Source: Arenimonas fontis (GTDB lineage Bacteria; Pseudomonadota; Gammaproteobacteria; Xanthomonadales; Xanthomonadaceae). From it: 64,000 nucleotides of DNA. Below, in pieces: positions 1 to 64,000 of the stretch. The position numbers were made by a program, and so were the translations under genes. Where the stretch lies: NCBI RefSeq assembly GCF_008386465.1, contig NZ_VUOD01000001.1, forward strand, positions 186,001 through 250,000. Reading direction: 5' to 3'. Under the pieces are notes generated by a model. It saw only the letters and a list, made by a program, of their open reading frames with translations, searched no databases and was not told the origin of the DNA. How positions within the stretch are numbered: position 1 is the first letter of the stretch; each line of letters starts with the position of its first letter.

Positions 1-1
1 G

Positions 2-130
2 GACGAAGAGGACGCCGCCGCCTGGGGCCTGGACCTGGACGAGCTGGAGCCTCCGCGGGGCGAGGACGAGGAGGCCCTGCGCGAGCAGATGACCCGGCCG
101 GTGAAGAACCCGCTGACCGGGCGCGACTGA
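2..130 (+). CDS. 3' end of an unidentified protein (partial)
   Basis: An open frame enters from the left edge and ends at a TGA at 128-130, giving 42 visible residues. The tail is strongly acidic (Asp/Glu runs such as DEEDAAAWGLDLDELE) and ends in a more basic NPLTGRD. The next gene starts at the very next base, so the two are probably co-transcribed. No family can be assigned from so short a tail. Confidence 0.6.
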   Translation, partial: DEEDAAAWGLDLDELEPPRGEDEEALREQMTRPVKNPLTGRD

Positions 131-766
131 ATGTTCACGCCGCGCCACTTCGCCGAAACCGATCTGACCGGGCTCGACGCGCTGATCGCGCGCGACGCTT
201 TCGTGACCCTGGTGACGGTGGCCGACGGCAGCCCCGCTGTCAGCCACCTGCCGGTGCTGTACCGGCGCGAGGGCGAATCGGTGAGCCTGCGCGGCCACTG
301 GTCGCGGGCCAACCCGCAGTCGCGCCACGCCGGGCCGGCCCTGGCCATCGTGCACGGCCCGCACGCCTATGTCTCTCCGGGCTGGTATCCGGACAAGGCC
401 GAACGGGCACGGGTGCCGACCTGGAACTACGCCGTGGCGCACCTGCATGGCGAGCTGGAACCCAGCACCGACCCCACCTTCCTGGCGGCGGTGGTCGCCG
501 GGCTGGGCGAATGCCACGAGGAGGCGGTCGGCGGCGACTGGCGCTTCAATCCGGACGACCAGCGCGAAACGGCGCAGCTCAGGGGCATCGTCGGCTTCGT
601 CCTGCACGTTCGCCGGGTGGAACTGAGCTTCAAGCTCAACCAGAATCACCCGGATGCCAACATGCGCAGTGTCGCCGACGCGCTGGCCGGCAGCAGCCGG
701 GAGGCCGACCGGGAGATAGCCGCACTGATGCGGGAGCGGCTGGCACGGCGCGAACGGGGAGACTGA
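131..766 (+). CDS. PaiB-like FMN-binding split-barrel protein
   Basis: This 211-aa protein matches the PaiB (FMN-binding negative transcriptional regulator) family in length and motifs. It has an N-terminal SHLPVLY strand, the signature GPHAYVSPGWY followed by VPTWNY, and near the end FKLNQNHP, which is the family's KLSQN-type motif. The fold is a split beta-barrel of the pyridoxamine-oxidase type. In Bacillus PaiB was described as a repressor, but the biochemical role of proteobacterial members is not settled. The ATG directly abuts the upstream stop and the next gene starts 4 nt after its stop, so it sits in a compact operon with an SDR and a PilZ protein, next to the kynurenine genes. The family call is firm; the function is not. 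Confidence 0.85.
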   Translation: MFTPRHFAETDLTGLDALIARDAFVTLVTVADGSPAVSHLPVLYRREGESVSLRGHWSRANPQSRHAGPALAIVHGPHAYVSPGWYPDKAERARVPTWNYAVAHLHGELEPSTDPTFLAAVVAGLGECHEEAVGGDWRFNPDDQRETAQLRGIVGFVLHVRRVELSFKLNQNHPDANMRSVADALAGSSREADREIAALMRERLARRERGD

Positions 767-770
767 GTCC

Positions 771-1559
771 ATGGAGCTGAACCTCAAGGGCCGCCACGCC
801 CTGGTCTGCGGTGCCTCCGAAGGCATCGGCCGCGCCGCCGCCGAAGCCCTGGCCGGGCTGGGCGCCGACGTCACCGTGCTGGCGCGCCGGGCCGAGGTAC
901 TGGCCGAAGTGGCAGCCGCCCTGCCGCGCGTGCATGCCGGCCAGCGGCACGGCCACGTCGCCGCCGACAGCAGCGACGGCGATGGCCTGCGCGCCGCGGT
1001 TTCGGCCCTGGTGGTCGGGCGGCCGGTGCAGATCCTGGTCAACAACACCGCCGGCCCGCCCGGCGGCAGTGCGCACGAGGCCGAGCCCGAGCGCTACGTC
1101 GAGGTGTTCCGCCAGCACCTGGTGGCCAACCAGATCCTGGTGCAGGCGGTATTGGCCGGCATGAAGGCGGCCGGCTGGGGTCGCATCGTCAACGTGATCT
1201 CGACCTCGGTGAAGGAACCGATCGCCAACCTGGGCGTGTCCAACACCGTTCGCGGTGCCGTCGCCGCCTGGGCCAAGACCCTGGCCAGCGAGCTGGGGCC
1301 GCACGGCATCACCGTCAACAACGTGCTGCCCGGCTACACCCGTACCCGCCGGCTCGAGCAGATCCTGGCCGAACGCGCCGCCGCCACCGGCCGGTCGCCC
1401 GAGGCGATCGCCCAGGCCATGCTGGCGACGGTGCCGGCCGGACGTTTCGCCGAAGCCGCCGAGGTGGCCGCCGCCATCGCCTTCCTGGCCTCGCCCGCCG
1501 CCGCCTACGTCAACGGCATCAACCTGCCGGTGGACGGCGGCCGGACCCGTTCGCTCTGA
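771..1559 (+). CDS. Divergent short-chain dehydrogenase/reductase (SDR) lacking the Tyr-x3-Lys pair
   Basis: This 262-aa SDR has the Rossmann cofactor motif GASEGIG at residues 14-20, NNTAG at 91-95 and the C-terminal PVDGG segment typical of the classical family. The catalytic serine region is present (residues 144-146, STS). Where the active-site Tyr-x-x-x-Lys should be, the sequence reads SNTVR: Ser157 aligns with Tyr and Arg161 with Lys. Downstream helix spacing (AKTLASEL) is normal, so this is substitution, not a frameshift. Such substituted SDR clades exist and may use other chemistry or act as non-catalytic binders. It lies 4 nt after the PaiB-like gene and 10 nt before a PilZ gene. 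Its substrate is unknown; a role with the neighbouring kynurenine genes is inference only. Confidence 0.85.
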   Translation: MELNLKGRHALVCGASEGIGRAAAEALAGLGADVTVLARRAEVLAEVAAALPRVHAGQRHGHVAADSSDGDGLRAAVSALVVGRPVQILVNNTAGPPGGSAHEAEPERYVEVFRQHLVANQILVQAVLAGMKAAGWGRIVNVISTSVKEPIANLGVSNTVRGAVAAWAKTLASELGPHGITVNNVLPGYTRTRRLEQILAERAAATGRSPEAIAQAMLATVPAGRFAEAAEVAAAIAFLASPAAAYVNGINLPVDGGRTRSL

Positions 1560-1569
1560 GTCTCCGGGG

Positions 1570-1857
1570 ATGGAAGACCAGCGTTTCTCCACCCGTGTCC
1601 CCTATGCCGCCCGGGTCGTCGTCGTGCGTGGCGGTGACGCCTGGCTGGGCGAGGTCGTGGACCTGTCCGAGGGCGGCTGCGGCCTGTTCCGGCCGGAGGC
1701 ATGCACGCTCGATGTCGCGGACATCGTCCAGCTGATCTTCTTCGATGAGCCTGGCCGGGCCGTCCTGGTGCCGGCCCGGGTCGCGCGCGTCCAGGACGGC
1801 CTGCTCGGCTTCGAATACCACGAGCCCCAGCAGGTGCCGCCGGTCCTCAAGGGCTGA
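1570..1857 (+). CDS. PilZ-domain protein (probable c-di-GMP receptor)
   Basis: This small 95-aa protein is essentially a single PilZ domain. The c-di-GMP-binding signatures are both intact: RxxxR at residues 5-9 (RFSTR) and the D-x-S-x-x-G motif (DLSEGG) about 35 residues later. The ATG at 1570 was chosen because it places RFSTR at the N-terminus as in other stand-alone PilZ proteins. It lies 10 nt after the SDR stop, suggesting co-transcription. What process it controls is not visible; stand-alone PilZ proteins often act on motility, type IV pili or exopolysaccharide. Confidence 0.85.
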   Translation: MEDQRFSTRVPYAARVVVVRGGDAWLGEVVDLSEGGCGLFRPEACTLDVADIVQLIFFDEPGRAVLVPARVARVQDGLLGFEYHEPQQVPPVLKG

Positions 1858-1953
1858 CGCGTAGCGTTTCCACGCCAGCCACGGATCGCCGCGGAACCGG
1901 CACCGGCACGGCAGACCGCGAACCCGACCTGTCCGTACGGGCGGCGCGACGGG

Positions 1954-1959
1954 TAAGCT
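1954..1959 (+). promoter_or_regulatory. Possible -10 box (TAAGCT) directly upstream of the kynurenine operon
   Basis: TAAGCT lies seven bases before the ATG at 1967 in a 109-bp gap between the PilZ gene and the aldehyde dehydrogenase. If used, transcription would start at or next to the start codon, giving a leaderless message. No good -35 box is visible, so this is a weak call. The rest of the gap holds no gene. Confidence 0.3.
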
Positions 1960-1966
1960 TGGCGGC

Positions 1967-3412
1967 ATGTTCCTGCGGCTCTCCCAGCTGATCGGCGGCC
2001 AGGCCCGCCCGCCTGCCGGCGGCGTCTGGCTCGAGGTGTTCGAGCCTGCCACCGGCCAGGCCTTTGCCTGCTGCCCGGACGGTGACGCCGCCGACGTGGA
2101 CGCCGCCGTCGCCGCCGCCCGCGCGGCCTTCCCGGCCTGGTCCGGCCTGGCCGCCGGCGAGCGCGCGGCCTGGCTGGAAAAACTGGCCGCGGCGCTGGAG
2201 TCACGCCTGGACGAATTCGCGGCCGCCGAATCGCGCGATTCCGGCAAGCCGCTGTCCCTGGCCAGGACCCTGGACATCCCGCGCGCCGTGGCCAACCTGC
2301 GTTTCTTCGCCCACGCGGCCACCCAGTTCGCCAGCGAATCGCACACGGCGCCGGGCGCCCTGCATTACACGCTGCGCCAGCCGCTGGGCGTGGCCGGCGT
2401 GATCAGTCCCTGGAACCTGCCGCTGTACCTGTTCACCTGGAAGCTGGCGCCGGCCCTGGCGGCCGGCAACTGCGTGGTCGGCAAGCCCAGCGAGGTGACC
2501 CCGGTGACCGCCTGGATGCTGGGCGAACTGGCGCGGGAGATCGGTTTCCCGGCTGGCGTCCTCAACATCGTGCACGGACGCGGCCCCGGCGCTGGCCAGG
2601 CCCTGGTCGAACATCCGGACGTGGCGGCGATCAGTTTCACCGGCAGCACTGCGGTGGGCACGGCGATCGCCCGGGCCTGCGCGCAGCGGCTGCGCAAGGT
2701 TTCGCTCGAGCTCGGCGGCAAGAACCCGACCCTGGTATTCGCCGATGCGCCGCGCGGGAAACTGCTGGACACCGTGCTCCGCTCGGCTTTCCTCAACAGC
2801 GGACAGATATGTCTCTGCGGCTCGCGGATCCTGGTCGAGCGGCGCTGCTACGACGAGTTCCGCGACGCCATGCTGGAGCAGGTGCGCGCCCTGGTCACGG
2901 GCGATCCGCAGGAACCGGCAACGCAGCTGGGCCCGCTGGTGTCGCGGGCGCATTACGACAAGGTGCTCGCTTGCCTGGACGTCGCGCGCGCCGAAGGCGG
3001 CCGCGTCCTCTGCGGCGGCGAACCGGTGCAGGTGCCGGGCCGCTGCGCCGGCGGCTGGTTCGTCGCCCCCACCGTGATCGAGGGCCTTGGCCAGGACTGC
3101 CGGACCAATACCGAGGAGATTTTCGGCCCCGTGGTCAGCCTGCAGGCTTTCGACGAAGAGGAGGAAGCCCTGGCCCTGGCCAATGCCGTGCCCTACGGCC
3201 TGGCCGCCAGCCTGTGGACCAGCGACCTGGGCCGCGCCCACCGGCTGGCGGCGCGCCTGCAGGCCGGCATCGTCTGGATCAACACCTGGCTGAACCGGGA
3301 CCTGCGCACGCCTTTCGGCGGCGTCAAGCAATCCGGCCTGGGTCGCGAAGGCGGTTGGGAGGCCATGCGCTTCTTCACCGAGCCGAAAAACGTCACCGTC
3401 AGCCTGGAATGA
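1967..3412 (+). CDS. Aldehyde dehydrogenase, probable 2-aminomuconate-6-semialdehyde dehydrogenase
   Basis: This 481-aa NAD(P)-dependent aldehyde dehydrogenase has full family length. It carries ISPWN (146-150), FTGST (224-228), general base Glu248 in LELGG and nucleophile Cys282 in NSGQICLCG. It is the first of seven tightly spaced genes for kynurenine breakdown, and ACMS decarboxylase, which makes 2-aminomuconate semialdehyde, is encoded downstream. The most economical assignment is therefore oxidation of that semialdehyde to 2-aminomuconate. The related 2-hydroxymuconate-semialdehyde dehydrogenases are the main alternative. The next gene starts 4 nt after its stop. Confidence 0.85.
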   Translation: MFLRLSQLIGGQARPPAGGVWLEVFEPATGQAFACCPDGDAADVDAAVAAARAAFPAWSGLAAGERAAWLEKLAAALESRLDEFAAAESRDSGKPLSLARTLDIPRAVANLRFFAHAATQFASESHTAPGALHYTLRQPLGVAGVISPWNLPLYLFTWKLAPALAAGNCVVGKPSEVTPVTAWMLGELAREIGFPAGVLNIVHGRGPGAGQALVEHPDVAAISFTGSTAVGTAIARACAQRLRKVSLELGGKNPTLVFADAPRGKLLDTVLRSAFLNSGQICLCGSRILVERRCYDEFRDAMLEQVRALVTGDPQEPATQLGPLVSRAHYDKVLACLDVARAEGGRVLCGGEPVQVPGRCAGGWFVAPTVIEGLGQDCRTNTEEIFGPVVSLQAFDEEEEALALANAVPYGLAASLWTSDLGRAHRLAARLQAGIVWINTWLNRDLRTPFGGVKQSGLGREGGWEAMRFFTEPKNVTVSLE

Positions 3413-3416
3413 ATCC

Positions 3417-4079
3417 ATGCCCCTGAAGGAACTGCTGGACAGGAACAAGGCCTGGGCCGAGGCGATGAATGCCGAAGACCCGACCTTCTTCGAGCGCCTG
3501 TCCAGGCTGCAGGCGCCCAGGTATCTGTGGATCGGCTGTTCCGATTCGCGCGTGCCGGCGAACCAGATCACCGGCCTCATGCCCGGCGAGGTGTTCGTGC
3601 ACCGTAACATCGCCAACGTGGTGGTGCACACCGACCTCAATTGCCTGAGCACCATCCAGTTTGCGGTGGACATGCTGAAGGTCGAGTACATCCTGGTGGT
3701 GGGCCACTACGGTTGCGGTGGCGTCCACACCACGCTGACCGGTACCCGGGTCGGGCTGGCCGACAACTGGCTGCGTCATGTGGGCGATGTCGCCCACAAG
3801 CACGCTGCCTTTCTCTCGGAAACCGCCTCCGATCGGGCCCGCCATGCCCGGTTGTGCGAACTGAACGTGGCCGAACAGGTGGTGAACGTTTGCCAGACCA
3901 CCATCGTCCAGGACGCCTGGTCACGCGGCCAGAAGCTGAGCGTGCATGGCTGGGTGTACTCCTTGCGCGACGGCCTGGTCCGGGAGCTCGGCATGGGAGT
4001 CGATTCCGCCGAGGGGCTTTCCGCCGCATACGAACTGGCCATCCGTCACATCCGGGAGCGGCGGGAGGAGGAGGCATGA
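3417..4079 (+). CDS. can: Beta-class carbonic anhydrase
   Basis: This 220-aa protein interconverts CO2 and bicarbonate. All beta-class zinc-site residues are visible: Cys41-x-Asp43-x-Arg45 (GCSDSR), His97 and Cys100 (GHYGCGG). No signal peptide is seen, so it should be cytosolic. It lies between the aldehyde dehydrogenase (4-nt gap) and a RidA-type deaminase (ATGA overlap), in the middle of the kynurenine operon. Translational coupling with the deaminase suggests it serves this pathway, perhaps handling CO2 released by the ACMS decarboxylase. That link is inference. Confidence 0.95.
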   Translation: MPLKELLDRNKAWAEAMNAEDPTFFERLSRLQAPRYLWIGCSDSRVPANQITGLMPGEVFVHRNIANVVVHTDLNCLSTIQFAVDMLKVEYILVVGHYGCGGVHTTLTGTRVGLADNWLRHVGDVAHKHAAFLSETASDRARHARLCELNVAEQVVNVCQTTIVQDAWSRGQKLSVHGWVYSLRDGLVRELGMGVDSAEGLSAAYELAIRHIRERREEEA

Positions 4080-4507
4080 TCGAGGGCATTCACGCCGATG
4101 GCGCGCCGGTGCCCGTCGGCCGCTATCCGCACGCGCGCAGGGTCGGCCAACTGCTGTTCCTGTCGGGTATCGGCCCGCGCACCCCGGGAAACAACGTCAT
4201 TCCGGGCAACGTCTATGACCCGGCGGGAAAGCTGGTGGACTACGACATCGTCACCCAGTGCCACTCGGTCTTCGCCAACGTCCGGGCGGTGCTGGAGGCC
4301 AGCCACTGCCGCTGGGACTGGCTGGTGGACGTGACCGTCTACCTGACCGACATGCACCGCGACTTCCAGGCCTTCAACGCGGTCTGGGCCGAATACTTCC
4401 CCGACATCAACAAGGCGCCCTGCCGCACGACGCTGGGCATCAGCGCCCTGCCCACGCCGATCGCCATCGAGCTCAAGTGCGTGGCGGCGTTCCCCGAGCC
4501 GCGTTGA
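4076..4507 (+). CDS. RidA/YjgF-family protein, probable 2-aminomuconate deaminase
   Basis: This 143-aa RidA-family protein starts at an ATG that overlaps the carbonic anhydrase stop (ATGA). The frame is open further upstream, but the overlap start gives the normal family length. C-terminal [19 protein letters not shown] matches the RidA core, with a conserved Arg at TT-flanked CRTT. RidA relatives in 2-nitrobenzoate and kynurenine catabolic clusters act as 2-aminomuconate deaminases, converting 2-aminomuconate to 4-oxalocrotonate with ammonia release. Position directly beside the semialdehyde dehydrogenase and the dioxygenase supports that role over generic enamine/imine housekeeping. Confidence 0.8.
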
Positions 4508-4517
4508 GCGGCGCGCC

Positions 4518-4525
4518 AAGGAGGT
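4518..4525 (+). promoter_or_regulatory. Strong Shine-Dalgarno (AAGGAGGT) for the dioxygenase
   Basis: A full-length anti-16S match sits five bases before the ATG at 4531. It fixes the start of the 3-hydroxyanthranilate dioxygenase, which otherwise lies in a longer open frame. It is the best ribosome binding site in this operon. Confidence 0.8.
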
Positions 4526-4530
4526 CCGAG

Positions 4531-5061
4531 ATGAACCTGGGTTCCGCCTTCAGCCTGCAGCAGTGGATCGACGAGCACCGGCATCTGCTCAAGCCGCCGG
4601 TGGGCAACAAGTGCATCGTCGACGGCGACTTCATCATCATGGTGGTCGGCGGTCCCAACCAGCGCACCGACTACCACTGGGACGAGGGCCCGGAGTTCTT
4701 CTACCAACTCGAGGGCGAGATGACCCTGCGCATCCAGGAAGATGGCAAGGTGCGCGACATCCCCATCCGCGCCGGCGAGATCTTCTACCTGCCGCCGCGG
4801 GTACCGCACTCGCCGCAGCGCGGTCCGGGCGGTGTCGGCCTGGTGATCGAACGCAGGCGCCTGCCGCACGAGAAGGATGGCCTGCTGTGGTATTGCGAGC
4901 GCTGCAACCACAAGCTCTACGAGGAGTTCTTCGTCCTGGAGAACATCGAGACGCAGTTCGGCGCCGTCTTCGAGCGCTTCTACCGCTCCCGCGAGCACCG
5001 CACCTGCAAGGCCTGCGGCCACCTGAACCCGGCGCCGGCGAAATACGATGCTGAAGATTGA
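4531..5061 (+). CDS. nbaC: 3-hydroxyanthranilate 3,4-dioxygenase
   Basis: This 176-aa cupin dioxygenase opens the ring of 3-hydroxyanthranilate to 2-amino-3-carboxymuconate semialdehyde (ACMS). Iron ligands expected for the bacterial enzyme are present at His49, Glu55 and His93. The C-terminal rubredoxin-like site found in bacterial forms is intact (Cys122, Cys125, Cys159, Cys162). The start is fixed by the AAGGAGGT site upstream. Its 3' end overlaps the ACMS decarboxylase by 14 nt, coupling the maker and consumer of an unstable intermediate. ACMS can also cyclise spontaneously to quinolinate for NAD synthesis. Confidence 0.96.
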
Positions 5062-6058
5062 CACCCACGCCCACTACCTGCCGAAACACTGGCCGAACCT
5101 GGCCGAGAAGTACGGCGACCAGCGCTTCCCGGTGATCCACCACGGCGAGGACGGCCGGGCGCGCATCTACAAGGACGGCAAGTTCTTCCGCGAGATCTGG
5201 CCCAAGACCTGGGATCCGGAGCTGCGCATCGCCGAGTACGCCGCCTTCGGCGTGCAGGTGCAGGTGCTGAGCACGGTGCCGGTGATGTTCAGCTACTGGG
5301 CCAAGCCCCAGCACGCCCTGGAACTGCATCAGGCGCTCAACGACCACCTCGCCGCCACCTGCCGGGAACACCGGCGGCACTACGCCGGCATCGGCACCGT
5401 GCCGCTGCAGTCGCCGCGCCTTGCCGTCCAGGAACTGGAACGCTGCATGGACCAGCTTGACCTGCAGGGCGTGCAGATCGGCTCGCATGTCAACGACTGG
5501 AACCTGGACGCACCCGAGCTGCAGCCATTCTTCGAGGCGGCACAGGACCTGGGCGCAGCCATCCTGGTGCATCCCTGGGACATGATGGGCGCCGAGTCCA
5601 TGCCCAAGTACTGGCTGCCCTGGCTGGTCGGTATGCCGGCCGAGCAAAGCCGGGCCGCCTGCTGCCTGATCTTCGGCGGCGTGCTGGAGCGCTTCCCGCG
5701 CCTGAAGGTCTGCCTGGCGCACGGCGGCGGCAGCTTCCCCTACACCATCGGCCGCATCGAGCACGGCTTCCGCATGCGACCGGACCTGGTGGCGACCGAC
5801 AATCCGCACAACCCGCGCGACTACCTGCCGCGCCTGTACTTCGACAGCTGGGTGGCCGACCAGCGCGCCCTGCGCTACCTGCTCGACACCGTCGGCAGCG
5901 AACGGGTGATGCTGGGCACCGACTATCCCTTCCCGCTGGGCGAGCAGGAACCGGGCGCCGGCATCGCCGCACTGGAACTCTCCGAGGCCGAACAGGCCCG
6001 GCTCTACCACGGCACTGCCCTCGAGTGGCTGGGCCTGCCGCGAACCAGGTTCGAATGA
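5048..6058 (+). CDS. nbaD: 2-amino-3-carboxymuconate-6-semialdehyde decarboxylase (ACMSD)
   Basis: This 336-aa amidohydrolase-superfamily metal enzyme removes CO2 from ACMS to give 2-aminomuconate semialdehyde. The zinc and catalytic residues line up with characterised bacterial ACMSD: His7-x-His9 at the N-terminus, His175, His225 in AHGGG and Asp292 in GTDYP. Length is normal. It overlaps the dioxygenase gene by 14 nt and kynureninase by an ATGA. Its presence directs flux to catabolism and away from quinolinate. Confidence 0.96.
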
Positions 6059-7341
6059 ACGGCGATTGGCTGCAGGCCGACCCGGCCGCCCTGGACGCCG
6101 CCGACCCGCTGTCGGCCCTGCGCCAGGAGTTCCTGGTGCCGCCGCACGGCGACGGCGAGCAGGCCTATTTCTGCGGCAACTCGCTCGGCCTGCAGCCGCG
6201 CGGCGTCCGCGAGGCGCTGCTGCAGGAGCTGGACGACTGGGCACGGCTGGCGGTGGAGGCGCATTTCCGCGGCCGCCACCCGTGGATGCCCTACCATGCC
6301 GAGGTCCGCGACGGCCTGGCCGCCATCGCCGGCGCCGGGCCGGGTGAAGTGGTGGCCATGAACACGCTGACGGTGAACCTGCACCTGCTCATGGTCAGCT
6401 TCTACCGGCCGACGCCGGAGCGCCCGGCAATCCTGATCGAGGCCGGCGCCTTTCCTTCCGACCGACATGCGGTGACCTCGCAACTGCGCTTCCACGGCTA
6501 CGACCCGGAGCGCGACCTGATCGAGCTGGAGCCGGACGAGCCCGGCGGCATCATCTCCATGGCCTCGCTGGAGCGCTGCCTGGCCGAACACGGCCGGCGT
6601 ATCGCCCTGGTGCTGTGGCCCGGGGTGCAGTACCGCACCGGCCAGGCCTTCGACCTGAAGGAAGTGGTGCGGCTGGCACATGCGCAGGGCTGCCTGGTCG
6701 GCTTCGACCTGGCCCACGGCGCCGGCAACCTGCCCCTGGCCCTGCACGACAGCGGCGCCGACTTTGCCGCCTGGTGCAGCTACAAGTACCTCAACAGCGG
6801 CCCCGGCGCGGTCGCCGGCGCCTTCGTGCACGCCCGCCACGCCCGCAGCGAGCGGCCGCGTTTCGCCGGCTGGTGGGGCCATGACCAGGCCACCCGCTTC
6901 CGCATGGGCCCGGAGTTCGTGCCCACGCCAGGTGCCGAGGGCTGGCAGCTGAGCAATCCGCCGATCCTGGCCCTGGCGCCGCTGCGGGTCTCGCTGGAGA
7001 TCTTCCAGAAGGTCGGCATGCCGGCCCTGCGCGAGCGTTCGCGGCGCCTGACCGGCTATCTGGAAGCGCAAGTGCGCGCGCGCCTGGACCGGGTGCTGGA
7101 GATCCTTACCCCGGCCGATCCGGCCCGGCGCGGTTGCCAGCTCTCCATCCGGGTGCGCGGCGGCCGCGGCCGCAGCCGCGAGCTGTTCGAGCACCTGATG
7201 GCACGTGGTGTGATCGGCGACTGGCGCGAGCCGGACGTCATCCGCATTTCGCCGGTGCCGTTGTACAACCGTTTCACCGACATCGCCCGATTCGTCGCCG
7301 AGGTCGAGGCCTGGGCCGGCATCGGAGGAACACAGGCATGA
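6055..7341 (+). CDS. kynU: Kynureninase
   Basis: This 428-aa PLP enzyme cleaves 3-hydroxykynurenine (or kynurenine) to 3-hydroxyanthranilate (or anthranilate) and alanine. The Schiff-base lysine is Lys244 in SYKYLNSGPG and the pyridine-N aspartate is Asp218 in GFDLAHG. I chose the ATG at 6055, which overlaps the ACMSD stop (ATGA). A GTG at 6025 would extend the protein 10 residues but has no advantage. The 3' end overlaps the monooxygenase start. Confidence 0.96.
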   Translation: MNGDWLQADPAALDAADPLSALRQEFLVPPHGDGEQAYFCGNSLGLQPRGVREALLQELDDWARLAVEAHFRGRHPWMPYHAEVRDGLAAIAGAGPGEVVAMNTLTVNLHLLMVSFYRPTPERPAILIEAGAFPSDRHAVTSQLRFHGYDPERDLIELEPDEPGGIISMASLERCLAEHGRRIALVLWPGVQYRTGQAFDLKEVVRLAHAQGCLVGFDLAHGAGNLPLALHDSGADFAAWCSYKYLNSGPGAVAGAFVHARHARSERPRFAGWWGHDQATRFRMGPEFVPTPGAEGWQLSNPPILALAPLRVSLEIFQKVGMPALRERSRRLTGYLEAQVRARLDRVLEILTPADPARRGCQLSIRVRGGRGRSRELFEHLMARGVIGDWREPDVIRISPVPLYNRFTDIARFVAEVEAWAGIGGTQA

Positions 7342-8699
7342 AGCCCAAGAATCCTTTGCTCATCGTCGGCGCCGGCCTGGCCGGCGCCCTGCTGGCCACC
7401 CTGCTGGCCCGGCGCGGCTGGGCCGTGGACGTCTACGAGAAGCGACCCGACCCACGCCGGCGCGGCTACGAGGGTGGCCGCTCGATCAATCTGGCCCTGG
7501 CCGAACGTGGCCTGCACGCCCTGCGCCAGGCCGGCCTGGCCGAAACCGTGCTGGCCCAGGCCATCATGATGCGCGGGCGGATGGTCCACCCGCTGGGCGG
7601 CGAAACCATGCTGCAGCGCTACGGCCGCGACGACAGCGAGGTGATCTGGTCGGTACACCGGGGCCGCCTCAACCTGGCCATGCTCGACGCCGCCGAAGCC
7701 GCCGGAGCCTGCCTCCATTTCAACCGGCGCCTGCTGGACGTGGATTTCGACGCCGGCCTTGCCCGCTTCGTCGACGACCACGACCGTTGCGCCCATGAGG
7801 TCGGCTTCGAGGCCCTGCTCGGCTGCGACGGCGCCGGCTCCGGCCTGCGCGCCGCCATGGCCAAGCGCCTGGACCTGGGCGAGCGCTTCGAGCCGCTGGG
7901 CCACGGCTACAAGGAACTGGAGATCCCGCCCGGCGAGGACGGCGGCTTCCGCATCGAGCCCAATGCCCTGCACATCTGGCCGCGCGGCGGCTACATGTGC
8001 ATCGCCCTGCCGAATACCGAGCGCACCTTCACCGTCACCCTGTTCCTGCCCAACGAGGGCGAACATCCCTCCTTCGCCACCCTGCCCGACCTGGCGGCGG
8101 CCCGCGCCTTCTTCGAGCGCGATTTCGCCGACGCCCTGCCGCTCATCCCGGAGTTCGACCGCGACTGGACCGGCAATCCGATCGGCGTGCTCGGTACGCT
8201 CTACCTGGACCGCTGGCACCTGGGCGGCCAGGCGGTGCTGCTGGGCGACGCCGCCCACGCCATGGTGCCCTTCCACGGCCAGGGCATGAACTGCGCCTTC
8301 GAGGATTGCGTGGCGCTTGACCGGCACCTGGGCGAGGCGCCGGACTTTGCCAGCGCCTTCGCCGCCTTCGAGGCCGAGCGCCGGCCCAATGCCGAGGCCA
8401 TCCAGCACATGGCGCTGGAGAACTACATCGAGATGCGCGACCGGGTGGACGACCCGGATTTCCTGCTGCAACGGGAACTGGAACGCACCCTGGCCGAACG
8501 CCATCCCGGCGTGTTCGTGCCGCGCTACTCGATGGTCAGCTTCACCCGCGTGCCCTACGCCACCGCGCTGGAACGCGGGCGGGTGCAACGGGAGATCCTG
8601 GTCGAATCCACCCGCGGGCTGGACAGGCTGGAGCAGGTGAACCTCGTTGCTGCCGATGCCGAGGTTCGACGGCGCCTGACGGCCCTGGGCCTGAATTGA
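7338..8699 (+). CDS. kmo: Kynurenine 3-monooxygenase
   Basis: This 453-aa FAD-dependent hydroxylase converts kynurenine to 3-hydroxykynurenine using NADPH and O2. It has the FAD dinucleotide motif (VGAGLAG) in the first 15 residues, an RSINLAL segment typical of KMO, and GDAAHAMVPFHGQGMN, the second FAD motif of the aromatic hydroxylase family. The ATG at 7338 overlaps the kynureninase stop and has GGAGG about 10 bases upstream. No tryptophan dioxygenase or formamidase gene is seen in the window, so kynurenine must come from genes elsewhere or from outside the cell. Confidence 0.95.
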   Translation: MKPKNPLLIVGAGLAGALLATLLARRGWAVDVYEKRPDPRRRGYEGGRSINLALAERGLHALRQAGLAETVLAQAIMMRGRMVHPLGGETMLQRYGRDDSEVIWSVHRGRLNLAMLDAAEAAGACLHFNRRLLDVDFDAGLARFVDDHDRCAHEVGFEALLGCDGAGSGLRAAMAKRLDLGERFEPLGHGYKELEIPPGEDGGFRIEPNALHIWPRGGYMCIALPNTERTFTVTLFLPNEGEHPSFATLPDLAAARAFFERDFADALPLIPEFDRDWTGNPIGVLGTLYLDRWHLGGQAVLLGDAAHAMVPFHGQGMNCAFEDCVALDRHLGEAPDFASAFAAFEAERRPNAEAIQHMALENYIEMRDRVDDPDFLLQRELERTLAERHPGVFVPRYSMVSFTRVPYATALERGRVQREILVESTRGLDRLEQVNLVAADAEVRRRLTALGLN

Positions 8700-8711
8700 C
8701 GACCCGCCCCG

Positions 8712-10154
8712 ATGGCCGCCAGCTTCCTCTGGTACGACCTGGAAACCTTCGGCAGGGATCCGCGCCGCAGCCGTATCGCCCAGTTCGCCGGCATCCGCAC
8801 CGATACCGAGCTCAACGAGATCGGCGAGCCGATCAGCCTGTACTGCCAGCCGGCCCGCGACCTGCTGCCCTCGCCCGAGTCCTCCCTGATCACCGGCATT
8901 AGCCCGCAACAGGCGCTGGCCGAGGGCCTGCGCGAGGCGGAGTTCTTCGCCCGCCTGGCCGAGGAACTGGGCCAGCCCGGCACCTGCACGGTCGGCTACA
9001 ACTCTATCCGCTTCGACGACGAGTTCGTCCGCTTCGGCCTGTACCGCAACTTCCACGACCCTTACGAGCGCGAGTACCGCAACGGCAACTCGCGCTGGGA
9101 CCTGCTGGACGTGCTGCGCATGGCCGAGGCCCTGCGTCCGGAAGGCATGGAATGGCCGCTGCGCGAGGATGGCGCACCCAGTTTCAGGCTGGAGGACCTG
9201 GCCCGTGCCAACGGCGTGCGCGAAGGCGAGGCACACGAAGCCCTGAGTGACGTCCGCGCCCTGCTCGGCCTGGCGCGCAGGTTCCGGGCGGCGCAGCCGA
9301 GACTGTGGGAGTACGCGCTTGGCTTCCGTGACAAGCGCAAGGTCGCCGGCCTGCTCGACGTGGCAGGCATGACGCCGGTGCTGCACGTCTCCTCGCGTTA
9401 TCCCGCCAGCCGGCACTGCTCGGCCCTGGTGGCGCCGGTGGCGCGGCATCCACGCATCGATTCGCGGGTGCTGGTCTGCAGCCTGGACAGCGACGAGGCC
9501 CTGGACGCGTTGCTGTCGCTTTCCCCGGAGGACATCGCCGACCGCCTCTACACGCCGGCCGCCGACCTGCCCGAGGGCGAGCAGCGGGTGCCGCTCAAGG
9601 AAGTGCACACCAACAGATGCCCGGTGCTGGTGCCGCTGGCGCACCTGCGCGAGCAGGATTTCCGGCGCCTGGGCCTTGACCGCGACCTTGCGCTGGCCCG
9701 CGCCGAGCGCCTGCGCAAGGCACCCGGCCTGGCCGAGAAGGTCCGCCAGGTCTTCACCGAAGAAGCCCGCCGCGACCCGGCCGATGCCGACGCCGCCCTC
9801 TACGAGGGTTTCCCCAGCGAACACGACCGCCGCCTGTTCCCGCAGGTGCGCAGCGCGCCGCTGGCCGAGCTGCCCGCCTACGGATCGCGCTTCGACGACC
9901 CGCGCTATTCCGAGCTGCTGTTCCGCTACCGCGCCCGCAACTGGCCAGAATCCCTGGACGCGAAGGAACGCGAGCGCTGGGACAGCTACCGCCGGCATCG
10001 CCTGTCGGCGGGCAGCGAGCTTTCCGAATACGATTTCGACAGCTACCGGGCCGAGATCGCTCGCCTGCGCGCCATCACCCCGACCGGCCCGGGCCAGGCC
10101 CTGCTGGATGCGTTGGAGGCCTGGGGCCTTGACCTGGAGCGGGAGCTGGCATGA
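8712..10154 (+). CDS. sbcB: Exodeoxyribonuclease I
   Basis: This 480-aa single-strand 3'-5' DNA exonuclease is close to the 475 aa of the E. coli enzyme. The DEDDh nuclease starts with Asp9 and Glu11 in YDLETFG. Other motifs include GYNSIRFDDEFVRFGLYRNF, WDLLDVLR and the late AHEALSDVRA carrying the His and Asp. It follows kmo after 12 nt on the same strand and overlaps the next gene by ATGA. It is probably transcribed with the catabolic operon, at least in part, although its function in recombination and repair is unrelated. Confidence 0.96.
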   Translation: MAASFLWYDLETFGRDPRRSRIAQFAGIRTDTELNEIGEPISLYCQPARDLLPSPESSLITGISPQQALAEGLREAEFFARLAEELGQPGTCTVGYNSIRFDDEFVRFGLYRNFHDPYEREYRNGNSRWDLLDVLRMAEALRPEGMEWPLREDGAPSFRLEDLARANGVREGEAHEALSDVRALLGLARRFRAAQPRLWEYALGFRDKRKVAGLLDVAGMTPVLHVSSRYPASRHCSALVAPVARHPRIDSRVLVCSLDSDEALDALLSLSPEDIADRLYTPAADLPEGEQRVPLKEVHTNRCPVLVPLAHLREQDFRRLGLDRDLALARAERLRKAPGLAEKVRQVFTEEARRDPADADAALYEGFPSEHDRRLFPQVRSAPLAELPAYGSRFDDPRYSELLFRYRARNWPESLDAKERERWDSYRRHRLSAGSELSEYDFDSYRAEIARLRAITPTGPGQALLDALEAWGLDLERELA

Positions 10155-10834
10155 GCCGCTATTTCACCGACAAGACCTTCCTCTTCCTGCGCAAGCTGGC
10201 CAGGAACAACAACAAGGCCTGGTTCGAACGGCACCGCCGGGACTACGACGAACACCTGAAGCAGCCCTTCCTGCGCCTGATCGCCGACCTGCAACCGGAC
10301 CTCGCCGCGATCAGCCCGCATTACCGGGCCGATCCGCGCGGCAATGGCGGTTCGCTGTTCCGCATCCACCGCGATACCCGCTGGTCGGCCGACAAGACAC
10401 CGTACAAGACCTGGGGCGGCGCGCGCTTCTTCCACGAGCGCCGGCGCGAGGTGGCCTCGCCGTCCTTCTATCTGCACATCCAGCCGGGCAACAGTTTTCT
10501 CGGCGCCGGCATCTGGCATCCGGAGCCGGAGGTGCAGCGGCGCCTGCGCGTCTTCATCGCCGACAACCCGGCCGGGTGGCGGGCGGCGGTGCATTCGCCT
10601 TCGTTCCGGCGACGGTACGAAATGTGGGGCGATTCGCTGCTGCGTCCGCCGCGGGGTTTTCCGGCCGATCACCCGCTGATCGAGGACATCAAGCGCAAGG
10701 ATTTCACCGCCGGCATGGCGCTCGACGACGGGACCGTGCTGGGGCCGCGCTTGCGGCAAGCGGTGGCTCGCGGATTCTCCGGCCTGGCGCCGCTGGTCGA
10801 TTACCTCTGCGCGGCGCTCGACCTCGAGTTCTGA
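10151..10834 (+). CDS. DUF2461 (TIGR02453) family protein
   Basis: This 227-aa protein belongs to a family common in bacteria and some fungi with no settled function. Recognisable segments are the N-terminal FLRKLARNNNKAWFERHR, then SLFRIHRDTRWSADKTPYKTW and SFYLHIQPG. No signal peptide or membrane segment is seen. The start overlaps the sbcB stop (ATGA). The pairing with sbcB is worth comparing across genomes before reading function into it. Confidence 0.88.
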   Translation: MSRYFTDKTFLFLRKLARNNNKAWFERHRRDYDEHLKQPFLRLIADLQPDLAAISPHYRADPRGNGGSLFRIHRDTRWSADKTPYKTWGGARFFHERRREVASPSFYLHIQPGNSFLGAGIWHPEPEVQRRLRVFIADNPAGWRAAVHSPSFRRRYEMWGDSLLRPPRGFPADHPLIEDIKRKDFTAGMALDDGTVLGPRLRQAVARGFSGLAPLVDYLCAALDLEF

Positions 10835-11200
10835 GCGGGCTTGCGCTGCCGGCGAGGTCGTCGGTGGGGGAGACAGGTCTTTCGACGCAGGTTCACGCGG
10901 ATGGGCGCGGATCGTTCTGGGTTCGCGGGTCAGGGCCTCGGCCTTCCTCGCGGCTCGCCGGTACATGTAGTGGCGCATGGCCTGGCGGCCTGTTGGCTTG
11001 GAGGCAGGCACCGGCGAAGGTTCGCGGAGGTGGCGCACCATACGCTGCCGCATTGCAGCACGAAAAGTTGTTGACTATCAGCAAGTTGGGTGTTCACTCT
11101 GCGGACCGTACGCCGGCGCAGGGGAGCGCCGGTTCCATCCGGGCGCGATGAACGCAAGGACGGGGACGGCGCGTTCCGCATCGAAACCTGGGGAGGGAAG
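10835..11200. other. 366-bp intergenic region
   Basis: No convincing gene is seen here. The left part holds a repeat-like block of GCGGAT units (10882-10922). The right part has a TTGACT at 11071-11076 followed at 16 bp by TTCACT, a weak candidate promoter for the secreted hydrolase with a leader of about 100 nt. The base composition falls locally around 11055-11100, which fits a promoter. Confidence 0.45.
10882..10922. repeat. GCGGAT-type intergenic repeat, copy 1
   Basis: Two copies of an 8-base unit (acgcggat at 10895-10902 and gcgcggat at 10905-10912) are followed by gttctgggt. Related words occur in the purB-roxA gap (gacgcggatgg, and on the other strand gcgcggat and ttctgggt). The shared vocabulary in two otherwise unrelated spacers suggests a dispersed repeat family. 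Confidence 0.45.
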
Positions 11201-12055
11201 ATGCGCTGGATCCTGCTGGCCGCCCTGGCGGCCTTTTCCGGCCTGTGCCAGGCCAACACCGGCGTCGCCTTCGTGCACGGCACCGGCAAACAGACCGACG
11301 CCTACAACGACTACTGGAAGCCGCCCTTCGTCAACAACATCCGCGGCGGACTGGCCGATCCGGGCAATTACGTCGTCATCAACTGCGACTTCACCCAGTA
11401 CATGTGGCACGACGCTGCCGCCGGCTGCCTGGCCGAGCAGCTGACCCGCTTCATCAACCAACGCGGCATCACCCGCCTGATCGTGATCACCCACAGCAAT
11501 GGCGGCAATGTCGTGCGCTGGATCATGAGCAACCCGACCTGGGACAGCCGTTATCCGAACATCATCAACCGCATCGTCCGCGTCAATGCGCTGGCGCCGT
11601 CCTCGGCCGGCACGCCGCTGGCGGATGCCGTCATCGCCGGAAACGTGTTCGAGAGCTCGGTCGGCTGGTTGCTGGGTTACAAGAACGACGCCGTGCGCAT
11701 GCAACAGACCGGCTGGATGGCCAGCTACAACGCCAACTGGCTGTACGGCACATCCGGCCGCCCTGCCCTGCCCAAGCCCTTCCGCAGCGTCGTCGGCACC
11801 GACGTGGACTCGGCGATCTGGGATGCGGACAGCTATTGCGGCGGCTACTTCGAGAACGTCGGCCTGGAGACCACGCAGCTGTGGCTCAGCAGTTGTTCCG
11901 ACGGTTTCCTTGAGTGCTCCAGCCAATCGGCCGCCGGTTACGTCTGGTTTCAGGACAAGGCGCGCATGGCCGGTCGCGAACCGCTGTCGCACAACCAGAG
12001 CCGCCGGGCCTGCTTCGGCCTGGATTCCATCTTGCGCGCCGACATGAGGAACTGA
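11201..12055 (+). CDS. Secreted alpha/beta hydrolase (lipase/esterase-like)
   Basis: This 284-aa predicted protein begins with a signal peptide (MRWILLAALAAFSGLCQA, likely cut before Asn19). The alpha/beta-hydrolase hallmarks follow: oxyanion-side FVHGTG at 24-29 and a nucleophile elbow THSNGG with Ser99. It has several Cys residues in the mature part (for example in SSCSDGFLECSS), consistent with disulfides outside the cytoplasm. The ATG at 11201 was chosen because it starts the signal peptide and has gggaggg just upstream. The substrate is unknown. Its stop lies 3 nt before the next gene, an exported beta-rich protein. Confidence 0.8.
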   Translation: MRWILLAALAAFSGLCQANTGVAFVHGTGKQTDAYNDYWKPPFVNNIRGGLADPGNYVVINCDFTQYMWHDAAAGCLAEQLTRFINQRGITRLIVITHSNGGNVVRWIMSNPTWDSRYPNIINRIVRVNALAPSSAGTPLADAVIAGNVFESSVGWLLGYKNDAVRMQQTGWMASYNANWLYGTSGRPALPKPFRSVVGTDVDSAIWDADSYCGGYFENVGLETTQLWLSSCSDGFLECSSQSAAGYVWFQDKARMAGREPLSHNQSRRACFGLDSILRADMRN

Positions 12056-12058
12056 GCC

Positions 12059-13234
12059 ATGAGGACGTACCGAATCCTGAGCTGCCTCTCCCTGTTGCTC
12101 GCCGCCGGCGTGCAGGCGGGCGAACTGCTGCCCGCTGGTGCCGGCGATCTTCGCCCCGCCAGCCTGGTGTCGGCACCTCTGCCGGAACGTGCGGTGGAAC
12201 GCGCGCCGGTGCAGTTCGCCTGGGCGCTGGACCCGGCGGAGGAGATCACCGCGGCGGTGGCGCACCGGGCCGAGAGCCGGGAGTACTGGCTCGTGGCCGA
12301 GGCGGGACAACTGCGTCGCGGCCTGGACATCGACACGACCGCGCCGGGCGCGGTGATCCGCATCAGCCCGGAAACCGGCGCCCGGCCGGTGCCGGCGGGT
12401 GGCGTGCGGGTGGGCAGGGGCGGGCGCTGGCTGGCCGAGGCCGAGAGCTTCCAGCGCCGGGCAGCGGCCGCCGAGCTGCGGGCCGCCGGCATGGCGGTGC
12501 CAGAGGGCTCGGTGGTACTGCAACTGGCGGCTTCGCATGGTCGCGGCCGATTCCAACTGCAGGTGCCGGAGGCCAGGGGCCGCTACCTGGTGCACGTGTT
12601 CGAGCCGGACAGCCCTTACGTGCTCAGCATCCAGGCCGAGCGGCCGCGTGCGCTCGCGGGCGAGTCGCTGGAAGTCGCCGTGGCGCTGTCGCGGGGCAGA
12701 CAACGGCTTGGCGCCTCCCGGCTGGAGGCCGAACTGGTCTCGCCCGATGGCCAACGGTTTCCCCTGCAGCTGCGCAAGGGTGTTGCCCACCTGTCGGCGC
12801 CGATACAGGGGAGCGCAGTGCCGGGGTTGTGGGAGGTGCACGTGTTCGCCGGCGCGGTGGACGGCGGCCAGGTCGTGCAGCGTGAGGCCCGTACTGCCAT
12901 CGAGATCAGCCGGCCGACCGCCCGGCTGGCTGGCGGCTACCGCCTCGATGCCCGGACCCTGCACGTGGAACTGCCGGTACAGGTGGCGGCAGCCGGGCGC
13001 TACGAGCTGCGGGGCACGCTCTACGCCACCGGGCCGGACGGCGTGGCGCGGCCGGTGGCGCAGGCGCACACGGCACGCTGGTTGCAGCCGGGGTCGCGCA
13101 AGCTGTCCCTGCCCTTCGGCGTCCGCCTGCTGCCGCCGGGCTACGGCGCGCCCTTCGAAGTCCGGCACCTGGAGCTGAAGGACCAGTCGCGCATGGGCAC
13201 CCTCGAGACCCGGGAGCTGGCCCTGCGCCAATAG
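12059..13234 (+). CDS. Exported beta-sandwich protein, DUF4785-like
   Basis: This 391-aa predicted protein has a signal peptide (cleavage near Ala20 in GVQAGELL). The rest is low in Cys and rich in alternating beta-strand patterns. It includes an Ig-like segment with LVSPDGQRFPLQL and a late LYATGPDGVARPVA segment. The arrangement, an alpha/beta hydrolase followed by such a protein, resembles DUF4785 proteins of Legionella and Xanthomonas relatives; I hold that name tentatively. It probably works with the upstream hydrolase outside the inner membrane. No catalytic motif is visible. Confidence 0.6.
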   Translation: MRTYRILSCLSLLLAAGVQAGELLPAGAGDLRPASLVSAPLPERAVERAPVQFAWALDPAEEITAAVAHRAESREYWLVAEAGQLRRGLDIDTTAPGAVIRISPETGARPVPAGGVRVGRGGRWLAEAESFQRRAAAAELRAAGMAVPEGSVVLQLAASHGRGRFQLQVPEARGRYLVHVFEPDSPYVLSIQAERPRALAGESLEVAVALSRGRQRLGASRLEAELVSPDGQRFPLQLRKGVAHLSAPIQGSAVPGLWEVHVFAGAVDGGQVVQREARTAIEISRPTARLAGGYRLDARTLHVELPVQVAAAGRYELRGTLYATGPDGVARPVAQAHTARWLQPGSRKLSLPFGVRLLPPGYGAPFEVRHLELKDQSRMGTLETRELALRQ

Positions 13235-13256
13235 ACACGACGAGGCGATAATGGCG

Positions 13257-13291
13257 ACGGCCGGGCCCGCAGGGGTCCGGCCGTTTCCTTT
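13257..13291 (+). terminator. Intrinsic terminator hairpin before the MFS gene
   Basis: A stem of 12 pairs (8 perfect, then one G-U, then 3 more) runs from 13257-13268 to 13273-13284 with a gcag loop. It is followed by tttccttt. It ends transcription of the hydrolase operon, or, because a gataat box lies just upstream at 13247-13252, could act as an attenuator in the MFS leader. Confidence 0.7.
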
Positions 13292-13303
13292 GCCGGAGCC
13301 GAC

Positions 13304-14446
13304 ATGGACCCGCGGCTGCATCGCTTCTCGGCCTTCTACTTCTGCTACTACGCGGCGCTGGGCGCCTACACGCCCTACATCGGCCGCTGGGTGGACGGTC
13401 TGGGCCACGGCGGCTACGTGGTCGGCGGCATGCTGGGGCTGTGGTACGGCACGCGCATCTTCGCGCCTCCGGTCTGGGCCGCCCTCACCGGCCGCAGTGC
13501 CCGCCCCGGTCGCTGGTTCCTGGCCGGCTGCCTGCTAACCCTGCTCAGCTTTGCCGGCTTCCTGTTCACCCGCGAGGCCTGGGCGGTGCTGGCGGTGATG
13601 GCGGTGTTCGGTTTGTTCTACAACGCGGTGATGCCGCAGTTCGAGGCGATGACGCTGACGGCACTGGGGCCACGTCCCGACCTGTACGGCCGGCTGCGGG
13701 TCTGGGGTTCGATCGGGTTCCTGCTGGTGGCCGGCAGCTATGGCGCGCTGATGGACCGCTTCGGCGCCACCAGCTTCCCGCTGCTGAGCCTGCCGCTGTT
13801 CCTGGCCATGCTGGTCGCGGCCTGGTGGCACCGGGACGACACGCCGCCAGCGCCTGCGGCGGCGGCCGATGCGGGCGGGCACCTGTGGAGGCGTCCCGGC
13901 GTTCGCCGCTTCCTGCTGGTGGCGCTGCTGATGCAGGCGGGCTTTGGGCCCTTCTACGTGTTCTACACCCTGCACATGCAGGCGCATGGACATTCGGGCG
14001 CGGCCATCGGTGGGCTCTGGGCCCTGGGCGTGCTGATCGAGATCCTGATGTTCTGGCAGGCGCCGCGCCTGATTGCCCGCTTCGGCGCTGGCGCGCTGCT
14101 TGGCGCCTGCCTGGCGGTGACGGTGCTGCGCTGGCTGCTGACGGCATTCTTTGCCGACTCCCTGGCCTTGATGGCCCTGGCCCAGGCCAGCCACGCGCTG
14201 AGTTTCGCCACCTTCTACGCCTGCTGCATGCAACTGATGGCCGGCTTCTTCCCGGGGCGGCGCGCCGGCGCCGGCCAAAGCCTGTTCTTCGGCTTCAGCC
14301 AGGGCTTCGGTGGCGTGCTGGGCGCGGCGATGGCGGCGCTGGCCTGGGAAAGCGCCGGCGGCGGCGCGCTGGCCTTCACCCTGGGGGCGGCGGCAACGGC
14401 CCTGGCCTGGGCGATCTGGCTGGCACGGCGCCAGTTCCGGACCTAG
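13304..14446 (+). CDS. Major facilitator superfamily permease (HcaT/MFS_1-like type)
   Basis: This 380-aa membrane protein has about 12 hydrophobic segments. It opens with FSAFYFCYYAALGAYTPYIGRW, typical of the small phenylpropionate-permease/nucleoside-permease-like MFS group. The loop after the fourth helix carries YGRLRVWGSIGF, another hallmark of that group. A polar loop around residues 175-195 divides the two halves. The substrate cannot be read from sequence. It lies downstream of a terminator hairpin and converges with the 5'-nucleotidase gene. Confidence 0.85.
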   Translation: MDPRLHRFSAFYFCYYAALGAYTPYIGRWVDGLGHGGYVVGGMLGLWYGTRIFAPPVWAALTGRSARPGRWFLAGCLLTLLSFAGFLFTREAWAVLAVMAVFGLFYNAVMPQFEAMTLTALGPRPDLYGRLRVWGSIGFLLVAGSYGALMDRFGATSFPLLSLPLFLAMLVAAWWHRDDTPPAPAAAADAGGHLWRRPGVRRFLLVALLMQAGFGPFYVFYTLHMQAHGHSGAAIGGLWALGVLIEILMFWQAPRLIARFGAGALLGACLAVTVLRWLLTAFFADSLALMALAQASHALSFATFYACCMQLMAGFFPGRRAGAGQSLFFGFSQGFGGVLGAAMAALAWESAGGGALAFTLGAAATALAWAIWLARRQFRT

Positions 14447-14465
14447 TGCCGGTGCCGGGCACTAG
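14443..14465. terminator. Shared hairpin containing both stop codons of convergent genes
   Basis: ctagtgcc (14443-14450) is the exact reverse complement of ggcactag (14458-14465), with a 7-base loop. The TAG of the MFS gene and the TAG of the opposing 5'-nucleotidase gene both lie inside the arms. There is no T-tract, so it may act as a bidirectional Rho-linked or RNA-stability element and not a classical terminator. Confidence 0.45.
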
Positions 14466-15382
14466 TCCTCGTTGGTGACGCCGAAGGGCACATGGCCGGT
14501 GGCGACGTGGCGACGGGCGTTCTCGACGTTATGGCGGCTGTCGTCGAAGAAGATATCGGCGCCGAAGGCTTCCAGGAACGGCCCCTTGTCGCGGCCGCCG
14601 AGGAACATGGCCTCGTCCAGGCGCACGCCCCATTCGCGCAAGGTCAGAATGACCCGCTCGTGCGCCGGCGCCGAACGGGCGGTGACCAGGGCGGTTCGAA
14701 TTGGCGAGTCCTCGCCGGCCGGGAACGCCGCCTGCAGGTCGTGCAGCGCCGCCAGGAAGGCGCGGAACGGGCCGCCCGAAAGCGGTTCCCGCGCCCGACT
14801 CGTTTCGTTGTCGTGAAAAGCCGCCAGTCCCGAAGTCTTGGAGATGCGCTCGGCTTCGTCATCGAAGATCACCGAGTCGCCGTCGAAGGCAATGCGCAGC
14901 TGGGGATGCGAACGCTCGGGAGCCTTGGACGGCAGGATGGTTGCGGCGGCGACACCGTTCTCCAGTGCCGCGCGCACCGAAGCCGGATTGGCCGAGAGGA
15001 AGAGCTGCGCACCGAACGGCTTGATGTATGGCCACACCTCGTTGCCGCTGGTGAAAACCGCCCGGATGATGCCCAGGCCGTAGTGCCTGATCGAGTTGAA
15101 GATGCGCAGGCCGGTATCGGAGGAGTTGCGCGACAGCAGCGCCACCTCGACCCGCGGGCTATCCGGCGGCGCGCCCTCATTCAGGGCAAGCAACTTGCGC
15201 ACCAGCGGGAAGGCGATGCCGGGGGCCAGCACCTCGTGCTCGCGCTGGCGCTGGTAATCGGCATAGGCCTCCAGGCCCGCCTTCTGGAAGACGGCATGAC
15301 TCTCCTCCAGATCGAACAGGGCCCGGGCGGTGATGGCCACCACCAGTCGTCCAGGAGGCTGCGATGGATGGGACGTGACCAT
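14462..15382 (-). CDS. 5'-nucleotidase (cytosolic cN-I-like family)
   Basis: This 306-aa protein matches the 5-nucleotidase family (Pfam PF06189 type). It has LVVAITARALFDLEES near the N-terminus, a central RIAFDGDSVIFDDEAE resembling a HAD-type DxD site, and a late FLGGRDKGPFLEAFGADIFFDDS. It should release phosphate from nucleoside monophosphates in the cytosol. It lies 43 nt downstream of NAD kinase on the same strand, so the two may be co-transcribed as a nucleotide-pool unit. Confidence 0.85.
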   Translation of the reverse strand: MVTSHPSQPPGRLVVAITARALFDLEESHAVFQKAGLEAYADYQRQREHEVLAPGIAFPLVRKLLALNEGAPPDSPRVEVALLSRNSSDTGLRIFNSIRHYGLGIIRAVFTSGNEVWPYIKPFGAQLFLSANPASVRAALENGVAAATILPSKAPERSHPQLRIAFDGDSVIFDDEAERISKTSGLAAFHDNETSRAREPLSGGPFRAFLAALHDLQAAFPAGEDSPIRTALVTARSAPAHERVILTLREWGVRLDEAMFLGGRDKGPFLEAFGADIFFDDSRHNVENARRHVATGHVPFGVTNED

Positions 15383-15425
15383 GTGGGCGGGCTTCAGGCG
15401 GAGGGCCCCAGGCGATGAAACGGTC

Positions 15426-16202
15426 TCAGGCCTGGAACTGCTCGTTGAGGATACGCTCTTCGAGGTTGTGTTCGCGGTCGAACAGCAGGGTCACGGTACG
15501 CTCGAGCGACTCCCGCACACGAACTTCCGCCACATCGCGTACTTCGTGGGAGTCGGCCGTGGCGCTGACCGGACGCTTGTAACGGTCCAGCACCTCAAGA
15601 CGCACCTCGGTGTCCGCCCGCAGGATGGCGCCGCGCCAGCGTCGCGGCCGGAACGCTGCGATCGGCGTCAAGGCGATCACCTGGGAACCGAGCGGCAGGA
15701 TCGGCCCGTGCGCGGAAAAGTTGTAGGCGGTGCTACCGGCCGGGGTGGAAACGATGATGCCGTCGCAAACCAGCTCCTCCAGGCGTTGCTGGCCATTCAG
15801 GTAGATGCGCAGGTGCGCGGCCTGGCGGGTCTGCCGCAGCAGGGACACCTCGTTGTAGGCCAGGGCATGCGTGGTGGCGCCGGAATCGGAACTGGCCACC
15901 ATTTCCAGCGGCCTCAGCACGGTCGGTTCGGCCGCGTGCAGGCGCTCGACCAGATCGTCGGGCCGATGCTGGTTCATCAGGAACCCGACCGAGCCCAGCT
16001 TCATGCCGTACACCGGCCGGCCGAGCCCACCGTAGCGATGCAGGGTATGCAGCATGAAGCCATCGCCGCCGAGCGCGCAGATGACATCGGCATCGGCCGG
16101 CTCGCACGCGCCATGCCTGGCGGCCAGTTTCGCCCTGGCCGCCTCGGCCTCGGGAGTCGGACTGGCAAGGAAAGCGATGCGCGGGACCGGTGGCAGGCTC
16201 AT
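15426..16202 (-). CDS. nadK: NAD kinase
   Basis: This 258-aa enzyme phosphorylates NAD to NADP. It has the GGDG motif at 45-48 (catalytic Asp47), NEVSL, and [19 protein letters not shown], the family's diagnostic glycine-rich segment. It is on the short side for the family, as in other Xanthomonadales-type proteins that lack an N-terminal extension. The ATG is preceded by TACCCT after a 6-nt gap, a possible leaderless promoter. It lies 66 nt downstream of the NAD-dependent glutamate dehydrogenase. Confidence 0.95.
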
Positions 16203-16208
16203 GCACGC

Positions 16209-16214
16209 AGGGTA
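16209..16214 (-). promoter_or_regulatory. Possible -10 box (TACCCT) immediately upstream of nadK
   Basis: On the minus strand TACCCT ends six bases before the nadK ATG. Used as a -10 it would give a transcript starting at the ATG. No clear -35 box is visible. Confidence 0.3.
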
Positions 16215-16268
16215 CTTCAGGTCCGGCCGGGGGCGCGACCGGCGGTAGCGCCCCGGGGCTGCCCGGCC

Positions 16269-19200
16269 TCAGGCCTGGGCCAGCTGGGCCAGCCGGCGAA
16301 CCGCCACCGACAGGGTCGGATAGTCCATGCCGCGCAGGTTGCGCATGTCGGCGAACATGCCCAGGGTGTAACGGAGGTTGGCATCGTCGCGGGAAAGCCA
16401 GGCCTGCACCCGCTCCAGCGGTTCACCCTGCCCCGCCGCCAGCACCTGCCCGACCAGGGCCCGCTGCTGCGCCTGCAGTTCATCGCGCAAGACGCCGCGC
16501 GCCTGGGCATGCCAGCGACCCTCGACCGGCAGCCCTTCCACCGCCTCCAGCAGCCAGGCAGTGTGCAGGGCGTCGCCCAGGGCGAAGTAGGCAGCGGCGA
16601 CCTTGTCCACCGGCATGTGGCGCTCGATGGAGATCTCGACGATGTCCAGGGCGTAGGCCAGATAGGGCAGGCCGGCAAAAGCGCCAGCCAATCCGCTCGG
16701 GAAGCCCAGTTCCTGCCAGCGGGCCCGCGACCCGGCCAGGGATCGCGCCGATTCCTCCGGCAGTACCCGGTCCAGCGCTGCCCGCAGCGCTGCCACGCCG
16801 CCGGCGTAGCGATCCACCTTCTCGGCGATCTCCAGTCGGCCGCCGCCCGGGCGGTTGAGCAGCCAGCGGGTCATGCTCCGCTGCAGATGCCAGATTTCCA
16901 GCAGGGCGTCGAGCTGGGCCGACTCCGGCACTTGCAGGTCCAGCGCGTCTATCGCCGCCCACAGCTCGCGCGCCTGCAGCACTTCGCGGCTGATGGTGAA
17001 GGCCTTGGCGATCTGGCCGGCGGACTGACCGGTATCTTCCTGCATGCGCAGCAGGAACGTCGCGCCCATGCGGTTGATCGTCGAGTTGGTGACAGCAGTG
17101 GCGATGATTTCGCGGCGCAGCCGATGGTTTTCCATGTCGGCGGCGAAGCGGTCCTGCAGAGCCCTGGGGAAATAGCGGACCAGTTCCTTTCCGAGGTACG
17201 GATCTTCCGGCACGTCCGAGTCCAGCATCTGGTTGAATACGACGATCTTGTCGTAACTCAACAGCACGCTCAGCTCCGGCCGGGTCAGGCCAAGTCCACG
17301 GGCCTTGCGCTCGGCCAACTCGGCATCGCTGGGCAGGAACTCGATGCCGCGGTCGAGCAGACCCTGCGATTCCAGCGTCCGCATGAAGTGGCCGAAGGAA
17401 CCCAGTCGGGCGGCGCTCATCCGCTCCATCAGGCTTATCGCCTGGTTCTGTCGGTAGTTGTCGTTGAGCACCAACTCGGCGACCTCGTCGGTCATGTCGG
17501 CCAGCAGCCGGTTGCGCTGCTCCTGGCTGAGTTCGCCCCTGGCCACCGGCGCCGACAGCAGGATCTTGATGTTCACCTCGTGATCGGAAGTGTCCACACC
17601 GGCCGAGTTGTCGATGAAATCGGTGTTGAGCAGCACGCCGTTCATCGCTGCCTCGATGCGGCCGCGCTGGGTCAGGCCAAGGTTGCCGCCTTCGCCGACC
17701 ACCCGGCAGCGCAGCTCATTGCCGTTGACGCGCAGGCCGTTGTTGGCACGGTCGCCCACCTCATCGTGGCTTTCGCTGCTGGCCTTCACATAGGTGCCGA
17801 TCCCGCCGTTCCATAGCAGGTCCACCGGCGCCTTGAGGATGGCATTCATGAGCTCGGTCGGGCTCATCTGCTCGACCGAGGGGTCGATGCCCAGGGCTTC
17901 CCGCACCTGCGGACTGACGGCGATGGCCTTGAGCGAGCGCGGGTAGACGCCGCCGCCCTCGGAGATCAGCGCCCGGTCGTAGTCATCCCAGCTCGAGCGC
18001 GGCAGACGGAACATGCGTTCGCGCTCGGCATAGCTGCGCGCCGCGTCCGGGTTCGGGTCCAGGAAGATATGCCGGTGGTCGAAGGCGGCCACCAGGCGGA
18101 TGTGGCGACTGAGCAGCATGCCGTTCCCGAACACGTCGCCGGACATGTCACCGATGCCCACGCAGGTGAAATCCTGGCTCTGGCTGTCAATGCCGAGCGC
18201 GCGGAAATGGCGCTTCACCGACTCCCAGGCGCCCCTGGCGGTAATGCCCATACCCTTGTGGTCATAGCCGACCGAGCCACCGGAAGCGAAAGCATCGCCC
18301 AGCCAGAAGCCATACTCGGCCGAGATCGAGTTGGCGATATCGGAAAAGCTGGCAGTGCCCTTGTCGGCCGCGACCACGAGGTAGGGATCGTCGCCGTCGT
18401 GCCGGACCACGTCCTGCGGATGCACCACCTGCCCGTCCACCAGATTGTCGGTGATGTCGAGCATCCCGCTTATGAAACGCTTGTAGCAGGCGATGCCCTC
18501 GGCCAGCACGGCATCACGGTCGCCGCCTGCCGGCGGCCGCTTGACGACGAAGCCACCCTTGGAGCCGACCGGAACGATCACCGTGTTTTTCACCATCTGC
18601 GCCTTGACCAGGCCCAGCACCTCGGTACGGAAATCCTCGCGCCGGTCGGACCAGCGCAATCCGCCGCGGGCAACTGGGCCGAAGCGCAGGTGCACGCCTT
18701 CCACATACGGCGAGTAGACGAAGATCTCGCGGTAAGGAACCGGCTTGGGCAGCTCCGGAACCCTGGCCGGGTCGAACTTGAAGGAAATGTAGTCGCGATG
18801 GCGCCCGTCCCGTTTCTGGAAGAAGTTGGTGCGCAGGGTGGCGTTGATGAGCGCCATATACCGACGCAGGATGCGATCGTCGTCTATGCTGCCGACCAGA
18901 CGGTCGAGCAGGATCTCCAGGGCATCGGTGATGGCGTCCACCTGGGCCTGACGATCGAGCGTGCGGGCGGCGGCGATTTCCTGGGGGATGGTGTCCAGCG
19001 CCTGACGCTGCTCGCACGGCAGCACCCAGGCGATCTGGTCGTGCAGCGCCTTCTGACCGGCGGCGTCGAGGGGCACCTCGCGACCCGGCTCGAAGCGGGC
19101 CTCGAACAGCTCGTACAGCAAGCGCGCGATCACCGGATAACGCTGCAGCGCTTCTTCCATGTACTGCTGCGAGAACGGCACGCCGGTCTGCTGGGCGTAG

Positions 19201-21167
19201 CGGGTGTAGCCACGCAGCATGGCAATGTCGCGCCACTCCAGCCTGGCGCTCAGCAGCAGGCGGTTGAAGCCGTCGTTCTCGGCCTCGCCGCGCCAGACTG
19301 CCTCGAAGGCCTGCTCGAACGGCCGGTGTGCGGCCTCGACATCCACATCGCCCGCCAGCGGCTGCACCTCGAAATCCTGGATGTGCACGCTGCCCTCGGC
19401 CAACGCCAGCTCGTAGGGATGTTCGGTCAGGACGCGCAGGCCCAGGTTCTCGAGCACGGGCAGCACGTCGGACAGGGCCAGGTCGCCGGAGCGGCGGAAC
19501 AGCTTCAGCCGCAGCTGATCGCCATGCCGGAAGAAGGACACCCGCTGGTCCTCGGCACCGCTCAGCCGCGACAGCTGGATGACATCGGCGGCGGCCGACT
19601 CCGGCGATACCGACTCGATGTAACCGGCCGGCAGGGCCTTGCCGAAGTGCTGGGCCAGGCGCAGGCCTTCGACTTCGCCCAGTTCGCGCACCAGCACCTC
19701 ACGCAGCTCGTCGTGCCAGTCGCGCACGATCCGGGCGACCTCGGCTTCCAGCCGGGCATGGTCGGGCTCGACCCGGGCGCCGGCGGCCGGGCGGATCACC
19801 AGATGCAGCTGCGCCAGCGGCGACTCGCCGATCTGCACGGCGTGGTCGAGCCGCTCGCCCTGCAATTCGCGCATCAGCACGGCTTCGATGCGATTGCGGA
19901 CGCTGGTGTTGAAGCGGTCGCGCGGAATGTAGACCAGGGCGGAGAAGAAGCGCCCATGACGGTCGCGGCGCAGGAACAGGCGGGTGCGGGCCCGCTCCTG
20001 CAGGCCGAGGATACCCATGGCGGTGGCCTTGAGCTCCTCGGCCCCGGACTGGAACAGCTCGTCCCGCGGCAGCGTTTCCAGGATATGGCGCAAGGCCTTG
20101 CCGCTGTGGCTGTTCAGCGGCAGGCCCGACTGTGACATCACGTACTCGTAACGCTGCCGCACCACCGGGATGTCCCAGGGCCTGCGGTTGTAGGCGCTGG
20201 AGGTGTACAGACCCAGGAAGCGGCACTCGCGCACCGCCCTGCCTTCGGCATCGAACTCCAGTACGCCGATGTAATCCATGTAACCCGGCCGGTGTACGGT
20301 GGCGCGGGCATTGGTCTTGGTCAGGATCAGCACTTCCTTGCGGGTGCCGGGCGGCAGGTCGGCGGCCGCCAGGCCGGCCACCGGTCGCGACTTGGCCTTG
20401 TCGTCCTTGCCGCGCAGCAGGCCCAGGCCGGTGCCCGGCACCGGGCAGAGCTGGCGATCGCGCACCTCGTACTCGCGGTAACCCAGGAAGGTGAAATGGT
20501 TGTCGGCGGCCCAGCGGAGGAAATCCCGGGCCTCGGCGCGCGCCGCCGGTTCCACCGGCATGTCCCTGTTTTCCAGGCGCTCGGCAATGGCCAACATCCG
20601 TTCCCGCATCGGCTGCCAGTCGGCGACGGCGGCACGGACGTCGGCGAGTACCGCCAGGATGGCGTCGGCCAGGGCCTGCATGCGCTCCGGATCGGCAAGG
20701 CGATCGACTTCCAGGTGCATGTACGATTCGGCATTGCCCTCGCCCACCGCCAGCAGCTCGCCGGCTTCGCCGCGCCGCACCTCTATCACCGGATGCACGA
20801 TCTGGTGCAGGCCCAGACCGAACTGGGCCAGGGCCATGCGAACCGAGTCCACCAGAAAGGGCATGTCGTCGTTGGCGATACGCACCACCGTGTGGGTGCT
20901 TTCGAAGCCGTCCACCGCCAGGCTCGGATTCAGTACCGCGATGCTGGGCCGGCCCGGTTCGCGCCGGCCGGCAAAGGCGAAGAACGAAGCCGCTGCCGCC
21001 GCCCACTCCGCCGCTGGCCGGGCCGCCATCTCGTCCTGGGGCAAGCGTCGGTAGAACGCCCTGACGAAGCTCTCCAGCCGGGCCAGCTCGGAGGCGGGCA
21101 GCCGTTTCGGCAGGGCGGAGACTACGGCATCTATGGAGTCGTCGGAGGCCAGGGCGGTGGCGTTCAT
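16269..21167 (-). CDS. gdhB: NAD-specific glutamate dehydrogenase (large, ~180-kDa type)
   Basis: At 1632 aa this is full length for the large bacterial class of NAD-GDH, which deaminates glutamate to 2-oxoglutarate. The first ~700 residues are the regulatory ACT-like region (for example IANDDMPFLVDSVRMALAQFG). The catalytic core contains a PVGSKGGFVVKRP segment near residue 870, then TCVGIGDMSGDVFGNGML and NGGIGTYVKAS. The C-terminal helical region is complete. A -10 box (TACAAT) lies about 37 nt before the ATG. The product feeds the TCA cycle whose sucA-sucB-lpd genes are also in this window. Confidence 0.97.
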   Translation of the reverse strand: MNATALASDDSIDAVVSALPKRLPASELARLESFVRAFYRRLPQDEMAARPAAEWAAAAASFFAFAGRREPGRPSIAVLNPSLAVDGFESTHTVVRIANDDMPFLVDSVRMALAQFGLGLHQIVHPVIEVRRGEAGELLAVGEGNAESYMHLEVDRLADPERMQALADAILAVLADVRAAVADWQPMRERMLAIAERLENRDMPVEPAARAEARDFLRWAADNHFTFLGYREYEVRDRQLCPVPGTGLGLLRGKDDKAKSRPVAGLAAADLPPGTRKEVLILTKTNARATVHRPGYMDYIGVLEFDAEGRAVRECRFLGLYTSSAYNRRPWDIPVVRQRYEYVMSQSGLPLNSHSGKALRHILETLPRDELFQSGAEELKATAMGILGLQERARTRLFLRRDRHGRFFSALVYIPRDRFNTSVRNRIEAVLMRELQGERLDHAVQIGESPLAQLHLVIRPAAGARVEPDHARLEAEVARIVRDWHDELREVLVRELGEVEGLRLAQHFGKALPAGYIESVSPESAAADVIQLSRLSGAEDQRVSFFRHGDQLRLKLFRRSGDLALSDVLPVLENLGLRVLTEHPYELALAEGSVHIQDFEVQPLAGDVDVEAAHRPFEQAFEAVWRGEAENDGFNRLLLSARLEWRDIAMLRGYTRYAQQTGVPFSQQYMEEALQRYPVIARLLYELFEARFEPGREVPLDAAGQKALHDQIAWVLPCEQRQALDTIPQEIAAARTLDRQAQVDAITDALEILLDRLVGSIDDDRILRRYMALINATLRTNFFQKRDGRHRDYISFKFDPARVPELPKPVPYREIFVYSPYVEGVHLRFGPVARGGLRWSDRREDFRTEVLGLVKAQMVKNTVIVPVGSKGGFVVKRPPAGGDRDAVLAEGIACYKRFISGMLDITDNLVDGQVVHPQDVVRHDGDDPYLVVAADKGTASFSDIANSISAEYGFWLGDAFASGGSVGYDHKGMGITARGAWESVKRHFRALGIDSQSQDFTCVGIGDMSGDVFGNGMLLSRHIRLVAAFDHRHIFLDPNPDAARSYAERERMFRLPRSSWDDYDRALISEGGGVYPRSLKAIAVSPQVREALGIDPSVEQMSPTELMNAILKAPVDLLWNGGIGTYVKASSESHDEVGDRANNGLRVNGNELRCRVVGEGGNLGLTQRGRIEAAMNGVLLNTDFIDNSAGVDTSDHEVNIKILLSAPVARGELSQEQRNRLLADMTDEVAELVLNDNYRQNQAISLMERMSAARLGSFGHFMRTLESQGLLDRGIEFLPSDAELAERKARGLGLTRPELSVLLSYDKIVVFNQMLDSDVPEDPYLGKELVRYFPRALQDRFAADMENHRLRREIIATAVTNSTINRMGATFLLRMQEDTGQSAGQIAKAFTISREVLQARELWAAIDALDLQVPESAQLDALLEIWHLQRSMTRWLLNRPGGGRLEIAEKVDRYAGGVAALRAALDRVLPEESARSLAGSRARWQELGFPSGLAGAFAGLPYLAYALDIVEISIERHMPVDKVAAAYFALGDALHTAWLLEAVEGLPVEGRWHAQARGVLRDELQAQQRALVGQVLAAGQGEPLERVQAWLSRDDANLRYTLGMFADMRNLRGMDYPTLSVAVRRLAQLAQA

Positions 21168-21203
21168 GGACTGCTTGCTCGCGGGGCGTGGATAAAGTCG
21201 CGA

Positions 21204-21209
21204 ATTGTA
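21204..21209 (-). promoter_or_regulatory. -10 box (TACAAT) for NAD-GDH
   Basis: TACAAT on the minus strand ends 36 bases before the GDH ATG, a spacing seen at several other starts in this window. The -35 region is GC-rich and unclear. Confidence 0.5.
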
Positions 21210-21249
21210 GCCCTGCCCCCTCGCCCCGGCCAGCCATGACGCAAGGCTC

Positions 21250-21273
21250 GAAGCCCCGGTTCAGCGGGGCTTC
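21250..21273 (-). terminator. Hairpin after the acyl-CoA dehydrogenase gene
   Basis: A perfect 9-bp stem, gaagccccg (21250-21258) with cggggcttc (21265-21273), and a 6-base loop lies about 40 nt past the stop. It lacks a T-run but is well placed as a 3' end structure. Confidence 0.5.
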
Positions 21274-21313
21274 CGGGTACGCCCGGGTACGGAAACCGGG
21301 CGGGCGGTGGAGC

Positions 21314-22462
<1,149 letters not shown>

Positions 22463-22495
22463 GTCACGTCCTCGCTGCTCGGGGGCAAGGGCGGC

Positions 22496-22501
22496 ATTGT
22501 A
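22496..22501 (-). promoter_or_regulatory. -10 box (TACAAT) for the acyl-CoA dehydrogenase
   Basis: TACAAT on the minus strand lies 33 bases before the proposed GTG start, inside the longer open frame. Its position supports the GTG start over the upstream ATG. Confidence 0.45.
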
Positions 22502-22558
22502 CCGGCTGTGACCGTCGAGACGCCGTACGCAAGCCCGCGACACGGTACGGCGCACGCC

Positions 22559-22588
22559 TTGACGCAAGGCCGGGCTCGGGCCTAGGCT
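22559..22588 (+). promoter_or_regulatory. Promoter of the ArsR-methyltransferase/metH unit
   Basis: TTGACG (22559-22564) and TAGGCT (22583-22588) are spaced by 18 bp, with the regulator's ATG 36 nt downstream. The AT-richer stretch from 22592 to 22611, with an ATATC and a GGATG half, would sit at the transcription start and is a possible operator. Its symmetry is weak. Confidence 0.5.
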
Positions 22589-22623
22589 TCACATATCTCT
22601 GAATCCGGATGAAAGGATAGATC

Positions 22624-23549
22624 ATGGACCTGGACGCCTGGTCGGCCTGCCTGAAGGTGCTGGCCGATCCTACCCGGGTGCGCCTGCTGGCCCTGCTGGA
22701 ACGGGAAGAGCTCACCGTCGCCGAACTCTCGGCCATCACCCGCCTGGCGCAGCCGCGTGTCTCCACCCATCTGGCCCGGCTCAAGGAAGCCGATCTGGTC
22801 CGCGATCGCCGCGCCGGCGTCTCGGCCTATTACCGGTTCAATGCCGAGTACCTGGACCCGGCCGAAGCGCGCCTGTGGGAAGCACTGCGCGACAGCACCG
22901 ACGACCCGCTGCTGCGCCAGGACGCCGAGCGGCTGCCGGCGGTGCTGGCCATGCGCGCCGCCGACCAGAACTGGGCCGACTCGGTGGCCGGCGACATGGA
23001 ACGGCACTACTCGCCGGGCCGCACCTGGGAAGCCCTGGCCCGCTGCGTGCTGCCGCTGCTGGAACCGGGCGACGTGCTGGACATCGCCTCCGGCGACGGC
23101 GTCCTGGCCGAACTGCTGGCGCCGCACTCGCGCCGCTACGTCTGCGTGGACGCCAGCGCCCGGGTCGTCTCCGCCGCCCGCGAACGGCTCCGCCGCCTGC
23201 CCCAGGTCGAGGTGCTGGAGGGCGACATGCACGCGCTCGACCACGCCGACGGCAGCTTCGATCTGGTCCTGCTGATGCACGCCCTCACCTACGCACAGCG
23301 GCCGGCGGCAGCGGTTTCGGAAGCGGCACGGGTACTGCGCCGGGGCGGCCGCCTCGTCGCAGCCTGCCTGAACAAGCACGAACACCGCGGCGCCGTCACC
23401 CCTTACGGGCACGTCAATCTCGGCTTCACGCCGCGCGAGCTGCGCCGTTTCGCCGAGAAGGCGGGACTGGAGGTGCTGGTCTGCGAACCGGTGACCCGGG
23501 AGAAGCGCCCGCCCCATTTCGAACTGGTCAGCCTGCTGGCGCGCAAGCC

Positions 23550-23553
<4 letters not shown>
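22624..23553 (+). CDS. ArsR-type HTH fused to a SAM-dependent methyltransferase domain (SahR-like regulator)
   Basis: This 309-aa protein has two parts. Residues 1-85 are a winged helix of the ArsR type ([14 protein letters not shown], then [17 protein letters not shown]). Residues ~140-309 are a class I methyltransferase fold with the SAM motif [13 protein letters not shown] and [12 protein letters not shown]. It overlaps the start of metH (GTGA). ArsR-methyltransferase fusions called SahR control methionine/SAM-cycle genes in Proteobacteria by sensing S-adenosylhomocysteine. The same role is the simplest reading here. Whether the methyltransferase domain is catalytic or only a ligand sensor is not visible. 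Confidence 0.85.
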
Positions 23554-27314
<3,761 letters not shown>

Positions 27315-27315
27315 C

Positions 27316-27945
27316 TCACCAGACCAGGTCGTCGGGGACCTGGTACTTCGGGTCGGCGTAGGGATCGTCCCCGGCCGGCGCCTCCGGGTCCACCTTCAGG
27401 GCAACGGCCTGCGGGAAGATCGCCTCGGCTTCTGCCAAATGCGCCGCCGTCACCAGCAGGTAGCGGCCGTCCAGCTGCACCACACCCAGCTCGCCGGCAT
27501 TGAGCGCCTTGAGCTGCCCGGGCGTGACGTAGATGCGCTTGATCTTGCCGCCGTAGGGGAAGTGCCGGGCAATCTCCGCCTCCGGCACGTTCAGCGCCTT
27601 GTCCTTGAGGAACTCGGCCAGCCTGGCCTTGGCCTCGCGCCGACGTCGCGCTTCCTCCTGGCGGGCCTGCTCGGCAGCGATGCGCTCCTGCTTCTCCTGT
27701 TGCGCGCGCAGGGCATAGGCCTTGGCCAGATCGATCTCCTCCTGGCTGCGCAGCCGTTCCTTGCCGGCGGGAGGCCGGGACTTGCCGGCGCCGCCCCCAG
27801 CCGTCCTGCCCGGACCGGCTTTTTCGCCCTTGCCTTCCGGAGCAGGCCTTCCGCCCTTGCCGAGCCTGCGCTGCCCGGACTCACGCTCCGGCTTGCTTGC
27901 CTTGAAGCCCAGGTCCAGCAACTGGTCTCGAAGGGAATTGCTCAT
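27316..27945 (-). CDS. DUF2058 (YaiL-like) family protein
   Basis: This 209-aa protein starts with SNSLRDQLLDLGFK, the family's diagnostic opening. A long basic, Gly/Pro/Lys-rich linker follows (residues ~15-60), then a charged helical segment rich in Ala/Glu/Arg, and a C-terminal domain with NVPEAEIARHFPYGGKIKRIYV. Function is unknown; the basic linker suggests nucleic-acid contact. It is the last gene of a minus-strand run with slyX and ugd, 25 nt after slyX. Confidence 0.88.
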   Translation of the reverse strand: MSNSLRDQLLDLGFKASKPERESGQRRLGKGGRPAPEGKGEKAGPGRTAGGGAGKSRPPAGKERLRSQEEIDLAKAYALRAQQEKQERIAAEQARQEEARRRREAKARLAEFLKDKALNVPEAEIARHFPYGGKIKRIYVTPGQLKALNAGELGVVQLDGRYLLVTAAHLAEAEAIFPQAVALKVDPEAPAGDDPYADPKYQVPDDLVW

Positions 27946-27970
27946 GACGGGTTCGAAGCGGTACGTCGTG

Positions 27971-28198
27971 TCAGTAATGCGGCGGCGGCGGCTCCGCCCC
28001 GGGATCGGCGTACAACAGCGTACGCAACTGCCTGAGGTCGGCCAACGCCCGTTCCAGGCGTTCGGCCATGCGCGCCGTTTCCAGCCTCGATTCGGCCAGG
28101 GCTTCGCTCAGCTCGGCCAATGCCTGCTCCTGAAAAGCAAAGCGGGTTTCCAGTTCCTCAAGCCGCGCTTGCAGCGACCCGAACGGAAGCTCAGGCAT
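27971..28198 (-). CDS. slyX: SlyX family protein
   Basis: This 75-aa protein is almost entirely one coiled coil with heptad Leu/Ala spacing ([18 protein letters not shown]). It ends in the proline-rich PPPPHY tail that marks SlyX. Its role is unknown. It overlaps the 3' end of ugd by 8 nt, so translation is probably coupled. Confidence 0.92.
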
Positions 28199-29549
28199 CG
28201 GTGACCCCCCGGCGCAGGCTGCGGCCGCGGCCGATGCCGTAGTAGGCCAGTCCGGCCGCCTCGACTTCGTCCGGCGGGTAGAGATTGCGGCCGTCGACGA
28301 TCACCTTGTCGCCCAGCGCGCGGGCCAGCAGGGCGAAATCCGGGCTCCAGAACGCTTTCCATTCGGTCACCAGGGCCAGGGCGTCGGCACCGGCCAGCGC
28401 CGCCTCGGGACTGTCGCACAGCACCAGGTCCTCGCGCCCGCCGAACAGGCGCCGCGCTTCGGTCATCGCCTCGGGATCGTAGGCCCGCACCCTCGCCCCG
28501 GCCGCCCACAACTGCGCCAGCAGGGTCCGGCTGGGCGCCTCGCGCATGTCGTCGGTATTGGGCTTGAAGGCCAGACCCCAGACCGCGACCACCTTCCCGC
28601 GCAACCCCGCCTCGCCGCCATAGTGGCGCGCCAGCAGCTCGAACATCTTGGACTTCTGCTCGGCGTTGACCGCCTCCACCGCATCCAGGATACGGGCCCG
28701 GTAACCGTGCTGGCGCGCCGTGCGCTCCAGCGCCTGCACGTCCTTGGGAAAACAGCTGCCGCCGTAACCGGCGCCCGGGTAGATGAAGTGGTAGCCGATG
28801 CGCGGATCCGAGCCGATCCCCAGCCGCACCATCTCGATGTCGGCCCCCACCCGCTCGGCGATGTTGGCCATTTCGTTCATGAAGCTGATCTTGGTCGCCA
28901 GCATGGCGTTGGCGGCGTACTTGGTCAGCTCGGCCGAACGCTCGTCCATCACCACCACCCGCTCGTGGCTGCGGTTGAACGGCGCGTACAGCCGTTTCAT
29001 CGTCTCCACCGCCCGCGGATTGCGCGAGCCGACGATGATCCGGTCCGGGCGCATGCAATCGTTGACCGCCGCGCCCTCCTTCAGGAACTCGGGGTTGGAC
29101 ACCACCTCGAACTCCACCGCCACCCCGCGCGCCGCCAGCTCGGCGGCGATGGCCGCGCGCACCCGGTCGGCCGTACCGACCGGCACCGTGGACTTGTTCG
29201 CCACCACCGCCGGGCGCGACAGGCTCCGGCCGATCGTGCGCGCCACCGCCAGCACATGACTGAGGTCGGCACTACCGTCCTCGTCCGGCGGCGTACCCAC
29301 CGCGATCATCAGCACGTCGGCCCGGGCCACCACCGCCTCGGCATCGGTATCGAAATCCAGGCGGCCGGCGGCGTGGTTGGCCAGCACCATCGGCTCCAGG
29401 CCCGGCTCGTAGATCGGAATGCGGCCCTGCTTCAGACCCTCGATCTTGTCCCGGTCGATGTCCACGCAGGTCACCCGATGACCAACCTCGGCCAGGCAGG
29501 TGCCGGTGACCAGGCCGACGTAACCGGTACCGAAGACGGCGACGCGCAT
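28191..29549 (-). CDS. ugd: UDP-glucose 6-dehydrogenase
   Basis: This 452-aa NAD-dependent enzyme makes UDP-glucuronate for polysaccharides or lipid A decoration. It begins with the Rossmann motif [10 protein letters not shown] and has the catalytic Cys266 in YGGSCFPKD. The C-terminal domain contains [17 protein letters not shown]. It lies 7 nt downstream of the FKBP gene and overlaps slyX, forming an FKBP-ugd-slyX-DUF2058 run. Confidence 0.96.
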
Positions 29550-29556
29550 GGCCGGC

Positions 29557-30351
29557 CTACTTGACGATGTCCAGCAGTTCGACCTCGAAACTCAGCGTCG
29601 CGTTCGGCGGAATCGGGCCGGTGCCGGTCTCGCCGTAGGCCAGCGAGGCCGGAATCCAGAACGTGTACTTGCTGCCTACCGGCATCAGCGCCACTCCCTC
29701 TGCCCAGCCCGGGATCACCTGCCCCAGGCCAAACTCGGCTGGCTCGCCGCGCTCGTAGGAGCTATCGAACTGCGTGCCGTCGAGCAGCGTGCCCCGGTAA
29801 TGGACGCGCACCACATCCTCCGGGGACGGACGCGGACCGCTGCCGGCGCGTTCGACCCGGTATTGCAGGCCGCTTTCGGTGACGCGCACGCCCCTGCGAT
29901 CCTTGTTCGCCTCCAGGAAGGACTTGCCTTCCTCCAGGTTCCTGGCCGCCTTGGCCTCGAACTCGGCAGCCTGCCGCGCCTGCAGTTTGGCGGTATAGGC
30001 TTCCTGGACGATCCGCACCTGTTCTTCGCTCAGCCTGGGCGGCTCACCGGCAAAACGGGAGGACATCGCCTGGGCGAGTACGTCCACGTCGAGGTCGTCC
30101 TTGATCGGCATCAGCGAGTTGGCCAGGTCCAGGCCGATCATGTAGCTGACCTGTTTGCGCTCGGTGTCCAGGCCCTCGATGCCGGCCACGGCCGGCGCGC
30201 CCGGCTCGGCCGATTGGGCGCCGGCAGCGGTGGTTCCGTCGGCGACGGGTTCGTGCTCGGCCTCGTCGGCCTGCTTCCCGCCGCAGGCGGACAGCGCGAA
30301 CACCAAGCCGGCCAGCGCCATCGGCGCGGCGAAACGCAGGGGGGACTTCAT
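29557..30351 (-). CDS. fkpA: FKBP-type peptidyl-prolyl isomerase, lipoprotein (FkpA/Mip-like)
   Basis: This 264-aa protein begins with a lipoprotein signal ending at LSAC (Cys23) and an acidic linker. The helical dimerisation domain of Mip/FkpA follows (~residues 64-155, [14 protein letters not shown]). The C-terminal FKBP domain (~157-264) has [22 protein letters not shown] and [15 protein letters not shown]. It should catalyse prolyl isomerisation and assist folding at the periplasmic face of a membrane. It is the first gene of the run with ugd. Confidence 0.93.
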
Positions 30352-30398
30352 GGGTGCTTGACTCCGTCGATCCGCGCCGGGATGGCGCGTCGCCGGCT

Positions 30399-30427
30399 AT
30401 TGTCGCGGCCCGCCGCCGTCACGGCAA
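30399..30427 (-). promoter_or_regulatory. Candidate promoter of the FKBP-ugd run
   Basis: On the minus strand TTGCCG (30422-30427) and GACAAT (30399-30404) are spaced by 17 bp. The -35 overlaps the loop and arm of the hairpin described next. The leader would be about 40 nt. Confidence 0.4.
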
Positions 30428-30439
30428 CGACGGCGGCGG
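30410..30439 (-). terminator. Hairpin between glutathione peroxidase and FKBP genes
   Basis: A perfect 11-bp stem, ccgccgccgtc (30410-30420) with gacggcggcgg (30429-30439), and an 8-base loop lies about 24 nt past the peroxidase stop. It lacks a T-run. Its loop carries the candidate -35 of the next operon. Confidence 0.5.
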
Positions 30440-30462
30440 CCGAGCGTTTGCCGCGTTCAGGA

Positions 30463-31023
30463 TCACGGCGCCGGCAGGGCCAGTTGCCGCTCGATGGCTG
30501 CCACCAGTTCCGGATCGTCCGGCTGCACACGGTGGCCGAAACTGGCGACCACACGGCCGTTGCGATCGATCAGGTACTTGTGGAAGTTCCAGCCCGGCGT
30601 CTCGCCGGTGGCTGTGGCAAGGTCGCGATAGAGAGGCGTGGCGCCGGCACCCCGCACCTGGACCTTCTCGAACATCGGGAACTTGACCCCGTAGGTAAGG
30701 GTGCAGAACTCGCGGATCTCCTCTTCCGTGCCCGGCTCCTGCTCCATGAAATCATTGGACGGAAACCCGAGCACGGCGAAACCGCGATCGCGGTACTTCT
30801 CGTACATCGCCTCCAGGCCTTCGTACTGCGGCGTGTTGCCGCATTTGCTGGCGGTGTTCACCACCAGCAGCACCTGGCCGGCATAGGCCCGGCCCAGGTG
30901 CACCGTCTCCTCCGAGGCCAGCCGCCGGTACTCGTGATCCAGCACGCCGCCGGCCGCGGCCGGCCGGCCCCAGGCCAGCGCCGCCAACACCCCGGCAAAG
31001 ATAATCAACTTGCTGATTTTCAT
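30463..31023 (-). CDS. Exported glutathione peroxidase-family protein (Cys type)
   Basis: This 186-aa protein starts with a signal peptide (MKISKLIIFAGVLAALAW...PAAAGG). A longer frame exists, but this ATG begins the signal peptide and has GGAAAAG upstream. The catalytic segment is NTASKCGNTPQYEGLE with peroxidatic Cys61, so it is the cysteine, not selenocysteine, form. FPSNDF and the late PGWNFHKYLID complete the family pattern. It should reduce hydroperoxides in the periplasm, probably with a thioredoxin-like donor. It is divergent from the YtrA operon. Confidence 0.9.
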   Translation of the reverse strand: MKISKLIIFAGVLAALAWGRPAAAGGVLDHEYRRLASEETVHLGRAYAGQVLLVVNTASKCGNTPQYEGLEAMYEKYRDRGFAVLGFPSNDFMEQEPGTEEEIREFCTLTYGVKFPMFEKVQVRGAGATPLYRDLATATGETPGWNFHKYLIDRNGRVVASFGHRVQPDDPELVAAIERQLALPAP

Positions 31024-31098
31024 CGTCTTTTCCTTACGCGACCGGGCCCGCCCCGCTTCCTGTGCCATCAGTTTGGACCCAAACCGATGAAAAAGGTG

Positions 31099-31126
31099 TT
31101 GACGCCGCAGAATCTAGTGTTATAGT
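31099..31126 (+). promoter_or_regulatory. Promoter of the YtrA operon
   Basis: TTGACG (31099-31104) and TATAGT (31121-31126) are separated by 16 bp, in a local AT-rich stretch. The -10 lies inside the inverted repeat described next, which places it under direct repressor control. Confidence 0.7.
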
Positions 31127-31139
31127 TTCCTACAACACC
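31116..31139. promoter_or_regulatory. Inverted-repeat operator, probable YtrA/GntR binding site
   Basis: AGTG at 31116-31119 and CACC at 31136-31139 flank exactly 16 bases. The arms GTGTTaTAG and cTAcAACAC match in 8 of 9 positions. The site overlaps the -10 box and lies upstream of a small gene followed by a YtrA-type GntR repressor. From memory, YtrA regulators of Xanthomonas bind GGTG-N16-CACC, which this site matches except for the first base. A second half, aggtgttg at 31094-31101, repeats the arm caacacct at 31133-31140 in inverted orientation. Confidence 0.75.
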
Positions 31140-31168
31140 TAACCCCTACCTCACCACGGGAGGCGGAG

Positions 31169-31432
31169 ATGAACCCGAAGTTCAAGACAAACCTGGTCAG
31201 CCTGGCCGTCGCGCTTGGCGCCGTCACCGCCGGCTACGCCCTGGGCCAGCCGCCCAGCCTGCCGACTGCGGCGCACGACTCCGCCTACATCCTGGTGCTG
31301 GAGAAGGACGCCGAGGCCGCCCTGGAGGGGGAGGAGGCCTCCCGGAGCCATGCCTCCCGGGGCGCCATGCGCCGGCATCTGGCCATGCCCTTCGTATCCA
31401 TCGCGGCGCTGAAGCCGCGCCGGGAGTCCTGA
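31169..31432 (+). CDS. Small exported protein, first gene of the YtrA operon
   Basis: This 87-aa protein has a Lys-rich start and one hydrophobic segment (residues ~8-25), consistent with a signal peptide or membrane anchor. A short acidic stretch (DAEAALEGEEAS) and a basic His/Arg-rich tail follow. GGAGGCGGAG upstream is a good ribosome binding site. It lies directly after the operator-bearing promoter and one base before the GntR gene. I do not recognise a family. It could be a substrate or partner of the ABC system. Confidence 0.7.
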   Translation: MNPKFKTNLVSLAVALGAVTAGYALGQPPSLPTAAHDSAYILVLEKDAEAALEGEEASRSHASRGAMRRHLAMPFVSIAALKPRRES

Positions 31433-31433
31433 C

Positions 31434-31799
31434 ATGAATGTCGCCTGGAACGACAGCGCGCCGATCTACCGGCAGCTCAAGGAAAAGGTGGTGGCGATGA
31501 TGCTCGACGGCCTGCTCAAGCCGGGCGATGCCCTGCCCTCCGTCCGGCAGATCGCCGCCGAATACCAGCTCAACCCGATCACCGTCTCCCGCGCCTACCA
31601 GGAGCTGGCGGACGAGGAACTCGTCGAGAAACGAAGGGGACTTGGCATGTACGTGACCGAAGGAGCGCGCGAGAAGCTGCTGGCTTCCGAGCGCGAGCGT
31701 TTCCTGAAAGAGGAATGGCCGCAGGTGGTCGAACGGATCCACCGCCTCGGCCTCGACGTCGAGCGGCTCATGAATGCCGCCAGGGAGTCGCAGCGATGA
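31434..31799 (+). CDS. YtrA-subfamily GntR transcriptional repressor
   Basis: This short 121-aa GntR protein has the winged HTH at residues ~8-75 (PIYRQLKEKVVAMML, then LPSVRQIAAEYQLNPITVSRAYQEL) and only a ~45-residue helical tail, as in the YtrA subfamily. It most likely represses its own operon through the inverted repeat at 31116-31139. The inducing signal in YtrA systems is often cell-envelope or antimicrobial stress. It overlaps the ATPase gene by ATGA. Confidence 0.92.
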   Translation: MNVAWNDSAPIYRQLKEKVVAMMLDGLLKPGDALPSVRQIAAEYQLNPITVSRAYQELADEELVEKRRGLGMYVTEGAREKLLASERERFLKEEWPQVVERIHRLGLDVERLMNAARESQR

Positions 31800-32653
31800 G
31801 CGCCGTGATCTCCGCCCGCAATCTCAGCAAGCGCTACAACGGCACCATTGCCGTCAACGGCATCAGCTTCGACATTCCCGCCGGGCGCATCGTCGGCCTG
31901 ATCGGCCCCAACGGCTCCGGCAAGACCACCACCCTGAAGGCCGCCCTCGGCCTGATTCCCTACGAAGGCGAACTGAAGGTGCTGGGCCGCGATCCGCGCA
32001 CCGAGCGCGATGCGCTGATGCAGGACGTCTGCTTCATCGCCGACGTGGCGGTGCTGCCGCGCTGGCTGAAGGTGAAGGATGCGCTGGATTTCGTCGAAGG
32101 CGTGCACCCCCGCTTCGACCGCAAGCGCGCCGAGTCCTACCTGGCCAAGACCAAGCTGCAGCCCAACCAGCGGGTCAAGCAGATGTCCAAGGGCATGATC
32201 GTGCAACTGCACCTGGCCCTGGTGATGGCCATTGACGCCAGGCTGCTGGTGCTGGACGAACCGACGCTGGGCCTGGACATCCTCTACCGCAAGCAGTTCT
32301 ACCAGAACCTGCTGGAGGACTATTTCGACGAACAGAAGACCATCGTCGTGACCACGCACCAGGTCGAGGAGATCGAGCACATCCTCACCGACCTGATGTT
32401 CATCCGCGAGGGCCGGATCGTGCTGTCGGCCTCCATGGACGAGGTCGGCGAACGCTTCCACGAAGTGATGGTGGCCGCCGACCGGACCGAGGCAGCCCGG
32501 GCCCTGGGCCCGATCGACGAGCGCCAGGTGTTCGGAAAGGCCGTGATGCTGTTCGACGGCCAGCCGCGGCAGAAGCTGGCCGAGTTCGGCGAAGTCCGCA
32601 ACCCCGGCGTCGCCGACCTGTTCGTCGCCACCATGAAGGGAACCTACGCATGA
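31796..32653 (+). CDS. ABC transporter ATP-binding protein (YtrB/CcmA-like)
   Basis: This 285-aa ATPase has Walker A at 37-45 (GPNGSGKTT), Walker B with LLVLDEPTLGLD, and the switch His in VVTTHQVEEIE. The usual LSGGQ signature reads MSKGM here, a deviation seen in some antibiotic/envelope-export ATPases. The ATG overlaps the GntR stop and its own stop overlaps the permease start. The C-terminal ~60 residues form an extension after the ATPase core. Confidence 0.93.
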   Translation: MSAVISARNLSKRYNGTIAVNGISFDIPAGRIVGLIGPNGSGKTTTLKAALGLIPYEGELKVLGRDPRTERDALMQDVCFIADVAVLPRWLKVKDALDFVEGVHPRFDRKRAESYLAKTKLQPNQRVKQMSKGMIVQLHLALVMAIDARLLVLDEPTLGLDILYRKQFYQNLLEDYFDEQKTIVVTTHQVEEIEHILTDLMFIREGRIVLSASMDEVGERFHEVMVAADRTEAARALGPIDERQVFGKAVMLFDGQPRQKLAEFGEVRNPGVADLFVATMKGTYA

Positions 32654-33588
32654 ACACGATGAAGTGGCTGATCAAGCGCGAGTTTTGGGAACACCGGGGC
32701 GGCTTCTTCTGGGCCCCTCTGATCGCCGGCTCCATTGCCATCCTGTTCTCCCTGGTAGCGGCGGTCGCCGGCACCATGCTGAGCAAGCACAATGGCGTAA
32801 TCATTGACGACGGCGATGCCTCCGAGATTGCCGAGGCCATGGGCGCAGTGGGCGACGTGGCCCTGTTGTCGGGCATCTCCATCGCCCTGGCCATCCTCGC
32901 TTTCGTGGTCTTCTTCTACTGCCTGGCCTCGCTTTACGACGACCGGCGCGACCGCAGCATCCTGTTCTGGAAATCGCTGCCGCTGTCCGACGGCCAGATG
33001 GTGCTGTCCAAGCTGGCCTGGGCCCTGTTCCTCGCGCCGCTGATCGCCTTGGGCGTGGGCATGGTGATCGGGCTGGCCTTCTGGGTCATCAGCATGCTGA
33101 CCACGACCATCAACGGCGTGCCCGGAGCCGGCAGCATACTGGTGCATTCGCATCCGTTCCGGATCATGGGCTCGATGCTGCTGATGCTGCCGGTGCAGGC
33201 CTTGTGGTCGCTGCCGACCGTCGGCTGGCTGATGTTCTGCTCGGCCTGGTCGCGCCGCATCCCCTTCCTGTGGGCGACCATGCTGCCGATCCTGGGCTGC
33301 GCCCTGATCAGCTTCACCGACATCTTCCAGGGCGTGGAGATCCCGCATGACACGCTCTGGTACACCGTCGCCTACCGCGGCCTGCTGAGCGCGGTGCCGG
33401 GCAGCTGGGCTCCGACCCTGCAGGGACCTGCCATCGAGGTGCATGGGCCCGAGCAGATCCCGGATATCTTCTCGGCGGCCCATACCCTGGAGCTGCTGGG
33501 CAAGGCCGATATCTGGATAGGCGCGGCGGTCGGCGTCGCCCTGCTGCTGGCCGCCACCCGCATGCGCCGCTGGCGCGACGAAGGTTGA
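32650..33588 (+). CDS. ABC-2 type permease of the YtrA operon
   Basis: This 312-aa membrane protein has about six hydrophobic segments: ~residues 17-45, 75-105, 120-150, 175-205, 212-230 and 285-303. A cytoplasmic stretch DDRRDRSILFWKSLPLSD after the second is typical of ABC-2 permeases. It forms the membrane half of the exporter with the overlapping ATPase gene. The substrate is unknown. Confidence 0.9.
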   Translation: MNTMKWLIKREFWEHRGGFFWAPLIAGSIAILFSLVAAVAGTMLSKHNGVIIDDGDASEIAEAMGAVGDVALLSGISIALAILAFVVFFYCLASLYDDRRDRSILFWKSLPLSDGQMVLSKLAWALFLAPLIALGVGMVIGLAFWVISMLTTTINGVPGAGSILVHSHPFRIMGSMLLMLPVQALWSLPTVGWLMFCSAWSRRIPFLWATMLPILGCALISFTDIFQGVEIPHDTLWYTVAYRGLLSAVPGSWAPTLQGPAIEVHGPEQIPDIFSAAHTLELLGKADIWIGAAVGVALLLAATRMRRWRDEG

Positions 33589-33599
33589 GGACTGGAACC

Positions 33600-34202
33600 A
33601 TGAAACATGCCGCTCGAGGATTTGCCCTGCTGATGCTGCTGCCGCTTGCCGGCTGCGGACTGGAAGGCGCCCAGGACCGGGCTGAAGACGTGGCCCGGCG
33701 GCTGGAATCGGCAGCTGAGAGGGTCGAGGCCCGAACCAGCGAGATCGCCGAACGGGTGCGCAGGGATGTGGCCGGGAGCAACCTCCGCCTGGGCGGTGGT
33801 GCGGATGCGCTGCCCAGGGCGGAGATCACGCCGGAGGGCGAGCTGCTGATCGACGGCAAGCCGCTGGGACTGGGTCCGGAACAGCGCGGCCTGGCGCTGG
33901 CCTACCGCAACGAAGTGATCGGGGTCGCCTCGGCGGGTGCCGAGATCGGAGTGGAGGGGGCGGCCCTGGCCACCCGCGCCCTGGGCGAGGCCGCCAGCGC
34001 CCTGCTGTCGGGCGACACTGCCGGCATCGACGCCCGCATCGAGGCCGAGGCCGAGCGGATCCGCGCGTCGGCGAGCGCCCTTTGCGACCGCCTGCCGGCC
34101 CTGCGTCAGGCCCGGGACGCCCTGGCCTCGGCGGTCCCGGAGTTCGCACCCTACGCCGAGATGGAGCTCACCGACATCAACAATTGCAACAAGGAGATCT
34201 GA
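33600..34202 (+). CDS. Lipoprotein with YggN/DUF2884-like features
   Basis: This 200-aa protein starts with a lipoprotein signal ending LPLAGC (Cys18). The ATG at 33600 has TGAGGA upstream; a TTG five codons earlier is less likely. The mature part has a helical charged region, then EITPEGELLIDGKPLGLGPE and repeated Gly/Ala helices, resembling the YggN (DUF2884) family. The resemblance is by eye and tentative. It is the fifth gene of the YtrA operon, 11 nt after the permease. Confidence 0.65.
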   Translation: MKHAARGFALLMLLPLAGCGLEGAQDRAEDVARRLESAAERVEARTSEIAERVRRDVAGSNLRLGGGADALPRAEITPEGELLIDGKPLGLGPEQRGLALAYRNEVIGVASAGAEIGVEGAALATRALGEAASALLSGDTAGIDARIEAEAERIRASASALCDRLPALRQARDALASAVPEFAPYAEMELTDINNCNKEI

Positions 34203-34203
34203 G

Positions 34204-35046
34204 ATGCTGCGTGTGCCGCCAGCCCGTGTTTTCGCGCCGGTTCTGCTCAGCCTGGCCGCCCTCCCCGCCCTGGCCGACGACGATCGTTGCGAACACAGCC
34301 GACCGATTCCGCTCGAGCCCGACCTCAAGGGCGTGGCGAGCATCCGTTTCGAGATCGGCGCCAGCGAACTCGATCTGCGCGGCAGCGATGGCCAAGCCTC
34401 GCTGTCGGCCCTGGCCTGCGTTTCCGATCCCGACTATTTCGACCAGCTCCGCTTCACCCAGGAGCGGCGCGGCGACACCCTGGTCATCACCGCCCGCCGC
34501 GACGGACAGTCGGTGGGCCTGTTCTTCCGCCCCACCTATGCCTACCTGAAGGTCACCGCCACACTGCCGCGGGGATTGGCCTACGAGGTGGACGTCGGTT
34601 CGGGCGAGGCAGCCGTGCGCGACGTCGCCAGTCTGGATTCGCAAGTCGGCTCGGGCGAGCTCGAGGTCTTCGGCGTGGCCGGCCGGGTAGCCACCGGCAT
34701 CGGTTCCGGCGATTTCCTCGCCGAGGACATCGGCTCGCTGATGGTCCGCTCGATCGGTTCCGGCGATGCCGAGGTGCGCGGCGTGAAAGGCGACGCCCGG
34801 GTCGGCAGCATCGGCTCCGGCGACCTCGAGCTGCATCGGGTCGGCGGCAGCGTCGAGATCGGCTCGATCGGCTCCGGCGATGCCAGCCTTCGCGGCGTCC
34901 GGGGCGACGTCACCATCGGGTCCATCGGCTCGGGAGATGCCGATATCGTCGACGTGACCGGCGACGTCACCGTGCGCTCGATCGGCAGCGGCGACGCCTA
35001 CGTGCGCGAGGTTCGCGGCAAGGTCTCGCTGCCCGAAGGTCGTTGA
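34204..35046 (+). CDS. Exported beta-solenoid-like protein with six 19-residue repeats (DUF4097-like)
   Basis: This 280-aa protein has a signal peptide (cleavage after PALA, ~residue 24) and a first domain of ~110 residues. A repeat region follows, built around the motif S-I-G-S-G-D. Units at 161-179, 180-198, 199-217, 218-236, 237-255 and 256-274 are each exactly 19 residues (57 bp), with two looser units before them. The pattern of Gly-Ser-Gly turns and alternating hydrophobics predicts a right-handed beta-helix like DUF4097/putative auto-adhesin proteins. The ATG lies one base after the lipoprotein stop. It is probably the effector of the YtrA operon at the envelope. Confidence 0.85.
   Translation: MLRVPPARVFAPVLLSLAALPALADDDRCEHSRPIPLEPDLKGVASIRFEIGASELDLRGSDGQASLSALACVSDPDYFDQLRFTQERRGDTLVITARRDGQSVGLFFRPTYAYLKVTATLPRGLAYEVDVGSGEAAVRDVASLDSQVGSGELEVFGVAGRVATGIGSGDFLAEDIGSLMVRSIGSGDAEVRGVKGDARVGSIGSGDLELHRVGGSVEIGSIGSGDASLRGVRGDVTIGSIGSGDADIVDVTGDVTVRSIGSGDAYVREVRGKVSLPEGR
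34684..35025 (+). repeat. Six 57-bp in-frame tandem repeats
   Basis: These encode the six 19-residue solenoid units, each containing the SIGSGD-type turn. The units diverge at the DNA level, so they look old and selected at protein level and not recently duplicated. Confidence 0.85.
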
Positions 35047-35056
35047 CGGACCGGCC

Positions 35057-35086
35057 GGCCTGCTGCCCGGCGGGGGCAAGCAGGCC
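35057..35086. terminator. Hairpin between the convergent YtrA operon and fumC
   Basis: ggcctgctgccc (35057-35068) pairs with ggggcaagcaggcc (ending 35086) with one bulged base. It fills most of the 42-bp gap. It has no T-run on either strand but could serve both genes. Confidence 0.5.
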
Positions 35087-35088
35087 GC

Positions 35089-36495
<1,407 letters not shown>

Positions 36496-36529
36496 GTTGG
36501 CGGTCTCCTCGACTTTCCCTGGCCGGGTC

Positions 36530-36535
36530 AGCATA
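36530..36535 (-). promoter_or_regulatory. -10 box (TATGCT) for fumC
   Basis: TATGCT on the minus strand ends 34 bases before the chosen ATG. It supports the shorter start because it lies within the longer frame. Confidence 0.45.
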
Positions 36536-36536
36536 G

Positions 36537-37967
<1,431 letters not shown>

Positions 37968-37970
37968 TTC

Positions 37971-38079
37971 TTTGACGCGGATGGCCGCAGGCAAGGCTCT
38001 TGTACCGGCCGCGGCCAAAACACCCGACTCGAATGCTTTGTCCGCATCCATCAGCGTCAATCCGCGCCGGATACCCAGA
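37971..38079. repeat. Inverted-repeat element in the purB-roxA spacer (copy 2 of the GCGGAT family)
   Basis: gacgcggatgg at 37974-37984 and ccatcagcgtc at 38048-38058 are inverted copies matching in 10 of 11 positions, about 85 bp end to end. Just outside the right arm lie ccgcgcc and acccagaa, which recur inverted in the 10.9-kb spacer. It looks like a REP/MITE-style non-coding element and fills the gap before roxA. Confidence 0.5.
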
Positions 38080-39270
38080 ATGAAGAAACTCCCGGTCGAG
38101 GTGGAAGGCAGCGCGCGGCGGCCATTGGGCATGCCGGCGGCAAGGTTCCTGCGCGATTACTGGCAGAAGCGGCCCCTGCTGATCCGCAACGCCTTCCCCG
38201 GCTTCGTCTCGCCGATCACACCGGAGGATCTGGCCGGCCTGGCCTGCGAGCAAGCGGTGCTGTCGCGCATCGTCGTGCATCATCGGCGCGGCGACCGCTG
38301 GGAGTTGCGCAACGGTCCTTTCGACGAGGCGGTGTTCCCGGCCATGCCGCAGCGGGACTGGACCCTGCTGGTCCAGGACGTGGACAAGTGGGACCTGGAC
38401 GTTCGCGCCCTGCTGGCGTACTTCCGTTTCCTGCCGGCCTGGCGCCTGGACGACATCATGGTCAGCTTCGCCGCCCCGGGCGGCTCGGTCGGCGCGCACG
38501 TGGACCAGTACGACGTGTTCCTGCTGCAGGCGCAGGGCCGCCGCCGCTGGCAGATCGACACCCGTCCGGATGCCCCGCGCGGCTTCCGCCCGGACGCGGA
38601 ACTGAAACTGCTGCGGCACTTCGAGCCAGACCACGACTGGGTGCTCGCCCCGGGCGACATGCTCTACCTGCCGCCGAACCTGCCCCATCACGGCGTGGCG
38701 GTGGACGCCTGCCTGACCTTCTCCGTGGGCATGCGGGCGCCCTCGCGGGCGGAGTTGCTGCTCGACCTGGCCGAAGCGCTGGCAGCCGCCCTGCCCGAGG
38801 AAGACCGCTATGCCGACCCCGACCTCGAACCGCCGGCCGATCCTTTCGAGATAGACGCGGCAGCCCTGGCCCGGGTACGCGCTGCCCTGTCGGGCATGGC
38901 GGCGCCGGACGGGGCGACGCTGGCCGACTGGTTCGGCCGCTTCATCACCCGCTACCGCAGTGGCGGCGAGATACCGCCGTCGCGCCGGGCGCCCACCTTC
39001 GATCGAGTGCTGGCCAGCCTGGAGCGCGGCGGCAGGCTGCTGCGCCACCCCCAGGCCCGGTACGCCTGGGCAAGGACCGGCCGACGGGCCCGATTGTTCG
39101 CCAACGGCCTGGGCTTCGACATGGGCCTGCGCTCGGCCCGGAGCCTGGCCGCGGCGGACGAGCTGGAAGCCGCCACCGTGGCCGCCCTGGACGCCGCCGC
39201 GCAGAAGGCGCTGGCAAGCCTGGTCGCGCGGGGCCACTATGTACTGCGTCCGCCTCCGCGCCGCCGGTGA
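38080..39270 (+). CDS. roxA: Ribosomal protein uL16 arginine 3-hydroxylase (RoxA/YcfD family)
   Basis: This 396-aa 2-oxoglutarate/Fe(II) oxygenase has a JmjC-like cupin. The iron triad is His140-x-Asp142 in GAHVDQYDVFLLQ and His203 in PPNLPHHG. FLRDYWQKRPLLIRNAF at the N-terminus is diagnostic. A C-terminal winged-helix-like region extends to the end. The start at 38080 gives the usual MKKLP-type N-terminus; a longer frame reads into the repeat element. Characterised homologues hydroxylate an arginine of 50S protein L16. Confidence 0.92.
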   Translation: MKKLPVEVEGSARRPLGMPAARFLRDYWQKRPLLIRNAFPGFVSPITPEDLAGLACEQAVLSRIVVHHRRGDRWELRNGPFDEAVFPAMPQRDWTLLVQDVDKWDLDVRALLAYFRFLPAWRLDDIMVSFAAPGGSVGAHVDQYDVFLLQAQGRRRWQIDTRPDAPRGFRPDAELKLLRHFEPDHDWVLAPGDMLYLPPNLPHHGVAVDACLTFSVGMRAPSRAELLLDLAEALAAALPEEDRYADPDLEPPADPFEIDAAALARVRAALSGMAAPDGATLADWFGRFITRYRSGGEIPPSRRAPTFDRVLASLERGGRLLRHPQARYAWARTGRRARLFANGLGFDMGLRSARSLAAADELEAATVAALDAAAQKALASLVARGHYVLRPPPRRR

Positions 39271-39274
39271 GCCC

Positions 39275-40234
39275 ATGATCAACGCCGACTTCCGGGTCGA
39301 ACCCGCCGACTACCGGACCGATTTCCAGGACCTGCGCCGGGTCCGTGAAACCGTCTTCGTGCTCGAACAGAAGGTGCCGGAAGAGGAAGAGTGGGACGAA
39401 CTGGATCCGCGCTGCCACCATGTGATCGCCCGCGATGCCGACAATCGCCCGATCGGCACGGGCCGCCTGACGCCCGAACGGAAGATCGGCCGCATGGCCG
39501 TGCTTCCGGAATGGCGGGGACGTGGCGTCGGTGACGCCCTGCTGCGCGCCCTGCTCGAACAGGCGCGCGCCCTCGGCTGGCCGGAAGTCGGCCTCAACGC
39601 CCAGGTCCAGGCCATCGACTTCTATGCCCGGCACGGTTTCCAGCCATACGGCGAACGTTTCATGGAGGCCGGCATCGAACACCAGGCCATGCGCCGGCGG
39701 CTGGAGCCGCTGGCGACACCGGAGCGGCCACCGGCGAAGCCGCGCGGGCCCTCGGTGCCGGTCCGTGACACCGAAGGCCCCGGCGACGTGGCCGACGCCT
39801 GCCTGGCCCTGGTCCGGGCGGCGCGACGCGAGATCGTCCTGCTCAGCCGCGACCTGGAGCCGACCGTCTTCGGCCAGCCGGCGCTGGTGGAGGCGTTCAA
39901 GCAGTTCGCCATCGCCGGTCGCGGCGGTACGGTGCGGGTGCTGTTGCTGGAGCCGGGCGCCGTACAGGGACAGGGACATCCGCTCCTGTTGCTCGCCCAG
40001 CGCATGAGCTCGGTGTTCCAGTTCCGTGCGCCCACCGACGACGTGGATCTGCAGTATCCCTCCGCCTACCTGGCCAACGATGCCGACGGCTTCCTGTTCC
40101 GAAGCCTGGGAAGCCGCTGGGAGGGTGACTGGAGCCCGGCCCATCCGGCCCGTTGCCGGCAACTGCTGGAACACTTCGGCCGCGTCTGGGAACGCTCGCG
40201 GCCCTGCACCGAGTTCCGCGCCCTCGGCATCTGA
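39275..40234 (+). CDS. GNAT acetyltransferase fused to a PLD-like C-terminal domain
   Basis: This 319-aa protein has two parts. Residues ~5-145 form a GNAT domain (RETVFVLEQKVPEEEEWDELD, acetyl-CoA loop WRGRGVGDALL, then FYARHGFQPYGERFMEAGI), similar to the ElaA/PhnO-like group. Residues ~155-319 are a second domain with LVRAARREIVLLSRDLEP and GRGGTVRVLLLEP, resembling a phospholipase-D lobe but without an HxKxxxxD motif. The start lies 4 nt after roxA. Its acceptor is unknown. Confidence 0.8.
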   Translation: MINADFRVEPADYRTDFQDLRRVRETVFVLEQKVPEEEEWDELDPRCHHVIARDADNRPIGTGRLTPERKIGRMAVLPEWRGRGVGDALLRALLEQARALGWPEVGLNAQVQAIDFYARHGFQPYGERFMEAGIEHQAMRRRLEPLATPERPPAKPRGPSVPVRDTEGPGDVADACLALVRAARREIVLLSRDLEPTVFGQPALVEAFKQFAIAGRGGTVRVLLLEPGAVQGQGHPLLLLAQRMSSVFQFRAPTDDVDLQYPSAYLANDADGFLFRSLGSRWEGDWSPAHPARCRQLLEHFGRVWERSRPCTEFRALGI

Positions 40235-40342
40235 GCGGACCTGCGACGCGCCGGGCCGGCAGCGGGCCGCGGGCCGGGCGCCGAGGTCCGGCCACGGGTC
40301 CGGCCGGCAGGTTTTCGGGTTCCCCCGCCTGCGGCCGCGGGC

Positions 40343-40348
40343 TATAAT
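40343..40348 (+). promoter_or_regulatory. -10 box (TATAAT) for sucA
   Basis: A perfect TATAAT lies 91 nt before the sucA start. The -35 region is GC-rich without a clear match, suggesting an activator-dependent or extended element. The remaining ~200-bp gap holds no gene. Confidence 0.55.
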
Positions 40349-40438
40349 CCCGGGCCTTGTCGCGGCCGCCTGCGGCCCTCCGACTTCCCCTTTCCGTCAA
40401 TCACTTACCCGCCACGCGAGCGGGTCCAGGCCAGGGTC

Positions 40439-43279
<2,841 letters not shown>

Positions 43280-43307
43280 CCCTTTCAACGCAGCCAGGAC
43301 CTCGTCC

Positions 43308-44501
43308 ATGAGCATCGAAGTCAAAGTCCCGGTCCTTCCGGAATCCGTGTCCGACGCCACCATCGCCAGCTGGCACAAGAAGGCCGGCGACACCGTCCGT
43401 CGCGACGAGAACCTGCTCGACCTCGAGACCGACAAGGTGGTGCTGGAAGTGCCCTCGCCGGTGGACGGCGTGCTCAAGGAAATCAAGTTCCAGGCCGGCG
43501 ACACCGTGACCAGCCAGCAGGTCGTGGCCATCATCGAGGAAGGCGCGGCAGCCGGGCAGAAGGCGCCCGAAACCAAGGCGGACGCGCCTAAGAAAGACGA
43601 GGCAGGCAAGGAGGCCGCCAGGCCGGCCGAAGCCGGGCCTCCGAAGAAGGACAAGGAAACCGGCAAGGTCGAGCTGCCACCCGGCGCCGCCGCCTACGCG
43701 GCCCGCGAGGGCGTGGACGCCTCGCAGGTCGAGGGCACCGGTCGCGGCGGCCGCGTCACCAAGGAGGACCTGGTCAGGCACGTCACCAGTGGCGGCGGCG
43801 CCCGCCCGGAGCAGCGGGTGCCCATGACCCGCATCCGCCAGCGCATCGCCGAGCGCATGATGCAATCCAAGAACTCCATCGCCATGCTGACCTCGTTCAA
43901 CGAGGTCAACCTGGGCAAGGTCATGGCCATGCGCAAGGAGTTGGGCGAGCCGTTCGAGAAGAGCCACGGCGTGCGCCTGGGCTTCATGAGCTTTTTCGCC
44001 AAGGCCGCCGCCAACGCGCTGCAGCGACACCCGATCGTCAATGCCTCGGTGGACGGCAACGACATCATCTACCACGGTTATGCCGACATCTCGATCGCCG
44101 TGGCCACCGACAAGGGCCTGGTGACCCCGGTCCTGCGCAACGTCGAGAACATGTCCTTTGCCGAGGTCGAGGCGGCCATCGCCGGCTATGCCAAGGCGGC
44201 CCGCGAGGGCGGCCTGAAGCTGGAGGACCTGCAGGGCGGCACCTTCACCATCACCAACGGCGGCACCTTCGGCTCGCTGATGTCCACGCCGATCGTCAAC
44301 CCGCCGCAGTCGGCCATTCTCGGCATGCATGCGATCAAGGAGCGGCCGATCGCCGAGAACGGCCAGGTGGTGGTGGCGCCGATGATGTACATCGCGCTCA
44401 GTTACGACCATCGCATCATCGACGGCAAGGACGCGGTGCTGTTCCTGGTGGACATCAAGAACCAGCTCGAGAATCCGCACCGGATGCTGCTGGGACTCTG
44501 A
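43308..44501 (+). CDS. sucB: 2-oxoglutarate dehydrogenase E2 (dihydrolipoyl succinyltransferase)
   Basis: This 397-aa E2 has one lipoyl domain (residues 1-76, lipoylated Lys in ETDKVVLEV), a charged Ala/Lys/Pro linker, a peripheral-subunit binding domain (~125-160) and the catalytic domain. The active-site His is in [16 protein letters not shown]. It is the core of the complex with sucA and lpd. Confidence 0.97.
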
Positions 44502-44522
44502 GCCCGGCCTTGCCCCACCCAG

Positions 44523-44545
44523 CCCTCCCGCACCCGGCGGGAGGG
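44523..44545 (+). other. Stem-loop between sucB and lpd
   Basis: ccctcccgc (44523-44531) pairs perfectly with gcgggaggg (44537-44545) over 9 bp with a 5-base loop. It lies inside the operon without a T-run, so it is more likely an mRNA-stability or processing element than a terminator. It could lower or set lpd levels relative to sucAB. Confidence 0.5.
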
Positions 44546-44565
44546 AAACCGGAAGAGGTTCCTTC

Positions 44566-45990
44566 ATGAGCGAACAGTTCGACGTCGTCGTCATCGGTGC
44601 CGGCCCGGCCGGCTACCACGCGGCCATCCGCGCGGCCCAGCTGGGCCTGAAAACCGCCTGCATCGACGCCGCCCTGGGCAAGGACGGCAAGCCTGCCCTC
44701 GGCGGTACCTGCCTGCGGGTGGGCTGCATCCCGTCCAAGGCCCTGCTCGACAGCTCGCGCCAATGGCACAACCTGCAGCACCTGTTCGGCGAGCACGGCA
44801 TCAGCGCCAAGGACGCGAAGATCGACGTCAAGACGATGATCGGCCGCAAGGACAAGATCGTGAAACAGTTTACCGGCGGCATCGCCCAGCTGTTCAAGGC
44901 CAACAAGGTCACGCCGTATTACGGTTTCGCCACCTTGCACAAGGACAGGCTGGTCAAGGTCAGGCAGCACGAGGGCGGCGAGGTCGAGCTGCGGGGCAAG
45001 CACGTCGTTCTGGCCGCCGGCTCGGACTCGATCGAACTGCCCTTCGCCAGGTTCGACGGCAAGCACATCGTCGACAACGTCGGTGCCCTGGACTTCACCG
45101 AAGTGCCAAAGCGCCTGGGCGTGATCGGCGCCGGCGTGATCGGCCTGGAGCTGGGCAGCGTCTGGAAGCGCCTGGGCGCCGAGGTCACCATCCTCGAGGC
45201 CCTGCCGGATTTCCTGGCCGCCGCCGATGCCGACGTCGCCAAGGCTGCCCTGCGCGAGTTCAGGAAGCAGGGCCTGGACATCCGACTGGGCGCCAAGGTC
45301 AGCAAGGCCGAGGTCAGGAAGGGTGAGGTCCACCTGAGCTACGACGACGGTAAGCAAGAGCAGAGCCTGGTCGTGGACAAACTGCTGGTGGCCGTCGGTC
45401 GTCGTGCCGCCACCAAGGGCCTGCTGGCCGAGGACAGCGGCGTCAAGCTGAATCAGCGCGGCCAGATCGAAGTCGACCGACACTGCCGCACCGGCGTCGA
45501 GGGCGTCTGGGCCATCGGCGACTGCGTGCGCGGCCCGATGCTGGCACACAAGGGCTTCGAGGAAGGCATCGCCGTGGCCGAGCTGATCGCCGGCCTGCCT
45601 GGCCACGTCAATCTCGACACCATCCCCTGGGTCATCTACACCGAGCCGGAAATCGCCTGGGTCGGCAAGAGCGAAAAACAGCTCAAGGACGAGGGTATCC
45701 CGTACAAGACCGGCAGTTTCCCCTTCGCTGCCGTCGGCCGTGCCGTCGCGATGGCCGAGCCGGCCGGCTTCGTGAAGGTGATCGCGCATGCGGAGACCGA
45801 CCGCATCCTGGGCATGCACCTGGTCGGCGCCAACGTCTCCGAACTGGTGCACGAGGGCGTGCTGGCCATGGAGTTCCACGGCTCGGCCGAGGACCTGGCG
45901 CGCATCTGCCACGCCCACCCGACCCTGTCGGAGGCCATCCACGACGCCGCCATGGCCGTGGACAAGCGCGCCATCCACAAGGCGAACTGA
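44566..45990 (+). CDS. lpd: Dihydrolipoyl dehydrogenase (E3)
   Basis: This 474-aa flavoprotein reoxidises dihydrolipoyl groups. It has VIGAGPAGYHAA (FAD), the redox-active disulfide Cys49/Cys54 in GGTCLRVGCIPSK and the NAD-binding GAGVIGLELGSVW. The C-terminal His-Glu pair is in HAHPTLSEAIHD. The disulfide loop has Arg where many homologues have Asn (CLRVGC), a minor change. AGAGGTT-type sequence precedes the ATG. Confidence 0.97.
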   Translation: MSEQFDVVVIGAGPAGYHAAIRAAQLGLKTACIDAALGKDGKPALGGTCLRVGCIPSKALLDSSRQWHNLQHLFGEHGISAKDAKIDVKTMIGRKDKIVKQFTGGIAQLFKANKVTPYYGFATLHKDRLVKVRQHEGGEVELRGKHVVLAAGSDSIELPFARFDGKHIVDNVGALDFTEVPKRLGVIGAGVIGLELGSVWKRLGAEVTILEALPDFLAAADADVAKAALREFRKQGLDIRLGAKVSKAEVRKGEVHLSYDDGKQEQSLVVDKLLVAVGRRAATKGLLAEDSGVKLNQRGQIEVDRHCRTGVEGVWAIGDCVRGPMLAHKGFEEGIAVAELIAGLPGHVNLDTIPWVIYTEPEIAWVGKSEKQLKDEGIPYKTGSFPFAAVGRAVAMAEPAGFVKVIAHAETDRILGMHLVGANVSELVHEGVLAMEFHGSAEDLARICHAHPTLSEAIHDAAMAVDKRAIHKAN

Positions 45991-46003
45991 GCGCTTCGGC
46001 GGC

Positions 46004-46996
46004 ATGGCCATCCCTGCCCGCTTCCGCGCCTTCCGCATCCACCGGGACGATGCCGGCCACCGCGCCGGCATCGAGGAACTGTCACTGGACGACCTGGCCC
46101 CCGGCGAGATCGTCGTCCGCGCCGCCTGGTCCAGCGTGAACTACAAGGACGCCCTGGCCGGCACCGGCAAGGGCAGGATCCTGCGCCGCTTTCCACTGGT
46201 CGGCGGCATCGACGTCGCCGGCCACGTGCTGGCGTCCGGCGATTCGCGTTTCCGCGAAGGCGACGCCGTGCTCTGCACTGGCTGCGGCCTGTCCGAGACC
46301 CGCGACGGCGGCTATGCCGAGATCGTCCGCCTGGAAGCCGACTGGGCCATTCCCCTGCCTGCCGGCCTGGACCTGCGCGAGGCCATGGTGCTGGGCACCG
46401 CCGGCTTCACCGCCGCTCTTGGCCTGTTGCGCATGGAGGAGAACCGGCAGAAACCCGGGCTGGGCCCCTTGGTGGTCACCGGCGCCACCGGCGGCGTCGG
46501 CATGCTGGCGGTGGACATCTACACACGTGCCGGCTACGAGGTGCACGCCGTCAGCGGCAAGGCCGACCGCGCCGCATTCCTGCGCCAGCTCGGTGCCCGC
46601 GAGGTGCTGGGCCGCGAAGCCCTGGCCATGTCCCGGCCGCTGGAATCGGCCCGCTTCGGCGGCGGCCTGGACAACGTCGGCGGCCCGATGCTGGCCAGCC
46701 TGCTGGCCCAGACCGTGCCCTACGGCAACGTCGCCAGTTGCGGTCTGGCCGGCAGCAGCGAGCTGTCCACCACCGTGATGCCCTTCATCATCCGCGGCGT
46801 CAGCCTGCTTGGCGTGGCTTCGGCCGGCACCGCCCGCGACATCCGCGAACAGATCTGGGACCGTTTGGCGGGCCCCTGGAAGCCGGCGCATCTGGACCGT
46901 ATCTGCACCCGGGAGGTCACGCTGGACGAACTTCCCGGCATTTTCGCGACGATGCTGGCCGGCGAGTCCTTCGGACGGACGGTCGTGCGGCTCTGA
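46004..46996 (+). CDS. YhdH/YhfP-family quinone oxidoreductase (acrylyl-CoA reductase-like)
   Basis: This 330-aa zinc-free MDR protein belongs to the YhdH/AcuI group. It has WSSVNYKDALAGTGKGRI, PLVGGIDVAGHV and the cofactor motif VTGATGGVGMLAVDI. Characterised members reduce acrylyl-CoA or quinones with NADPH. It lies 13 nt after lpd and may be expressed with it by read-through. The true substrate is not visible. Confidence 0.9.
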   Translation: MAIPARFRAFRIHRDDAGHRAGIEELSLDDLAPGEIVVRAAWSSVNYKDALAGTGKGRILRRFPLVGGIDVAGHVLASGDSRFREGDAVLCTGCGLSETRDGGYAEIVRLEADWAIPLPAGLDLREAMVLGTAGFTAALGLLRMEENRQKPGLGPLVVTGATGGVGMLAVDIYTRAGYEVHAVSGKADRAAFLRQLGAREVLGREALAMSRPLESARFGGGLDNVGGPMLASLLAQTVPYGNVASCGLAGSSELSTTVMPFIIRGVSLLGVASAGTARDIREQIWDRLAGPWKPAHLDRICTREVTLDELPGIFATMLAGESFGRTVVRL

Positions 46997-47015
46997 GCCG
47001 CGGCCCCGTTCCGGC

Positions 47016-47046
47016 TTGCACCATTACCGCCCCCCCGGCATACAAT
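47016..47046 (+). promoter_or_regulatory. Promoter of the PilH-like response regulator
   Basis: TTGCAC (47016-47021) and TACAAT (47041-47046) have a long 19-bp spacer. TTGGAGG at 47057-47063 is a strong ribosome binding site for the ATG at 47070. The short leader and strong terminator suggest a monocistronic message. Confidence 0.55.
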
Positions 47047-47069
47047 CGCCCAACCATTGGAGGCCCAAC

Positions 47070-47438
47070 ATGGCACGCATCCTGATCGTTGACGATTCCC
47101 CGTCCCAGCTGATGGGCATGAAGCGCATTGTCGAGAAGCTGGGGCACGAGGCCATCACCGCCGAGGATGGCGCCGCCGGCGTCGAGGCCGCCAAGGCCCA
47201 GATGCCCGACCTGATCCTGATGGACGTGGTCATGCCCAACCTCAACGGCTTCCAGGCCACCCGCGCCATCTCCAAGGAAGCCAGCACCGCCCACATCCCG
47301 ATCGTCCTGGTGACCACCAAGGACCAGGAGACCGACAAGGTCTGGGGCATGCGCCAGGGCGCCAAGGCCTACATCACCAAGCCCTTCAACGAAAACCAGT
47401 TGATCGAGGTCATCAACAGCCTGCTGGCCGGCGGTTGA
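47070..47438 (+). CDS. Single-domain response regulator (PilH-like)
   Basis: This 122-aa protein is a lone receiver (CheY-like) domain. Phosphoacceptor Asp52 lies in LILMDVVMP, the acidic pair is Asp8-Asp9, a Thr lies in VTTKD and Lys104 in YITKPF. It resembles PilH of the Pil-Chp type IV pilus system. No other pil or che gene is in the window, so it is an isolated copy. Confidence 0.85.
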   Translation: MARILIVDDSPSQLMGMKRIVEKLGHEAITAEDGAAGVEAAKAQMPDLILMDVVMPNLNGFQATRAISKEASTAHIPIVLVTTKDQETDKVWGMRQGAKAYITKPFNENQLIEVINSLLAGG

Positions 47439-47504
47439 TGCGGACGTGCGGCGCGCATGCGCGCCGGCCGCACACTTGCCCGCTCCTGACGGCGGCGGAC
47501 ACTG

Positions 47505-47540
47505 ATCGGGGCGGCCCGTGCGGACCGCCCCGATGTTTTT
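47505..47540 (+). terminator. Strong intrinsic terminator of the response regulator
   Basis: A perfect 10-bp stem, atcggggcgg (47505-47514) with ccgccccgat (47525-47534), is followed by G and five Ts. It lies between convergent genes and is the clearest classical terminator in the window. Confidence 0.9.
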
Positions 47541-47576
47541 GCCGGGCCGGCCCGCCGGACACTTCCCGTGCCGGGT

Positions 47577-48449
47577 TCAGCCCTTGCGCGGGTCGAAGGA
47601 AAAGGCCTCGGCCATGCGCCGGTACAGGGCCTTCTGCTCTTCGCTGCGGGCGGAAGGAACGTGGACTTCGAGTTCGACGATCTGGTCACCGGCCGGCTGA
47701 CCGGCCCGGCCCGGCAGGCCGCGGCCGCGCAGGCGGAGCTTGCGGCCGGTATCGGAGCCCGGTGGCACCTTGAGATCCACCGGTCCGCCCAGGGTCGGTA
47801 CGCTGACGGTCGCACCCAAGGCCGCCTCCCACGGCGCCAGCGGCAGGGTGTACAGGATGTTGCGTCCGTCCACCTCGAAGTCGGCATGTGGCCGGTAATG
47901 CACCTCGAGCAGCAGCGAGCCTCCGCCGCGGCCCTGCCCGGCCAGGCGGATCACCTGCCCCTGGCCGATGCCGGCCGGCACGGTCACGTCGAGCGTGCGC
48001 CCATCCACCTCGATGCGCTGGCGGCCGCCGGCATGGGCCAACTCCAGCGGAATGGCCAGTTTGGCGCGGGTATCGCCCGGCGGCGCCGGCCCACGCCCGC
48101 GGAAGCCGCGACCGCCGAACAGGGACTCGAAGAAGTCGCTGAAGCCGCTGCCGAAATCCCCCTCGAAACGGAAGCCCTGGCCATCGAAGCCGCCAAAGTC
48201 CGGCGGCGGCCGGAACTCCTCGCCCGGCCGGTAGCCGCGCGCGCGCAGCTGGTCATAAGCCGCCCGCTTCTCCGGGTCGCGCAGCACCTCGTAGGCCTCG
48301 CTGATGGCCTTGAAGCGCTCTTCCGCGCCCGGCTCCTTGCTTACGTCCGGGTGGTACTTGCGGGCCAGCCGGCGATACGCGGTCTTGAGTTCGGCCTCGC
48401 CGGCCGTGGGCTCCACCCCCAGCGTCTGGTAGTAGTCCTTGAACTCCAT
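47577..48449 (-). CDS. cbpA: CbpA-type DnaJ-family co-chaperone
   Basis: This 290-aa protein has an N-terminal J domain (1-70, HPD at 33-35 in [10 protein letters not shown]), a Gly/Phe-rich linker (~75-125) and a C-terminal substrate domain ([30 protein letters not shown]). It lacks the zinc-finger Cys repeats of DnaJ, so it is the CbpA/DnaJ-II type that stimulates DnaK. It lies 102 nt downstream of hsp20, but an intrinsic terminator stands between them. Confidence 0.94.
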
Positions 48450-48463
48450 GCCTCAGGCACCTG

Positions 48464-48497
48464 AAAAAGGAAGGCCCGCGGGGAAGGCCCGCGGGCC
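48464..48497 (-). terminator. Intrinsic terminator between hsp20 and cbpA
   Basis: On the minus strand ggcccgcggg pairs perfectly with cccgcgggcc (48488-48497 and 48473-48482, 5-base loop), followed by TTCCTTTTT. It lies 14 nt before the cbpA start, so most heat-shock transcripts should stop after hsp20. Confidence 0.8.
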
Positions 48498-48551
48498 GAG
48501 TCTACGCGGACCGCGACGGCGGCACCGCGGCGGATCCTGGCCTTCGCCGCC

Positions 48552-48992
48552 TCACTGCACCTGGATGCGGCGCGGCGTGGTTTCCGGGCGCTTGGGGATC
48601 ACCACTTCCAGCACGCCGTGCTTGCCGCTGGCAGTGATGCCGTCGGGGTTGGCGCTGTCGGGCAAGGCGAAGCGGCGATAGAACACGCCGTGGGCGCGCT
48701 CGACCCGGGAGAAGCGCTCGTTTTCTGTCACCGACTCGGTCTTGCGCTCGCCCTTGATGGAAAGGATGCCCTTGTCCATCTGCACCTCGATCTGGGCCGG
48801 ATCCACGCCCGGCAGGTCGGCGTAGATGACGAAGCGTTCGGGCTCTTCCTTGATGTCCACCCGGGGCACCCATTGGCTGGTCACCACCGACGAGGCATCG
48901 CCGTCGTCGCTGTTGAAGAACTTGTCGAACACCTGCTTGATTTCGTCCTCCAGCAGGCGGGGAGCAGTTGCGCTGTAGCGAATCAGGCTCAT
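48552..48992 (-). CDS. Small heat-shock protein (Hsp20/alpha-crystallin family)
   Basis: This 146-aa holdase has an N-terminal helical arm (LLEDEIKQVFDKFF), the alpha-crystallin domain from about residue 40 (VPRVDIKEEPERFVIYADLPG) and the conserved HGVLEVVIPK. The C-terminal IQV is an I-x-V tail. The ATG at 48992 is preferred to one 12 codons upstream because it gives the usual N-terminus and has GGAGA upstream. It is driven by a near-consensus sigma-32 promoter. Confidence 0.95.
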   Translation of the reverse strand: MSLIRYSATAPRLLEDEIKQVFDKFFNSDDGDASSVVTSQWVPRVDIKEEPERFVIYADLPGVDPAQIEVQMDKGILSIKGERKTESVTENERFSRVERAHGVFYRRFALPDSANPDGITASGKHGVLEVVIPKRPETTPRRIQVQ

Positions 48993-49035
48993 GGCTGGTC
49001 TCCGTGCATTGGGCGGTCTCGCCGCCATGCCCGCC

Positions 49036-49064
49036 AGATGGGGGCCGGGGTCCGTGCGTTCAAG
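49036..49064 (-). promoter_or_regulatory. Heat-shock (sigma-32) promoter of hsp20
   Basis: On the minus strand CTTGAA (49059-49064) is followed after 15 bases by CCCCATCT (49036-49043). This fits the enterobacterial sigma-32 consensus CTTGAA-N13-15-CCCCATnT fully. The leader to the ATG is about 36 nt. Confidence 0.85.
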
Positions 49065-49093
49065 ACCCCCTGCCCGGCCCGGGCGGGCGCCGC

Positions 49094-49099
49094 TACACT
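49094..49099 (+). promoter_or_regulatory. -10 box (TACACT) for the peroxiredoxin
   Basis: TACACT lies 27 bases before the peroxiredoxin ATG, back to back with the hsp20 heat-shock promoter. No clear -35 is seen. Confidence 0.45.
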
Positions 49100-49126
49100 C
49101 GGCGACCCCAACCCACGGAGACGAAG

Positions 49127-49609
49127 ATGGCCATCCAGGTAGGAGACAGAATTCCCGAGGCGGTCCTGAACGTCCTGCGCGACGGCGTCCAGACGGTGAG
49201 CACCGGCGAGCTGTTCGGCGGCAGGAAAGTGCTGTTGTTCGCCGTCCCCGGCGCCTTCACCCCGACCTGCTCGGCCAGGCACCTTCCCGGTTACGTGCAG
49301 CACCTGGAGGCCTTCCGCGCCCGCGGCATCGAGGTTGCCTGCATGGCCGTCAACGATGCCTTCGTCATGGGCGCCTGGGCGCGCGACCAGAATGTGCCGG
49401 CGGCCATCCACATGCTGGCCGACGGCAACGGCGAGTTCACCCGCGCCCTGGGCCTGGAACTGGATGCCAGCGGCTTCGGCATGGGGCTGCGCGCCAAGCG
49501 TTTCGCCCTGTACGCGGAGGATGGCGTGGTAAAGCAGCTGTATGTCGAGGCACCGGGCGAGTTCAGGGTATCGGCGGCGGAATACGTGCTGGAGCATCTG
49601 CCGGCCTGA
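49127..49609 (+). CDS. Peroxiredoxin (Prx5/glutaredoxin-type family)
   Basis: This 160-aa thiol peroxidase has the active site PGAFTPTCSARHLPGY with peroxidatic Cys48 and Thr45, typical of the Prx5 group. No glutaredoxin domain is fused. A conserved Arg occurs later in GLRAKRF. It is divergent from hsp20, so two stress-linked genes share one control region. Confidence 0.93.
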   Translation: MAIQVGDRIPEAVLNVLRDGVQTVSTGELFGGRKVLLFAVPGAFTPTCSARHLPGYVQHLEAFRARGIEVACMAVNDAFVMGAWARDQNVPAAIHMLADGNGEFTRALGLELDASGFGMGLRAKRFALYAEDGVVKQLYVEAPGEFRVSAAEYVLEHLPA

Positions 49610-49689
49610 GCGGCGGCAGGCTAGCGCCATCGGCGCAGCGTCGGCATGGACCGGTGGCCCGCGCCATGTCCCGCCGTTCGGGCCCCGCG

Positions 49690-52032
49690 TCAGCGCAGGA
49701 CCCGCAACTCCAGCTCGTCCCAGGCGCCCGATTCGGCCAGGGCGGTGATGCGCTGAATGCCCGGCGCGTCGAAGCGGTGCCGCCAGTAGCGGCTGCCCAA
49801 GGTTTCGCCGGCCAGGCGGCCGTTCACCAGCCAGCGCACCCTGCCCTGCGCGCCCAGCGCCCGCAAGCGCAGCACCGGTGCCCGATCGCTGCCCGGTGGC
49901 GGCGCCAGGACGGCGCCGGGTGCCACGCCCTCGATGCGCAGGTTCTCCATCGCCGCCAGCGCGTCGGGCACGCAGTCGCCGGCCAGCGGCGGGATGGCGC
50001 TGGCGCGGCGCGTCTCCGCCGGCAGCCAGGGATAGGCCAGGCCCGGCCAGCGGGCGATCTCGCGGCGCTGGCGCCGGTGCGACTGCGCGCACTCGGCCGA
50101 CAGGCGCCGGCCGGTGTCGGCATCCACCTCCAGCACCAGCCGGCCCGGTCCCCAGAGCCGGGCCCCGCGCTCGGGCAGGGTCGGCGGCAGGCTGCCGGCC
50201 AGCAACCAGGCCTCGCGGCGCCGATGGCACAGCGAAGACGGCGTCTGTTCGGCCGGCAAGCCCAGCGGCCAGCAGATCTCGCGCCGCTGCACCGATGCCG
50301 GCGGTGGCGGCAGCTCGTGGCCGGCAACCTTCGGCAGGCTGTCCACCACCTCCAGCAACAGCGGCAAGGCGGTGATGGCGCCGTACTGGCCCGGCAGCGG
50401 CGTGCCATCCGGCCGCCCCACCCAGACCCCGACCGTATAGGCCGGCGTGCCGCCCAGGGCCCAGGCGTCGCGGAAGCCGTAGCTGGTGCCCGTCTTCCAG
50501 GCCACCGGTTGCCGGCCGCGGCGCTCGAACAGGGCCTCGCGCTCTTCCGGCCGACCGCCCGCGGCCAGGATCTCGCGGACGATCCAGGCCGCGCCCGGCG
50601 ACAGCAGGCGACGCTCCTGCAGCGGCTGCTCCGGCCGGTAGCGCACCACGCCGGCCAGGCCCTTGCGGTGCAAGGCGGCGTAGCCTCCGACCAGTTGCTC
50701 CAGGGAAATGCCGGTGCCGCCCAGGATCAGGCTCAGATTGGGCGGTGCGCCGCGCGGGAAACGCAGGCCCAGACCGGCATGGGCCAGCCGGGCAGCGAAA
50801 CGTTCGGGCCCGACCCGGTCCAGCAGGTCCACTGCCGGCACGTTCAGCGACAGCCGCAAGGCCTCGGCCACCGAGACCGGGCCATTGAAAGCCGGGTCGA
50901 AATTGCCAGGCCGGTAATCGCCGAAACTCTGCGGCGCATCCACCAGCAGACTCTCGGAATGCACCAGGCCATCGTCCATGGCCAGGCCGTACAGGAAGGG
51001 CTTGAGCGTGGAACCGGGCGAACGGGTGGCCCGAACCATGTCCACGTGACCCAGGCGCTCCGGATCGGCGAAGGCCAGCGAGCCGACGTAGGCGCGCGCC
51101 TGCAGGCCGTCGTTCTCCACCACCAGCACCGCCGCCGAAGTGCGAGGCGGCAGGCGCGCCGCCCAAACCTGCATGCGTTCTTCCAGGCTGCGCTGCAGCA
51201 CCGCATCCACGGTGCTGGCGATGCGCGCCCTGTCCGGCTCCGCCGCCTGCAGGCGCCGGGCCAGCAAGGGTGCGGACATCGGCGGCCGCAGCCGGCGCGC
51301 CAGCACCGGCTCCAGGCGGGCGTCGGCGATCTCGGCGGGACTCCAGTCACCATGCGCTGCCAGGCGCGCCAGCACCTTGTCGCGGGCGGCGCGGGCCGCC
51401 TCCGGGTGCCGGTCCGGCCGCAGGCGGCTGGGCGCCTGCGGCAACACCGCCAGCAACGCCGCCTCCGCCCGCGACAGCCGCGAAGCCGGTTTGCCCAGGT
51501 AGGCCCAGCTGGCGGCCTCGACACCCTCGATGGTGCCGCCATAGGGCGCGTGGTTGAGATGGATCTCGAGGATCTCCCGCTTGCTCAGCCGTGCCTCCAG
51601 CTGCAGGGCGCGCAGCGACTGCCGCAGCTTGCCGCCCAGGCTGCGCGGCTGCGGTTCCAGGATGCGCGCCACCTGCATGCTCAGGGTGGAGCCGCCGGAA
51701 ACGATGCGGCCGTGCCTGGCCCACTGCCAGGCCGCGCGCAGCATCGCCAGCGGATTCACGCCCAGGTGCCAATGGAACCAGCGGTCCTCGTAGCCGAGCA
51801 GAGCCTCGACGTAATGTGGCGACACGTCTTCCAGCGTCACTGGATAACGCCACACGCCGTCCGGCCCGGCGAAGGCGCGCAAGGGCGTACCGTCCGCGGC
51901 CAGCACCACCGTGGCGCCGCGGTCATCGGGCAGCGGCGGCGGAAACGACCGGTCCAGGACCAGCAGGGCCAGCAGCAGCCCGGCCAGCGCTGTTGCCGGC
52001 CGCCGCCACCGCCTGGCCGCTGCCGCCGACAT
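49690..52032 (-). CDS. pbpC: Penicillin-binding protein 1C
   Basis: This 780-aa bifunctional PBP has one N-terminal membrane anchor. The GT51 glycosyltransferase has Glu82 in YEDRWFHWHLGVNP and GGSTLSMQVAR. The transpeptidase has Ser341-x-x-Lys344 (SPGSTLK), Ser395-Leu-Asn397 and Lys513-Thr-Gly in KTGTS. The C-terminal BiPBP_C-type beta domain finishes the protein. It lies 4 nt downstream of the alpha-2-macroglobulin gene, a conserved pairing in Gram-negatives. Confidence 0.96.
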   Translation of the reverse strand: MSAAAARRWRRPATALAGLLLALLVLDRSFPPPLPDDRGATVVLAADGTPLRAFAGPDGVWRYPVTLEDVSPHYVEALLGYEDRWFHWHLGVNPLAMLRAAWQWARHGRIVSGGSTLSMQVARILEPQPRSLGGKLRQSLRALQLEARLSKREILEIHLNHAPYGGTIEGVEAASWAYLGKPASRLSRAEAALLAVLPQAPSRLRPDRHPEAARAARDKVLARLAAHGDWSPAEIADARLEPVLARRLRPPMSAPLLARRLQAAEPDRARIASTVDAVLQRSLEERMQVWAARLPPRTSAAVLVVENDGLQARAYVGSLAFADPERLGHVDMVRATRSPGSTLKPFLYGLAMDDGLVHSESLLVDAPQSFGDYRPGNFDPAFNGPVSVAEALRLSLNVPAVDLLDRVGPERFAARLAHAGLGLRFPRGAPPNLSLILGGTGISLEQLVGGYAALHRKGLAGVVRYRPEQPLQERRLLSPGAAWIVREILAAGGRPEEREALFERRGRQPVAWKTGTSYGFRDAWALGGTPAYTVGVWVGRPDGTPLPGQYGAITALPLLLEVVDSLPKVAGHELPPPPASVQRREICWPLGLPAEQTPSSLCHRRREAWLLAGSLPPTLPERGARLWGPGRLVLEVDADTGRRLSAECAQSHRRQRREIARWPGLAYPWLPAETRRASAIPPLAGDCVPDALAAMENLRIEGVAPGAVLAPPPGSDRAPVLRLRALGAQGRVRWLVNGRLAGETLGSRYWRHRFDAPGIQRITALAESGAWDELELRVLR

Positions 52033-52036
52033 GGCG

Positions 52037-55000
52037 TCAGGGCGGCGTGACGGTGATCGTCCCGGGCACGGCCCGGCCGACCCCGCGCAGCTCCGGCCGG
52101 TACATGTCCTCGACCCGCGGTGGTGGCACCTGGTAGCTGCCGGGCGTCACCGCCCGCACCAGGTAGAACAGATGCGCCGGCTGGCCCGCGTACAGGCGCA
52201 GCGCGGCCACGTAGCGGTCGTCGCGGTATTCCTCATGCTGAAGTTCGGCGGCATTGCCGCGCTCGGCCAGCCTGACGCCGTCAATGCTGACCTCGGCCCA
52301 CTGGGCCGGATCGGCCAGATTGAGATTCTCCAGCTCCAGGCCCGCCGGCAGCAGGTCCTCGACCAGGGCATCGGGCATGTTCTCGCGCGCCTCCACCCGC
52401 AAGGCGACCACCAGCACTTCGCCCTCGCGCAGCGGCCCGGGCTGCCAGGGCTTGCCGTCGGGACGGTACCAGCGACGGACCACACTGACCTTGCTGTCGT
52501 CGGCCGGCGGCGCCGCGCGCGGCACGCCGGCCAGGTCCAGTACCGCGAACACCGGCACCTCGGCCCGGGCCAGGAAACGCACGCCGGCGGCGAGTTGCTC
52601 CGATGAGAAATCGCGACCGAAGATCCGGTCGGGCGGCAGCTCCAGGGTCTCGCCGCCCACGGTCAGGGTGCCGGAGAAGCTGCGTTCGCCGTCCAGGACC
52701 AGACTCCGTCCGAGCCGGGCAAGGGCGAGGCGCTCCTGGGTACTGAACCAGTAGGGCCGGTCGGTGCGGGCCTGCAACTCGCGCGAAAGCGCCAGCAGGC
52801 GCTGCTCCTGCTCCGGCGTGCCGCGGCCGTGCTCGCGCAGCAGGGCCAGCATCATCGCCTCGTCGCGCAGCTCGCTGCCGTAGTCGCCCAGCCAACGCGG
52901 GCGCTCGGACACCTTGGCCAGTCCCTCACGGATTGCCACCGCCGCCCGGGCTTCGTCGCCCTGCAGGGCCAGGGCCAGGCCCAGGTGCACCAGTGGCAGC
53001 CCGGTCAGGGCCTTGCCGCGCTCATTGTCGTGCAGGGCGCGCAGGGTGCCCAGCGGGGCCCGGTTCAGGCGCGCCAGCACGTAACCGGCATGGGCCTGGT
53101 AGGCCAGGCGCAGGTGTTCGGGGTGGTCGTAGGCGTAGAACGGCAAGCCACCGGTGAGCAGATCCTCGCCCAGCCGCTCCAGGCTCTTCTGCAACAGGCC
53201 CTCGGGCACGGCGAAACCGGCCTCGCGCGCCGACAGCAGGAACTCGGCGACATGGGGCGTCAGCACCGGCACCGTCTCGCTGCCGCCCCAGAAGCTGAAG
53301 TGGCCGTTGCCGACCTGCAGCGCCTGCAGGCGGCTGAAGGCCGCCTCCAGACGGCGCCTGCGCTCGCCTTCGTCCAGGCCAGGGAAACCCAGGCGGCGGG
53401 CATTGGCCTCGTCCAGCAGCAGGGCGGCGTAGCCGCGGGTGGTGGTCTGTTCGACGCAGCCGTAGGGGTAGTCCAGCAGGTCCTGCAGTGCGCGCGCCAA
53501 GGGCAAGGGCGGATCGGCGGTCACGCTCAGGCGCGCCGACACCGTTCCCGGCAGCAATCCCGCGGCGGCCTCGCTGCCAAAGACCAGGGGTTCGCCCGGC
53601 GCCAGCGAACGCGCCTGCGAACGGGCGACCGCGCCCCAGGCGGGCCGCACCGGCACCTCGAACTTGCGGCGCACGGCATGTCCGCCGCCTTCCGCGCTCA
53701 GCACCAGGGTGCCGATGCCGGCGCCCTCGCCGGCTCCCAGGGCGAACTGCAGGGTCTGCCTGCCCTCGGGTTCCAGGTGCAGGCGGCGCCGACCCTCGGC
53801 GACGCTCAGCGGGCCGCCCGCCTCCAGGCGCACGGTGAATTCGCCGGCGGCACCGGTGAAATTCTGCAGGTCCACCGTCACCGTGCTGCGGTCGCCGGGG
53901 GCCAGCGCTCGCGGCGCGCTCAGCTCGGCCAACAGCGGGGCCCGCAGCACGCTCTCGCGACTGGCCTGGCCGTAGCTGTCCTCGCCGAACACCAGGGCCG
54001 AGACCCGCAGGGTGCCGTTGAAATCCGGCACCGGCACCTCGACCGTGGCCCGGCCCCCTGCGTCCAGGCGTACCGGACCGGTGAACAGGTCCACCGTCTG
54101 CACGCGCGCGGTGGGCCGGCGTGCCTGCGGCAGGGGCGGCAGCGCCATGTCGCCGCCGAAACGCAGGCGTGCGCTTTCGCCCTCGTAACTTTCGATCACC
54201 CGTCCATAGAGGTCGCGCGCTTCCACGCCCAGGCGGCGCTGGGCGAAGAAATGCCCGGCCGCGTCCGGCACCGGGAAGCGGGTGATGTTGACGATGCCCA
54301 GGTCCACCGCCGACACCGTGGCCCATGCGGTTCTGCCGGCCAGGGCCGGCGCCGACACGGTCACCGGCAGGGTCTGCTCGGGCCTGGCCTGGGCCGGCGC
54401 CTCGATCTCGACCGCGATACGTCGGTCAGTGCGGTCCATGGGCACGTGCGCGACGCCGACGGCGCGGGCGGGCGTGGTCTTCTCCAAGGCCGAGCCGCCA
54501 CGCAAGACCACGGCGGTGACGTAAACGTCGTGCCGCTCCCACTCGGCCGTGACCGGGATTTCGTAAGTCTCGCCGGACTTGGCCAGCAACGGCTGCAGGT
54601 GCAGCGGCCGGTCGCTTTCCACCACCAGGAAGCCCGGCCCGGGCTGCGGCGGCGTCACCGTCACCTTCAGGGTGTCGCCGGCGCGGTAGGCGGTCTTGTC
54701 CAGGGCCAGTTTCACCTTGTCCGGACGCGCGTCCAGACCGCGGTTCTGGTTGTCCCAGCTCCAGCCGGCGACGAAGGGCAGCCGGGTCACCAGGCCGGTC
54801 GCCGGATCGGTCACTTCCAGCCGGTACTCACCCCACTCCACCCGGAAATCCACCCGCTCGCCGCCATCGCTGCGCAAGCGCAAGGGCCGTGTGTCCACCG
54901 TCTGGTAACGGGCGGTGTAGTCGAAGCTCCAGCCGGCGTCGGTGCGCAACCAGTGGTAGTCGCGCAGTTCGCGCACCAGCCGTACCTCCACCTCGGCGGC

Positions 55001-56938
55001 CGAAAGCGCGCCGGCGGCATCGCTGCGCACCAGTTCGAAGCCGGCCACGCCGTTGGCCGGCGCACCTTCCTTCAGGTCGAACAGCGGACGCACGCCCACC
55101 AGATGCGCGGCCGGCCACACCACCCGCTTCAGGCTGCGGCTGACCGGGCGTCCTCCGCTTTCGTAGACGCTGCCCGTGAGCACGGCGGCCAGGGGCGCGC
55201 CCGATGCGGCCGCTTCTTCGGGCAGGGCAAGGTCGCGGGCCAGCTCGCCCCGTTCGTCCAGAGCCTCGTCCAGGACATCCCTGGCATCCCGGGGCAAGGC
55301 CAGGGTCGGGTCGCCGAAATGGTGGTCAGGCAGGGCCTGCACCGGATGCGCTTCGTGCAGGACCGCAAGCTTGGCGCTGAAACGGTTGCCGGCCGCGGGC
55401 GCACCGTACAGGTAGGCGGCCCGCACGCGCAGCTCCAGGGCCTGGCCCGGCATCAGGCCCGGCTGCGGGCTGTCCAGCTCCAGCTTCATGCGCTCGGGCA
55501 GGAACTCCTCGACCCTCAGGCTCATGCCCTGCACCACCTCGCCGGCGCCCGGCGCGGTCCGGAACTCCACCCGCCAGCGGCCGGTGGGCACCTCCGGAGG
55601 CAGGGCGTGACTCCACTCCAGGTAGCCGCCCTCGCCCGGATCCAGCCGCGTTTCCAGGTATACCTTGCCGTCGGGTTGGCGCAGGCTGAGGTAGAGCGGC
55701 TGCGGCGGCACGGCGCGGCCGTCGTGGTCACGCATCAGGGCGGCAAGCCGCAGGGTCTCGCCCGGCCGGTACAGGTCGCGGCCGGACCAGGCGAACACAT
55801 CGAACCAGGCCTGTGGCCGGCCGGCCACGGCGAACTCGGACAGGTCCAGGGCCGGCTGGTTGAAGGGCAGTACCGAAACGTCGTTGCCGCTGCGCGCCAC
55901 CAGGGCATGGCTGGCGTCCAGGGTGTAGGCGATCAGGGCATTGCCGGCGCCGTCGGTGCTGGCCTTGAGCACGGTTTCGCCCTTGCGGCCGAGTATCTCC
56001 AGGGCCACGTCGCCGATCGGCTCGCCGGAGCGCAAGGAAGCGGTATGCACCAGCACCCTGTCGCCGTAGGCGCGCAGATGCAGGCCCAGGTCCGAGACGA
56101 AGAATATCGCCGTCTCGAAGGTCCCCTCGTAATCTCCCACCCGCCGCATCAGCGCGAAGTACACGCCCGGTTCCTGCAGCTCCGGTATGTTCTGCACCGG
56201 CAGGAAGCTGAGCCGGCGCTCGTTCTCGCCGCCGCCCAGCACGAAGCGGTTGAGGTAGACCGAATCGGCCAGGCGGTTGATCGCCGCCCGGTCCATCCAG
56301 CGCGCCTCGCTCAGATCCCAGCCGCTGCGGGCGCCGCCGCGCTGGTAGGAACCGAAGAAGTTGGCCAGCTCGCGCTCGCGCACCCGCAGGAACTCGACGT
56401 CCACCTCCGGCACGTTCACCGACACCACCGGCAAGCCGCGGGTGTCGCGTGCCGGCAGCACGCTGCCCTGGGAGGCGAAGGCCACGGCCGGCTCGACCGG
56501 ACCGGTGTTGACGCTGCGTTCGAGGTCGGCGCCCAGGGTGCTGCCGTCGGCCGCGGCCAGACCGGCGCGCAGCTTCACTCGGTAATCTCGGCCTGGTTCG
56601 ACGAAAGGAAAGCGCAGGATCTTCGCCCCCTCGTCGAGCACCCAGCTGCCCCTGACCGCTTCGCCACCGGGTCCCTGCACGGACAACAGTGCGTCGAAGT
56701 CCTGACCGGCCGCCAGCGCTCGCGAAAACTCCAGCTGGATCGCCGGCTGCCCGTCCTGGCGACCGTGCCCGGCCGATATCAGGGCGAAACCCTCGACCTG
56801 CGGCCGGGCATCCACCGCAGTTCGCTGCAGTTCCGGCACTTGTGCCTCGTCACGGCGGCAGGCCGTCAGCGCCAGCAGCAGGACGAGCGCGAAGGCGGCA
56901 CCGCCGCGCAGGATTCCCCGGGAGGATTTCGCTTCCAT
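52037..56938 (-). CDS. yfhM: Bacterial alpha-2-macroglobulin, lipoprotein with thioester
   Basis: This 1633-aa protein has a lipoprotein signal ending LTAC (Cys27). MG-type beta-domains follow, then the thioester motif CVEQ (Cys1161-Gln1164 in PYGCVEQTTT) and an alpha/alpha thioester domain. The type is the YfhM/ECAM trap for host or rival proteases in the periplasm, working with PBP1C to guard the wall. Length is close to the E. coli protein. A TATACT -10 box lies 25 nt before the ATG. Confidence 0.96.
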   Translation of the reverse strand: MEAKSSRGILRGGAAFALVLLLALTACRRDEAQVPELQRTAVDARPQVEGFALISAGHGRQDGQPAIQLEFSRALAAGQDFDALLSVQGPGGEAVRGSWVLDEGAKILRFPFVEPGRDYRVKLRAGLAAADGSTLGADLERSVNTGPVEPAVAFASQGSVLPARDTRGLPVVSVNVPEVDVEFLRVRERELANFFGSYQRGGARSGWDLSEARWMDRAAINRLADSVYLNRFVLGGGENERRLSFLPVQNIPELQEPGVYFALMRRVGDYEGTFETAIFFVSDLGLHLRAYGDRVLVHTASLRSGEPIGDVALEILGRKGETVLKASTDGAGNALIAYTLDASHALVARSGNDVSVLPFNQPALDLSEFAVAGRPQAWFDVFAWSGRDLYRPGETLRLAALMRDHDGRAVPPQPLYLSLRQPDGKVYLETRLDPGEGGYLEWSHALPPEVPTGRWRVEFRTAPGAGEVVQGMSLRVEEFLPERMKLELDSPQPGLMPGQALELRVRAAYLYGAPAAGNRFSAKLAVLHEAHPVQALPDHHFGDPTLALPRDARDVLDEALDERGELARDLALPEEAAASGAPLAAVLTGSVYESGGRPVSRSLKRVVWPAAHLVGVRPLFDLKEGAPANGVAGFELVRSDAAGALSAAEVEVRLVRELRDYHWLRTDAGWSFDYTARYQTVDTRPLRLRSDGGERVDFRVEWGEYRLEVTDPATGLVTRLPFVAGWSWDNQNRGLDARPDKVKLALDKTAYRAGDTLKVTVTPPQPGPGFLVVESDRPLHLQPLLAKSGETYEIPVTAEWERHDVYVTAVVLRGGSALEKTTPARAVGVAHVPMDRTDRRIAVEIEAPAQARPEQTLPVTVSAPALAGRTAWATVSAVDLGIVNITRFPVPDAAGHFFAQRRLGVEARDLYGRVIESYEGESARLRFGGDMALPPLPQARRPTARVQTVDLFTGPVRLDAGGRATVEVPVPDFNGTLRVSALVFGEDSYGQASRESVLRAPLLAELSAPRALAPGDRSTVTVDLQNFTGAAGEFTVRLEAGGPLSVAEGRRRLHLEPEGRQTLQFALGAGEGAGIGTLVLSAEGGGHAVRRKFEVPVRPAWGAVARSQARSLAPGEPLVFGSEAAAGLLPGTVSARLSVTADPPLPLARALQDLLDYPYGCVEQTTTRGYAALLLDEANARRLGFPGLDEGERRRRLEAAFSRLQALQVGNGHFSFWGGSETVPVLTPHVAEFLLSAREAGFAVPEGLLQKSLERLGEDLLTGGLPFYAYDHPEHLRLAYQAHAGYVLARLNRAPLGTLRALHDNERGKALTGLPLVHLGLALALQGDEARAAVAIREGLAKVSERPRWLGDYGSELRDEAMMLALLREHGRGTPEQEQRLLALSRELQARTDRPYWFSTQERLALARLGRSLVLDGERSFSGTLTVGGETLELPPDRIFGRDFSSEQLAAGVRFLARAEVPVFAVLDLAGVPRAAPPADDSKVSVVRRWYRPDGKPWQPGPLREGEVLVVALRVEARENMPDALVEDLLPAGLELENLNLADPAQWAEVSIDGVRLAERGNAAELQHEEYRDDRYVAALRLYAGQPAHLFYLVRAVTPGSYQVPPPRVEDMYRPELRGVGRAVPGTITVTPP

Positions 56939-56963
56939 GGCCGACTCCGCGATGGCTGCGGCC

Positions 56964-56969
56964 AGTATA
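56964..56969 (-). promoter_or_regulatory. -10 box (TATACT) for the alpha-2-macroglobulin/pbpC operon
   Basis: TATACT on the minus strand lies 25 bases before the ATG, in an otherwise GC-rich gap. No good -35 is visible. Confidence 0.45.
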
Positions 56970-57026
56970 GGCCGGCCGCCTGGCCGGCATGTGGCGACGG
57001 AATGGCAGGATGCGGGCGGGCGTCGC

Positions 57027-57809
57027 TCAGTCGGCGCGCACCACGGGCAGGCGGGCCGCCTGGGCGGTGGCAGCGGCGACGCGCTCGACTGGCGTCATGC
57101 GCAGCACCAGGTCGGCCATGTCCAGACCGATGCCGGTATTGCCCTGACGGGCCAGCGACGCCAGGTCCACGTCCACGAAGCCCATCGGCCGGCCGTCGTG
57201 CGAGAAGGCCATGCCGGGCACCCCGTCCACCAGCAGGCGGAAGGTCGGCGTGCGCGTTTCGCCCAGCACCAGGCCGGGCCGGAACACCGGCACGCCACCC
57301 CACTCGTCCGAGGTTCGCAGCAACGAGAAGAACACCATGCCGGGCTCGGCCCTGGCGCCCTGGCTGAGATCCACGAACGGCAGCTTGCCGGGCGTTTCGC
57401 GCAAGCGCAGCCAGGCCAGGCCGAGCTCGCCGTCGCGGGTCACCAGGTCGGCGTCCAGCCATTCCTCGCTGCCGGGCAGGCGTACCCGGAACTCGCTGGA
57501 CGTCGCCATCGGCGCGGCCTGCCCGGGACCGCCACCGCCGAAGATGCCGAGGTCCACGCTGACCGCACGGGCCGGCACCAGCACCAGGCCGTCGGTGCTG
57601 ACCAGGAGTCCCTGGGTGCGGTCCTCGATCCGCTGCTGGTTGGCGCCGTCAGGCACGCTGATCACGAACTTCACCGGTACCACCGCGTCACCGTGCCGGC
57701 GGGCCAGGTCCCGGTATATCTCCCGGTAGTCCTCGAACTCTTCCGCGGCAACCCCCGGCACGGGGGCGGCGAGCAGGGCCAGGGGCAACAACAGGGCGGC
57801 GAGTTTCAT
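57027..57809 (-). CDS. Exported degenerate trypsin-like protein (pseudoprotease) paired with HtrA
   Basis: This 260-aa protein has a signal peptide (cut near GVAA, residue 22) and a trypsin-like fold that can be aligned by eye to the protease encoded just upstream. The three catalytic positions are lost: Arg81 replaces His (PARAV for NAHV), Gly130 replaces Asp (ELGLAWLRL for LSDLAVLKV) and Val196 replaces Ser (DGVPG for GNSGG). Glycines and strand spacing around these sites are kept, so the fold is probably intact. Its ATG overlaps the stop of the active-protease gene (ATGA), pointing to a stoichiometric partner or regulator. Confidence 0.8.
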   Translation of the reverse strand: MKLAALLLPLALLAAPVPGVAAEEFEDYREIYRDLARRHGDAVVPVKFVISVPDGANQQRIEDRTQGLLVSTDGLVLVPARAVSVDLGIFGGGGPGQAAPMATSSEFRVRLPGSEEWLDADLVTRDGELGLAWLRLRETPGKLPFVDLSQGARAEPGMVFFSLLRTSDEWGGVPVFRPGLVLGETRTPTFRLLVDGVPGMAFSHDGRPMGFVDVDLASLARQGNTGIGLDMADLVLRMTPVERVAAATAQAARLPVVRAD

Positions 57810-59872
57810 CGGGTCTCCGTGAGCCAGTAGCGTTCGAGGTAGAGAATGCGCGTTTCCGCGCCGCGAATCACCTGCAGCGGGATCACCCGGCCATTGCCCT
57901 CGCCCAGGGCCGCATCCAGCGCGGCCGCCAGGCCGTCCAGGTCGCGGACGGGCTGGTCGCCGAGATGGACGATCAGATCGCCGGTCTTGAGATGGGCCAG
58001 GCCGGCCGGACCGCCGGACTCCACGCCATCCACCAACACCCCGGCCTGTGTGGCCGGCAACTGGCGCGCCACGCGGTCGTAGAAACCAAGTTCCCGCAGT
58101 TGCGCGCGCAGCAGGCTTTGCGACAGCGTGCGCAGGGCCGAGGCGTCGGCCGGCGCCGCGGCCAGATCGGCTTCCAGGTGCCGCTCCCGCCCCTCGCGCA
58201 AGGCCAGGAAGCGGGCCCGGTGCCCGATCGGCAGCTCCCGCACCCGCTGGTGAAAGCCGTCGGCGTTGTTGTCGTTGGCCGGCAGCAACGGCTGCCCTTC
58301 GAGCGCGTTCAGAAGGTCGCCCACTCGGGCGCCGGCCTGGCCGAGCGGGCTGCCGGGATAGATGCGGGTGACCCGGTAGCCAGGGCCGGGCAGGCCGAGT
58401 TCGCGGGCCAGGGACCCCGTCACCGCCTGAACCTCGACGCCGGCCCAGGCCTTGGGCAGCTCCGGCAGCGGCGTCCGCACCCGGTCCCCGTACACCGGAA
58501 CCAGCGCCGTCAGCCGGCGTTCGGCGCCACGATGGAATTCAACCACCAGGCTGCGGCCGGGCCCGGGCACGGCGAATGCCTCCAGGTCGGCATGGCTGGC
58601 GACCGGCCGGCCGTCGACGGCACGGATCACGTCACCCGACTGCAGCGCCGGTCGGGCGATCGCCGCCGGACCGCCAGGCCGGACACCGGTGACCAGCAAG
58701 CCGGACTCGGTGTCGAGCTGCCGGCGCCGGCTCATGGCCGGCGTCAACTCCACCAACGAAGCGCCGAAGGGGAGGAAGGCGCGTTCCTCGCCGCGGTCGG
58801 GCGGTTGCGCAAGGGCGGTCAGCAGCAGCCGTTCGCGCCTGCCCTTGCGCTCGATGTCCAGCCTCACCCGGTGCCCGATCGGCAGTTCGGCGATGCGCCG
58901 CTGCAGGGCCGGCACGTCCACCGGCTGCGGGGCGTCCACCCTGTCGCCGTCCAGGCCGAGGATGCGATCGCCGGGTCGCAGCCCGGCCTGTTCCGCTTCC
59001 GAACCGCGCTCGACCGCGTTCACCAGCACGCCGCGCTCGAACCCCGTCCCCTTGAGCGAGCGCAGCCGGAAACCGAGATGCGCCCGCTCGATCCGCCCCT
59101 TGCCGATCAGCTCGCGAACGACCACGGCGGCGTCGGGCCCGGGAATGGCGAAGGCCAGGTCGCCGCCGAAGATCATGCCGCGGGTATTGACGCCGACGAT
59201 GCGGCCGTGCAGGTCCACCAGCGGACCGCCGGAGTTGCCGGGCGCGATGGCGGCATCGTGCTGGATCCAGGCGTAGTATCGGCCGGTCGGCTGGTCGGCA
59301 CCGAGACGATCCTCGTAGTCGGCCTCGTCGTCGAACAGCGAAACCAGCAGGCGGCGCGGATTGTTCACCACGCCGGCGCTGAGTGAGTTGGACAGGCCCC
59401 AGGGCGCGCCCATGGCCAGCACGGTGTCGCCCGGGCGCAGATCCAGGCGCTCGGCGAACTCGGCGTGGGCAAAGGTTTCCGGCGCCGGTGGCTGCACTTT
59501 CAGCACGGCCAGGTCGGACAAGCTGTCCTCGCCGACCAGTTGCGCAGGCAACTCGCGGCCGTCCGCGAATACCACCCGGAAGCTGCGCCCGTTCTGGGTG
59601 ACATGGGCATTGGTGGCGACGTGGCCCTCGGCCGTTACGACGGTGCCGCTGCCGCTGGAGACGGTCAGCACTGGCTCGCCCTGCTGGAAGTCCTCGCGCA
59701 CGGTGAGGATGCTGACGACCACCGGCAGGACCCGGTCGCGGGCGGCGGCCATGCGTTCGGCGTCGCCGGTCGCGGCCGGCGCCGACTCGTCTTGCGCCGG
59801 CAGCGCCGCCCCGGGCGCCATCCCCAACAGGAGCGCGACCAGTCCGGCCGCAACGGTTCGATGCACGCGCAT
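57806..59872 (-). CDS. HtrA/DegP-like serine protease with four PDZ domains
   Basis: This 688-aa protein has a signal peptide (~residues 1-26) and a trypsin-like domain with the full triad His90 (TNAHV), Asp120 (LSDLAVL) and Ser214 (GNSGGPL). An insert of about 35 residues (170-205) lies in the LA-loop region. Four PDZ-like domains follow at about 264-355, 364-460, 475-570 and 597-680. PDZ1 and PDZ3 share ELPIGHR, a sign of duplication. Ordinary DegP has two PDZs, so this is an unusual architecture. It has a strong GGAGGAGGT site and TACCCT upstream. Confidence 0.88.
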   Translation of the reverse strand: MRVHRTVAAGLVALLLGMAPGAALPAQDESAPAATGDAERMAAARDRVLPVVVSILTVREDFQQGEPVLTVSSGSGTVVTAEGHVATNAHVTQNGRSFRVVFADGRELPAQLVGEDSLSDLAVLKVQPPAPETFAHAEFAERLDLRPGDTVLAMGAPWGLSNSLSAGVVNNPRRLLVSLFDDEADYEDRLGADQPTGRYYAWIQHDAAIAPGNSGGPLVDLHGRIVGVNTRGMIFGGDLAFAIPGPDAAVVVRELIGKGRIERAHLGFRLRSLKGTGFERGVLVNAVERGSEAEQAGLRPGDRILGLDGDRVDAPQPVDVPALQRRIAELPIGHRVRLDIERKGRRERLLLTALAQPPDRGEERAFLPFGASLVELTPAMSRRRQLDTESGLLVTGVRPGGPAAIARPALQSGDVIRAVDGRPVASHADLEAFAVPGPGRSLVVEFHRGAERRLTALVPVYGDRVRTPLPELPKAWAGVEVQAVTGSLARELGLPGPGYRVTRIYPGSPLGQAGARVGDLLNALEGQPLLPANDNNADGFHQRVRELPIGHRARFLALREGRERHLEADLAAAPADASALRTLSQSLLRAQLRELGFYDRVARQLPATQAGVLVDGVESGGPAGLAHLKTGDLIVHLGDQPVRDLDGLAAALDAALGEGNGRVIPLQVIRGAETRILYLERYWLTETR

Positions 59873-59898
59873 GACCTCCTCCAGGAAAGACGGGATTT

Positions 59899-59904
59899 AG
59901 GGTA
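59899..59904 (-). promoter_or_regulatory. Possible -10 box (TACCCT) for the HtrA-like operon
   Basis: TACCCT on the minus strand lies 26 bases before the protease ATG, in the 77-bp gap after gyrA. No -35 is clear; read-through from gyrA is possible. Confidence 0.35.
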
Positions 59905-59949
59905 CAGGCGGCGCGGCGAGTTCCGCGCGGCCTTGCACGAGGCCCGGCC

Positions 59950-62571
<2,622 letters not shown>

Positions 62572-62675
62572 TTATCGTCCGTAATCCGGGTTTCTGGGGC
62601 CCGCGTCGGGGGCGGCGCGGACTCCGGCGCGGGACGCGCCGCGGGCCTGCCGCGGCACCGGGCCGGAAGTGCCCG

Positions 62676-62681
62676 ATTCTA
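62676..62681 (-). promoter_or_regulatory. -10 box (TAGAAT) for gyrA
   Basis: TAGAAT on the minus strand lies 104 bases before the gyrA ATG, within ctgctagaatc. The leader is long and GC-rich. No clear -35. Confidence 0.5.
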
Positions 62682-62731
62682 GCAGAAACGCCCGCTGAAC
62701 CGCTGCCCCAAGCCCTTGATTCCAAACCCTT

Positions 62732-62775
62732 GCAGCGGCCTTCGGCAGCCGCCGCGACAGGGCTGCGGCCGCTGC
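62732..62775 (-). terminator. Two-tier hairpin between mtnA and gyrA
   Basis: gcagcggcc (62732-62740) pairs with ggccgctgc (62767-62775), enclosing a second stem gcagcc/ggctgc (62745-62750, 62761-62766) with a cgaa bulge. It lies between the mtnA stop and the gyrA promoter and is placed as mtnA's 3' end structure, though without a T-run. Confidence 0.5.
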
Positions 62776-62815
62776 CGGGGTCCCTGCCCGGGTAGCCGGG
62801 CGCGCCGGCGCGATC

Positions 62816-63859
62816 TCAACCGAACAGCCGGGCCATCGCGGCCGGATCGGGCCGTTCGACGACACCCCGCTCGGTGACGATGACGTCGATCAGGCCGGCC
62901 GGGGTGATGTCGAAGACCGGGTTCCAGGCCTGCACGCCCTCGGCCACGGTGCGGAGGCCGGAGACCGACAGCAGTTCGGCCTGGTCGCGCAGTTCGATCT
63001 CGATGTCCTCGCCGCGGGCAGTGGCCATGTCCACGGTCGAGGACGGTGCCACCACCATCACCCGGACGCCGTGATGGCGGGCGGCGATGGCGTGGGCATA
63101 GGTGCCGATCTTGTTGGCGGTATCGCCGTTGGCGCAGATGCGATCGGCACCGACCACTAGCCATTGCACGGCCCCGGTGTTCATCAGGTGCGCGCCGGCG
63201 CCATCGGCGATCAGGGTGGCGGCGATGCCGTCCTGCAGCAGTTCCCATACCGTCAGGCGCGCACCCTGCAGCCAAGGCCGGGTTTCCGAAGCGAACACCC
63301 GGGCGATGCGGCCTTCGGCGACGCCGGCGCGGATGACGCCCAGGGCGGTACCGAAGCCGGCGGTGGCCAGAGAGCCGGTGTTGCAGTGGGTCAGCACGCC
63401 GCTGCCGGGCGCGATCAGCGCCGCGCCGAGCGCGCCCATGCGCCGGTTGGCGGCCAGATCCTCGTCGGCGATCGCCTGCGCTTCCCGCTCCAGGCGTTCC
63501 CGCCAGTCGGCGCCGGCGCCGGCCAGCACGCGCGCCATGCGGTCCAGCGCCCACATCAGGTTGACGGCGGTCGGGCGGGCGGCGCGCAGGCGGGCCAGAT
63601 CCGGGCCCAGCCGCGCCAGGGCCTCGCGACCGTCGGCCGCCTCGGTGCTCTGCCCCGCCAGGACCAGGCCCCATGCGGCAGCGATGCCGATGGCGGGTGC
63701 GCCGCGCACCACCAGGTCGCGGATGGCCTGGGCCACGGCGTCGCTGTCCCGGCATTCCAACACGACCGTCTCGAAGGGAAGACGGCGCTGGTCCAGCAGG
63801 TTCAGGCGGTCGCCCTGCCAGCGGATCGGGCGAATGCGGTCGTAGCGGTCGAAATCCAT
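62816..63859 (-). CDS. mtnA: Methylthioribose-1-phosphate isomerase
   Basis: This 347-aa enzyme converts methylthioribose-1-phosphate to methylthioribulose-1-phosphate in methionine salvage. The catalytic pair is Cys159 (GVLTHCNTG) and Asp239 (VVGADRI). [13 protein letters not shown] and [14 protein letters not shown] complete the signature and separate it from eIF2B-like paralogues. No other mtn genes are in the window. TAGACT at 63890-63895 (minus) is a possible -10. Confidence 0.95.
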
Positions 63860-63923
63860 GCCTGGCCTGCGCTGCGGAAGGGGGGCGCGAGTCTAACAAG
63901 CCGGGGCGGCCGGGACCCGCGTG

Positions 63924-63929
63924 TATGCT
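63924..63929 (+). promoter_or_regulatory. Possible -10 box (TATGCT) for the gene at the right edge
   Basis: TATGCT ends six bases before the ATG at 63936, so a transcript from it would begin at the start codon. It is divergent from the mtnA -10 box. Confidence 0.35.
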
Positions 63930-63935
63930 GCCGCC

Positions 63936-64000
63936 ATGGCCAGTCGTCCCGCCTCCCCAAGTCGTGCCGCCGGTCCGCGCCGGGCCGGCGCCGCTTCCGG
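63936..64000 (+). CDS. 5' end of an unidentified gene (partial)
   Basis: An open frame starting at ATG 63936 runs off the right edge. The 21 visible residues are rich in Ala, Arg, Pro and Ser (MASRPASPSRAAGPRR). A candidate -10 box just upstream and the divergent layout with mtnA support a real start. Nothing can be said about function. Confidence 0.45.
   Translation, partial: MASRPASPSRAAGPRRAGAAS

Follow-up and report, generated by a model that had tools for sequence, protein, structure and literature searches.

In a 64,000-nucleotide stretch of the Arenimonas fontis genome (hereafter the window), the gene for an HtrA-like serine protease with four PDZ domains (A) is followed by a small gene (B), the product of which is predicted to share the HtrA protease fold and carries no catalytic triad. 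The two genes stand side by side in every sampled genome that contains B, and B is probably a working partner of A. We put the probability at about 0.5 that the two proteins form a single envelope proteolysis system, in which B serves as a non-catalytic subunit or allosteric partner that docks on A.

Organization of the Locus

Both genes are located on the minus strand of the window, where A (57806..59872) encodes a predicted periplasmic protein of 688 aa and B (57027..57809) a predicted secreted protein of 260 aa without a PDZ domain. As had been proposed from the DNA, the reading frames overlap by 4 nt in the start/stop sequence ATGA (57806..57809, minus strand). Such a 4-nt overlap of the B start codon with the A stop codon was found at 28 of 34 junctions, a recurrence that exceeds chance; the values for the other six are -1 (L051), +15 (L055), +2 (L058 and L122), +9 (L123) and +55 (L124), and the junction in G321, a genome from another family of the class, is a 1-nt overlap (TGATG). 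A GGAG word is situated upstream of B inside the last codons of A (57810-57829, minus strand), and words resembling a Shine-Dalgarno sequence precede B in 30 of the 34 cases, a raw count that has no chance baseline. An ATGA or GTGA at the start of B was likewise counted in 30, among them L123 and L124, the starts of which lie clear of the A stop codon. The LTETP end of A, which is conserved in Arenimonas, may serve the ribosome signal of B and not the A protein. The original prediction went further and took the ATGA coupling as a sign of fixed stoichiometry, which over-reads an overlap that is no proof of it.

The order of genes along the minus strand is mtnA, gyrA, A, B, a gene for a bacterial alpha-2-macroglobulin (A2M; 52037-56938, with Pfam bMG and bait-region domains) and, downstream of the latter, pbpC (49690-52032). 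A protease trap next to a protease pair is striking, but the linkage is lineage-specific: A2M comes next after B in 18 of the 20 Arenimonas loci, the exceptions being L052 and L053 (the contig of L053 stops short), and it does not follow B in the loci of families f3 and f7. Genes neighboring the pair beyond Arenimonas and f3 gave no hint of function. In locus L048 (7629-12485), the match to the A2M gene was split into five pieces with shifted frames and gyrA into two, possibly due to assembly errors.

Protease Domain, PDZ Domains and L3-Equivalent Loop of A

Pfam and the predicted structure place a trypsin-like domain at about residues 40-262 of A (Trypsin_2, E 2.8e-29). Its catalytic triad, H90/D120/S214, had been read correctly in the original prediction; it is invariant in an alignment of 21 rows, and the triad motifs were recovered from each of the 31 A sequences in which the protease domain could be read (28 by pattern and three by eye), a count that leaves out L038, in which this domain is broken, as well as L121, L125 and L126, in which only the C-terminus is present. 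In the AF2 model (mean pLDDT 79.1, pTM 0.58), residues 31-359 superpose on DegS with a Z-score of 30.9 and an rmsd of 2.6 over 291 aligned residues. The match to TIGR02037, the DegP/DegQ “Do” subfamily, reached 311 bits, below the cut-off of 416.2, and the match to the MamE model 165 bits, with a cut-off of 800. Judged by its sequence, with both a triad-bearing domain and C-terminal PDZ domains, A classifies as an HtrA (S1C) serine protease.

The four PDZ domains are located at about residues 262-352, 366-460, 474-572 and 585-682. Several Pfam PDZ models match this region, PDZ_6 with four stretches, and four PDZ-like units are visible both in the sequence and in the AF2 secondary structure. 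The first two domains are similar to the last two (blastp, 35% over 184 aa, E 5e-15), and the best profile pairs are PDZ1-PDZ3 (3.2e-17) and PDZ2-PDZ4 (1.4e-16), followed by the remaining four pairs with values from 6.8e-14 to 2.1e-9. Since PDZ1 is closest to PDZ3 and PDZ2 to PDZ4, and since the two halves are alike, the PDZ1-PDZ2 unit was duplicated as a whole, in agreement with the initial suggestion of a PDZ duplication. The PDZ3-PDZ4 half, the copy (57809..58510, minus strand), was turned into profile A3 for searches specific to A.

A contains an acidic loop of 32 residues in the window (residues 173-204; 59261..59356, minus strand, with coordinates counted from the ORF start), flanked by the strand that follows the GxP motif and the one that precedes the serine loop. 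The loop is 29-32 aa long in 30 A rows (29 in f7), whereas it is 13-17 aa long, or roughly half as long, in 11 other HtrAs. We assigned it from its position to loop L3 of DegP and DegS, and L3 of DegS is described as the loop by which the PDZ domain signals to the active site (PMC11642142). Around the loop, the sequence shows high conservation within Arenimonas and f3 and includes an acidic stretch resembling FDDEADYED; it is also present in G321. In the model, residues 180-197 have a pLDDT under 50.

Predicted Fold of B

The B sequence from the window gave no family match in Pfam and NCBIfam at E<=1, and no relevant chain in the PDB. Its sequence link to the HtrA proteins came to light only through the relatives and the profile. 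At E<=1, 14 of 21 sequences in alignment A4 matched Trypsin_2 (6.4e-7 for the best one), as did 12 of 22 relatives at a list threshold of E 10. The A4 profile matches A of the window at 1.0e-6 and other frames of HtrA length at 2.3e-7 and weaker, and an hhalign comparison of the B profile, alignment A1, with alignment A2 gave an E-value of 2.8e-6 and a probability of 88.3. The AF2 model of B (pLDDT 82.9, pTM 0.78) matched DegP best (VIA, Z 19.0, rmsd 2.8, 191 aligned residues), and the best Foldseek match was HtrA1 (E 2.9e-11, TM 0.56 by query length); these searches listed only HtrA and similar chains, and other folds are not judged by them. B is thus predicted to have the double beta-barrel fold of the HtrA protease domain, which bears out the earlier proposal that it keeps a trypsin-like fold.

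No member of A4 matched the MamO model NF040961 at E<=1, no TauE domain is listed for the 260-aa B, and Pfam and NCBIfam look-ups with B from the window and its relatives revealed no inhibitor-like motif or family. Across the B family there is no conserved Cys or His pair hinting at metal, and two Cys occur only in the f7 and g48 members. A signal-peptide-like N-terminus was recognized in 33 of the 34 B sequences by a crude test of hydropathy and an A-x-A motif, as expected from the original description of a signal peptide of its own on B. By the same crude test, export signals are present in both A and B, and we infer that both proteins would be located in the periplasm, where they may be in physical contact.

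Loss of the Catalytic Triad in B

The positions of the His, Asp and Ser in the triad are taken in B by Arg81, Gly130 and Val197. The first two had been named before, but the serine equivalent had been placed at residue 196, which is a Gly. In the models, the His column falls in a short helix just after a strand (residues 84-88 followed by 89-92 in A, and 75-79 followed by 80-82 in B), the Asp column immediately precedes one (A 121, B 131), and a further strand starts two or three residues past the Ser column (A 217, B 199). Among 34 B sequences, column 81 contains Arg in 24, Met, Asn and Leu in three each and Ser in one, with no His in any of them, and column 130 contains Gly in 30 and Asp in four, all of the latter from f7. 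Column 197 contains Ser in two of 33 sequences, both from the genus group g28, and other residues in the rest; one B sequence that is truncated and unreadable there is left out. None of the 33 sequences that are readable at all three positions has the triad or, in the alignment, more than one of its residues, and the search for a working triad in B came up empty in both the sequence and the model alignments. Even L122, in which the Asp is present and a Ser is one column off, has no His. B is therefore a pseudoprotease, because none of the 34 sequences has the His and none more than one triad residue, and the various families of B lost the residues along different routes.

Two subgroups are of interest in their own right. 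In the g28 loci L117 and L118, B has a Ser at the serine column (VDGSPG), whereas the His and Asp columns contain Arg and Gly. In f7 (L058, L122, L123 and L124), B has retained the catalytic Asp, its mature part contains two Cys, and its start lies clear of the stop codon of A.

Occurrence of the Pair

Relatives of B were identified in 35 genomes, comprising 20 from Arenimonas (that of the window, 18 others and one more), two from g28, eight from family f3, four from f7 and G321 (f17). The gene order that the original prediction proposed to look for elsewhere recurs throughout: A is located directly upstream of B on the same strand in all 35 of these genomes, although on the contigs of L121, L125 and L126 no more than the end of A is present. 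Upstream of A, gyrA is present in 27 of the 35, absent from that place in the four f7 genomes and in G321, and not visible in three, and the genes flanking the pair in f7 are unrelated to those in G321. Since the flanks change and A-B stays, it is the pair and not the neighborhood that is kept.

For 299 genomes of the order, B was searched with profile A1 and, independently, the C-terminal half of A with profile A3. Strong matches to B (E 2.0e-39 or better) and to A (down to 231.9 bits, followed by a gap to 91.2) coincided in 22 genomes. PDZ proteins were hit by A3 in every one of the 299 genomes, and only the matches in these 22 were taken as A. In the class, strong matches to both genes were found only in G000 and G321, two of 369 genomes, with the cut-off for A set between 201.7 and 103.1 bits; an A-like protease would escape a search based on A3 if its C-terminus differed strongly. 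Among 398 genomes from the phylum, a strong match to B was solely obtained in the genome of the window. Both genes were present in four and neither in 35 of 39 genomes from f7, a sample that overlaps with that of the order, and two genera in this family are mixed, with the pair in two of six genomes of g7 and two of four genomes of g68.

Within Arenimonas, B was detected in 18 of 24 other genomes, and A was present in all 12 of the 18 that were searched again. The six genomes without B (G001, G006, G007, G013, G014 and G024), which are 1.5-2.2 Mb in size with assemblies that are 74-100% complete, have no strong match to A either. These six small genomes have lost both genes, with the qualification that one of the searches behind the absence was run without a positive control of its own. 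No orphan A or orphan B was found among the sampled genomes of the order, the class, f7 and Arenimonas. The A-B pair is old and, in these samples, obligate.

Weaker matches to B were set aside by score and frame as probable ordinary HtrAs. Of the 26 matches from the order, four were discarded in this way (partial, in frames of 476-503 aa, with E 2.2e-4 to 6.7e-4), of the 53 from the class 51 (E no better than 2.3e-7), and of the seven from the phylum six (in frames of 474-549 aa, with E 7.7e-11 to 8.0e-9).

Sequence Constraint and Ancestry

Over seven close pairs, dN/dS values estimated by the Nei-Gojobori method were 0.10-0.36 for B and 0.09-0.26 for A, and 13 residues of B are invariant over 21 diverse members, a pattern which indicates that B is under purifying selection. 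In a tree of 30 A, 33 B and 11 other HtrA rows, A forms one group and B another, with support values of 100/99, and a single origin for each of the two families is likely from these data. The tree has long branches that may meet and cannot root B, and we therefore refrain from deriving B from A. The original description of B as a paralog of A holds in the wider sense of a shared HtrA fold, whereas an origin as a copy of A in particular goes beyond the data. The distance matrices of A and B are highly correlated (r 0.979, 406 pairs from 29 genomes), a value that includes their shared phylogeny and is not counted as evidence.

Possible Roles of B

We hypothesize that A acts as the catalytic HtrA protease, and probably also as a chaperone, with a doubled PDZ pair, and that B would be a co-translated, exported and catalytically dead protein with the HtrA protease fold. 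B may dock on A via the surfaces of the protease domain, as HtrA protease domains do among themselves, and would then set the oligomeric state and switch the activity of A; more speculatively, the enlarged and conserved L3 loop of A could take part in the contact. According to a review, HtrA protease domains assemble by contacts between these domains, and since B consists of only that domain and is never found without A, a subunit on the core of A is the simplest interpretation. Deg5-Deg8, Deg7 and MamE-MamO may be seen as precedents for a dead subunit. Other comparisons speak against it, in that one review from 2024 describes all HtrAs characterized so far as homo-oligomers, and in that MamE and MamO cooperate with no detected binding and depend on a TauE domain that B lacks. 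The obligate linkage equally fits an inhibitor, an adaptor, a substrate, or two proteins that act at separate steps of a shared pathway.

A more specific form of the subunit hypothesis, which we consider tentative, is a hetero-oligomeric HtrA with B in the same protease core, either in mixed trimers or as a B trimer capping an A trimer, where switching would occur via the L3 loop of A and the doubled PDZ pairs would gather substrates. If this is true, bacteria would have, encoded in two genes, an equivalent of Deg7 and Deg5-Deg8.

The original prediction offered an inhibitor, a substrate presenter or a scaffold as roles for B, of which the general notion of a partner is well supported genetically. 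It is conceivable, if rather unlikely, that B functions as an inhibitor dedicated to A, or as a safety catch, and holds A off until a stress signal or a substrate displaces it. Co-translation with A and invariant co-occurrence would suit an inhibitor that is made with its target, and a protein with neither PDZ domain nor triad is what would be expected of a decoy subunit. However, the look-ups for inhibitor-like motifs and families in B were negative, and HtrAs are usually described as inhibited by their own loops, which would make a separate inhibitor superfluous.

Somewhat less likely still is a substrate-binding adaptor, the dead cleft of which would bind unfolded or specific clients and pass them to A. 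The fold is retained with all catalytic residues replaced, as in scaffolds that are reused for binding, and the dead domain of MamO is reported to have been reused to bind metal. Yet, none of the 33 complete B proteins ends in V, L, I, M, F, Y, W or A, so that delivery to the PDZ domains of A by a C-terminal tag is unlikely and the presenter role is disfavored in this form, and metal binding is not suggested by any Cys or His pair conserved throughout the family.

We regard it as more doubtful that B is an independent envelope protein, which belongs to the same pathway or regulon as A and has no contact with it. An operon and shared inheritance need no contact, and no binding was detected between MamO and MamE, which nevertheless act together, but A and B are adjacent within differing flanks and were never found apart in our samples. 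Finally, that B is a decaying, functionless remnant of a second protease, as the missing triad and the long branches in the family tree might suggest, is highly improbable and already contradicted by the low dN/dS values and invariant residues, and by the open frames and the coupling to A that are kept across families.

We favor the hypothesis that B is a subunit or allosteric partner of A. Pseudoenzymes beside active relatives represent testable cases of a lost active site that has become a regulator, and B is a tiny, exported and cleanly delimited example that is genetically tied to one HtrA across several families, with the named culture Arenimonas oryziterrae DSM 21050 among the source species of the pair. 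If A and B bind to each other, this would be a hetero-oligomeric HtrA in bacteria, contrary to the statement on homo-oligomers in the 2024 review, and the arrangement seen in Deg7 and Deg5-Deg8 would have arisen more than once.

Comparison With Known Systems

Our literature searches retrieved no report of the A-B pair and none linking Arenimonas with HtrA, in line with the initial impression that this is not a described system, but close analogs exist. The protease domain and the first PDZ domains of A superpose on those of DegP, DegQ and DegS and of MucD and AlgW. A differs from these proteases by its four PDZ domains, by the greater length of its L3-equivalent loop and by the dead partner that obligately accompanies it.

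The plant protein Deg7 resembles the pair in its inventory of one active and one degenerate protease domain with four PDZ domains in total, and its degenerate domain has been described as mediating trimerization. Deg7 is a single polypeptide with the order PD-PDZ-PDZ-dead PD-PDZ-PDZ, whereas A and B are two reading frames, and the dead domain is here a separate gene after PDZ4 with a signal peptide of its own. Yeast Nma111/Ynm3 has the same inventory of domains as Deg7.

Deg5 and Deg8 in the plant chloroplast are reported to form heterohexamers at a ratio of about 1:1, and only recombinant Deg8 was active (PMC4754418). Like the putative A-B complex, this is a PDZ-less protein with the HtrA fold paired with a PDZ-bearing HtrA. 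Deg5-Deg8 resides in the thylakoid lumen and Deg8 has one PDZ domain as compared to four in A, and Deg5 has been listed as potentially active (PMC3473262), unlike B with no triad.

In magnetotactic bacteria, an active HtrA protease, MamE, likewise has a neighboring pseudoprotease with the HtrA fold, MamO, which was found to be needed in a non-catalytic manner for MamE-dependent proteolysis; its authors state that they detected no physical interaction between the two, that activation required the TauE domain of MamO, and that the dead domain has been reused for metal binding via a di-histidine motif (PMC4794232). With 260 aa and no TauE domain, B is unlike MamO as described there, with its metal-binding domain and its TauE-like transporter domain. 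HtrA pseudoproteases beside active HtrAs were thus known already. The A-B pair is new in combining a protease that has a duplicated set of four PDZ domains and an altered regulatory loop with a minimal, free-standing dead partner to which it is obligately linked genetically.
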